From a virus: a stretch of DNA of 38,246 bases. Position numbers and translations under genes: made by a program. Within the stretch, counting starts at the first letter, position 1. Each line of letters starts with the position of its first letter. A model generated the notes under the pieces. The model was given only the letters and a program-made list of their open reading frames with translations, was not told the DNA's origin and did not search any database. Location: the IMG/VR virus record IMGVR_UViG_3300021962_000269, positions 1-38,246 of that record. One strand, 5' to 3'. Shown piece after piece: positions 1-38,246 of this stretch.

Positions 1-210
1 CTCCGACTTTAACACAGACAGTTACTCCTACAATAACTGACACACCAACTAATACTCCGACTTTAACACAGACAGTTACTCCTACAATAACTGACACACC
101 AACTAATACTCCGACTTTAACACAGACAGTTACTCCTACAATAACTGACACACCAACTAATACTCCGACTTTAACACAGACGGTTACTCCTACAATAACT
201 GACACACCAA
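1..210 (+). repeat. 54-bp in-frame tandem repeat
   Basis: Three units (1-54, 55-108, 109-162) are identical at the nucleotide level. A fourth (163-210) differs by one base (A to G in the Gln-Thr-Val stretch) before the array degenerates into related but diverged Thr/Pro codons up to about 390. Each unit codes for 18 residues, so copy number can change without a frameshift. The array runs off the left edge, so the true number of copies is unknown. Confidence 0.95.
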
Positions 211-1451
211 CTTTGTCACAAACAACAACACCTACAGTAACCGACACTCCAACTAATACGCCAACTTTGTCACCAACAGTTACATCTACAGTAACAGATA
301 CTCCAACTAATACGCCGACTTTAACACAGACGGTTACACCTTCAATTACATCAACACCTACACCAACAATAACCGCAACTATAACACCTTCAGTTTCTAA
401 CCCATTAGATGGTGCGTTTTATTACATTTCAACAAATGATTATGACGTTTGTTATGGTACTGTTCCATCAGATATTATTTATGGTCAGAATGGATTAAAT
501 GTTGGACAAATTTTATATCAAGATTCAGATGGAACTAATCCATACACTATTAGTGAATTACAAACCCTATTATCCACAACGGCAACCACATTCTATGTTA
601 GAGCTATTTTGGGTGGTGATGTCTTTACTGTGGGTAATAATGGTAGTGGTGATGCCATTGCACAATCACAACAACCTTGTGTATCATCAACACCAACTCC
701 AACCCCTACAATAACACCAACAAATACTCCAACATCAAGCCCAACGGTAACACCAACAGTTACTGCATCGATAACTCCTTCGGTAACGGCATCAATAACA
801 CCAACACCAACTAAATTGATTGGTGGAAGTTTGGCATTAGTACCTGGTGACCCTGATTGGTTAAGTGTAACCGGAAGTACATCATTTGCTGTCGGTACAG
901 GTGACTTTACTGTCGAATGGTTTCAATATCAAACTAACCAAGGTAACGAAAACTATCTGTTTAGTTATGGAACCGCCGATAACTTTGCAGCCGCAATCGC
1001 ATCAGGTGGTAATAGATTAAACTGTTATATGGGGGGTTCAAGAATTGCCAACCCAACTATTTCAAACACAACAAGTGCTTGGTATCATGTTGCCATTACA
1101 AGAAGTTCGGGAACGTACAATGCTTACTTTAATGGAACAAGAGTCGCATCGTTGTCAAATACCACAAACATCACAGACACGACATCTATATTTTACATAG
1201 GTACTAAAGACGGTACTGGCGGTACCGGTGATAACTTCCCGGGTAACTTAACAAACTTTAGATTTGTTAAAGGAACTGCTGTTTATACAGGAACAACATT
1301 GACCGTTCCGACAAGTCCATTAATCGCAATTCCTGGTACTGAATTGTTATTAGCGGTTAAAACTGCCGGAACATTATCGACCGATACAAGTGGGACCAAT
1401 AAAGATGTTACAAATAATGGAGCAACATTTAGTGCATTGACACCATTCTAA
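1..1451 (+). CDS. Tail fibre / adhesin-like protein with Thr-Pro repeats and a ConA/LamG-like domain (5' end missing)
   Basis: The reading frame is open from base 3, so the gene begins upstream of the window; a TTG at 213 is an internal leucine codon, not a start. The protein starts in an 18-residue repeat, PTLTQTVTPTITDTPTNT, with Thr at every second position. A compact domain follows (about nucleotides 400-690), then a second Thr/Pro linker (about 690-810). The last ~210 residues (from GGSLALVPGDPDWL) have the pattern of a laminin-G/concanavalin-like jelly roll, including GDFTVEWF, AWYHVAITR and YFNGTRV. Such folds bind glycans or proteins in phage adhesins and eukaryotic matrix proteins. 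Inference: a surface-exposed fibre whose stalk is made of the repeats and whose tip domain recognises the host surface. It is followed by two other small fibre-type genes. The exact virion position is unknown. Confidence 0.75.
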   Translation, partial: PTLTQTVTPTITDTPTNTPTLTQTVTPTITDTPTNTPTLTQTVTPTITDTPTNTPTLTQTVTPTITDTPTLSQTTTPTVTDTPTNTPTLSPTVTSTVTDTPTNTPTLTQTVTPSITSTPTPTITATITPSVSNPLDGAFYYISTNDYDVCYGTVPSDIIYGQNGLNVGQILYQDSDGTNPYTISELQTLLSTTATTFYVRAILGGDVFTVGNNGSGDAIAQSQQPCVSSTPTPTPTITPTNTPTSSPTVTPTVTASITPSVTASITPTPTKLIGGSLALVPGDPDWLSVTGSTSFAVGTGDFTVEWFQYQTNQGNENYLFSYGTADNFAAAIASGGNRLNCYMGGSRIANPTISNTTSAWYHVAITRSSGTYNAYFNGTRVASLSNTTNITDTTSIFYIGTKDGTGGTGDNFPGNLTNFRFVKGTAVYTGTTLTVPTSPLIAIPGTELLLAVKTAGTLSTDTSGTNKDVTNNGATFSALTPF

Positions 1452-1466
1452 ATAAAATAAAAAGAC

Positions 1467-1474
1467 TATTTATA
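1467..1474 (+). promoter_or_regulatory. TATTTATA putative late promoter element
   Basis: TATTTATA lies 10 bases before the ATG of the next gene, in an A/T-only stretch between the fibre gene and the 211-residue gene. It belongs to a set of same-orientation TATTTAT elements before virion genes in this window. It resembles, but differs from, the T4 late -10 element TATAAATA. Confidence 0.55.
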
Positions 1475-1484
1475 AAATAAAAAA

Positions 1485-2120
1485 ATGTCAAATTTACCAA
1501 TATCCGGATTACCCGAAATAACATCACTCACTCCAAACGCAGAATTTGCCGTTGCTGAAGGTGGAACAACTTATAGAATTAAAAATAGTAATTTAGCCCC
1601 GTTCCCAACAGTTTTCGGGTTATTTGCTCAAACAGGAAACAGTGCATCGGTTAGTGCAACAACCGTTGAGACGACTATTATTGATGGTGGTGTTGGAACA
1701 CTAACTGTTGGTGCTAATCAGTTTCAAATTGGAGATTCGTTTAGGGCGGATTTTGGTGGATTATTATCTGCAAAAAATAATGACACTTTAAGAATAAGGG
1801 TTAAAGCAGGTTCTGTGGTATTAGCGGATAGTGGACCTCAAACAATGACAACAGCTATTGATGATGTGTGGCAATTTTCTGTAAATTTCACTATAAGACA
1901 ACTTGGGGTTGCGGGTGTTGCGGATATTGTGGCTCTTGGTGTTTTTCACACGACAAAACAATCTAATGGTTCACAAACGGGATTTGCATTTAATACTGTA
2001 AATAATACCACCTTTGATACAACAATTAGTAATACACTTAATGTAACTGCACAATGGAGCTCGAACAGTATTGAAAACTCAATTTACTCTGACATCTTTG
2101 TTTTAAATAAAATTTACTAA
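1485..2120 (+). CDS. Putative tail fibre / virion surface protein
   Basis: 211 residues. The N-terminus (SNLPISGLPEITSLTPNAEF) resembles the short leader found on many phage fibre and appendage proteins (ISxLPxxTxLTxxxxxxV), which often acts as an attachment segment. The remainder is rich in Thr, Asn, Val and Gly with alternating hydrophobic residues and no long helices, suggesting a beta-sandwich tip such as a C1q/TNF-like or fibre-head fold. No transmembrane segment or signal peptide is visible. The start is the ATG after an A-rich run, with no Shine-Dalgarno sequence. It follows the adhesin gene by 33 bases and has its own late-type element. The virion role is inferred from composition and neighbours only. 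Confidence 0.5.
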   Translation: MSNLPISGLPEITSLTPNAEFAVAEGGTTYRIKNSNLAPFPTVFGLFAQTGNSASVSATTVETTIIDGGVGTLTVGANQFQIGDSFRADFGGLLSAKNNDTLRIRVKAGSVVLADSGPQTMTTAIDDVWQFSVNFTIRQLGVAGVADIVALGVFHTTKQSNGSQTGFAFNTVNNTTFDTTISNTLNVTAQWSSNSIENSIYSDIFVLNKIY

Positions 2121-2132
2121 TTTTATAGTAGA

Positions 2133-2486
2133 ATGGAATTTTTCATCAAGCAAGGTAGCGAACAACCAATTCTAAAAATGGTTGCCGTAAGAGACGGTAG
2201 AACAGACGCTTGGAAAATTTTTGATGAGGAATTAGAAAACGCAACAATAAGATTTTCAATGAAAGAGGAGGCAACTGACATTCCAAAAATATTGATGGGT
2301 AATGCTTATATTGTAGAAAAAACCGCAGTTGAAGTTGACACAAATAGAGAATATTACATATATTACAAGTGGAACGAAAAGGACACAAGACGTGCCGGTA
2401 GATTTATTGGTCAGTTTTCAATTATCAACTCAATGGGTGAGTTGATTGCACCAATTAGAGAAACTCTTTATATTAACATTATTTGA
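2133..2486 (+). CDS. Small hypothetical virion protein, possibly baseplate/fibre adaptor
   Basis: 117 residues, predicted mainly beta with mixed charge. It opens with EFFIKQGSEQPILKMVAVRD, followed by ENATIRFSMKE, a layout reminiscent of the N-terminal domain of BppU-type baseplate proteins, in which a short beta sandwich describes a range-and-type-like module. The similarity is weak and made by eye. It lies 12 bases after the 211-residue fibre gene and is probably co-transcribed with it. Its TGA stop (2484-2486) lies inside the -35 element of the polymerase promoter, so the late fibre operon and the replication gene abut tightly. Function not established. Confidence 0.4.
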   Translation: MEFFIKQGSEQPILKMVAVRDGRTDAWKIFDEELENATIRFSMKEEATDIPKILMGNAYIVEKTAVEVDTNREYYIYYKWNEKDTRRAGRFIGQFSIINSMGELIAPIRETLYINII

Positions 2487-2511
2487 CATTCGGTAGTCAA
2501 AATATTATACT
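2483..2511 (+). promoter_or_regulatory. Sigma70-like promoter of the DNA polymerase gene
   Basis: TTGACA (2483-2488) and TATACT (2506-2511) are separated by 17 bases, a textbook vegetative promoter spacing. A start of transcription near 2518 would give a leader of about 47 bases containing the hairpin at 2530-2546. The -10 region shares TATACTTAT(T/A)GA with the gp32 promoter. The classical TTGACA form is notable because Bacteroidota vegetative promoters usually have a different -7 element (TAnnTTTG). Confidence 0.6.
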
Positions 2512-2529
2512 TATTGAGTATAAGGGTAA

Positions 2530-2546
2530 TCACGGCTCGTCCGTGA
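2530..2546 (+). promoter_or_regulatory. Leader hairpin before DNA polymerase, candidate translational operator
   Basis: TCACGG (2530-2535), loop CTCGT, CCGTGA (2541-2546): six perfect base pairs ending 18 bases before the polymerase ATG. No T-run follows, so it is not an intrinsic terminator. T4 and RB69 gp43 bind a hairpin in the leader of their own mRNA and repress translation; position and size here fit such an operator, but this is inference. Confidence 0.45.
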
Positions 2547-2564
2547 GTAAAATATCTCAAAAGT

Positions 2565-5387
2565 ATGGTATCACAACAAGAAATCGAACAATTCCTACTG
2601 GGTGAAGACCCGGAAAAATACATAGTCTCGTTAGAGTATGACTATGCATCAAACAAAATTTACAAAATAATTCACGACCCAATTCAGGGTAAACAAATAA
2701 AAACGGATACATTTATTCCGTTTGCGTGGGTAGGTAGTCTGCATAATAAAAACTTTTACAAGGGTTCAAAAGCCCAACAAAAAGAAGCCATGTCCAAACA
2801 TGGTATCATTATAGAGAAATTAAACTCTGAGGGTGATGAGCGTTTGGAAAATGGATTAAAGTTTTTAGTTAAAACGACAAAGACTTATCAAGATTTAGTA
2901 AACTTTTTCAGAACTGGTGGATTAGACCCATGGGATAGGGAAAATAGTGATGATATCCATATTTTACCCCCCGTCGAACAGTATCTTGTTCAAAAAAGTA
3001 AAAGACTCTTTAAGGGTTTTGAAGAATATGATGAGTTACACCGATTTGTATTCGATATCGAGACCACGGGTTTGGATGCAAAAAAAGACAGCATCTTCCT
3101 AATCGGAATGAAAGACAACCGTGGTTTTGAAAAGGTAATCTCAGCTCAGAATGAGCAAGAAGAAAGACAAATGATTATTGATTTCTTTGAGACAATTAAC
3201 AAACTAAAACCCGCACTTATTGGTGGTTACAACTCGGCATTCTTTGACTTTCCGTTTATTTTAAAACGTGCGGAAATATTGAAGATGGACATTAAGAAGA
3301 TTGCAAAAACATTGAATCCTTCGGTTTCCATCCGTCAAAAAGAGGGTATGTTGAAGTTGGCAAACGAAATGGAACCGTACACACAAACAATGATGTGGGG
3401 TTATAACGTTTTGGATATTGCACATGCTGTTAGACGAGCACAAGCAATTAACTCAGACATTAAGAGTTGGGGACTTAAATATATTACTCAGTTCATTGGT
3501 GCTGAAAAACCTAACCGAGTTTACGTTAAGGGTGACCGAATCGGAAAGACTTATTTCTCTGATGCAAAATACTACTTCAATCCACAGAGTGGTGGATACC
3601 GTGAAGATGGTGACCCAGGTACTGAAAATATTCTACAGAAGTTCCCGGGTAAGTTTGAAGAGGTTACCGGTAGTTACATTGTTGAGAGATACCTTTACGA
3701 TGATATTTGGGAAACCATGGTTGTTGACGAAGAGTTCAACCAAGCCAATTTCTTGTTGGCTAAATTGGTTCCAACAACATACGAACGACTCTCAACAATG
3801 GGTACTGCCACATTGTGGAAGATGATTATGGCATCTTGGTCATATAAAAATGGATTGGCCATTCCTGCAAAAGGACCCAAGCGTTCATTTACAGGTGGAC
3901 TTTCAAGACTACTACAGGTAGGATACTCTCGTGAAGTTTTGAAACTTGACTACTCTTCTCTGTACCCATCTATTCAGTTGGTACATGATGTATTCCCTAA
4001 GTGTGATGTTACAGGTGCGATGAAGAGTATGTTAAAGTATTTCCGTGACACTCGTATTAGATATAAAAAATTAGCTGAAGAACATTACAAAACAGACCCT
4101 AAGTTATCTTCACAGTACGCTCGTAAACAATTACCTATTAAGATTTTTATCAACGCATTCTTTGGTTCTCTTTCCGCCCCTCAGGTATTCCCTTGGGGTG
4201 ATATGGATATGGGTGAACAAATCACTTGTACAGGTAGACAGTATCTTCGTCAAATGATTATGTGGTTTATGAACCGTGGATACGAACCATTGGTTATGGA
4301 TACGGACGGTGTAAACTTTGCAACTCCCGAAGGTCGAGACACTTACATGTATGTCGGTAAAGGATTAAATGGTTTGGTTAAAGAAGGAAAAGAATACTTT
4401 GGTGCCGAAGCCGATGTTGCTGAGTACAATGATTTATTCATGAGAGATGAAATGGGATTGGATATTGATGGTATTTGGCCAGCAACTATTAACGTAGCTC
4501 GTAAAAACTATGCTCTGTTAACTGATAAGGGTAAAGTAAAACTTACAGGTAACAGTATTAAGTCAAAAAAACTACAGACATATGTTGCAGAATTCTTGGA
4601 CTCAGGATTAAGAATGTTGTTAGATGGTAAGGGTCACGAGTTTTTGGAATTCTATTATGAATATGTTGATATGATTTACAACAAGAAAATTCCAATTGCT
4701 AAAATTGCGAACAAGGCTCGTGTAAAACAATCAATTCAAGAATACAAACTACACATAACTAAAAAAACAAAGTCAGGTTCACTGATGTCACGACAAGCTC
4801 ACATGGAACTTCTTTTAGCTAATAATATACCTGCGGGTCTTGGGGATACCGTTTATTATGTTAATAACGGAGCTAGAAAATCTCATGGTGATGTTCAGAA
4901 AAAAGGTGATACGGTAACCGTAAACTGTTACTTGGTAAATGAAAAAGATATTGAAACTAAACCTGATTTGTTGGGTGACTACAATATACCAAGATATTTG
5001 GCAGCATTTAACAAACGTATTGAACCTTTGTTAGTTGTATTCTCTCCTGAGATTCGTGACGAGATTTTGATTGAAGACCCTAAAGACAGAAAGTTCTTCA
5101 CAAAGAATCAATCTAGATTGGTTAGAGGTTTCCCAAGAAGAGAAGGTGACCAAGATACTTTAGATGAAGTACTAACTCTTTCAGAGGGTGAGGTTGAGTT
5201 TTGGACTAATGTTGGAATTGACCCATTCTATATGTACTTAGAAGGTACTATGGAATTAGTTAATACTGAATATGTCGAAAAAAACAAGAATATCATGAAA
5301 GGTCATGAAAAACCTATTGAGAAATCAAAAGATTGGAGTGATGATGAATTTATCGATGATATTCTTGCCGTTCAATATATGAACTAA
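2565..5387 (+). CDS. 43: Family B DNA polymerase (T4 gp43-like)
   Basis: 940 residues (T4 gp43 has 898). It replicates the phage genome with 3'-5' proofreading. Exonuclease motifs: Exo I FDIETTGL with D164 and E166, Exo II YNSAFFDFPF with N223 and D228, Exo III RYLYDDIWE with Y376 and D380. Polymerase motif A is DYSSLYPS (D462); motif B is KIFINAFFGSLSAP; motif C is MDTDGVNF (D579, D581), where the usual DTDS serine is glycine. All catalytic acidic residues are present, so both activities should be intact. The C-terminal tail is acidic and ends in ILAVQYMN, a plausible sliding-clamp contact by analogy with T4. The gene stands alone behind its own promoter and leader hairpin, away from the other replication genes at 32-38 kb, and overlaps the convergent gene on the other strand by 4 bases. 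Confidence 0.96.
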   Translation: MVSQQEIEQFLLGEDPEKYIVSLEYDYASNKIYKIIHDPIQGKQIKTDTFIPFAWVGSLHNKNFYKGSKAQQKEAMSKHGIIIEKLNSEGDERLENGLKFLVKTTKTYQDLVNFFRTGGLDPWDRENSDDIHILPPVEQYLVQKSKRLFKGFEEYDELHRFVFDIETTGLDAKKDSIFLIGMKDNRGFEKVISAQNEQEERQMIIDFFETINKLKPALIGGYNSAFFDFPFILKRAEILKMDIKKIAKTLNPSVSIRQKEGMLKLANEMEPYTQTMMWGYNVLDIAHAVRRAQAINSDIKSWGLKYITQFIGAEKPNRVYVKGDRIGKTYFSDAKYYFNPQSGGYREDGDPGTENILQKFPGKFEEVTGSYIVERYLYDDIWETMVVDEEFNQANFLLAKLVPTTYERLSTMGTATLWKMIMASWSYKNGLAIPAKGPKRSFTGGLSRLLQVGYSREVLKLDYSSLYPSIQLVHDVFPKCDVTGAMKSMLKYFRDTRIRYKKLAEEHYKTDPKLSSQYARKQLPIKIFINAFFGSLSAPQVFPWGDMDMGEQITCTGRQYLRQMIMWFMNRGYEPLVMDTDGVNFATPEGRDTYMYVGKGLNGLVKEGKEYFGAEADVAEYNDLFMRDEMGLDIDGIWPATINVARKNYALLTDKGKVKLTGNSIKSKKLQTYVAEFLDSGLRMLLDGKGHEFLEFYYEYVDMIYNKKIPIAKIANKARVKQSIQEYKLHITKKTKSGSLMSRQAHMELLLANNIPAGLGDTVYYVNNGARKSHGDVQKKGDTVTVNCYLVNEKDIETKPDLLGDYNIPRYLAAFNKRIEPLLVVFSPEIRDEILIEDPKDRKFFTKNQSRLVRGFPRREGDQDTLDEVLTLSEGEVEFWTNVGIDPFYMYLEGTMELVNTEYVEKNKNIMKGHEKPIEKSKDWSDDEFIDDILAVQYMN

Positions 5388-5719
5388 GAATTTTTTAAAC
5401 CATCAGACGAAAGGATGTACCATTTGTTAATAACAAATCTCATTTCTACACAAGCGCCTTTTTGGATTAAAATTTCATTATAATCATCATCAATCTTTTC
5501 GTTTGGTGATGATATCAGAACCTCAGTCATTGCTTTAATTACAACGTGTTCTGTTGTTTTTGGGTCTAAAGTAACTACACATTTTGGAACATCTCTTACA
5601 ATAATTGTGTACTCACCTGTTGTTGTATATGTTGGGTCAGTTACTACAGAAACGTTTGACGCTTCTACCGTAATTCCATTAATAATTTTTGTTACTGGTG
5701 TGGATTTAAAAACTGCCAT
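5384..5719 (-). CDS. Small beta-rich hypothetical protein, possibly a virion component
   Basis: 111 residues with alternating hydrophobic/polar residues and few predicted helices. The C-terminal stretch VEMRFVINKWYILSSDGLKN resembles the end of small phage appendage or decoration proteins, which often close with a WyI..sD pattern. No catalytic motif was recognised. It lies 7 bases downstream of gp13 on the same strand with no promoter of its own, so it is probably co-transcribed with that neck gene and could be expressed late. It ends with TAG and overlaps the polymerase stop codon tail-to-tail. Function unknown. Confidence 0.55.
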   Translation of the reverse strand: MAVFKSTPVTKIINGITVEASNVSVVTDPTYTTTGEYTIIVRDVPKCVVTLDPKTTEHVVIKAMTEVLISSPNEKIDDDYNEILIQKGACVEMRFVINKWYILSSDGLKNS

Positions 5720-5726
5720 ATAAAAA

Positions 5727-6839
5727 TTATATCACATACATCTGTCTAGGTAAAGCTCTGTATTGTAAAGACTTATTAAGTTGTTCAGCTAAGTTAGCCT
5801 GAATTTCCATTTGTTTGTCAGGACGGAGTCTTTCCAATCTTGCCAATAATTCTTCAATCAACTTAGATTTTTCGTCTTTAGATTCTGTTAGAAGTGAATC
5901 GTAATCCATTTTCAATTCACTGTCAGGAGTTTTTAAGTCACCTGAATACTTTCCTCTTACTCTACCTAAAGTTTCTTTTACATATGCGGTAAACCATCTA
6001 CGTACCCATGTTTGTGCAGGTGCATTAAGTTCTGCCCATCTTAAATTATCAATTGTTACGTCTGATGGTAATTTTACAACATCAGGGTTGGCAGCTAAAC
6101 AATCGTCTCTATCAAATGTATCGTAATACCAATACCAAACTCTACGTGAGTTGTTTTCTATATTTCCAAAATCAAATTTACCTCCCGGTACATTATACAA
6201 CATGATGGCCTTTTTACCTTCAGGAAGTGCGGTAATTCTATAAGTTAAATCACCCGCAATAATTCTTCTCTTCAGATTTATGTCTTGCATTCTAAGAAGG
6301 ATGTCAAATGCCGGTGTGATAAAATAGTTTCCGGTAGTTCCTAATTGTGAAAAACCTGCACCTCCACCTAAACCCATACCACCGAATCCACCAAATCCAC
6401 CCATGAATGGGTCAAAATATGCTGCGTCTAATTCAGGTCTTGTAAACCAAAGTAATTCGTTAATTTCTCTACCCGCAGGTATTTCATAAATTTGTTGGTT
6501 GGCTACCAAGTCAAAATAGTCTTTTTTAAGAACCCACGGACCACCAGCCTGTAAACCTACAATTTTTGAATATGCGTATGTGTACTGAGTCTCCCAATCC
6601 AAACTTCTCGTAATAAAAGCGTTTGCCAATGATTGTGTGTCTAAGTCCATACCGTATATGGATGTCCACTGTGATTCAATTAACCAATCAAGAACATATT
6701 GAGAATAATCTTCAACGGATAATTCTAATAATGAATCCATCATTTCATCCTCAATCTCAACACCACGTATAGGTGCACCTAATAGGTGTCTTATCCTTGT
6801 GTATAATTTTGTTCTTTCTGTTCCAGTAATAATTGCCAT
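5727..6839 (-). CDS. 13: Neck protein gp13-like (head completion)
   Basis: 370 residues (T4 gp13 has 309). In T4, gp13 and gp14 form the neck that closes the filled head and joins it to the tail. The C-terminal half carries the gp13-like region from ELNAPAQTWVRRWFTAYVKE through LGRVRGKYSG, followed by a charged helical segment with DSLLTESKDEKSKLIEELL. An unusual glycine/phenylalanine-rich loop (about residues 146-162) interrupts the middle and probably extends a surface loop. The protein is soluble, without membrane segments. The gene is on the strand opposite gp14, gp15 and gp18, although it is a virion gene, and has a TATTTATA element 15 bases upstream in its own direction. Assignment rests on the C-terminal pattern and the nearby gp14/gp15/gp18 genes. 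Confidence 0.75.
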   Translation of the reverse strand: MAIITGTERTKLYTRIRHLLGAPIRGVEIEDEMMDSLLELSVEDYSQYVLDWLIESQWTSIYGMDLDTQSLANAFITRSLDWETQYTYAYSKIVGLQAGGPWVLKKDYFDLVANQQIYEIPAGREINELLWFTRPELDAAYFDPFMGGFGGFGGMGLGGGAGFSQLGTTGNYFITPAFDILLRMQDINLKRRIIAGDLTYRITALPEGKKAIMLYNVPGGKFDFGNIENNSRRVWYWYYDTFDRDDCLAANPDVVKLPSDVTIDNLRWAELNAPAQTWVRRWFTAYVKETLGRVRGKYSGDLKTPDSELKMDYDSLLTESKDEKSKLIEELLARLERLRPDKQMEIQANLAEQLNKSLQYRALPRQMYVI

Positions 6840-6862
6840 GGGAAACTATTTCCCTATAAATA
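6840..6862 (-). promoter_or_regulatory. Late-type promoter element and leader hairpin of gp13
   Basis: Read on the minus strand, TATTTATA (6862 to 6855) is followed directly by GGGAAATAGTTTCCC (6854 to 6840), a 6-bp perfect hairpin with a 3-base loop that touches the gp13 ATG. On the plus strand the first element reads TATAAATA, the T4 late consensus, but it would then point into the end of an opposing gene. The hairpin could mask the start codon or stabilise the message. Confidence 0.5.
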
Positions 6863-6880
6863 TTCGGGTAAAGTAATTTA

Positions 6881-8440
6881 TTACTTATTTAATAAATCCT
6901 CAGCGGGAAAAGTATAATTACCATTAACAATGTTGGTGTTTTTGTTACTAAAAACTAATGTTCCTTTATTGTCACGGTGGAAAACTAAATAATCTACTTT
7001 GTATCTTTTTACGTTTCCTGTATCATAAACCGTAATAATACCATCCTTTTCTTCTGTTCTTGAAAATGGTTTTATTTGTGCGGTCTTCTCAATACCATCT
7101 ATTTTAATAATGGCATCGACACCACCCAACATATCATTAACATCTCCAAGTTCACCAACTTTTAAAACCTCATCAGTTCCAAAAATTTTCTTCATATTAT
7201 CAACGGCATTGACCTCTCTTTTGTCTCCAAACTTATTTGTGGTGTCTAATCCTGACATTAATGTTTTGAATGTTGAAGCTTCAGGATTAAAAATTCTATA
7301 TCTAAACTCAATCAAATATTTGATTAGTCTTTCAGTTTCTTTAAGTTGAACTTCAGGTTTTTGTCCAACCATATTGATTGTATCTACTCCGTATTTTTTT
7401 AAAACCTCATTGATGTCGTTCACAAGTGTACAAAACGCAGTGTAGTTAGTATTCAATTTATTAATTACCGACCTACCGGGTTGTTCGTAATCATAAACGC
7501 CAGACATTTGTCCTTCACCGTATTGATTTTTTTCATACCAAAAATCGGCAAACACTTCTTTAAGAATATTCATAATTGCAAACATGAATTTTTTCTTAAC
7601 CTCAGGGTTTGTGTTGAATATTTGTCTGTATGTGTTTACTTGAGATGCGTTACAACCTCTTGAAGCTCCTTCAATAATAATATTTTTTACATCACGGGTT
7701 TCATTAATTTTTTTTTTCGTTTTAGAATCAAATCTAAAATTAATAAAACTCCAATTGATAACTGTAAAGAAATTTTTGACGTACTCGTCTCGTTTGTTAC
7801 GGTACTTCAAATAATATGCGTGTTCCCATAAATCCAATCCCAACAAAGGATATCCACCATCGGTAATTGAATTCATCAATGGGTTATCTTGATTTCTTGT
7901 TGTCATGATTTTTAAATCACCACTTTTAGTTAAAACTAACCAAACCCAACCTGAACCAAATACGGTTTTAGCTTTTCTTGTAAATTCTTGTTTGAATTTC
8001 TCGTAGTCACCATATTTTTTTACAATTTTATCGTAAACAGGACCATTAGGTTTTTGTTGTTTTGGTGATAACATTTTCCAAAATAACTCGTGGTTATATG
8101 CTCCACCAGCATTGTTGTGAATGGTAACATTATATCTTGAAATACCCTTGATGATATTTTCTAAATCTAAATCTTTGTCTTTAATTTTTTCGAGTGCCAA
8201 ATTTAATTTTTCAACATAACCTTTGTAGTGTTTGTTGTAGTGGGTATTCATAGTTTCACTATCGATAAATCTTGAGAGTGCTGAGTATGAATATGGTAAT
8301 CTTTCTACTTTAATTTTTGTTGTTGATTCTTTTTTGGCTTCGTCGATTTGTTGGGTGTCACCACTACTTGGTAGGTCTGTTATTAACTTTTCCAACTCCT
8401 CAATCTTTTTTCTTTGTTTTGTAAATTTCATTTTTTTCAT
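6881..8440 (-). CDS. Superoxide dismutase (Mn type) fused to a C-terminal PD-(D/E)XK-like domain
   Basis: 519 residues. Residues ~45-232 are a complete iron/manganese superoxide dismutase: metal ligands H67 (THYNKHY), H117 (AYNHELFW), D203 and H207 (LDLWEHAYY). NNAGG and NQD (Q184) are the manganese-type discriminators, in contrast to the AAQ pattern of iron enzymes. A typical bacterial enzyme would end near here. Instead ~285 residues follow: a helical region (~250-395), then E409, D442 (GGVDAIIKID) and Q455-x-K457 (AQIKPF), the spacing of a PD-(D/E)XK nuclease core. Residues 1-40 are charged and helical, with IDEA (32-35) resembling a T4 prohead protease site. A TATTTATT element lies 5 bases before the first ATG and 14 before the second (8431), so translation may begin at the second. 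It sits between gp13 and the helicase. The dismutase call is firm; the nuclease call is tentative. Confidence 0.85.
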   Translation of the reverse strand: MKKMKFTKQRKKIEELEKLITDLPSSGDTQQIDEAKKESTTKIKVERLPYSYSALSRFIDSETMNTHYNKHYKGYVEKLNLALEKIKDKDLDLENIIKGISRYNVTIHNNAGGAYNHELFWKMLSPKQQKPNGPVYDKIVKKYGDYEKFKQEFTRKAKTVFGSGWVWLVLTKSGDLKIMTTRNQDNPLMNSITDGGYPLLGLDLWEHAYYLKYRNKRDEYVKNFFTVINWSFINFRFDSKTKKKINETRDVKNIIIEGASRGCNASQVNTYRQIFNTNPEVKKKFMFAIMNILKEVFADFWYEKNQYGEGQMSGVYDYEQPGRSVINKLNTNYTAFCTLVNDINEVLKKYGVDTINMVGQKPEVQLKETERLIKYLIEFRYRIFNPEASTFKTLMSGLDTTNKFGDKREVNAVDNMKKIFGTDEVLKVGELGDVNDMLGGVDAIIKIDGIEKTAQIKPFSRTEEKDGIITVYDTGNVKRYKVDYLVFHRDNKGTLVFSNKNTNIVNGNYTFPAEDLLNK

Positions 8441-8445
8441 TTTTT

Positions 8446-8453
8446 AATAAATA
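8446..8453 (-). promoter_or_regulatory. TATTTATT putative late promoter element of the superoxide dismutase gene
   Basis: TATTTATT on the minus strand, in the 32-base gap between the SNF2 helicase stop and the dismutase gene, followed by an A-run. Its presence suggests that the dismutase is expressed with virion genes rather than early with the helicase upstream. Confidence 0.45.
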
Positions 8454-8472
8454 ACCCCAAAAAGGAATTACT

Positions 8473-10230
8473 TTATCTTCGTCGGGATATTGAGTTAAGA
8501 ATTTCTTCTAAAATACCCCCCTTATCTTCATTATCACCCATTACGGTGGAAATAATATTTTTCTTTTTAGTTAAGATATCATATATCACTCCTTCAATAG
8601 TATTATCAAATAGAGGATAAAAAATAGAAACATTAGATTTTTGTCCGTAACGGTACGCTCTGTCCTCTGCTTGTGCGTGGTCTGCAGGTACAAATGATAA
8701 ATCATTCATGATTACAGCTTCGGCTGCGGTTAAGGTGATACCGACACCGGCCGCTTTTAAGTTACCGATGAAAACTTTTATTTTATCATTTTCTTGGAAT
8801 TGGTCCACGGAGTTCTGTCTTGCGGGTTTACTCATGGAACCGTCCAATGTAACTGCCGTCTTACCAAAATGTTCTTTGATTTGATTTAAAGTGTTTGTGA
8901 AGTTTGTAAAAATAATAACTTTTTTTCCTTGTTCGATGATGTTTTCAGCAACCTCGATTGTGTGTTTTATTTTTTCTTCAGCCATAACTTGTCTAACCTT
9001 CATCAGTTTTGAAAACTGAACGGTTAGCGATTTTGACTCTTCAGAGGTTTCATACCAATTATAGTACTCACCCATAAGGGCTTCATATTGTTTTGACTTT
9101 AAATTTAAATAAACTGGTGTGATAATTTTATCAGGTAAATCTAAGATGTCTTCTTTGAGTCTTCTTAATACTTGTGGTTTTGTTCTGTCACGCAACTCTT
9201 CTAAGTTAGAAGCTCCATCCAATTTCCAAACTTTTCTATTACCAACTTTAAACTGATAACCTTCACAGTATCTTCTGACATATGCCATCCAATTCCAAGC
9301 AACTGGTGAATCAACTAAATCCAACAAGTTGAAGTAGTTGATAGGTCTTGATGTCATCGGTGTTCCTGTCAGTAACCAAATTCTACCAATTTTTTTACAA
9401 ATTTCATTTACGATTTTTGTTCTCTGTGCTTGTTTGTTTTGAATGTAGTGTGCTTCGTCCACGACAACCAAATCAAAATTCTCATTAATAATTTGTGAAT
9501 TTTTTAAGTCTTTGGAATCGTAAAAGTTTTTAAGAATGTCGTAGTTGACAATAACATAATCGCCTGACTCCCAATTCTTACCTTCAACTATTGAAACCTT
9601 TTTATCTGTATAGTTGGCGATTTCTCTTTGCCAGTTAATCTTCAAAGATGCTGGACAAATAATTAAAACTTTATTTGCCCTTGTTTCCAAAGACGCAATT
9701 ACGGTTGAAGTTGTTTTACCCAAACCCATATCGTCAGCCAAAATAAATTTGTCATTTGATACTAATTTTTTGATTGCTTCTTTTTGGTGTTCCAACGGTG
9801 GTCGTTGAGTGTACTTTGAATAATCAATTTCAACTACCTTTTCCCTGTTTGGAATAATTGCCGCTTTTGGTAACCAAAAGTCGTGAAGGTCTTCTGATTC
9901 AAATAACTTACCAAACAGGTGAAACGCTTTATCTTTCTCGGCCAAAATTTTCTCGACATAAATCTGTTCAGGTTGACGAGTTAATAATTTGTCTTCCATC
10001 ATTCTTTTGGCGAAATACTTATCCAACGGAACCCACTTACGAGCAACCTTTGGAACAATCTTATGGAAATCTATAACGTAGTCGGCTTGTGGTCGAGTAA
10101 TTTTATAATGTTTCTGAGTTTCAACTTTTCTTTTAATACCAAGTATATAATTATTAAACCCCTCGTATGTCTCCAAAATACGAAGTGCCCTGATTTCAGG
10201 GATGTTAGATTTAATAGATTGTTCCTGCAT
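8473..10230 (-). CDS. SNF2-family DNA helicase/translocase
   Basis: 585 residues. Residues 1-140 form an N-terminal region without a recognised fold. The ATPase core follows: LEHQKEA (Q motif-like), Walker A GLGKT (169-173), Ia ICPASLKINW, DEAH box (258-261), motif III LTGTP (287-291), then in the second RecA lobe VIIFTNF, GVGITLTAAE and the arginine-finger motif QAEDRAYRYGQ. This order and the final motif are typical of SWI2/SNF2 proteins, especially the SMARCAL1-like group that anneals or remodels forked DNA. T4 has UvsW for fork regression and branch processing; this protein may fill that role, but it belongs to a different helicase family, so I do not give it that name. No nuclease domain is visible. 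It is the first gene of the leftward block and has its own possible sigma70-like promoter, fitting earlier expression than its neighbours. Confidence 0.92.
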   Translation of the reverse strand: MQEQSIKSNIPEIRALRILETYEGFNNYILGIKRKVETQKHYKITRPQADYVIDFHKIVPKVARKWVPLDKYFAKRMMEDKLLTRQPEQIYVEKILAEKDKAFHLFGKLFESEDLHDFWLPKAAIIPNREKVVEIDYSKYTQRPPLEHQKEAIKKLVSNDKFILADDMGLGKTTSTVIASLETRANKVLIICPASLKINWQREIANYTDKKVSIVEGKNWESGDYVIVNYDILKNFYDSKDLKNSQIINENFDLVVVDEAHYIQNKQAQRTKIVNEICKKIGRIWLLTGTPMTSRPINYFNLLDLVDSPVAWNWMAYVRRYCEGYQFKVGNRKVWKLDGASNLEELRDRTKPQVLRRLKEDILDLPDKIITPVYLNLKSKQYEALMGEYYNWYETSEESKSLTVQFSKLMKVRQVMAEEKIKHTIEVAENIIEQGKKVIIFTNFTNTLNQIKEHFGKTAVTLDGSMSKPARQNSVDQFQENDKIKVFIGNLKAAGVGITLTAAEAVIMNDLSFVPADHAQAEDRAYRYGQKSNVSIFYPLFDNTIEGVIYDILTKKKNIISTVMGDNEDKGGILEEILNSISRRR

Positions 10231-10247
10231 TGAACTAAATAATTAAA

Positions 10248-10276
10248 AAGATAATCAAATTTGTAATATTTATCAA
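10248..10276 (-). promoter_or_regulatory. Possible sigma70-like promoter of the SNF2 helicase gene
   Basis: On the minus strand TTGATA (10276 to 10271) and TATCTT (10253 to 10248) are 17 bases apart. The -35 hexamer shares bases with the late-type element of the divergent gp14 gene. The match is weaker than for gp43 and gp32. Confidence 0.35.
10267..10274 (+). promoter_or_regulatory. TATTTATC putative late promoter element of gp14
   Basis: TATTTATC ends only 4 bases before the gp14 ATG. If it works as a -10 element, transcription would start at or next to the start codon, giving a leaderless or nearly leaderless message. It overlaps the -35 element of the divergent helicase promoter. Confidence 0.45.
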
Positions 10277-10278
10277 GG

Positions 10279-10791
10279 ATGACACGCAGAGTCCCAATTA
10301 CACGATTAGAAAAATTCTTTGGACAGGATGATTTTGCCCTTGAAATTGAAATGGGTAGAGAATACCTCAATGGTGATTTAAACTTCACTTTAGTTTTATA
10401 TAGTGTTGATATACAGAAAACAAATAAGGATGATGTATATGGTGAAGTTATCAATGGAGGAATTCAGTTTGCACCTCCAGTTGAGTTTAGAGCATTAGTT
10501 CGTATTGAAGAAGCTACTAACCAATTCATTAATGGTAGTAGAATTATGCAGAACGAACCTGGTAATATGACCTTCTCTGTTTACCACAAAGAGTTGGAGG
10601 AACTTGCAATTGATATTAAAGTTGGTGATTATATAGGTTATTGGATTAAGGAAAATGAAATAAGATATTATAACGTAATCGATGCAGGTACACCTGACTA
10701 CGACAATAAACACACATATGGGGGGTATAAGAGTTTTTACTATACTTACACGGCAACCCCTGTTAGTATCAACGAGTTCAACGGATTATAA
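10279..10791 (+). CDS. 14: Neck protein gp14-like (head completion)
   Basis: 170 residues (T4 gp14 has 256). The arrangement matches gp14/neck-type adaptor proteins: an N-terminal segment with RVPITRLEKFFGQDDF, a core ending in FSVYHKELEELAIDIKVGDY, and a C-terminal beta region with IGYWIKENEIRYYNVIDAG and a Tyr-rich strand. The pattern of a receding helix, then a barrel that states units and limits (GDYI.....I.YYNV), is shared with cyanophage gp14 proteins as far as I can judge by eye. With gp13 it would form the ring between the head portal and the tail. Its stop overlaps the start of gp15 by one base (TAATG), indicating translational coupling. It is shorter than its T4 counterpart. Confidence rests heavily on position next to gp15 and gp18. 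Confidence 0.6.
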   Translation: MTRRVPITRLEKFFGQDDFALEIEMGREYLNGDLNFTLVLYSVDIQKTNKDDVYGEVINGGIQFAPPVEFRALVRIEEATNQFINGSRIMQNEPGNMTFSVYHKELEELAIDIKVGDYIGYWIKENEIRYYNVIDAGTPDYDNKHTYGGYKSFYYTYTATPVSINEFNGL

Positions 10792-11831
10792 TGGCACTAC
10801 CACCAAAAAAAATAAAAACAGACATTAATATCAATACGGTACCGACAGGTCTTGCCCGTAGAGAAGAACTTTTGTCTTATATCACAAAGGACGGAACTTA
10901 TCTTCCTAAATCAATATTACATGCTGATTTGGATAGGGGTATGTTGGACTTTGTAAAAAATGACTTGAAGTGTGTTGTTGAAGGTGCGGTCGTACCATCA
11001 GTAGATGTTATTATTACACTTCAAAATTGGGCTCAATTTTCTCAAACGTGGAATTTCCAAGATTTAAATGGTAATCCTGTACCGCCTTTTATTACAACAG
11101 TTAGACAGCCAGAAGTTAAGTACGGAAGTAATCCGTCACTAACATATACTATACCAAATAGAAGACAATTTTATTGGGCTAAAGTTCCAACTTGGGACGG
11201 ACAAAGAAAAGGTATGGATGTTTACAAAATCCCACAACCCGTTCCTGTCGATATAACATACCAAGTTAAAATTGTTTGTAACAGAATGAGAGAACTAAAT
11301 CAGTTCAATAGAATTGTGTTACAGAAATTTAGTTCAAGACAAGCATATACGTTTGTTAAGGGTAGTTACATACCTATTGTTTTACAAAATATTTCAGATG
11401 ACTCATCTATGGATGTAGATAAGAGAAAATATTATGTACAAACTTATGAATTTTTAATGATGGGTTTCTTGATTGATGAAGAAGAGTTTGAAGTTAAACC
11501 TGCGGTATCAAGATTATTGCAACTTATTGAGGTTGATACTAAGACAAGAGCAAGAAAAGTTAAGATGTCACCCGTTAGTCATTCAACTAATGTAGACTTC
11601 CAATTTAGTACGGGAGATACTCAGGTTATTCAAACATTCAATTATACTGCCAATATTTTTGTCACAGGAAAAGACAATGTGGATACATGGTCAGTATACA
11701 TCAATGATAACTATTATGGTGATGACGTATCTGAAATACAGATTAATACTGGTGATGTCTTAAGAATTGATATTACTAAAGACACTGTTGGTAATGTCTC
11801 AACATTGTTTACAACGGCAACATTACTTTAA
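10791..11831 (+). CDS. 15: Tail completion / sheath-stabilising protein gp15-like
   Basis: 346 residues (T4 gp15 has 272). T4 gp15 caps the finished tail tube and sheath and provides the docking surface for the neck. The central part fits: QPVPVDITYQVKIVCNRMRE followed by FNRIVLQKFSSRQAYTFVKG and, later, YVQTYEFLMMGFLIDEEEF, the conserved beta-core pattern of the family. The last ~90 residues (from about SHSTNVDFQFSTGD) look like an added beta domain that T4 lacks, possibly a surface decoration. The start codon overlaps the gp14 stop, so the two neck/tail-terminator proteins are made from one message in comparable amounts. The next plus-strand gene is the sheath. It converges with the 50-residue minus-strand gene and overlaps it by 4 bases. 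Confidence 0.68.
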   Translation: MALPPKKIKTDININTVPTGLARREELLSYITKDGTYLPKSILHADLDRGMLDFVKNDLKCVVEGAVVPSVDVIITLQNWAQFSQTWNFQDLNGNPVPPFITTVRQPEVKYGSNPSLTYTIPNRRQFYWAKVPTWDGQRKGMDVYKIPQPVPVDITYQVKIVCNRMRELNQFNRIVLQKFSSRQAYTFVKGSYIPIVLQNISDDSSMDVDKRKYYVQTYEFLMMGFLIDEEEFEVKPAVSRLLQLIEVDTKTRARKVKMSPVSHSTNVDFQFSTGDTQVIQTFNYTANIFVTGKDNVDTWSVYINDNYYGDDVSEIQINTGDVLRIDITKDTVGNVSTLFTTATLL

Positions 11832-11980
11832 TCTTCTCCGTAAATATCTTTCTTGGGTGAACAGTTTTTAACAATCAACTGTTCCAAAAACGCATACATT
11901 TTCAAACCGTTTTTATCACAATAGTTTTTGAGTATTGTGTGGGTTTGTTTTGATATTTTTAAGTTCTTAATTTCTTTCAT
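11828..11980 (-). CDS. Small ribbon-helix-helix-like protein
   Basis: 50 residues starting at the ATG at 11980. A longer frame with a hydrophobic N-terminus could be read from 12118, but it would cover the sheath promoter and begin in the sheath start region, so I reject it. KNLKISKQTHTILKNYCDKN, followed by LKMYAFLEQLIVKNC, has the strand-helix-helix pattern of MetJ/Arc-type DNA-binding proteins. Such proteins usually dimerise and bind operators. It lies on the opposite strand inside the late gp15-gp18 cluster, and its transcript would oppose gp15. A TATTTATT element (12031 to 12024, minus strand) is 43 bases upstream. Role in regulation is inference. Confidence 0.55.
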   Translation of the reverse strand: MKEIKNLKISKQTHTILKNYCDKNGLKMYAFLEQLIVKNCSPKKDIYGED

Positions 11981-12023
11981 AAAAAATAAGGCAGAAAAAA
12001 GGAAGAATTTTTTCTTACTACTT

Positions 12024-12031
12024 AATAAATA
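12024..12031 (-). promoter_or_regulatory. Possible late-type element for the ribbon-helix-helix-like gene
   Basis: TATTTATT on the minus strand, 43 bases before the start codon. It is one of two oppositely directed copies in the 128-base gap before the sheath gene. Confidence 0.3.
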
Positions 12032-12068
12032 TACTGCTGGAGTAAAGGTTTTTTTGAATTTTCTCAAA

Positions 12069-12076
12069 TATTTATA
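12069..12076 (+). promoter_or_regulatory. TATTTATA putative late promoter element of the sheath gene
   Basis: TATTTATA lies 32 bases before the gp18 ATG. The leader that would result is A-rich and ends in nine A residues directly before the start codon, with no Shine-Dalgarno sequence. Confidence 0.6.
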
Positions 12077-12108
12077 CAGAAAATAAATTCCGAAACTAAT
12101 AAAAAAAA

Positions 12109-15100
12109 ATGGCAACATCTAACAAAGTCTTCGTTTCTCCCGGTGTATATACATCAGAAAGAGATTTAAGTTTTGTAGCACAAAGTGTTGGTGTAACAAC
12201 TTTAGGTATCGTGGGTGAGACTTTAACGGGTCCCGCATTCGAACCAATCTTCGTAGCAAACTACGATGAATTTACAGCACTATTTGGTGGTACAAACCCA
12301 ACTAAATTCGTAAACACTCAAATTCCAAAGTACGAGGCAGCATACATCGCCAAAGCGTATCTATCACAATCTAATCAGTTGTTTGTGACAAGAGTTTTAG
12401 GTTTATCAGGTTATGATGCAGGACCGTCTTGGTCTATCACAATGCAAGCTAACTTGGACCCTACAACTATTTCAGCAACTACTGAACAAACTTGGTCTGT
12501 TTCATTTACAGGTTCTACAGGTGGAACTGTAACATTTGGAGCATTCCCATCACCACTTAGTACTTACATCGGTGACACAGTAACACTATTCAATGGAAGT
12601 TCAACTACCATGTCAGGACAATTGGCGTCATTTATTGTATCAGCATGTACTACAAACTCATTAAGTGCTTCTACTATGGGTCAGTGGGGTATTATGTCGG
12701 CATCAACATTTAATTCTTATACAGGTGCAGGTTACACAGGTGTTACTAATTTCTTAGGTACTTCAGGAACAACAACGGCAAATGCGGATTACACTGCAAG
12801 TACAATGGACACTTGGTACTACGCAGCGTTCGACCCACAATCAGGTAATGACTACGATGGTATATCATTCAACTCGGTTATTGGTGGCGACTTTGGTGCT
12901 ACAGCAACACCTGGTTCATTCTCAGGTACAGTTTCGGGAACAGTATTAAATTTCGTTGCTACTGCATATACAGATTATAACAATGTTGTAATTGCAACAC
13001 TCCGTTCAAGAGGTATAAACACCGATTCAAGTGGAGGACCAGTTTACACAGTATCAGGTACATCACAAGTTATTATGGATACTACAACAGGTTCATACTC
13101 AGATGTATTGGAAAACCCATATGCTTCATTTGCAATTTCAGGTGTTACAAACGATGGTGAAAACTTCAACTTTGAAACATCATTCTCAACATCTGACCCT
13201 GATTACATTTCTAAAGTATTTGGAATGACTAACTTTGGTAAACCAAGAACTGAAGTTCCATTATTCTTAGAAGAAACATTCTATAACTTAATGAATTGGA
13301 GTTACAGAAAGGGTTATGTTAGAGGTTTAAATCCAACATTAATTTCTTTACCTTCAGCAAGGGAAGACAACGGAACTAACTCATCAATTGCTTGGTATTT
13401 GGAACAGTACCAAACACCAGCTACACCATTTATAGTATCTGAACTTCGTGGTAACACAGTTTACAGATTATTTAGATTTGTATTAATTTCTGATGGTAAC
13501 TCAGCTAACCAACTTGTTAAGATATCAATCGCTAACATGTCATTTAATAACATGACTTTTGATATTATTGTAAGAGATTTCTACGATACAGATGCTAACC
13601 CAATCGTTCTTGAAAAATTCACTAACTGTACTATGGACCCAGGTTCTAACAGTTTCGTAGCTAAAAAGATTGGCACATCTAATGGTGAGTTCGAATTGAA
13701 GTCTAGTTTCATTATGGTTGAAATGGATGAGGACGCACCAATTGATTCTTTACCTTGTGGTTTTGAAGGATTTAACTTTAGAGAATACCAAGGAGCAAAT
13801 CCTCCATTCGTTATTTTCAAAACAGAGTACAACTACCCAGGTCAACAGATTTGGAACCCACCTTTCGGTACAACAACAGGTTCTGATAATACAACATTAT
13901 CTTCAGGAGATAACATAAGAAGAACATACTTAGGTATTTCTAACACAGTAGGTATTGATTATGATTTCTTCCAATACAAAGGAAAACAGAATCCAACTAA
14001 CTTGTGTTGTGCTACAGATAGTTTACCTTGGAACTACATTACTCCAGGTTTCCACATGGACTCAGGAGCAACTGCGGTTACCATCGCTAACATTTATGTA
14101 ACTTCAGGTCAAACAGCGTTTGAGTGTGGTTCAGCATCTTTCCAATCTGACCCAACAAACCAATCAAACCCATATTACAGAACTTTTGCAAGAAAATTCT
14201 CTGTAGTTGCTCAGGGTGGATTTGACGGATGGGACATTTATAGAGAATATAGAAGTAACACCGACACATTTATGTTAGGTCAACCAGGTTATTTAAAAGG
14301 CGCATCACCATTACAATCGGCTTCATATCCAAACGCAACAGGTTGGGGAGCATTCAAACAGATTACGGTTGGTGATAATACACAAGATTACGGTAACACT
14401 GACTTCTACGCATATTTAATCGGTCAACAAACATTTGCAAACCCTGAGGCAGTTAACATCAACGTATTTGTAACACCAGGTATTGATTATGTTAACAACT
14501 CAAACTTGGTTGAACAAGCTATTGATATGATTGAATCAGACAGAGCGGACTCACTTTACATCTGTACTACACCTGACTACGACATGTACGCACCAACAAC
14601 ATCTAATTTCCAAGCAGATTTCATCTACCCACAAGAGGCGGTTGACAACTTAGAAGAAAGTAATATTGATTCTAACTACACTGCAACTTATTACCCTTGG
14701 ATTTTGGTTAGAGACGGTGTAAATAACACTCAAGTATATATTCCACCAACTTCAGAAGTTGTTAGAAACTTGGCATTAACTGATAACATCGCATTCCCAT
14801 GGTTCGCAACTGCGGGTTACACAAGAGGTTTGGTAAATGCGGTTAAGGCTCGTGTGAAACTAACACAAGAAGCTCGTGATACTTTGTATGAAGGTAGAAT
14901 TAACCCAATCGCAACTTTCTCAGATGTAGGAACTGTAATTTGGGGTAACAAAACTCTACAAATCAGACAATCCGCACTTGACAGAATCAACGTAAGAAGA
15001 TTGTTGTTACAAGCTCGTAAGTTGATTTCAGCTGTGGCAGTAAGATTGTTGTTCGAACAAAATGACGAACAAGTAAGACAAGACTTCTTAGATTCTGTAA

Positions 15101-15291
15101 ACCCAATCTTGGATTCAATCAGAAGAGACAGAGGTTTGGTTGACTTCAGAGTTACTGTTTCAAACAGTCCTGAAGACATCGACGCTAACCAATTGGTTGG
15201 TAAGATTTACTTGAAACCAACAAGAGCTCTTGAATTCATCGACATCGAATTCTTGATTACTCCTACAGGAGCGTCTTTTGAAGACATTTAA
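12109..15291 (+). CDS. 18: Contractile tail sheath protein gp18-like, enlarged
   Basis: 1060 residues, against 659 in T4. It forms the contractile outer tube of the tail. The N-terminus (SPGVYTSERDLSFVAQSVGV, then LFVTRVLG) and the C-terminal ~130 residues (QSALDRINVRRLLLQARKLI through TRALEFIDIEF) are the conserved sheath parts: the N- and C-terminal arms link neighbouring subunits. The middle is expanded by Ser/Thr/Gly-rich material (about residues 105-340 and 470-800) that should form protruding surface domains, as the variable domains of T4 gp18 do. VIATLRSRG (about residue 300) is a sheath-family segment between them. The gene has its own late-type element and is followed by a strong terminator, consistent with a very abundant product. 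Confidence 0.95.
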   Translation: MATSNKVFVSPGVYTSERDLSFVAQSVGVTTLGIVGETLTGPAFEPIFVANYDEFTALFGGTNPTKFVNTQIPKYEAAYIAKAYLSQSNQLFVTRVLGLSGYDAGPSWSITMQANLDPTTISATTEQTWSVSFTGSTGGTVTFGAFPSPLSTYIGDTVTLFNGSSTTMSGQLASFIVSACTTNSLSASTMGQWGIMSASTFNSYTGAGYTGVTNFLGTSGTTTANADYTASTMDTWYYAAFDPQSGNDYDGISFNSVIGGDFGATATPGSFSGTVSGTVLNFVATAYTDYNNVVIATLRSRGINTDSSGGPVYTVSGTSQVIMDTTTGSYSDVLENPYASFAISGVTNDGENFNFETSFSTSDPDYISKVFGMTNFGKPRTEVPLFLEETFYNLMNWSYRKGYVRGLNPTLISLPSAREDNGTNSSIAWYLEQYQTPATPFIVSELRGNTVYRLFRFVLISDGNSANQLVKISIANMSFNNMTFDIIVRDFYDTDANPIVLEKFTNCTMDPGSNSFVAKKIGTSNGEFELKSSFIMVEMDEDAPIDSLPCGFEGFNFREYQGANPPFVIFKTEYNYPGQQIWNPPFGTTTGSDNTTLSSGDNIRRTYLGISNTVGIDYDFFQYKGKQNPTNLCCATDSLPWNYITPGFHMDSGATAVTIANIYVTSGQTAFECGSASFQSDPTNQSNPYYRTFARKFSVVAQGGFDGWDIYREYRSNTDTFMLGQPGYLKGASPLQSASYPNATGWGAFKQITVGDNTQDYGNTDFYAYLIGQQTFANPEAVNINVFVTPGIDYVNNSNLVEQAIDMIESDRADSLYICTTPDYDMYAPTTSNFQADFIYPQEAVDNLEESNIDSNYTATYYPWILVRDGVNNTQVYIPPTSEVVRNLALTDNIAFPWFATAGYTRGLVNAVKARVKLTQEARDTLYEGRINPIATFSDVGTVIWGNKTLQIRQSALDRINVRRLLLQARKLISAVAVRLLFEQNDEQVRQDFLDSVNPILDSIRRDRGLVDFRVTVSNSPEDIDANQLVGKIYLKPTRALEFIDIEFLITPTGASFEDI

Positions 15292-15304
15292 TAAATAAAA
15301 ACAA

Positions 15305-15331
15305 GGGGGGTTGTTTATCAACCCCTCTTTT
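15305..15331 (+). terminator. Intrinsic terminator after the sheath gene
   Basis: A GC-rich 7-bp stem (GGGGTTG/CAACCCC, extended by G-U and G-C pairs) with a TTTAT loop, followed by TTTT. It closes the sheath transcript 14 bases after the stop codon. Confidence 0.9.
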
Positions 15332-15351
15332 AGCCTAAACAAAGAAAAACC

Positions 15352-15501
15352 ATGGAATTCAAAAAATCAAAGTTAAATGAAAATCTTAACGTACCTGCAT
15401 CAGGTAAAAAGACTTTCTCAAAGAAATCACAAAATATCATTGTTTCTGAAGCTCAATTAGAAAGATTGATTGAAAAAATCGCAAAAGACAAAAATGTTTA
15501 A
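15352..15501 (+). CDS. 49-residue basic hypothetical protein
   Basis: Starts at ATG in a CC-ATGG context after an A-rich leader downstream of the sheath terminator. The first 30 residues are Lys/Asn/Ser-rich and probably disordered; the end (IIVSEAQLERLIEKIAKDKN) is a predicted amphipathic helix. Short tails of the form I.xSExQ..RLIEK recur at the ends of proteins in phages of this type as far as I recall. Its last 8 bases overlap the next gene (ATGTTTAA), so the two are translationally coupled. No function recognised; its partner may be the HAD-like protein. Confidence 0.65.
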   Translation: MEFKKSKLNENLNVPASGKKTFSKKSQNIIVSEAQLERLIEKIAKDKNV

Positions 15502-16342
15502 AAAAGTTTTAAGAGAGTTTTTAGAAGAAAAACTTTTACGTGAAGGTTTTGATGAAGCGGGTAATCCCGACCTCAAATATTATGCGTTTGATTGGGATGA
15601 CAATATTGTATTCATGCCGACAGAAATTATAGTATCTACGGCTGACGGTAAAGAGGTTGGTATGGGTACGGAAGACTTTGCTGAATATAGAATGGACATC
15701 GGTAAAGAACCATTTATGTATAAGGGTGAGGAAATTGTTGCATTTGCAAACGACCCGTTTAGAAACTTCGGAATGAAGGGGGACTCACAGTTTATCGTTG
15801 ACGCTATGTTAGCTAAACCAGGACCTTCTTGGGACGATTTTGTGGAGTGTTTAAATGGTGGTTCCATCTTTGCGATTATCACAGCAAGAGGACACAACCC
15901 TGAAACACTAAAAGAAGCAACTTACAATTACATAGTTACAAATCACAATGGAATTTCAAAGTCAGAATGTATATCTAATTTAAAAAAATTTAGAGATTTT
16001 GCAGACGAGTCCAATTCTAACGAAAACGATTTAATTATGGAATATTTGGATATGTGTAAGTTCCACCCTGTAACTTTTGGTGAAGGTTCGGCAACAAATC
16101 CTGAAGAAGGAAAAATAAAAGCCCTAAGAGAATTTATCTCTTATGTAAAATCTATGGCTTCAAAATTGGGTAAGCAAGCGTTTTTAAAGAATGATGTTAA
16201 AAACAGATTTGTACCAGAAATAGGATTTTCTGATGACGACCCTAGAAACATAGAAAAGATAAAGCAATTCCTAGATACTGAATATTCAGATAAACCAGTA
16301 AGAACTTATTTAACTAAGGGAGGAGAAAAGAAAGAAATATAA
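15494..16342 (+). CDS. HAD-superfamily phosphatase-like protein
   Basis: 282 residues from the ATG at 15494; a TTG farther upstream in the same frame is unlikely because the overlapping ATG couples to the preceding gene. Haloacid dehalogenase motifs: I AFDWDDN (D33 nucleophile, D35 acid/base), II IITARGH (T130), a candidate motif III lysine in EEGKIKALREF (K207), and IV GFSDDDPRN (D247-D249). Spacing is enlarged by a ~90-residue insertion after motif I and another after motif II. HAD proteins hydrolyse phosphate esters; T4 PseT has a related 3'-phosphatase domain, but no kinase domain is present here. The substrate is unknown. The N-terminus (FKKVLREFLEEKLLRE) is a charged amphipathic helix ending in LREG, which resembles a capsid-targeting segment. 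It lies between sheath and tube genes, an unusual place for an enzyme. Confidence 0.8.
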   Translation: MFKKVLREFLEEKLLREGFDEAGNPDLKYYAFDWDDNIVFMPTEIIVSTADGKEVGMGTEDFAEYRMDIGKEPFMYKGEEIVAFANDPFRNFGMKGDSQFIVDAMLAKPGPSWDDFVECLNGGSIFAIITARGHNPETLKEATYNYIVTNHNGISKSECISNLKKFRDFADESNSNENDLIMEYLDMCKFHPVTFGEGSATNPEEGKIKALREFISYVKSMASKLGKQAFLKNDVKNRFVPEIGFSDDDPRNIEKIKQFLDTEYSDKPVRTYLTKGGEKKEI

Positions 16343-16426
16343 TTTATTTAAGTATTACTGGAACTGGTTATACATAATCCAAAATTTCCGGAATAAAGTA
16401 AATAGAAAAATTTTTCGACATCCGTG

Positions 16427-16434
16427 TATTTATA
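16427..16434 (+). promoter_or_regulatory. TATTTATA putative late promoter element of the tube gene
   Basis: TATTTATA is 41 bases before the gp19 ATG in a 133-base gap without a gene. The leader that would follow is almost entirely A and T, ending in AAAAAAAAATACT before the start codon. Confidence 0.6.
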
Positions 16435-16475
16435 AGTAAATAAACTAAAAAAACGAAAAACTAAAAAAAAATACT

Positions 16476-16964
16476 ATGGCTGATTTATTAATGAAAATGC
16501 CGATGCCTTACGAACCAAAACGTAAGAATAGATTTATCTTAACGTTCGATTCTTCTTTGGGCATCAATTCTTGGTTTGTTGAATCTACAGCAAGACCACA
16601 AATTACAATTAACCCAGTTGAAATTCCATTTTTAAATACTTCTACTTACGTAGCTGGTAGATTTACATGGAATACAATAAATGTTACATTCCGTGACCCA
16701 ATCGGACCATCAGCGGCACAAGCCCTTATGGAATGGGTACGTTTACACGCAGAATCTGTTACAGGTCGTATGGGATACGCCGCAGGTTATAAGAAAAACA
16801 TTTTCTTGGAAATGTTGGACCCAACAGGTGTTGCGGTAGAAAAGTGGATTTTACAAGGTACGTTCCTAACAGATGTAAATTTCGACTCTTTAGGTTATTC
16901 AGACGACAACTTGGCAACAATCAGTGCTACACTTCGTCCTGATAGATGTATCTTAGTTTATTAA
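16476..16964 (+). CDS. 19: Tail tube protein gp19-like
   Basis: 162 residues, against 163 for T4 gp19. It polymerises into the inner tube through which DNA passes. Recognisable features are the N-terminal RKNRFILTFDSSLGINSWFV, the strand VEIPFLNTSTYVAGRFTWN, the loop RDPIGPSAAQALMEWVRLHA and the closing strand LATISATLRPDRCILVY, the layout of the gp19/gpV-type tube fold. The protein has no membrane segment. The gene has its own late-type element upstream and a strong terminator after it, which would give a short monocistronic message, as expected for a product needed in many copies. Confidence 0.92.
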   Translation: MADLLMKMPMPYEPKRKNRFILTFDSSLGINSWFVESTARPQITINPVEIPFLNTSTYVAGRFTWNTINVTFRDPIGPSAAQALMEWVRLHAESVTGRMGYAAGYKKNIFLEMLDPTGVAVEKWILQGTFLTDVNFDSLGYSDDNLATISATLRPDRCILVY

Positions 16965-16998
16965 TAGTATTTACGAAAAAATCAGTCTAACTATATTT

Positions 16999-17027
16999 AA
17001 CCATAGGGGAAACCCTATGGTTTTTTT
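16999..17027 (+). terminator. Intrinsic terminator between the tube gene and the gp26-like gene
   Basis: AACCATAGGG, GAAA tetraloop, CCCTATGGTT, then TTTTT: a 10-bp perfect stem. It ends 3 bases before the ATG of the next gene. A weak TATTTACG element (16968-16975) lies upstream of the hairpin, so any transcript reaching the next gene, from there or from the tube promoter, must read through the terminator. Confidence 0.93.
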
Positions 17028-17030
17028 ATT

Positions 17031-17780
17031 ATGGCAGATTACTCACAATATTTACAAGAAGGTTTTAATTTACCTCACGACGTAGTTGAACTACCCTCTC
17101 GTGGAAAATTCTATAAAAATAAAAAATCAGCTTTGAAAGTTGGTTACTTGACTGCTATGGATGAAAACATCCTTTTGGCTGATAATAAAAATAATGACAT
17201 TATTTCGACATTATTACGAAACAAAATTTATGAAACGGATTTTCATCCTGATGAACTTTTGGATTGTGATATTGAAGCCATTCTTATTTTCTTAAGAAAT
17301 ACTGCTTTTGGTTCTGAGTATAAATTGATACTTAGAGACCCAAAAACACTCCAAGAGTTTGAAGTATCAACACAACTTGATGAGTTAAATATTAAAAAAC
17401 CTTTACATGAACCTGATGGTGATGGTTTGTTTACATTTGTATTACCGGTTGGTGGACAAACGGTTAGATGTAAAATGTTAAATGGTTACGACCAAAAAGA
17501 ATTAAAAAAGTTTGAGGACGCATATCCAAAAGGTGTTGTGGCACCCGTACAAACAAAAAGATTGGAAATGCAGATTGTATCTATAGATAATACAAGTGAC
17601 AAGGGTGAAATTGCTAAATACATTCAACAGATGCCAATCGCAGATTCAAAATTCATAAGAAATTCATTAAGAGATTCTGAACCAAGATTGGATTTAGAAC
17701 GAGTATTTACAGCCCCGTCAGGAGAAAAAGTGAGCGCTAGAATCACTTTCGGGGCCGAATTTTTTCGTCCTTTCTTCTAA
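17031..17780 (+). CDS. 26: Baseplate hub / assembly protein, T4 gp26-like
   Basis: 249 residues (T4 gp26 has 208). It opens with VVELPSRGKFYKNKKSALKV, then LTAMDENILLADN, LLDCDIEAILIFLRNTAFGS and YKLILRDP. This LPSrG.lY..g....v..lt..de..L pattern is that of the T4-type base plate family containing gp26, which acts in building the hub rather than forming the bulk of it. The C-terminus (LERVFTAPSGEKVSARITFG) is specific to this protein. Start codon is the ATG immediately after the T-run of a terminator, so expression depends on read-through. It is followed after 13 bases by a 52-residue gene that is typical of this position. Confidence 0.72.
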   Translation: MADYSQYLQEGFNLPHDVVELPSRGKFYKNKKSALKVGYLTAMDENILLADNKNNDIISTLLRNKIYETDFHPDELLDCDIEAILIFLRNTAFGSEYKLILRDPKTLQEFEVSTQLDELNIKKPLHEPDGDGLFTFVLPVGGQTVRCKMLNGYDQKELKKFEDAYPKGVVAPVQTKRLEMQIVSIDNTSDKGEIAKYIQQMPIADSKFIRNSLRDSEPRLDLERVFTAPSGEKVSARITFGAEFFRPFF

Positions 17781-17793
17781 TTACCGGCAAGTT

Positions 17794-17952
17794 ATGATGG
17801 ATGAGTTTTATTACTTGTCCAAGTATGTTCACTTCTCATATAGTGATATGATGAAGATGCCAATATTTGAAAGAAAATACTTTATTAATAAGCTTGTAAC
17901 TGAGTTTGAAAAAAAGAATGAACAAGCCGAACAAGCAAGAAATAAAAGATAA
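17794..17952 (+). CDS. 52-residue helical protein, possible tail assembly chaperone
   Basis: Two adjacent ATGs (17794, 17797) could start it. The sequence DEFYYLSKYVHFSYSDMMKM, PIFERKYFINKL, followed by a Lys/Glu/Gln-rich tail, matches the small helical proteins encoded after the gp26-like or tail-chaperone genes of many contractile phages, where a hydrophilic pattern of the form (M).W...e(i/m)..(m/l)P..er...i..l recurs. By position, just before the tape-measure gene, it may help tail or hub assembly, in the way that the gpG/gpGT pair precedes the tape measure in other phages. No frameshift site was identified. Confidence 0.6.
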   Translation: MMDEFYYLSKYVHFSYSDMMKMPIFERKYFINKLVTEFEKKNEQAEQARNKR

Positions 17953-17954
17953 GG

Positions 17955-17962
17955 TATTTATC
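17955..17962 (+). promoter_or_regulatory. TATTTATC putative late promoter element of the tape-measure gene
   Basis: TATTTATC is 12 bases before the ATG and directly follows the stop codon of the 52-residue gene. The leader that would result is AAAAAAACTAA. Confidence 0.5.
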
Positions 17963-17974
17963 TAAAAAAACTAA

Positions 17975-19678
17975 ATGTTTTTACAAGACGCAACACCAAC
18001 AGGAGGAGGACCCTCAATCAGTGACGCAGTAAATGCGGTCAAAGATTCTTTTACAAAATTACAAGATAGTATTTTTGATTTTGAAGACCAAGTATCACGT
18101 GTAAATCGTCAGGTATTAGGTCAGGGCTCAATTTATGCCAAGTCAATGAGGGAACAGTTTGCTAAGGCAACAATGGATGTCTTACAATTTGGTGGAAATT
18201 TAGATGACGTAGCTAACACATTTTCGGCAATTAACAAAGTCATGGGTAAAAACACTATGTTATCAGGAAAAGAATTATCCAACATGGTTGCTTTACAAAA
18301 ATCTGCAGGTATTACCGCTGAGGAAATGGGTGCGCTTGTAGAAGCCTTTGATAGTATTGGTGTTGGTGTTGAAGGTGCTATAAGTTCCGTTGATGACATG
18401 GCAGCTAAAGCCCGAGGTTTAGGTTTAAATGTTAATACGTTCTTAAGTACTACCGCAAAAAATTTGAAGTTGGTGAACTCTTACGGATTTAAAGATGGTG
18501 TTGAAGGATTGACACGAATGGTTGCAAGAGCACAAGCACTTCGTATTGATATGACCTCAGTCAAAGGTTTAGCTGCGGACTTATTGAACCCTGAAAAGGC
18601 GATAGAATTGGCCGCTGAATTTCAAAACTTAGGAGGTGCCATAGGTGCTTTAGGTGACCCATTCCAACTCATGAACATGGGTCAGAACGATATGGAAGGT
18701 TTACAAAACGCCATCATTGATGCTACAAAGGCTTCGGTCCAATTTAATAGTCAAACAAAACGATTTGAAATATCGGCACTTGAGATGAGAAGATTAAGGG
18801 CATTTGCAAGTGCCACCGGTCAGGACTACGAACAATTGGCTGATAGTGCGGTCAGGGCGGCTAAAGAAACTCAGGCATTTGAAGATATTAAATTCTTGGA
18901 TGTTGATTCAGATAAGAAACAACTTGTTGCTAATTTAGCTAAATTGAACAAAGAAGGTAAATTAGAAATACAACTTCCAAACATGGATAAAGCTGTTGAG
19001 TTGACAGAACTTACGGCTAAACAAGTTGAAGATGCCTACAGCGAATTAAAAAAACAACAAGAGGATGGGGAATTAACCGCCTTAGAGGTTGCAAAACAAC
19101 AACGTTCAACATTAGAAGACATTTTAGATACATTAAGAACACCTGCAGGTAAATTAGCAGCAAACATAGCTGCTGGCGAAAATTATGAAAAGGCAACTCA
19201 AAATGCAAGAAACTTAGCAGACCAACTTAAGGAAGGGTTAGAGGAGGTGATGACAGAAGAAAATTATGGAAGTATTAGTGATTTACTAACTAAAAAAATA
19301 AGTGATGGATTAACAAAGATTGATACTTCAACTTTTGAAAATTTAGGTGGAAGTCTTGCTAATTTAGTCAAAGAACAATTGATTAATGTTTTCCAAACAA
19401 TAAGAACAGAATTATTAAGACAAGGGCCTTTAACGGCCAATGCGGTCCCATCAATGGTTCCACAAACAACGAGTAGTCCCGTAAATAATATGACTCCTAC
19501 TACAAATGCAACTGCATCTATTAATGTTGAAAATATGGAGGTTATACATAAAGGTACGGTAGAGATTAAAGGATTACAAGAAACATTTAACATTGCTTCT
19601 TTAAGTCAGTCGCAATTACAGGAGTTAGGTACCAAAATTAAATCAGCCATGGGAAGTCAATTCCTTGCTACGGGTTAA
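17975..19678 (+). CDS. Tape-measure-like tail length protein (gp29 position)
   Basis: 567 residues, close to T4 gp29 (590), so the tail is probably of similar length. It is mostly helical, with repeated Ala/Leu heptads (SDAVNAVKDSFTKLQDSIFD, then NLADQLKEGLEEVM), and contains the tape-measure-type stretch from GLNVNTFLSTTAKN to DLLNPEKAIELAAEFQNLGG. An Ala/Gly-rich part (MGALVEAFDSIGVGVEGAIS) may interact with membrane at ejection. A Pro/Thr/Asn-rich linker (about residues 485-515) precedes a C-terminal helix ending in SAMGSQFLATG. Tape-measure proteins fill the tube lumen and set tube length, and come before baseplate genes, as here. I leave the symbol blank because similarity to gp29 itself was not seen residue by residue. 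Confidence 0.75.
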   Translation: MFLQDATPTGGGPSISDAVNAVKDSFTKLQDSIFDFEDQVSRVNRQVLGQGSIYAKSMREQFAKATMDVLQFGGNLDDVANTFSAINKVMGKNTMLSGKELSNMVALQKSAGITAEEMGALVEAFDSIGVGVEGAISSVDDMAAKARGLGLNVNTFLSTTAKNLKLVNSYGFKDGVEGLTRMVARAQALRIDMTSVKGLAADLLNPEKAIELAAEFQNLGGAIGALGDPFQLMNMGQNDMEGLQNAIIDATKASVQFNSQTKRFEISALEMRRLRAFASATGQDYEQLADSAVRAAKETQAFEDIKFLDVDSDKKQLVANLAKLNKEGKLEIQLPNMDKAVELTELTAKQVEDAYSELKKQQEDGELTALEVAKQQRSTLEDILDTLRTPAGKLAANIAAGENYEKATQNARNLADQLKEGLEEVMTEENYGSISDLLTKKISDGLTKIDTSTFENLGGSLANLVKEQLINVFQTIRTELLRQGPLTANAVPSMVPQTTSSPVNNMTPTTNATASINVENMEVIHKGTVEIKGLQETFNIASLSQSQLQELGTKIKSAMGSQFLATG

Positions 19679-19697
19679 TAAAAAATCCGTTTAAATC

Positions 19698-19705
19698 TAT
19701 TTATT
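19698..19705 (+). promoter_or_regulatory. TATTTATT putative late promoter element of the 1569-residue baseplate gene
   Basis: TATTTATT is 15 bases before the ATG, within a short gap after the tape-measure gene. Confidence 0.5.
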
Positions 19706-19720
19706 GATAAATAACCATAG

Positions 19721-22700
19721 ATGAATAGTCCATTATCATTTGGAGCCACAGAAAAGTTTAGAAAAGACTTACTTGTAAAGAACCTTCCTCCTTACAAGAA
19801 CCAAAACTTTTCGGCAAATGGTAGTGCGGGAGAAACTGAATTTAAATTAAGAGAATTTAGTGTTGTCGACAGTCCAAGTTTGGAACAAGTTGGTGAACAA
19901 AAAGAACAAGAACTTTATGCTAAAAACGCATATGGACCGGGTAATAGTACTGCATATGGTTCTATGGTTGATATTAATAAAGATTATGGAACAAAATCTA
20001 ACTTAGGTCCGTATAGTAATGCGGGTGGTGAACCTGGTAAAACCACCCAACAGTCACAAAAAGATGCTTACATTCAAAATACGTTTGGTCCTGAGAATGG
20101 TTTTATTTACGCACCTACAACTCAGAACGTACACAAAGTAATTGCCGAAAAAGATTCATACTTCAATTACATTTCATCTGTTTACCCCCTCGCCTCGTTA
20201 TTCTTAAACGAAAATCCAAGGGGTAGTAATGGTTCATTGGCTCAAGATAGTCCAATGATTCAAATTGCGGCTCAGTCTTTAAGGGCTGAACTTCAATATA
20301 GAATTGCTCAAGAGACTTACGAAAACACCTTTGGAAGAGTAAATTTATTAGATGCTTTAAAAGACCCATTCCAAGCTGCTGAAATTTTATCAGGTAGAGC
20401 ACCCCTAATTGAAAAAGATTGGCAAATTTCAGTACCGGGAAGTTTAGCAGGTAAGGGTTTAGATTTCTTAAGTAGAATTACGGGTGTTTATTCACCATAC
20501 TCTTGGATACCTGGTGATTATTTTGCTGTTGATGGTAAAAAGAGTTTTATAAATCAAACAATTAATTTTGTTGGAAGTTTACTTGGGAGACCACAATTAT
20601 TACCAACAACAAAAAATGGTTCTGATATTTTCTTAGCTAATACTGGACAGGGTTCAGTATCTGCGTTGTTTTCGGCTTTAGAATACAACAACTTCAGACC
20701 GGATTACAAAGCCAATTTTATTGGTGACCTAAATTTAGGTGCACCAAAAGGAAGATATTATGTAGGTAGTCGTACGCAGGACCCTGATAATATGATATTC
20801 CCTAATGATGAGTTACCTGTTGACCCATTAGGAAGGAGAGTAAAAGTTGCCGTTAGAGGTTATAGTGAGGTTGCTAAACTTTACGAAAATAATCAAAATT
20901 TTGCTTTTGGACCTGGTGAAGCCGAACCGTCAGACGGTGCAGGTCAACAAGGTGGTTTTACATGGATATCACCAAAAACAAAAGGCCAAGCAGGTAAAAA
21001 AGTTGGGCAGGGTGGAAGAATAGAAGGTGAAGACCCAAACTGGCCTTCGATTAGTTCACAGTTTGATAAGAGTGAGTCTACAGACTTCGCTCTTAGAGAT
21101 GGGTCTATCATGGACGACACCCAAAGACTTGTCGATGCCGCTGATGGATTACCGGGTAATGCGAGATTAGGACACGTTGGTAACGCAATTAACCAAACAT
21201 CAAAAGTGTTTTGGGACGGAACAAGAGAAATTACAAAAGGTTCAAGAGTTAAAAGATATGTCAATCAAGGTGGTAGAGAGGTTGGTAGAGAGTATTGTAG
21301 AGTATTCACTAAAGATACTCCATACATGGCGTTTAATGACCTACAAAAGACCGATGGTAATATTCGTAAATTTACATATTCTGTTTTAGATAACACATAT
21401 AATCTTAATATTGCCCCTATCAATGGTGATGAATCAACAAACATCGTTGATGGACAAGTAAAAAAATATATGTTCTCACTTGAGAACTTGGCGTGGAGAA
21501 CAACTGATTTACAACAAGACTTACCTGCGTGTGAGAAAGGTCCTAATGGTGGTAGAATCATGTGGTTCCCCCCATACGATTTAAGTGTTGATGAAAGTGT
21601 TTCTGTAGCTTGGAACGAGAATGTCTTTTTGGGAAGACCTGAACCAATTTACACATATAACAACACAAGAAGAACTGGTAGTTTAAGATTTAAGATTATT
21701 GTAGACCACCCTTCAATTCTTAATATGTTGGTGAACTATGAACTACAAAACGTAACGCCCGAATCACAAGTTACTAAAATTATCGATTCGTTTTTTGCTG
21801 GATGTAAGGACTATGATATCTACGAGTTGGCTCAAAAATTCACAACATTGACCTTTAATGAAATATTTGATGTTGTAGAAAAAACAAAAAACATTGAAGA
21901 TTTTAAAAAGGCGGTAAAAGAAATACCGGCTACAAATTCACAAAAAGCGGATGAGGGGGAAAGTATACCCACTTTTGATATTAGTGATTTAAAACTTTAT
22001 TTTGATAATGATACTCCTGACCCAAAAAGTAATTCAGTCACATCATCGGTTGATTACACGGACACGTTTGTTGCTTACAGTGGTGCTCAGGGAGTATATC
22101 AGGCAAATGCATCTGACTCACAAAAACAACCAGTACAGACATTCTTTGATTCTGAAATCATTCCAAATTATCAGGTATTCCAAGCATTCCTTTCAAAACT
22201 TAAGGAAGTTACAGAACAAGGTTATCCTGTAAAATTCACTATCGCTGGTTCAGCATCATCACCAAATAGTTCTGATTACAACAAAAATTTGTCGGCAAGA
22301 AGAGTTGACTCGGTAATTAAATCTATAAGAGATTACAATGGGTTAGACCAAATGGTTAATAAAGGTATGATAAGAATTAACCAAGTTGCTCAGGGTGAGG
22401 AAAGTGTTGGACAAACAGGTGAGGATTGTCAAAATACACCAACAACTGCACCCGATAATGAATACTCAGTTTCGGCTATGGGTTGTAGAAGAGTTCAAAT
22501 TACAGGAATTCAAACACTACCAAAAGTACAGGGCGAAACACAAATACAGTCAGATGAAATCACAAACACACCGACAACGGGTGATGAAAACGCCAATACA
22601 AATGCAAGTCCAAAACAACAAACCTCACAAGAACTTCAAATAAAAGAAGGGTTGTCTAAGAAAGTATTGAGAAGATTATTGACTGAATGTAACTACTTTA

Positions 22701-24430
22701 ATTTAATAAAAGAACAAGACCCATTCCTTTATGATGGTATTAAACAACAAATTGCGTTCTTTAATCCATCTTTCCACTCAATCACACCTGAAGGTTTAAA
22801 TGCAAGATTAACCTTCTTACAACAATGTTTGAGACCTGGTAATACCATTCCGGTTATTGGTCCTGACGGAAAGCCACTTCAAAATGATGCGTTAAATACA
22901 TCATTTGGAGCACCACCAATTTGTGTTTTGAGAGTTGGTGACTTCTTCCACACAAAAATTGCTATTAGTCAAATGTCTATAAACTACGAACCTTTGTTGT
23001 TGGACATTAACCCTGAAGGTATCGGTGTACAACCAATGTTGGCCGATGTTAACTTGTCATTCAACTTTATTGGTGGACATGGACTTAAAGAACCTGTGGC
23101 TCAGTTACAAAACGCCTTGTCATTCAACTACTATGCTAATACTGAGATGTATGACGAAAGAGCGGTGGCAACTGAAGACACAACAACATTTGATTTACAA
23201 TTAATTGAGGAAGTTCTTAAAACAGTACCACTTCAAAATGTTGATTTTGGTCAACAATCACAAAATGAAGCGGGAACAACAATTGGTGTTACACAGACAA
23301 AGATATTAAGTAACTCGGGAAGTACTATTACAGGTACGACATCAATGACACAAATTATGAATGATTTGATTGATGCCGCTAAAGTGTATACCGACACCAC
23401 AGTTTCTGTTTTAGAAAATATTAATAGTTCTTATTTAATCGGTGGATTAAGAATGTTCACAAAAGATAGGAAGTACATCACAGGAAACTTCGGACAATAT
23501 GCTAGTAGTTCGTCAGATAATGTACAAACAAATATTTTTGGTAAATCAGACTCACTTCAAAGTAAAATAGACCAAGTGTTTGCTGATGCGTTAACTGATG
23601 TTGATAACGACACATCGCCATTGGTTGTTGGTTTTACTAATAACTCAAAAAATGTTAATAATAGAGATTTAAGAACGTTTAAGAAAAACTTGAAGTCCCT
23701 TATAACCGCAAAGAAATCAAATTTCTCGGCTATTATGGAAACAAAGTTAAATGATTTAGTAACAAAAGAACAATTATTGATTAGAGTAGTAGACAAGATA
23801 AACTTTGTACAAACCGAAACCGATGGATTCAAACGAGGTGGTACACCAATATTATACGGATTAACAGCAACTACACAAGTTAACGAAACATCATCAGGAG
23901 CCGCTAATACATTAGTGGAGTTGGTAAACGATTACAAAACAGTTGCAAATAATTTAAACACGTTTTATACTAATTTAGGTACATACAATATTATGAATGC
24001 CGATTGGGACAACTCTCAGTCATTCAGTTTCTTATACGCATCTATCAATAATGCAGCACAAAAAAGATGGTGTATTATTTTCAGTAAAGAAATTATGGAA
24101 AATAAAACACAATTTGTTTTAGACTGTTTGGGTCCTGAATTACAAAAGATACCCGTATGGTTTGATGGTGTAACTGCCGATGTTAATACACTAAATGTTG
24201 ATTACACGGAAAGTTTAAAGGCATCAACAAAACTCTTTACTGATTTTAAAAACAACTACTACAACAGTGTATTTAACTTGTATCAACCTTACATTAGAAC
24301 TAAGACAAGAATATTTGATTTTAGTAATATAACATCACCGAATGCTGCACAGACAGAAAACTTTAATCTGTTGTATTCAGGTGTGAATAGTAAAGGACCA
24401 AATTGGAATAATAAATTAAAATTAGACTAA
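19721..24430 (+). CDS. Large baseplate protein: gp48/gp54-like tube-initiator regions with an embedded OmpA-like domain
   Basis: 1569 residues. The region around residues 600-670 (DLSVDESVSVAWNENVFLGR, then PIYTYNNTRRTGSLRFKIIV) and around 1060-1150 (VGDFFHTKIAISQMSINYEP, then PMLADVNLSFNFIGG) carries the signatures of tube-initiator/baseplate cap proteins of the gp48, gp54 and LysM-linked family. Between them, residues ~805-935 form an OmpA C-terminal-like domain: FFDSEIIPNYQVFQAFLSKL, VKFTIAGSASSPNSSDYN and LSARRVDSVIKSIRDY, with the Asn and Arg of the NxxLSxxRA peptidoglycan-binding signature retained. The C-terminal third is helical and Asn/Thr-rich. T4 equivalents are 320-364 residues, so this is greatly expanded. 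Its stop overlaps the start of the gp53-like gene by one base. Likely role: attachment of tube to baseplate plus cell wall contact. The domain call is firmer than the role. Confidence 0.72.
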   Translation: MNSPLSFGATEKFRKDLLVKNLPPYKNQNFSANGSAGETEFKLREFSVVDSPSLEQVGEQKEQELYAKNAYGPGNSTAYGSMVDINKDYGTKSNLGPYSNAGGEPGKTTQQSQKDAYIQNTFGPENGFIYAPTTQNVHKVIAEKDSYFNYISSVYPLASLFLNENPRGSNGSLAQDSPMIQIAAQSLRAELQYRIAQETYENTFGRVNLLDALKDPFQAAEILSGRAPLIEKDWQISVPGSLAGKGLDFLSRITGVYSPYSWIPGDYFAVDGKKSFINQTINFVGSLLGRPQLLPTTKNGSDIFLANTGQGSVSALFSALEYNNFRPDYKANFIGDLNLGAPKGRYYVGSRTQDPDNMIFPNDELPVDPLGRRVKVAVRGYSEVAKLYENNQNFAFGPGEAEPSDGAGQQGGFTWISPKTKGQAGKKVGQGGRIEGEDPNWPSISSQFDKSESTDFALRDGSIMDDTQRLVDAADGLPGNARLGHVGNAINQTSKVFWDGTREITKGSRVKRYVNQGGREVGREYCRVFTKDTPYMAFNDLQKTDGNIRKFTYSVLDNTYNLNIAPINGDESTNIVDGQVKKYMFSLENLAWRTTDLQQDLPACEKGPNGGRIMWFPPYDLSVDESVSVAWNENVFLGRPEPIYTYNNTRRTGSLRFKIIVDHPSILNMLVNYELQNVTPESQVTKIIDSFFAGCKDYDIYELAQKFTTLTFNEIFDVVEKTKNIEDFKKAVKEIPATNSQKADEGESIPTFDISDLKLYFDNDTPDPKSNSVTSSVDYTDTFVAYSGAQGVYQANASDSQKQPVQTFFDSEIIPNYQVFQAFLSKLKEVTEQGYPVKFTIAGSASSPNSSDYNKNLSARRVDSVIKSIRDYNGLDQMVNKGMIRINQVAQGEESVGQTGEDCQNTPTTAPDNEYSVSAMGCRRVQITGIQTLPKVQGETQIQSDEITNTPTTGDENANTNASPKQQTSQELQIKEGLSKKVLRRLLTECNYFNLIKEQDPFLYDGIKQQIAFFNPSFHSITPEGLNARLTFLQQCLRPGNTIPVIGPDGKPLQNDALNTSFGAPPICVLRVGDFFHTKIAISQMSINYEPLLLDINPEGIGVQPMLADVNLSFNFIGGHGLKEPVAQLQNALSFNYYANTEMYDERAVATEDTTTFDLQLIEEVLKTVPLQNVDFGQQSQNEAGTTIGVTQTKILSNSGSTITGTTSMTQIMNDLIDAAKVYTDTTVSVLENINSSYLIGGLRMFTKDRKYITGNFGQYASSSSDNVQTNIFGKSDSLQSKIDQVFADALTDVDNDTSPLVVGFTNNSKNVNNRDLRTFKKNLKSLITAKKSNFSAIMETKLNDLVTKEQLLIRVVDKINFVQTETDGFKRGGTPILYGLTATTQVNETSSGAANTLVELVNDYKTVANNLNTFYTNLGTYNIMNADWDNSQSFSFLYASINNAAQKRWCIIFSKEIMENKTQFVLDCLGPELQKIPVWFDGVTADVNTLNVDYTESLKASTKLFTDFKNNYYNSVFNLYQPYIRTKTRIFDFSNITSPNAAQTENFNLLYSGVNSKGPNWNNKLKLD

Positions 24431-24747
24431 TGCAATATTACAACAGATATCAGCAGTTTTTAATTAACGGGGAACAAACAATTGTTCCTAACGTTACTAT
24501 TCCATTTAAGACCACAGACAAACGATACATCTACTTCCAAGGTAAAAGTAGACTCGATAAAATATCCTATGAATTTTATAAAACGCCTTATTTTGGTTGG
24601 TTAATTCAGATGGCGAATCCACAATACGGAAGTATGGAAACGAACATCGAAGATGGTGCAGTCTTGATTATTCCTTATCCGTTAGTAGCATCTTTACAAG
24701 ACTATAAAAATGCACTAGACAACCAATTCTTCTATTATGGCAGATAA
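24430..24747 (+). CDS. 53: Baseplate wedge protein gp53-like
   Basis: 105 residues (T4 gp53 has 196). RLDKISYEFYKTPYFGWLIQ followed by MANPQYGS and INxxDGxxLxIP-like DGAVLIIPYPL matches the LysM-like core of gp53 (xLdxlxxxfYxxpxyxWlIxxaNp), which in T4 links wedges of the baseplate. The N-terminal half of T4 gp53 is shortened or missing. The start codon overlaps the preceding stop, and its last 11 bases overlap the 2198-residue gene, so the three baseplate genes form one tightly coupled unit. Binding of peptidoglycan by the LysM-like fold is not implied, since T4 gp53 is structural. Confidence 0.75.
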   Translation: MQYYNRYQQFLINGEQTIVPNVTIPFKTTDKRYIYFQGKSRLDKISYEFYKTPYFGWLIQMANPQYGSMETNIEDGAVLIIPYPLVASLQDYKNALDNQFFYYGR

Positions 24748-27700
24748 CAAAAGATTTACAGACGGAAATATTGCTTGGGAAGAAAGTTGTGATAACATTA
24801 TCTTAGTTGACCCTAACAAAATTTACGACAAAAACGGACAGTTCCAAGAAAGACTTGTCCCCCACGAAAATTTAGTGATGTATGCAAACTTGGAGGCGAG
24901 AATCATTCCAAGAACAAAATTGGCGGTAGGTGAAAACTTTAATGAGTTAGCCAGTAACAGAGCGATTGCAAACTTTGGTGGAAGTCCTGATGGTAAGATT
25001 AATTTCTTAAAACCACAAGGTGATTCACAATACTTTGATACAAGTTGGTCTGACCAAATAACAGGTCAAGGTGCGTTGGAAGGAAGAGGTATCAATCAAC
25101 AACAAGAGAATAGAGTTGTTGACGGTAATGTTGTAAGATTTCCAAGACAGGTGTTAAATAAATTAGACACCCAACTTTTAGGTATTACAAGTATTAAAAT
25201 AGAAAATAATACTTCTTTTATTCCTATGGTGTCAATTGAAATGGTTGATGTACAAGGAAGAACATTATTCGAACAAGGTGAAAACTCACCATACTCAGCC
25301 TTTTTACAACTTCCATACCCACTATTTTATCTAACAGTTAAGGGGTATTATGGTAAAGCAATTCGTTATGAGTTGATGTTAAAAAGTTTTAACGCAAGAT
25401 TCGACCCTACAAAGGGGGATTATATTGTTAGTGTTGAATTTATCGGTAGAACTGCGGCGATTTTAAGTGATGTACCGATGGGTGCGTTATATGCGCTTCC
25501 ACACATGTATAATACAACATTGGAAGTTCAAAATGCTGAAGACACTCTTACACAATCAACATCACAACAAATTTTACAAAACGCTAATAATCCTGATGAA
25601 ACTGTCGGTGCTTTAGCGAGACAACAACAGTCAGGACAAAACGTAACTGAACCGGTAACTTCAATATCTTTAACAAAAGGATATCAAAAAATATCACAAG
25701 CCTATCAATACTATAAGAGTAGAGGACTCATTAGTCCTGATTTCCCTGAACTAACATTAGCACAATTAAAGTTAAAATTAGATGGTTTAGAAAAATACAT
25801 CACTCAGAGTTTTTCAAAACAAGACCTGAGCGTACTCAATGATATTGATGACTACAGAGAAGTTATAACTTTATACCGTGAAAACATTTATGGACAAAAT
25901 GCTCGTGCATGGTTTATTAAATACATGGACGGTAAAAACGTATTAGTATCTAAAGAAACGGGAGAGTTAATTTACAAGTTTCAAAAAAAATACAGTGCCG
26001 ATTTACAAACAAAAAAAGATGCTTTAGTTGAACTAAACGCATTGATTGAAAAATACAATGAAAAATTATTGACAAATTCTACATTTGGGAGTGATGGTAC
26101 ATATCAGATTGATGGTAAAAAACAAAGTTCGGCATTGTCATTTGATGTGAGTATAGACGACTTTATAATAACACTTGACCCTGAAAACATTGAAGAACAA
26201 ATTGATGTAAACAAATCAGTAATTCTATCAAAGGGAATTGCTCAACCAACATCTGCTGATACGTTATCATTTTTGGCGAGTTTAAAAATTGATTTGGCAA
26301 CATCTTCTTACAAGTTTGATTGGCAAACAAAGAAAATTGTACCAGACCCAAGCTCAGAATACTACAAATTCGGAAATATTTTCCAAAGTAGTAAATTAGT
26401 AAAAGATTCATTCTTGAACACCTTGGCTGATTTGGAATCTAGATTTGGTAAGTTACAAGAAAAAATAGAACGTGAACTGTCTGAAGCGTTATTACAAAAG
26501 ATTGAAAACTCAGAAACGGGTCTTGGATTTAAACCAACAATCAGAAACGTCATGGCGGTTATTATGGCAAGTGTTGACGGATTTTATTCTCTTATGGATG
26601 ATGTCCACTCAAATGCGTGGGCTCTTAGAACAGACCCAATAAGACTAAGTGCTATTTTGAGTAATGACGAAGTTAACGGAGTTGATTCAAAAGATTCGGT
26701 TCCTGGTACACAGTCAGGTGAAGAAAACTTTATTTATCCTTGGCCACAATATTTTGAATCTGAAATAGATGAAAACAACAATAACAGTTTTGTTTTAAAA
26801 TATATTGCGGACCCAAACTCAACAGTTAGAACTAAAGGTTATCTGTTTGATAAATGGCCTGAGGTTGAATTTGTTGAACAGTATATTACAGGTGCGTTAC
26901 TAAGACAGGCGTTACCTGAACCAATCACATCACCAAACCAAAAACAAAGTGCTCCTTTTATACCAAACAACGCCATTGAATACCCCTTTAATGTTATCCC
27001 ATACGGTAACAAGTCTGCGGTACCTTTCTACTATGAGATATTTGAAAGAACTTATTTAGCCACAAATTACTCAAAGTTATTCAAATCACCACAGTCAAAA
27101 CAAGATTTGTATGCGGTGATAGGTGACTTTGAAGCGTATACAATCAAACAACAAATATTATCAGACCCGTTCTTGATGATGCAGTTGAAAAGATACGGAT
27201 TTAACTTTACTAACTTTGTACCATTCCTACAAAACATTTCGAACGATGGTAAGGGTGAGAGTTGGGCATTATATGAGAGAGACTATTTTGTAACACCATA
27301 TATCAGAACATACTTAGAAAAAGATTTTGGAATTTACTCAATCGATACGATTAATGCTGACAGTATTACGGTTGATGAGTCACAATCAAGTGAAAAAAAC
27401 TTAATTGAATATTTGAAAGGTAGTGACTCATCTGCGATGACACTAACAGACACATATCCATTTACAAGTCTATCTTGGTTGAAAAGTAATATGGCGTTAG
27501 GTAATACAATTGCAAGTGTTGAAAATGCGAATGATACTACTAAATCTTTATATTGGTTAGATACAAAAAAGACAATCACATCATTTAATCCAAGACAATA
27601 TATTAGTCCTATTAATGATGTTCCTTTGACAAGTTTGACTTGGAAAAATACATCTTTAAATCAAAACATTCAGGGTGGTGGTGTACAACCTTCAATTCAA

Positions 27701-30700
27701 ACAAACTTAGAATTATCGGGTTACTACTTAGAAAAATTCACAAACAATAATACATTGTTGATAACTGAGTCAAATATAGACTATGGTAGTGATTACTCAG
27801 GTAGTGTCTCAAGATATCAGACAACATCTCTACTTAACACTCCGTATTTTGTAAACGCAATTATGGAAGGTGTTGATAATGTAAAATCGGGTAATCAATA
27901 TCCATATAAAAACTTAGGTTACTTATTCCTTAATTCTTTACCTATATCAACATTTAGAGAGAAAACATTATCTGCAGAAATAACAAATACAATTATTGCT
28001 GAAAAACAAAACAACTATCTTTCAAGTATATTCAATAAAGTTTCAGCTCTTCATAAGTTACCATACGCATTTATTTTAAAATATGGTTCTATTTGGCATA
28101 GATACAAAACATATATTGAAACAGGTACTGATATTTTGGATAGTGTTTGGACAAGTTTTGATTACGATGTTGCGTACGACCCAACTACTTCAGCATCAAC
28201 AACAACTTATGATATTGTAGATTATCAGGGTTCAGCATACACTTACTCACTTAACTATACTAACACAGGTAGTTTGGGTATTAACATTGGTATGTACCCA
28301 AAGGTGATAAACTCACTTTATTATATGTTCCAAGATGAGGACATCATTACTGGATACACATCAACTGATTGGTCTGCGGCATATGACAACGGATTGAGAA
28401 TTGGTAAGACAAATCAGTCTTCAGTTTACTTAGGTCTTGGTTCATTAAATAATGACCCATTGAATACGGTATCAATCAAGAACTGGTATTCATATATTAC
28501 AACAACAAATCTATATACTTCTGATTTAAGTACTAGAATAATTGTTGTACCGTCGACAGGTGCTTTGAAATTCAATCAGTATAAATTTGAAAATCAAAAT
28601 CCATTATTAACTAATTTCAATAAAACATCTGTTGAAATCGAAACTGACCCAACACTTTATGATGGTTCAGTTAGAACACTTTGGAATTCATCAAACTTTG
28701 GATTTTTTGACCATGGACTGACAAAGAAACCAAGTTATAACGAATATTTGAAAATTGTTGACCCGGCAAAAGAATTCCAAAATCCTTTCGATATTACATA
28801 CCAAGGACAATACTCAAATATTGAAGAAATATTTGGTGTTTTACCAAAACAAATTTTGGATGAATTTGAACAAGAATTCTTGAAGTTTGTACAGAAACCT
28901 TCAGATAGTATAGCCGCACTTGCAGGAGAACAGTTGGGATTAGATTACTTCACACCAAACACATTAAGTGCGTGGGAGAATAGAAATTTAGTGCAAGTAT
29001 TGAGTAGTCTATTCACAATTACAGATGTTCCACTTACCGGTAATGAAGACAAGGATGGTCCACTAATTGCAGATAAACAGTTAGCAACATTCGCTTTTGG
29101 TATTGATGATTTCTTATCATACCAAGTAATTTTTAAAAGAGGAAACCCTGGTAATTTCAATAGAAGGGTTTGGAACTCATTCTCAACAAACGCAACAGTA
29201 AAACCGTTAGACCCAATTAACTTCGGTCCGTATGTACCTAATTCATTACCTTCATCAAGTGGTGGTATAACTTTGAGTCAGTCTATATCACAAAACGCAG
29301 ATGCTTGGGAACAATTATATTTGAACGTTGGTCAATATAGATTAAATGAACTGGCGTATAAAGATAGTGGTTCATACATAACTGACTTCTTCATCGACTT
29401 CAACATTGCGTTTACTTCGGATAACATAATACAGTTGGCTCCGATTATCAAAATGTATGCAACTCAAAAAGTTGAAAACGGACCTACTTACGGTTCTGCA
29501 AGTTTCCTTACAAGTTTCAACAGTTACTTATCAGACTTAAACAAGTATCAATCAAATGTTCTAAACCACATCTTCAGATACTTGAATCAAAATCTACCAA
29601 ACATAACTGAATTAAAAAATCAAAGAGTAAGTGCGTTAGATGGTGAAGTAGCGAAAGTAGAAATATGGGAGACATTCAAATCAATGAATGATAAGTGGGT
29701 TGCTGGTGGTGACTTCAAAAACAGAACATTGTTTGAAGATTTTATATTCTTGGATAGAGCCAACAGAGACATCGGAAACAAATTAATTGTTGATGTAACA
29801 ACACTTACTGGTTATTTAACCGCCACTAACGATAAACTGTCTGTTTATAGTTTGATTAGTGAATTGTTAAGTAAAAACAATTTATTGTTTATGGCGTTAC
29901 CGTCTTATGTAAACTTTTATGGGGTACAAGAAACTGGTAAAGGTGGAACACCGATTAATATTGATGTTCCTAATAGTGCTTTTGGAACATTCATGGAGGT
30001 AGACTATCAACAATCAAAACCAAAATTTGTTTGTATCTACACTGATAAGTTGTCAGAACACACTCAACAAAAAAATAATATAGACTACAGATTCAATTCC
30101 GATAGTTTTGATATTGGTAGATGTGCAGACAATCCTTTGAGGGAATCTAATCCTAACAAGGAAGATTATGGTAGTTCTAACAAGGTAGTTGCCTTTAATG
30201 TTGATTTTGGTATTAGAAATCAGAACATATTCAGGTCAATCGATTTGAATCAGTCTCAATATAAAAACACATCTGAAGCGTTCACCGTACTTGTTGATAT
30301 TGCAAACCAAACAAAAGGTCAGAAAGCGGTTCAACAGAGTACATCTTTATATAATTTATACAAAAGTAGAAGTTATACATGTAAGGTTGAGTCTATGGGT
30401 AATGCTATGGTACAACCTACAATGTATTTCAATTTGAGATATGTTCCGATGTTTACTGGAGCTTATTGGATTACAAATGTATCACACAACATATCTCCAC
30501 AAGATTTTACAACATCATTCTCAGGTGTCAGAATTTCTAAGTATTCGTTCCCTAACTTTAGCAAGTTAACGATGGGGGTAAATATAGACCTATTAAGGAG
30601 ATACCAAAAGAAAAAAGAAGTTATACCGGTATCGGTTACTGCCGAAACACCAACTACAAGTGTTATTTCCGTAAGTGGAAAAACTAATGGTAATGTTAGT

Positions 30701-31333
30701 AAGACACCTATCAAGACAGTTCCAGGTAGTTGTAAAACGGCGTACCCATCACTTCCGTTTGTTGATGCAAATTACACAATTATAGGAAAACAAGATGTCG
30801 TAACCTACTTGAACACTAGAACAGACGTTCCGTTGAATATCAAAAAACTTGTATTCGCAATGGCAACTCAAGAACAAAACCGAAACCAAAATCAATTTGG
30901 TTGTGTGGGTTATGACATATATGGTATTCATACAGATGGAAGATGGTCATCAAATATGATGGAATATGTAATAGGACAAGAATGTGTAAAAGTCAACGAT
31001 AAGGGAAGACCGTATAGACCATTGGCTATATTCAACTCTTATGAGAATGCAATAAACTTTGTATTAGCTAGATTTAATACACCAGCATTTAATAATAAAT
31101 TTAATATCTATAAAGTTAGATATGGAAGTGAAGGTGAGGCTGCTGCAAGGATTTGGTTAGGTTGGTGGAATTTAGGTGTTGGTTTAAGAAGACCAGGAGA
31201 TGGTCCGTTATCTGCAGAACAAAGAATTACCGAACAAATAAATAAAAGAATTTCTGATGGGTTGCCGTGGACAGTGACGGTGGGTATATTTGAAACTGCA
31301 ATAAAAAGGGCTAAAGCTTTAGGTCTAAATTAA
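24737..31333 (+). CDS. Giant baseplate hub-like protein with C-terminal lysozyme-like domain
   Basis: 2198 residues, the largest gene here. The N-terminal ~240 residues (LLGITSIKIENNTSFIPMVS, IEMVDVQGRTLFEQ, LTVKGYYGKAIRYELMLKSF) have the layout of a hub or tube-like domain (gp27/gpD class). A long, Ser/Thr/Asn-rich middle follows. RYVPMFTGAYWITNVSHNIS (about residue 1905) is a further hub-type segment. After a Thr/Ser/Lys linker (~1955-2000), residues ~2010-2198 resemble a lysozyme/transglycosylase domain: LNIKKLVFAMATQEQN with a candidate catalytic Glu, then FGCVGYDIYGI and a WLGWWNLGVG stretch. In T4, gp5 carries a lysozyme domain in the hub; here a different fold may do that work. It overlaps gp53 by 11 bases. 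It may be a fusion of several hub parts; assignment of gp27-like structure is tentative. Confidence 0.7.
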   Translation: MADNKRFTDGNIAWEESCDNIILVDPNKIYDKNGQFQERLVPHENLVMYANLEARIIPRTKLAVGENFNELASNRAIANFGGSPDGKINFLKPQGDSQYFDTSWSDQITGQGALEGRGINQQQENRVVDGNVVRFPRQVLNKLDTQLLGITSIKIENNTSFIPMVSIEMVDVQGRTLFEQGENSPYSAFLQLPYPLFYLTVKGYYGKAIRYELMLKSFNARFDPTKGDYIVSVEFIGRTAAILSDVPMGALYALPHMYNTTLEVQNAEDTLTQSTSQQILQNANNPDETVGALARQQQSGQNVTEPVTSISLTKGYQKISQAYQYYKSRGLISPDFPELTLAQLKLKLDGLEKYITQSFSKQDLSVLNDIDDYREVITLYRENIYGQNARAWFIKYMDGKNVLVSKETGELIYKFQKKYSADLQTKKDALVELNALIEKYNEKLLTNSTFGSDGTYQIDGKKQSSALSFDVSIDDFIITLDPENIEEQIDVNKSVILSKGIAQPTSADTLSFLASLKIDLATSSYKFDWQTKKIVPDPSSEYYKFGNIFQSSKLVKDSFLNTLADLESRFGKLQEKIERELSEALLQKIENSETGLGFKPTIRNVMAVIMASVDGFYSLMDDVHSNAWALRTDPIRLSAILSNDEVNGVDSKDSVPGTQSGEENFIYPWPQYFESEIDENNNNSFVLKYIADPNSTVRTKGYLFDKWPEVEFVEQYITGALLRQALPEPITSPNQKQSAPFIPNNAIEYPFNVIPYGNKSAVPFYYEIFERTYLATNYSKLFKSPQSKQDLYAVIGDFEAYTIKQQILSDPFLMMQLKRYGFNFTNFVPFLQNISNDGKGESWALYERDYFVTPYIRTYLEKDFGIYSIDTINADSITVDESQSSEKNLIEYLKGSDSSAMTLTDTYPFTSLSWLKSNMALGNTIASVENANDTTKSLYWLDTKKTITSFNPRQYISPINDVPLTSLTWKNTSLNQNIQGGGVQPSIQTNLELSGYYLEKFTNNNTLLITESNIDYGSDYSGSVSRYQTTSLLNTPYFVNAIMEGVDNVKSGNQYPYKNLGYLFLNSLPISTFREKTLSAEITNTIIAEKQNNYLSSIFNKVSALHKLPYAFILKYGSIWHRYKTYIETGTDILDSVWTSFDYDVAYDPTTSASTTTYDIVDYQGSAYTYSLNYTNTGSLGINIGMYPKVINSLYYMFQDEDIITGYTSTDWSAAYDNGLRIGKTNQSSVYLGLGSLNNDPLNTVSIKNWYSYITTTNLYTSDLSTRIIVVPSTGALKFNQYKFENQNPLLTNFNKTSVEIETDPTLYDGSVRTLWNSSNFGFFDHGLTKKPSYNEYLKIVDPAKEFQNPFDITYQGQYSNIEEIFGVLPKQILDEFEQEFLKFVQKPSDSIAALAGEQLGLDYFTPNTLSAWENRNLVQVLSSLFTITDVPLTGNEDKDGPLIADKQLATFAFGIDDFLSYQVIFKRGNPGNFNRRVWNSFSTNATVKPLDPINFGPYVPNSLPSSSGGITLSQSISQNADAWEQLYLNVGQYRLNELAYKDSGSYITDFFIDFNIAFTSDNIIQLAPIIKMYATQKVENGPTYGSASFLTSFNSYLSDLNKYQSNVLNHIFRYLNQNLPNITELKNQRVSALDGEVAKVEIWETFKSMNDKWVAGGDFKNRTLFEDFIFLDRANRDIGNKLIVDVTTLTGYLTATNDKLSVYSLISELLSKNNLLFMALPSYVNFYGVQETGKGGTPINIDVPNSAFGTFMEVDYQQSKPKFVCIYTDKLSEHTQQKNNIDYRFNSDSFDIGRCADNPLRESNPNKEDYGSSNKVVAFNVDFGIRNQNIFRSIDLNQSQYKNTSEAFTVLVDIANQTKGQKAVQQSTSLYNLYKSRSYTCKVESMGNAMVQPTMYFNLRYVPMFTGAYWITNVSHNISPQDFTTSFSGVRISKYSFPNFSKLTMGVNIDLLRRYQKKKEVIPVSVTAETPTTSVISVSGKTNGNVSKTPIKTVPGSCKTAYPSLPFVDANYTIIGKQDVVTYLNTRTDVPLNIKKLVFAMATQEQNRNQNQFGCVGYDIYGIHTDGRWSSNMMEYVIGQECVKVNDKGRPYRPLAIFNSYENAINFVLARFNTPAFNNKFNIYKVRYGSEGEAAARIWLGWWNLGVGLRRPGDGPLSAEQRITEQINKRISDGLPWTVTVGIFETAIKRAKALGLN

Positions 31334-31353
31334 AAAATTAGTAAATATTGATA

Positions 31354-31361
31354 TATTTATA
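31354..31361 (+). promoter_or_regulatory. TATTTATA putative late promoter element of the 74-residue gene
   Basis: TATTTATA runs into an upstream in-frame ATG (31361). A transcript started from it would begin after that ATG, so it favours the ATG at 31379, 17 bases downstream, as the real start. Confidence 0.45.
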
Positions 31362-31378
31362 TGATAAAACCATTTGCT

Positions 31379-31603
31379 ATGGATATTAAAAATTTATTAG
31401 ATAATTATCTTTCTAAAGACACAAGACTAACAGAAAGAGAAACAGGTAACGGTTACAAGGAAGTTTGTGACTTAGATACTGGTGATTGCTACACAGTAAG
31501 AATGAAAGACGGTCTTATTGAAAGAGTAGACAATTCAATGAAAATAAATAGAACACTTAAAGTTGAAACATCACATGGTGTCAAGACTTTATTGAACGGT
31601 TAA
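31379..31603 (+). CDS. 74-residue hypothetical protein
   Basis: I begin it at ATG 31379 (MDIKNLLDNYLSKDTRLTER) because the late-type element covers the earlier ATG at 31361, which would add six residues. It is hydrophilic, with an N-terminal helix and a C-terminal beta region containing two Cys (VCDLDTGDCYTVRM). No known domain. It is followed after 12 bases by the 220-residue acidic gene, with which it probably shares a message ending at the terminator at 32298. Function unknown. Confidence 0.6.
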   Translation: MDIKNLLDNYLSKDTRLTERETGNGYKEVCDLDTGDCYTVRMKDGLIERVDNSMKINRTLKVETSHGVKTLLNG

Positions 31604-31615
31604 ACAAAAATCAAA

Positions 31616-32278
31616 ATGTCATTAGAGAAAAAAATAATCGAAGAAGTTCAAAGATATAATAAAATTAATAGATATATCATTGAACAAGAGGCCACAGACC
31701 CGTTAGCAGATTTTACTGGTGCTGAAACGGATAGTGCCGTAACACCGCCAACAACGGATACACCACCACCAACAGGGGCTGAAGAAATTGCGGAACCAAT
31801 TGATACTGCAACTGACCCTGATGTTGAAAAGTTAGATGATGAGGGAAAATCAATGGAAGATAAACCCGAAGATTCCTCAACTGAAGAATTAGACATCACT
31901 GATTTAGTATCGGCACAAAAAGACATACAAACAAAACAAGATGAGTACATGTCGACAATGTTTGAAAAACTTGAAGACTTGACAAGTAAGTTAGAAGCTA
32001 TGGATTCAATCTTTGAAAAAATTAATTCATTGGAATCTAAGATTGAAAAGTATCGTGAAAAAACTCCTGAAGAAAAATTACACTTGAGAAGTTTGGACTC
32101 ATACCCATTCAACCAAAAACTTACAGACTTTTTTGAAGACAAAAAAGAGGACATGGAGAAGTCAGGTAAAAATGAATATGTATTAACTGATGATGAGGTT
32201 GAAAATTTTTCACCTAATGAAATCAAAAAGACATTTAACAAATTTACGGACCAATATCCTAAAAATTACTACTCTTGA
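31616..32278 (+). CDS. Acidic coiled-coil protein, possible head core or internal protein
   Basis: 220 residues. A helical N-terminus (SLEKKIIEEVQRYNKINRYI) is followed by a very acidic, Pro/Thr/Asp-rich disordered stretch (~25-90), a coiled coil (~95-155, SKLEAMDSIFEKINSLESKI) and a C-terminal mixed region. The N-terminus ends in IIEQ, close to a T4 prohead protease site of type (I/L)xE, and the strong acidity and helicity resemble scaffold/core proteins of T4 heads. It is not recognised as gp22, and no head genes are nearby in this window, so the role is inference. The gene lies after the baseplate block and is ended by a strong terminator. Confidence 0.6.
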   Translation: MSLEKKIIEEVQRYNKINRYIIEQEATDPLADFTGAETDSAVTPPTTDTPPPTGAEEIAEPIDTATDPDVEKLDDEGKSMEDKPEDSSTEELDITDLVSAQKDIQTKQDEYMSTMFEKLEDLTSKLEAMDSIFEKINSLESKIEKYREKTPEEKLHLRSLDSYPFNQKLTDFFEDKKEDMEKSGKNEYVLTDDEVENFSPNEIKKTFNKFTDQYPKNYYS

Positions 32279-32297
32279 TAAAATATTTTCTCTAATG

Positions 32298-32327
32298 AAA
32301 AAAGGACATCGAAAGGTGTCCTTTTTT
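32298..32327 (+). terminator. Intrinsic terminator after the acidic coiled-coil gene
   Basis: GGACATC, GAAA tetraloop, GGTGTCC, flanked by AAAAAA and TTTTTT, so the A-run can also pair with the T-run. It divides the late block from the replication block and lies 11 bases before the gp32 -35 element. Confidence 0.94.
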
Positions 32328-32338
32328 GTTTTGGGGGT

Positions 32339-32366
32339 TTGACTTAACCGATTGTTCTACTATACT
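32339..32366 (+). promoter_or_regulatory. Sigma70-like promoter of gp32
   Basis: TTGACT (32339-32344) and TATACT (32361-32366) are 16 bases apart. TATACTTATAGA here and TATACTTATTGA before gp43 differ at one base. The leader after about 32373 is ~43 bases, almost lacking C and ending in a long A-run; T4 gp32 represses its own translation by binding such an unstructured leader. Confidence 0.55.
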
Positions 32367-32415
32367 TATAGATGAGTAATAAGAGAACTTTTAACTTTAA
32401 AAAAAAACAAAAATT

Positions 32416-33273
32416 ATGTCAAACACAACTTTAGATGCAGTTCTTTCTCAGTATGAGAAAAACACCGCACGTTCTCAAGGAACGGGCAACCAAATGTCAC
32501 AAGATGAGAGAATGAAGAAGTACTTCACAACTCTATTAGACAAAAACTCACGTACAGGTCAAAAGCGTGTACGTATCCTTCCAACTTCAGATGGTTCATC
32601 CCCCTTCAAAGAAGTGTGGTACCATGAAATTCAAGTGGATGGTAAATGGGTAAAACTTTACGACCCAGGAAAAAATGATGGCGAGCGTTCTCCGTTGACT
32701 GAAGTTTACGAAGAGTTGATTGCTACAGGTAAAGAATCAGACAAGAAATTAGCACAACAATACCGTTCACGTAAATTCTACATCGTAAAAGTTGTTGACC
32801 GTGACGCTGAAGAAGATGGTGTTAAGTTTTGGAGATTCAAGGACAACTACAAACAAGAAGGTATCTTGGATAAGATTATTCCAATTTGGAAACAAAAAGG
32901 TGATATCACAAATGCGGACAATGGACGTGACCTTATCATTGAGATGGTTAAGTCTAAGACTCCTGCAGGTAAGGAATACACGGTAGTACAAACAATCATG
33001 CATGACGACCCAACACCTCTTCACACTGATGAAGCTATTAAGAAAGAGTGGGTTGAAGATGAAATGACTTGGAGTGATGTTTACTCTAAGAAGGCTGTTG
33101 AGTACTTGGAGGCTGTAGCACGTGGTGAAGTTCCACGTTGGGATTCAGATTTGAAAAAGTATGTTTACGGTGATTCAGTAGAAGACATGAGTATTGGTGG
33201 TGGAAGTACAACTTCTAGCGCAACTTATGACCCTCAATCGGAATCAGAACCAGACGAGGAGCTACCATTCTAA
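32416..33273 (+). CDS. 32: Single-stranded DNA binding protein gp32-like, without the zinc site
   Basis: 285 residues (T4 gp32 has 301). It coats single-stranded DNA in replication, recombination and repair. The core runs from RVRILPTSDG through FYIVKVVDRDAEEDGVKFWR and ILDKIIPIW to DLIIEMVKSKTPAGKEYTVV, the gp32 OB-fold pattern. T4 gp32 holds zinc with His and three Cys; this protein has no cysteine at all, and the corresponding stretch reads DGERSPLTEVYEEL. The acidic C-terminus ends SEPDEELPF, like the DDDIPF tip of bacterial SSB rather than the end of T4 gp32. The N-terminal LAST-like segment (residues 1-40) is polar. It is the first gene of the replication block and is followed by its own terminator, so it may be expressed strongly and separately. 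Confidence 0.9.
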   Translation: MSNTTLDAVLSQYEKNTARSQGTGNQMSQDERMKKYFTTLLDKNSRTGQKRVRILPTSDGSSPFKEVWYHEIQVDGKWVKLYDPGKNDGERSPLTEVYEELIATGKESDKKLAQQYRSRKFYIVKVVDRDAEEDGVKFWRFKDNYKQEGILDKIIPIWKQKGDITNADNGRDLIIEMVKSKTPAGKEYTVVQTIMHDDPTPLHTDEAIKKEWVEDEMTWSDVYSKKAVEYLEAVARGEVPRWDSDLKKYVYGDSVEDMSIGGGSTTSSATYDPQSESEPDEELPF

Positions 33274-33280
33274 TATGATT

Positions 33281-33325
33281 GAGCATGGACATTTGCGTAG
33301 ACATTATGTCCATGCTCTTTCTTTT
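33281..33325 (+). terminator. Intrinsic terminator after gp32
   Basis: GAGCATGGACAT (33281-33292) pairs perfectly with ATGTCCATGCTC (33306-33317) over 12 bp; loop of 13 bases, followed by TTTCTTTT. It begins 7 bases after the gp32 stop. Confidence 0.9.
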
Positions 33326-33351
33326 ATCAAAAAAATTAATACGAATAGACA

Positions 33352-33573
33352 ATGAAAATTAGGAAATTGATGTACGATGCTCTTGTTAAGAAATACGAGA
33401 GTGAGATTGCTGAAGCTGAAGCCACCTTGATGGTGTATATGGAAAATCCTGTGGGTATTGGTGAACATCCACAACACTTAGAAGAGATGGATAAGTACGT
33501 AGAAAAATTGGCAACCGCTAATGATAAACTAGAAAATATTAAAGAATTTTACAAGTACAATTATGGCAATTAA
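33352..33573 (+). CDS. 73-residue coiled-coil protein before UvsX
   Basis: A highly charged helical protein (KLMYDALVKKYESEIAEAEA, then EEMDKYVEKLATANDKLENI) probably forming a helical hairpin around a Gly/Pro turn (MENPVGIGEHP). No catalytic motif. Its last 11 bases overlap the start of UvsX, so the two are translationally coupled and may act together, perhaps in loading or regulating the recombinase. T4 has no obvious counterpart at this place. A promoter for this transcript was not found; it lies 26 bases after the gp32 terminator. Confidence 0.7.
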   Translation: MKIRKLMYDALVKKYESEIAEAEATLMVYMENPVGIGEHPQHLEEMDKYVEKLATANDKLENIKEFYKYNYGN

Positions 33574-34570
33574 GAAGAAAGATTTTAAAGATATCAAGAA
33601 ACAGTTCTCGACATCTGCGAAATACAAACCACAAAGATTTTTTGACTTGGGTTCTGACTTCTTGGATGCTGTCGGACTACCAGGTCCTGCAATTGGTCAC
33701 ATCAATATGTTCTTGGGTCACTCTGATACCGGTAAAACAACCGCTCTTGTAAAGACTGCCGTAGATGCACAAAAGAAGGAAATCCTTCCTGTGTTTATTA
33801 TTACAGAACAAAAGTGGAGTTTTGAACATGCCAAGTTGATGGGGTTTGAATGTGAAGAAGTTGTTGACGAGGAAACAGGAGAAATCGATTGGGATGGATT
33901 CTACATCTTCAACAATGACTTTGACTACATCGAACAAATTACTGACTACATCAATGGTTTGTTAGATGCACAAGAAAAAGGTGAGTTAGATTACAGTTTG
34001 TTGTTTTTGTGGGATTCAGTTGGTTCTGTACCTTGTAAAATGACTTACGAAGGTAAGGGTGGTAAACAACACAATGCGTCTGTATTGGCAGATAAAATTG
34101 GTATGGGTATCAACCAACGTATTTCAGGTTCACGTAAATCTGATTCAAAATACGAAAACACATTGGTAATCGTTAACCAACCATGGGTTGAACTTCCTGA
34201 CAATCCATTTGGTCAACCAAAAATTAAAGCAAAGGGTGGTGAGGCCATTTGGTTAAACTCATCTTTGGTTTTCTTGTTCGGTAACCAAAAAGGTGCGGGT
34301 ACTACAAAGATTACCGCAACCAAAGACAAAAGAACTGTTAAGTTTGCAACTCGTACTAAGGTATCTGTTATGAAAAACCACATCAATGGTTTAGGTTATG
34401 AAGATGGTAAAATCATCGTAACACCACACGGATTCTTGGCGGGTAAAGAAGCGTCTGAGGAAAAAGCTTCTATTGAGGCTTACAAAAAAGAACATTCTGA
34501 TTATTGGAAACAAATTATCGGAACGGATGGTGAGTTTACACTCACGGAGGACAAAGAAGTTGTTGAATAA
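33563..34570 (+). CDS. uvsX: RecA-like recombinase UvsX
   Basis: 335 residues (T4 UvsX has 391). It forms filaments on gp32-coated single-stranded DNA and carries out strand exchange for recombination-dependent replication and repair. Visible motifs: Walker A GHSDTGKT (52-59), a TEQKWSFEHA stretch with the catalytic Glu region, and Walker B LLFLWDS with D151; then the DNA-binding loop region around KTKYEGKGGKQ-like residues (YEGKGGKQHNAS) and VIVNQPWVELPD. The N-terminal segment AIKKKDFKDIKKQF is short compared with T4. The C-terminus is acidic (EFTLTEDKEVVE). It sits between the overlapping coiled-coil gene and RNase H, forming a replication-recombination operon. Confidence 0.93.
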   Translation: MAIKKKDFKDIKKQFSTSAKYKPQRFFDLGSDFLDAVGLPGPAIGHINMFLGHSDTGKTTALVKTAVDAQKKEILPVFIITEQKWSFEHAKLMGFECEEVVDEETGEIDWDGFYIFNNDFDYIEQITDYINGLLDAQEKGELDYSLLFLWDSVGSVPCKMTYEGKGGKQHNASVLADKIGMGINQRISGSRKSDSKYENTLVIVNQPWVELPDNPFGQPKIKAKGGEAIWLNSSLVFLFGNQKGAGTTKITATKDKRTVKFATRTKVSVMKNHINGLGYEDGKIIVTPHGFLAGKEASEEKASIEAYKKEHSDYWKQIIGTDGEFTLTEDKEVVE

Positions 34571-34585
34571 CATAAAAATTTAATT

Positions 34586-35593
34586 GTGACCAAGACACTT
34601 TTAGTTGACGGAGATAATCTTTTCAAAATAGGTTTTCATGGGGTAAAGGAATATTACCACAATGGAAATCATATTGGTGGAATATTTCACTTTGTTAACA
34701 CTTTGAGAAAGTTCTTAAAAGAGCACAATTATGATAAAGTTATCGTCTTTTGGGATGGGGAGAATAACTCCACCCAAAGACGACTTCTTCTACCCCAATA
34801 TAAAGAGAACAGACGGTCTGAAACCAATGAGTTGAAGCGTCAATCATATGATTGGCAAAAGTCCCGTATACGTCAATATTTGGAGGATATGTTTATACGT
34901 CAAATCTGTATAGACAAATCTGAAAGTGATGATTTGATTGCCTACTATTGTCAAATATCACATGATGAAACGAAGACTATTTTTTCATCCGATAAAGATT
35001 TGACACAGCTCATTTCTGAACAGGTTGAAATATATTCACCAATTAAAAAAGAATATCACAAGTATGGTGAAAGAATTAATATTGGTAATCTTTGGATTCC
35101 ACACCAAAATGTGGTTACTTACAAAATTTTGACTGGTGATAAATCTGATAACATTGATGGTATTTTGTTATTAGGTGAAAAAACTATTAGTAAAATTTTA
35201 CCAGAGATACTTGAAAAAACGGTTTCTGTTTCTGATATTTTAACAACAATCAATAATTTGACTGAAGATGAAAAGAAACAAAAATCGATATCCAACATAC
35301 TTGAAGGAAAAACAAAACGAGGTTCACTCGGTCAAGAATTTTTTGAAATCAACAAACGACTTGTTGATTTGTCCGACCCATTGATATCAAACGAGGGTAA
35401 AGAAGAAGTTAAAGCTTATTATGAGGAAGAATTGGACCCCGATGGTCGAGGTTACAAAAATCTTATGAGACTAATGAATGATGATGGAATCTTTAAATAC
35501 CTACCCAAAGTTGATGACCAATGGGTCGAATTTTTACAACCATTTATGAAATTATCAAGAAAAGAAAAAAAACGATACAATATTAAAAATTAA
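34586..35593 (+). CDS. rnh: 5'-3' exonuclease / RNase H (FEN-like)
   Basis: 335 residues (T4 RNase H has 305). It removes RNA primers and adjacent DNA from lagging-strand fragments. The metal-binding acidic residues of the FEN/PIN nuclease fold are all visible: D8 and D10 (LLVDGDN), D57 (FWDGE), E113/D115/D116 (ESDDLIAYY), D136 and D138 (SSDKDL) and D185/D188 (TGDKSDNI), followed by the helix-hairpin-helix segment LLLGEKTISKIL. The start is GTG at 34586; no ATG is suitable near the start of the conserved LLVDGDN. It is 16 bases after UvsX and 5 bases before the next gene. The last ~60 residues are extra or diverged. Confidence 0.9.
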   Translation: MTKTLLVDGDNLFKIGFHGVKEYYHNGNHIGGIFHFVNTLRKFLKEHNYDKVIVFWDGENNSTQRRLLLPQYKENRRSETNELKRQSYDWQKSRIRQYLEDMFIRQICIDKSESDDLIAYYCQISHDETKTIFSSDKDLTQLISEQVEIYSPIKKEYHKYGERINIGNLWIPHQNVVTYKILTGDKSDNIDGILLLGEKTISKILPEILEKTVSVSDILTTINNLTEDEKKQKSISNILEGKTKRGSLGQEFFEINKRLVDLSDPLISNEGKEEVKAYYEEELDPDGRGYKNLMRLMNDDGIFKYLPKVDDQWVEFLQPFMKLSRKEKKRYNIKN

Positions 35594-35597
35594 AATT

Positions 35598-36053
35598 ATG
35601 AAAGAACAAATGCAAGACACTACAAAGATGGAGTTCATAATGACTTTGAACGATAACATCATCGTACAACGATTCTACAATGTTAAAGGGTATAACCCCA
35701 AATCACGTAGAAGTTTGGATGTGAGTTACGCTCTAAAAGAAGTTGCGGAACTTGTTGAAAACAATTTAAAAATCAAATCATTGATTTACATGGTTGATAA
35801 TCAAGACCAAATTATGACTGACCCAGAAATTTTAGAAACATCAAACACAGAAGGTGCAGAGTATTTTAACTTGTACATCAAAATCGGAGACGAGACAATT
35901 TGTCATAGAATTGTAGATGCTAAATTATACCCACCAAAGGTCAGATATACTGTAGACATACGCCCAGAGTTAAAAACTATACTAAGGGGCCTGACTGACA
36001 TTTTTTCAACTGAAAATTTATGTTTCAAATACATGAATTATCAGCTTGCTTAA
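35598..36053 (+). CDS. Conserved-looking hypothetical protein between RNase H and gp41
   Basis: 151 residues, mixed alpha/beta. MEFIMTLNDNIIVQRFYNVK begins a regular beta pattern, then a helix (ALKEVAELVENN), LKIKSLIYMVDN and, near the end, a second set of strands with YTVDIRPELKTILRGLTDIF. No catalytic motif, cysteine pair or helix-turn-helix. Because it is embedded between RNase H and the helicase with only 5 bases after RNase H, a replication-linked role (for example helicase loading, as T4 gp59) is possible but there is no sequence evidence for it. In-frame ATGs at 35598 and 35610 are both possible starts. Confidence 0.7.
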   Translation: MKEQMQDTTKMEFIMTLNDNIIVQRFYNVKGYNPKSRRSLDVSYALKEVAELVENNLKIKSLIYMVDNQDQIMTDPEILETSNTEGAEYFNLYIKIGDETICHRIVDAKLYPPKVRYTVDIRPELKTILRGLTDIFSTENLCFKYMNYQLA

Positions 36054-36056
36054 GAG

Positions 36057-36064
36057 TATTTATA
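36057..36064 (+). promoter_or_regulatory. TATTTATA element upstream of gp41
   Basis: TATTTATA, continuing as AATCC, lies 33 bases before the helicase ATG and directly after the preceding stop. If the element is late-specific, helicase and nrdB would gain a late transcript; alternatively, it marks that the element is not exclusively late. Confidence 0.4.
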
Positions 36065-36097
36065 AATCCGAGAGGGAATTAAACGTTATTAAAAGTT

Positions 36098-37480
36098 ATG
36101 TCAAACGATAAGAATTTTGGTTATTTAGGAAACACATTTCAAATACAATTATTAAACAATATTATACTAAATAAGGATTTTGCCACTTCTATCGTTGATG
36201 TTTTAGACCCTAAGTATTTTGATAATCAATACTTTAAACTTATCATGCAAATGATAAAGGAGTATTATATAAAATACGAACATGCTCCAACGTTTAATAC
36301 TTTGGACCAGTTGACTAAATCTGAGATTACATCACCAATGGCTCAAAAAATGGTGATGGATATGTTAGAACAAGTTAAAGAATGTCCTATTGAAGGTTCT
36401 GACTTTGTACAAGAAAAATCTTTGAAGTTCTGTAAACAACAAGAACTTCAAAAGGTTATGTCTAAAGCTCAAAAAATCATTGACAAGGGTGATTTTGAAA
36501 GTTATGACCACTTAGAACAAATGGTCCGTGAGGCGTTACAAGTTGGTGAAGTTGAAACGGGTACATCAGATGTATTCTCAAACCTTGACGAAGTCTTAGA
36601 TGATGATTACAGACACCCAATCCCAATGGGTATCCAAGGTATTGACAACTTGTTAAAAGGTGGTTTGGCAAAAGGTGAAATCGGAGTAATATTGGCACCA
36701 ACTGGTGTTGGTAAAACAACAATTTTATCAAAAATTGCAAATAACGCATTCAATTTAGGTTATAACGTTCTTCAAATATTTTTTGAGGACAATCCTAAAA
36801 TTATCCAACGTAAACACTTCACTATGTGGACAGGTATTGCACCTGACGATTTATCAAATCATAGAGAAGTTGTAATAGAAAAAGTTAAAGAAATTAAGTT
36901 AAATACTAAAAATACGTTAACTTTGAAGAAGATGCCATCAGATACAATGACTATGAATCAAATAAAAAATCAAGTCAGAAAAATGATGGCTGAAGGTAAT
37001 AAGATTGATATGATTATAATTGATTACATCGATTGTATTGTACCTGACAGAAAGTTGGAAGATGAATGGAAAAGTGAGGGTTCAGTAATGAGAGCATTTG
37101 AAGCTCTTTGTCACGAACTACAAATTGTTGGATGGACTGCAACCCAAGGTAACCGTTCATCAATTTCTTCCGAGGTGGTAACAACAGACCAAATGGGTGG
37201 TTCAATTAAGAAAGCTCAAGTTGGACACGTAATTATCACGGTAGCAAAAACGCTTCAACAAAAGGAGATGAACTTGGCAACAATAGCAATTACAAAATCA
37301 CGTCTTGGTAAAGATGGAGTTGTATTTGAGAACTGTAAATTTGATAACGAGTTCTTAGTAATTGACACAGAACAGAGTGTTACCATGTTGGGTCTTGAGG
37401 AACAAAAGGAAGAAAGAAACAGAACAAGAATTAACGAGTTGTTGAATAGAAGACAACAAAGACAAAACACAACAAATTAA
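36098..37480 (+). CDS. 41: Replicative DNA helicase gp41-like (DnaB family)
   Basis: 460 residues (T4 gp41 has 475). It unwinds DNA ahead of the replication fork. An N-terminal helical domain (~1-150) with FGYLGNTFQIQLLNNII precedes the RecA-like core. Core motifs: GIQGIDNLLKGGLAKGEIG, Walker A APTGVGKT (200-207), QIFFEDN as a motif with the catalytic acid, Walker B MIIIDYIDCI (about 303-312), WTATQGNRSS and the C-terminal KSRLGKDG. Residues 425-460 are rich in Arg/Glu/Gln and likely helical. The T4 partner primase gp61 is not in the window. nrdB starts 10 bases downstream, so both probably share a message. Confidence 0.95.
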   Translation: MSNDKNFGYLGNTFQIQLLNNIILNKDFATSIVDVLDPKYFDNQYFKLIMQMIKEYYIKYEHAPTFNTLDQLTKSEITSPMAQKMVMDMLEQVKECPIEGSDFVQEKSLKFCKQQELQKVMSKAQKIIDKGDFESYDHLEQMVREALQVGEVETGTSDVFSNLDEVLDDDYRHPIPMGIQGIDNLLKGGLAKGEIGVILAPTGVGKTTILSKIANNAFNLGYNVLQIFFEDNPKIIQRKHFTMWTGIAPDDLSNHREVVIEKVKEIKLNTKNTLTLKKMPSDTMTMNQIKNQVRKMMAEGNKIDMIIIDYIDCIVPDRKLEDEWKSEGSVMRAFEALCHELQIVGWTATQGNRSSISSEVVTTDQMGGSIKKAQVGHVIITVAKTLQQKEMNLATIAITKSRLGKDGVVFENCKFDNEFLVIDTEQSVTMLGLEEQKEERNRTRINELLNRRQQRQNTTN

Positions 37481-37490
37481 AATTAAAACT

Positions 37491-38246
37491 ATGGATAATT
37501 ACATTTTTAGTATGGCACTAAAAGACAACCGATACGTTGTAAAACGAAGCGGTGAAACAGTCTTATTTGAATCTGATAAGATAAAAAATGCGGTAATTAA
37601 GGCAATGGCATCAGTCGGTAAAGTTGATGAAGAGATGGCTGATAAAATTGCAAGATTAACGACAAAAAGTATCTTTAAAGGGGATAAAGAAAGAGTTCCA
37701 CACGTGGATGAAATCCATGATATGGTGGAAAATAAATTAATGGATAATGGTTTAAATTATGTTGCTAAAGAATATATCATTTATCGTTCAAAACACCAAC
37801 CAAATATCTTTAGTAAGAGAACTAATTTAAAACCATACGAATACCCTGAGTTGGTTGAGTATGTTGATGCAATTAGACATTCATATTGGGTTCATACAGA
37901 ATTTAATTTTACTTCTGATATACAGGACTTTAAAGTACACTTGTCTGAAAAAGAACAAACTGCAGTACAAAGAGCTATGTTGGCGATTTCACAAATAGAA
38001 ATTGCGGTTAAAACATTTTGGGGTGACATCTACAAAAGACTACCAAAACCTGAGATTGGAAATGTTGGGGCAACATTTGCAGAGTCAGAAGTAAGACACG
38101 CAGATGCGTACTCACACTTGATTCAACTACTTGGATTAAATAGTGAATTTGAAAATTTGTTAGAGGTACCTGCAATTCGTAGAAGAATTAAGTATTTGGA
38201 AAAAACAATTTCAAATTCTAAAACTGTAGAAAACCAAGATTACTTT
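37491..38246 (+). CDS. nrdB: Ribonucleotide reductase beta subunit with N-terminal ATP-cone (3' end missing)
   Basis: 252 residues are visible before the window ends. It supplies the radical-generating subunit that makes dNTPs from ribonucleotides. Residues ~12-100 form an ATP-cone (RYVVKRSGETVLFESDKIKN and following helices), normally found on the alpha subunit NrdA as the activity switch. The ferritin-like beta fold follows: E170 (ISQIEIAV), then E200, H203 and Y207 in EVRHADAYSHL, corresponding to E115, H118 and the radical Y122 of E. coli NrdB. Beta subunits with this cone are known from Flavobacteriia, where the cone regulates activity and some enzymes use a dimanganese centre. The second half of the metal site lies outside the window. 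Start ATG 37491 follows an A-rich leader; co-transcription with gp41 is likely. Confidence 0.93.
   Translation, partial: MDNYIFSMALKDNRYVVKRSGETVLFESDKIKNAVIKAMASVGKVDEEMADKIARLTTKSIFKGDKERVPHVDEIHDMVENKLMDNGLNYVAKEYIIYRSKHQPNIFSKRTNLKPYEYPELVEYVDAIRHSYWVHTEFNFTSDIQDFKVHLSEKEQTAVQRAMLAISQIEIAVKTFWGDIYKRLPKPEIGNVGATFAESEVRHADAYSHLIQLLGLNSEFENLLEVPAIRRRIKYLEKTISNSKTVENQDYF

Follow-up and report, generated by a model that had tools for sequence, protein, structure and literature searches.

A superoxide dismutase joined to a PD-(D/E)XK-type nuclease at a modular locus of jumbo phages, with a candidate prohead-protease site between the two domains

The proteases that act in head maturation of tailed phages, such as T4 gp21 and those of giant phages, cleave after glutamate within short motifs, and in T4 proteins fused to the leaders of IPIII are packaged and delivered (PMC9026906, PMC5694885). 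Redundant protease sites are known from the head proteins of phiKZ (PMC9026906). Superoxide dismutases (SODs) also occur in viruses: the virion of the chlorovirus PBCV-1 packages one (PMC7019647), ROS-defense genes that include dismutases are often encoded by freshwater phages (PMC6802176), and free SOD genes are present in PA5oct-like, Vibrio, and other phages. A fusion of a SOD with a nuclease was not described in the literature that we searched, in which the jumbo-phage reviews do not mention dismutases and the paper on polyvalent proteins (PMC5512222) does not contain the word “superoxide”. A preliminary description of the DNA analyzed here had stated that no described fusion of this kind was known, which agrees with this literature, although the sequence databases apparently contain one. 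The UniProt entry A0A6J5L953 from an uncultured Caudovirales phage (501 aa), annotated solely as “superoxide dismutase”, shares its C-terminal fold with the protein investigated here (E 2.1e-26, TMq 0.87, 39% identity) and, judging from that fold, appears to be a SOD-nuclease fusion too, so that the sequence type is already deposited, though as far as we found undescribed.

The window, by which we mean the whole analyzed stretch of 38,246 nucleotides, encodes this protein on its minus strand in an open reading frame (ORF) confirmed at positions 6881-8440. The assignment of a Mn-type SOD and a PD-(D/E)XK-type domain within its 519 residues is well supported, and the ORF is laid out as follows.

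6881..8440, minus strand: SOD-nuclease fusion ORF, 519 aa, with the ATG at 8440 and the stop at 6883-6881
8321..8440, minus strand: N-terminal leader, residues 1-40, variable in the alignment, with residues 20-40 predicted to be disordered
7721..8320, minus strand: Fe/Mn superoxide dismutase domain, residues 41-240 (Pfam, PDB sequence match, Foldseek, invariant ligands)
7655..7720, minus strand: linker, residues 241-262, of which 242-258 are predicted to be disordered (pLDDT, conservation profile)
7667..7678, minus strand: candidate prohead-protease site (I/L)-x-E|G, present as I-I-E|G at residues 255-258 (conservation)
6884..7654, minus strand: nuclease domain of the PD-(D/E)XK type, residues 263-519; its N-terminal half is alpha-helical (AlphaFold2, Foldseek)
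7070..7216, minus strand: catalytic signature E409 (7216-7214), D442 (7117-7115), and Q455-x-K457 (7078-7070), invariant in 46/46 aligned relatives

Relatives that match over the full length share 52-96% identity with the fusion. The pLDDT of the full-length model drops below 50 only at residues 1-6, 20-40, and 242-258. Between the window and its relative L006, dN/dS is ~0.08 in the SOD domain as well as in the nuclease domain, which indicates that each of the two is under constraint.

The N-terminal half had been described as a Mn-type dismutase with all four metal ligands, and this description is borne out. The Pfam domains Sod_Fe_N (75.4 bits, cut-off 27, 4.9e-21) and Sod_Fe_C (130.7 bits, cut-off 20.9, 2.4e-38) both lie well above their cut-offs in the fusion ORF, the nearest solved chain by sequence is the SOD of C. 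difficile (E 1.3e-59), and the predicted fold matches the MnSOD of Sphingobacterium with a Foldseek TMt of 0.92 (by target length). The metal ligands H67, H117, D203, and H207 (three His, one Asp) are invariant in 41/41 fused relatives, as are the Mn-type residues G112/G113 and Q184. By its Pfam domains and ligands, the region of residues 41-240 is a Fe/Mn superoxide dismutase with predicted activity.

For the C-terminal half, a PD-(D/E)XK-like core formed by E409, D442, and Q455-x-K457 had been proposed, with structure prediction as the check on the topology. The AlphaFold2 model of this half (mean pLDDT 88.6) does have the PD-(D/E)XK topology, and the predicted fold agrees with the invariant residues. 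The underlying alignment of 46 sequences takes in a standalone homologue from the 735-kb phage LR756501, which keeps E409, D442, Q455, and K457 at only ~26-30% identity. The best fold match in the PDB is I-Ssp6803I (Foldseek E 3.7e-3, probability 1.00), followed with weaker E by Hjc resolvases, which like I-Ssp6803I are of the PD-(D/E)XK type; globally the match is modest (TMq 0.23), since the alignment spans only part of the domain. Members of the PD-(D/E)XK superfamily commonly diverge beyond recognition by sequence. Residues 263-519 gave no significant Pfam, PHROG, or PDB profile match, and the assignment therefore rests on the fold and the invariant residues, by which membership of the superfamily is well supported and nuclease activity is predicted. 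ArsA and DUF2738 were rejected as identities for this half, as both were profile hints below the cut-off, and a comparison with T4 gp2 was negative. A role as a defense or anti-defense device, also raised in the preliminary description, is not borne out, as the fusion protein matched none of the PADLOC models of defense systems; a standalone homologue matched SduA weakly (0.0031).

A profile search found the nuclease family in at least 364 IMG/VR stretches, and in most of those examined it is fused to a SOD. The largest of these contigs reach ~318 kb, from which it follows that the carriers are jumbo phages. The relatives encode a T4-type gp23 and an S77 prohead protease, and the window itself has T4-like tail tube, UvsX, SSB, and DnaB-type genes. 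Relatives were not found in the cellular genomes scanned, so that no link to a host or prophage could be drawn, and the homologue of the 735-kb phage, used as sole query, had no match among the viral contigs. The gp23 resembles that of Flavobacterium and Rhodothermus phages, which gives a weak lead towards a host from the Bacteroidota.

To what extent the two domains belong together can be judged from 80 loci that were sampled via the neighboring neck gene rather than via the nuclease. All 80 carry a SOD, a window-type nuclease, or both at the same position: 31 have the fusion, 40 a SOD without the window-type nuclease, five only the nuclease, and four both as separate ORFs, which places a SOD in 75/80. 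One of the four separate-ORF loci (L267) is probably a frameshift; the apparent splits in L199 and L267 both look like frameshifts and were not counted as gene fissions. In L313, L317, and L318, the SOD and nuclease ORFs overlap by one base and the split looks genuine.

Where the window-type nuclease is missing, the SOD stands alone (~235-257 aa), follows an N-terminal HExxH zincin domain (~363-367 aa), or is combined with both a zincin domain and other C-terminal domains (693-958 aa). The domain in front of the SOD, seen in L319 (1882-2343), L305, L308, L309, and others, has an invariant HExxH with a downstream EDEA and is zincin-like; it had no Pfam match above the cut-off and only weak PHROG matches. 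One of the alternative C-terminal domains has an invariant E102...P-x-D122...S-C-K134. It is found in L319 (2965-3975) and its relatives, where the invariant DFE...PxD...SCK may point to a second SOD-linked family that is PD-(D/E)XK-like, and homology between it and the window nuclease was not found. In another C-terminal domain, a D...QVK aligns to the window nuclease motif with a pairwise E of 0.006. Both alternative domains are only nuclease-like, by motif.

The SOD can also be missing. A clade of 294-aa nucleases nests within the SOD-bearing sequences. Compared with a 92% identical relative that has the fusion, the L211 group lacks exactly 203 residues, the SOD, through a clean deletion that preserves the reading frame as well as the leader and the junction motif IISE|GK on either side. 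On this sequence evidence, the SOD is lost in some lineages at the locus, and no other Fe/Mn SOD was found on the contigs from members without it (318 kb, 272 kb, 309 kb, and 215 kb), which may be incomplete. Such swaps and losses suggest that each module is useful by itself, and they speak against an enzyme with two tightly coupled steps. Of the earlier proposal of a dismutase with a linked nuclease, the fusion itself is thus real, but other architectures exist beside it and strict coupling is unlikely.

Two other explanations can be weighed against these loci. The gene could be an auxiliary one that counters the oxidative stress of the infected host, in which case the SOD would be selected and the nuclease would be incidental cargo. 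The presence of a SOD in 75 of the 80 loci, the free SOD genes of PA5oct-like, Vibrio, and other phages, and the frequency of ROS-defense genes in freshwater phages (PMC6802176) all fit, but the nuclease has a dN/dS of ~0.08 and is kept in lineages from which the SOD was deleted, which shows that selection acts on the nuclease itself, and we regard this explanation as improbable. Even less probable, in our judgment to the point of being nearly dismissed, is a head-completion nuclease analogous to T4 gp4 to which a SOD became attached. Its appeal is that the nuclease gene adjoins the neck gene and that no gp4 (phrog_218) match was found in nine relatives, a search that was also blank in control genomes; yet a profile comparison with T4 gp4 (hhalign) gave a probability of 0.3%, for which gp4 homology was rejected, and many relatives have no window-type nuclease at the locus, which would be odd for an essential head-joining factor.

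The genes around the fusion form a run on the same strand.

10267..10273, minus strand: ATAAATA element 5' of the helicase, candidate for a late promoter that serves the whole run (8/8 genomes)
8473..10230, minus strand: SNF2-type helicase, first gene of the run (Pfam; phrog_62; order kept in nearly all loci reaching it)
5727..6839, minus strand: neck/head-tail adaptor-like protein, 370 aa, directly downstream of the fusion (phrog_211, E 1.1e-9; conserved neighbor)
5384..5719, minus strand: conserved 111-aa protein, last gene of the run (conserved order)

The order is polB, the 111-aa protein, the neck protein, the nuclease with or without SOD, and the SNF2 helicase, followed by divergent genes and the tail sheath, and from polB to the tail sheath it is kept in nearly all loci that extend that far, the SOD-less ones included. 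According to PADLOC, the helicase resembles SNF2 helicases of the ZorD/DpdE type. Its version in L007/L009 (3069-5972) is 967 aa long, the Walker A motif being interrupted by what looks like an intein (DDMGAGK...HNTTST), and the helicase ORF of L086 is comparably long. An intein-like start, AGDTKIATPDGFITIKELADKG, is also seen in a 998-aa portal-like protein (G001 contig, 27976-30972; L112), of which a relative's version has 618 aa.

The late-type element mentioned in the preliminary description does not belong to the fusion gene directly: no TATAAATA lies upstream of this gene in the window, where the motif occurs at chance frequency (6 found, 4.3 expected), and it is ATAAATA that precedes the helicase instead. 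In eight contigs taken together, the regions upstream of genes are enriched in TATAAATA, with 51 copies against ~11 expected. Late expression of the fusion via a transcript shared with the helicase is plausible.

This arrangement is also what gives weight to an uncut two-domain enzyme that would work in the infected cell with the neighboring SNF2 helicase, its nuclease serving phage DNA metabolism or the breakdown of host DNA and its SOD protecting nearby metal centers or DNA. The genes for helicase, fusion, and neck protein lie on one strand and keep their order in nearly all loci reaching them, the helicase has the ZorD/DpdE-type resemblance, and genes for UvsX, SSB, and an exonuclease lie in the same window. 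However, the SOD partner varies and is often absent while the helicase stays, which means that the coupling is not fixed, and a variable linker with a conserved xE motif would be unexpected in a rigid fusion. We therefore consider the uncut enzyme unlikely, if still the most serious of the competing explanations.

The junction between the two domains, inside the stretch with pLDDT below 50, is variable in sequence except for (I/L)-x-E-G. An (I/L)xE|(G/A/S) is present there in 43/46 aligned relatives, with E257 in 44/45, I or L at position 255 in 44/45, and G or S at position 258 in 43/45; the few relatives in which the motif is absent include L064 and L330. The same linker has a second [IL]xE at E247. 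Among 66 deduplicated proteins with a C-terminal partner, different partners included, [IL]xE follows the SOD in 66/66, whereas the control motifs [IL]xD, [IL]xQ, and [IL]xK do so in 1/66, 10/66, and 26/66. Most relatives have a further site before the SOD, which is missing from the window's own clade; it was set aside as main evidence because [IL]xK is nearly as frequent there.

A matching protease is encoded by relatives. The window is a 38-kb fragment in which the S77 protease gene is absent, but 7/9 large relatives carry an S77 prohead protease of the T4 gp21 type, and 8/9 carry gp23. In a scan of 75 ortholog groups from eight related contigs, [IL]xE|[GAS] is kept in every genome at six positions only, two of them in gp23, including LINE|A, the expected cut of the delta domain, and the others in a gp22-like scaffold, the leader of a 283-aa HAD-like protein, a protein near the portal, and the SOD-nuclease junction. 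The total of six is not above that of the fully kept controls [IL]xK|[GAS] (16) and [IL]xD|[GAS] (6), yet gp22 and gp23 make up 3.5% of the residues and hold 3/6 of the kept positions (p ~0.0008, computed post hoc). It is the location of these positions rather than their number that is suggestive. The (I/L)xE|G of the linker looks, as a sequence motif, like a cutting site of the phage's head-maturation protease, though E257 could instead be conserved for structural reasons.

Two further protein groups were seen with leaders of possible interest. The HAD-like family (283 aa in G002) is encoded in the window at 15494-16342 on the plus strand and has a leader with a conserved LxE|G(F/I)D at its end, which makes it a candidate for another head-targeted enzyme with the same type of motif. 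In G001, G002, G005, and G008, four proteins have the basic leader KxxIKLTESDLxxIIxxVxxEQ in common, possibly another targeting leader.

The reading that we prefer, and to which we give an even chance, is that of a late head-targeted precursor that is cut between SOD and nuclease during head maturation, with both parts ejected together with the DNA. In a distant T4-like jumbo phage, the 519-aa precursor would be expressed late and taken into the prohead by its N-terminal leader, where the S77 prohead protease, of the T4 gp21 type, would cleave the I-I-E|G of the disordered linker behind E257. The released Mn-type SOD and PD-(D/E)XK nuclease would remain in the head and be ejected with the genome. 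The dismutase would then remove superoxide that harms the newly infected cell or the DNA entering it, and the target of the nuclease at this early stage would be DNA, be it host or competing DNA or the phage's own DNA in need of processing. We infer the late expression, packaging, cleavage, ejection, and substrates of this precursor; that it is cut apart rather than acting as a coupled enzyme is probable. The earlier idea of a packaged or injected protein is indirectly supported by the linked neck gene and by a conserved linker site of the prohead-protease type, and it is weakened by the position of the fusion gene, which adjoins the helicase gene outside the gp21-gp23 head cluster.

Extended to the locus as a whole, the preferred reading becomes more tentative, and we place it somewhat below an even chance: the locus would encode SOD-centered head polyproteins that the protease cuts into a SOD and an interchangeable nuclease, such that an antioxidant and a DNA-acting enzyme are co-injected. 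The interchangeable nucleases would comprise at least two nuclease-like types without detectable relation, sometimes accompanied by a zincin domain.

If cleavage and packaging are true, this would be an antioxidant enzyme borne by the virion of a tailed phage and delivered with a nuclease, the two derived from one precursor that is split in head maturation. Whether superoxide limits early phage infection would become directly testable, and the swapped partner domains would be candidate injected effectors in widespread, little-studied jumbo phages. Even without packaging, the fusion and its modular locus constitute a sizeable family that, as far as we found, has so far been annotated only as “superoxide dismutase”.

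Compared with known systems, the N-terminal domain is like other Fe/Mn SODs (PF00081/PF02777), such as those of C. difficile and Sphingobacterium (MnSOD), in its Pfam domains, ligands, Mn-type second-shell residues, and predicted fold, and unlike them the phage protein adds a leader and a C-terminal nuclease and is encoded in jumbo phages, with a helicase gene on one side and a neck gene on the other. The nuclease domain has the core strands of I-Ssp6803I and the Hjc-type Holliday resolvases, with E...D...QxK in the expected places, and differs from them in its extra alpha-helical N-terminal half and low global TM-score. With the internal proteins of T4 (IPI-III, Alt) and the ejection proteins of giant phages, the fusion has in common an xE motif of the prohead-protease type, a leader, an S77 protease in relatives, and the idea of an enzymatic cargo. 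Its sequence has no demonstrated relation to the T4 proteins and its packaging is proposed here from the genes; the proposed cut would fall between two enzymes, whereas the T4 internal proteins are cut only after a short leader. Polyvalent proteins (Iyer et al. 2017, PMC5512222) likewise unite unrelated enzyme domains in one protein encoded near virion genes, and some relatives of the fusion similarly add a HExxH zincin domain; the processing proposed for the fusion, in contrast, would be by the prohead protease. Each module is therefore of a known type, and the proposed logic resembles that of the T4 internal proteins and the polyvalent proteins.
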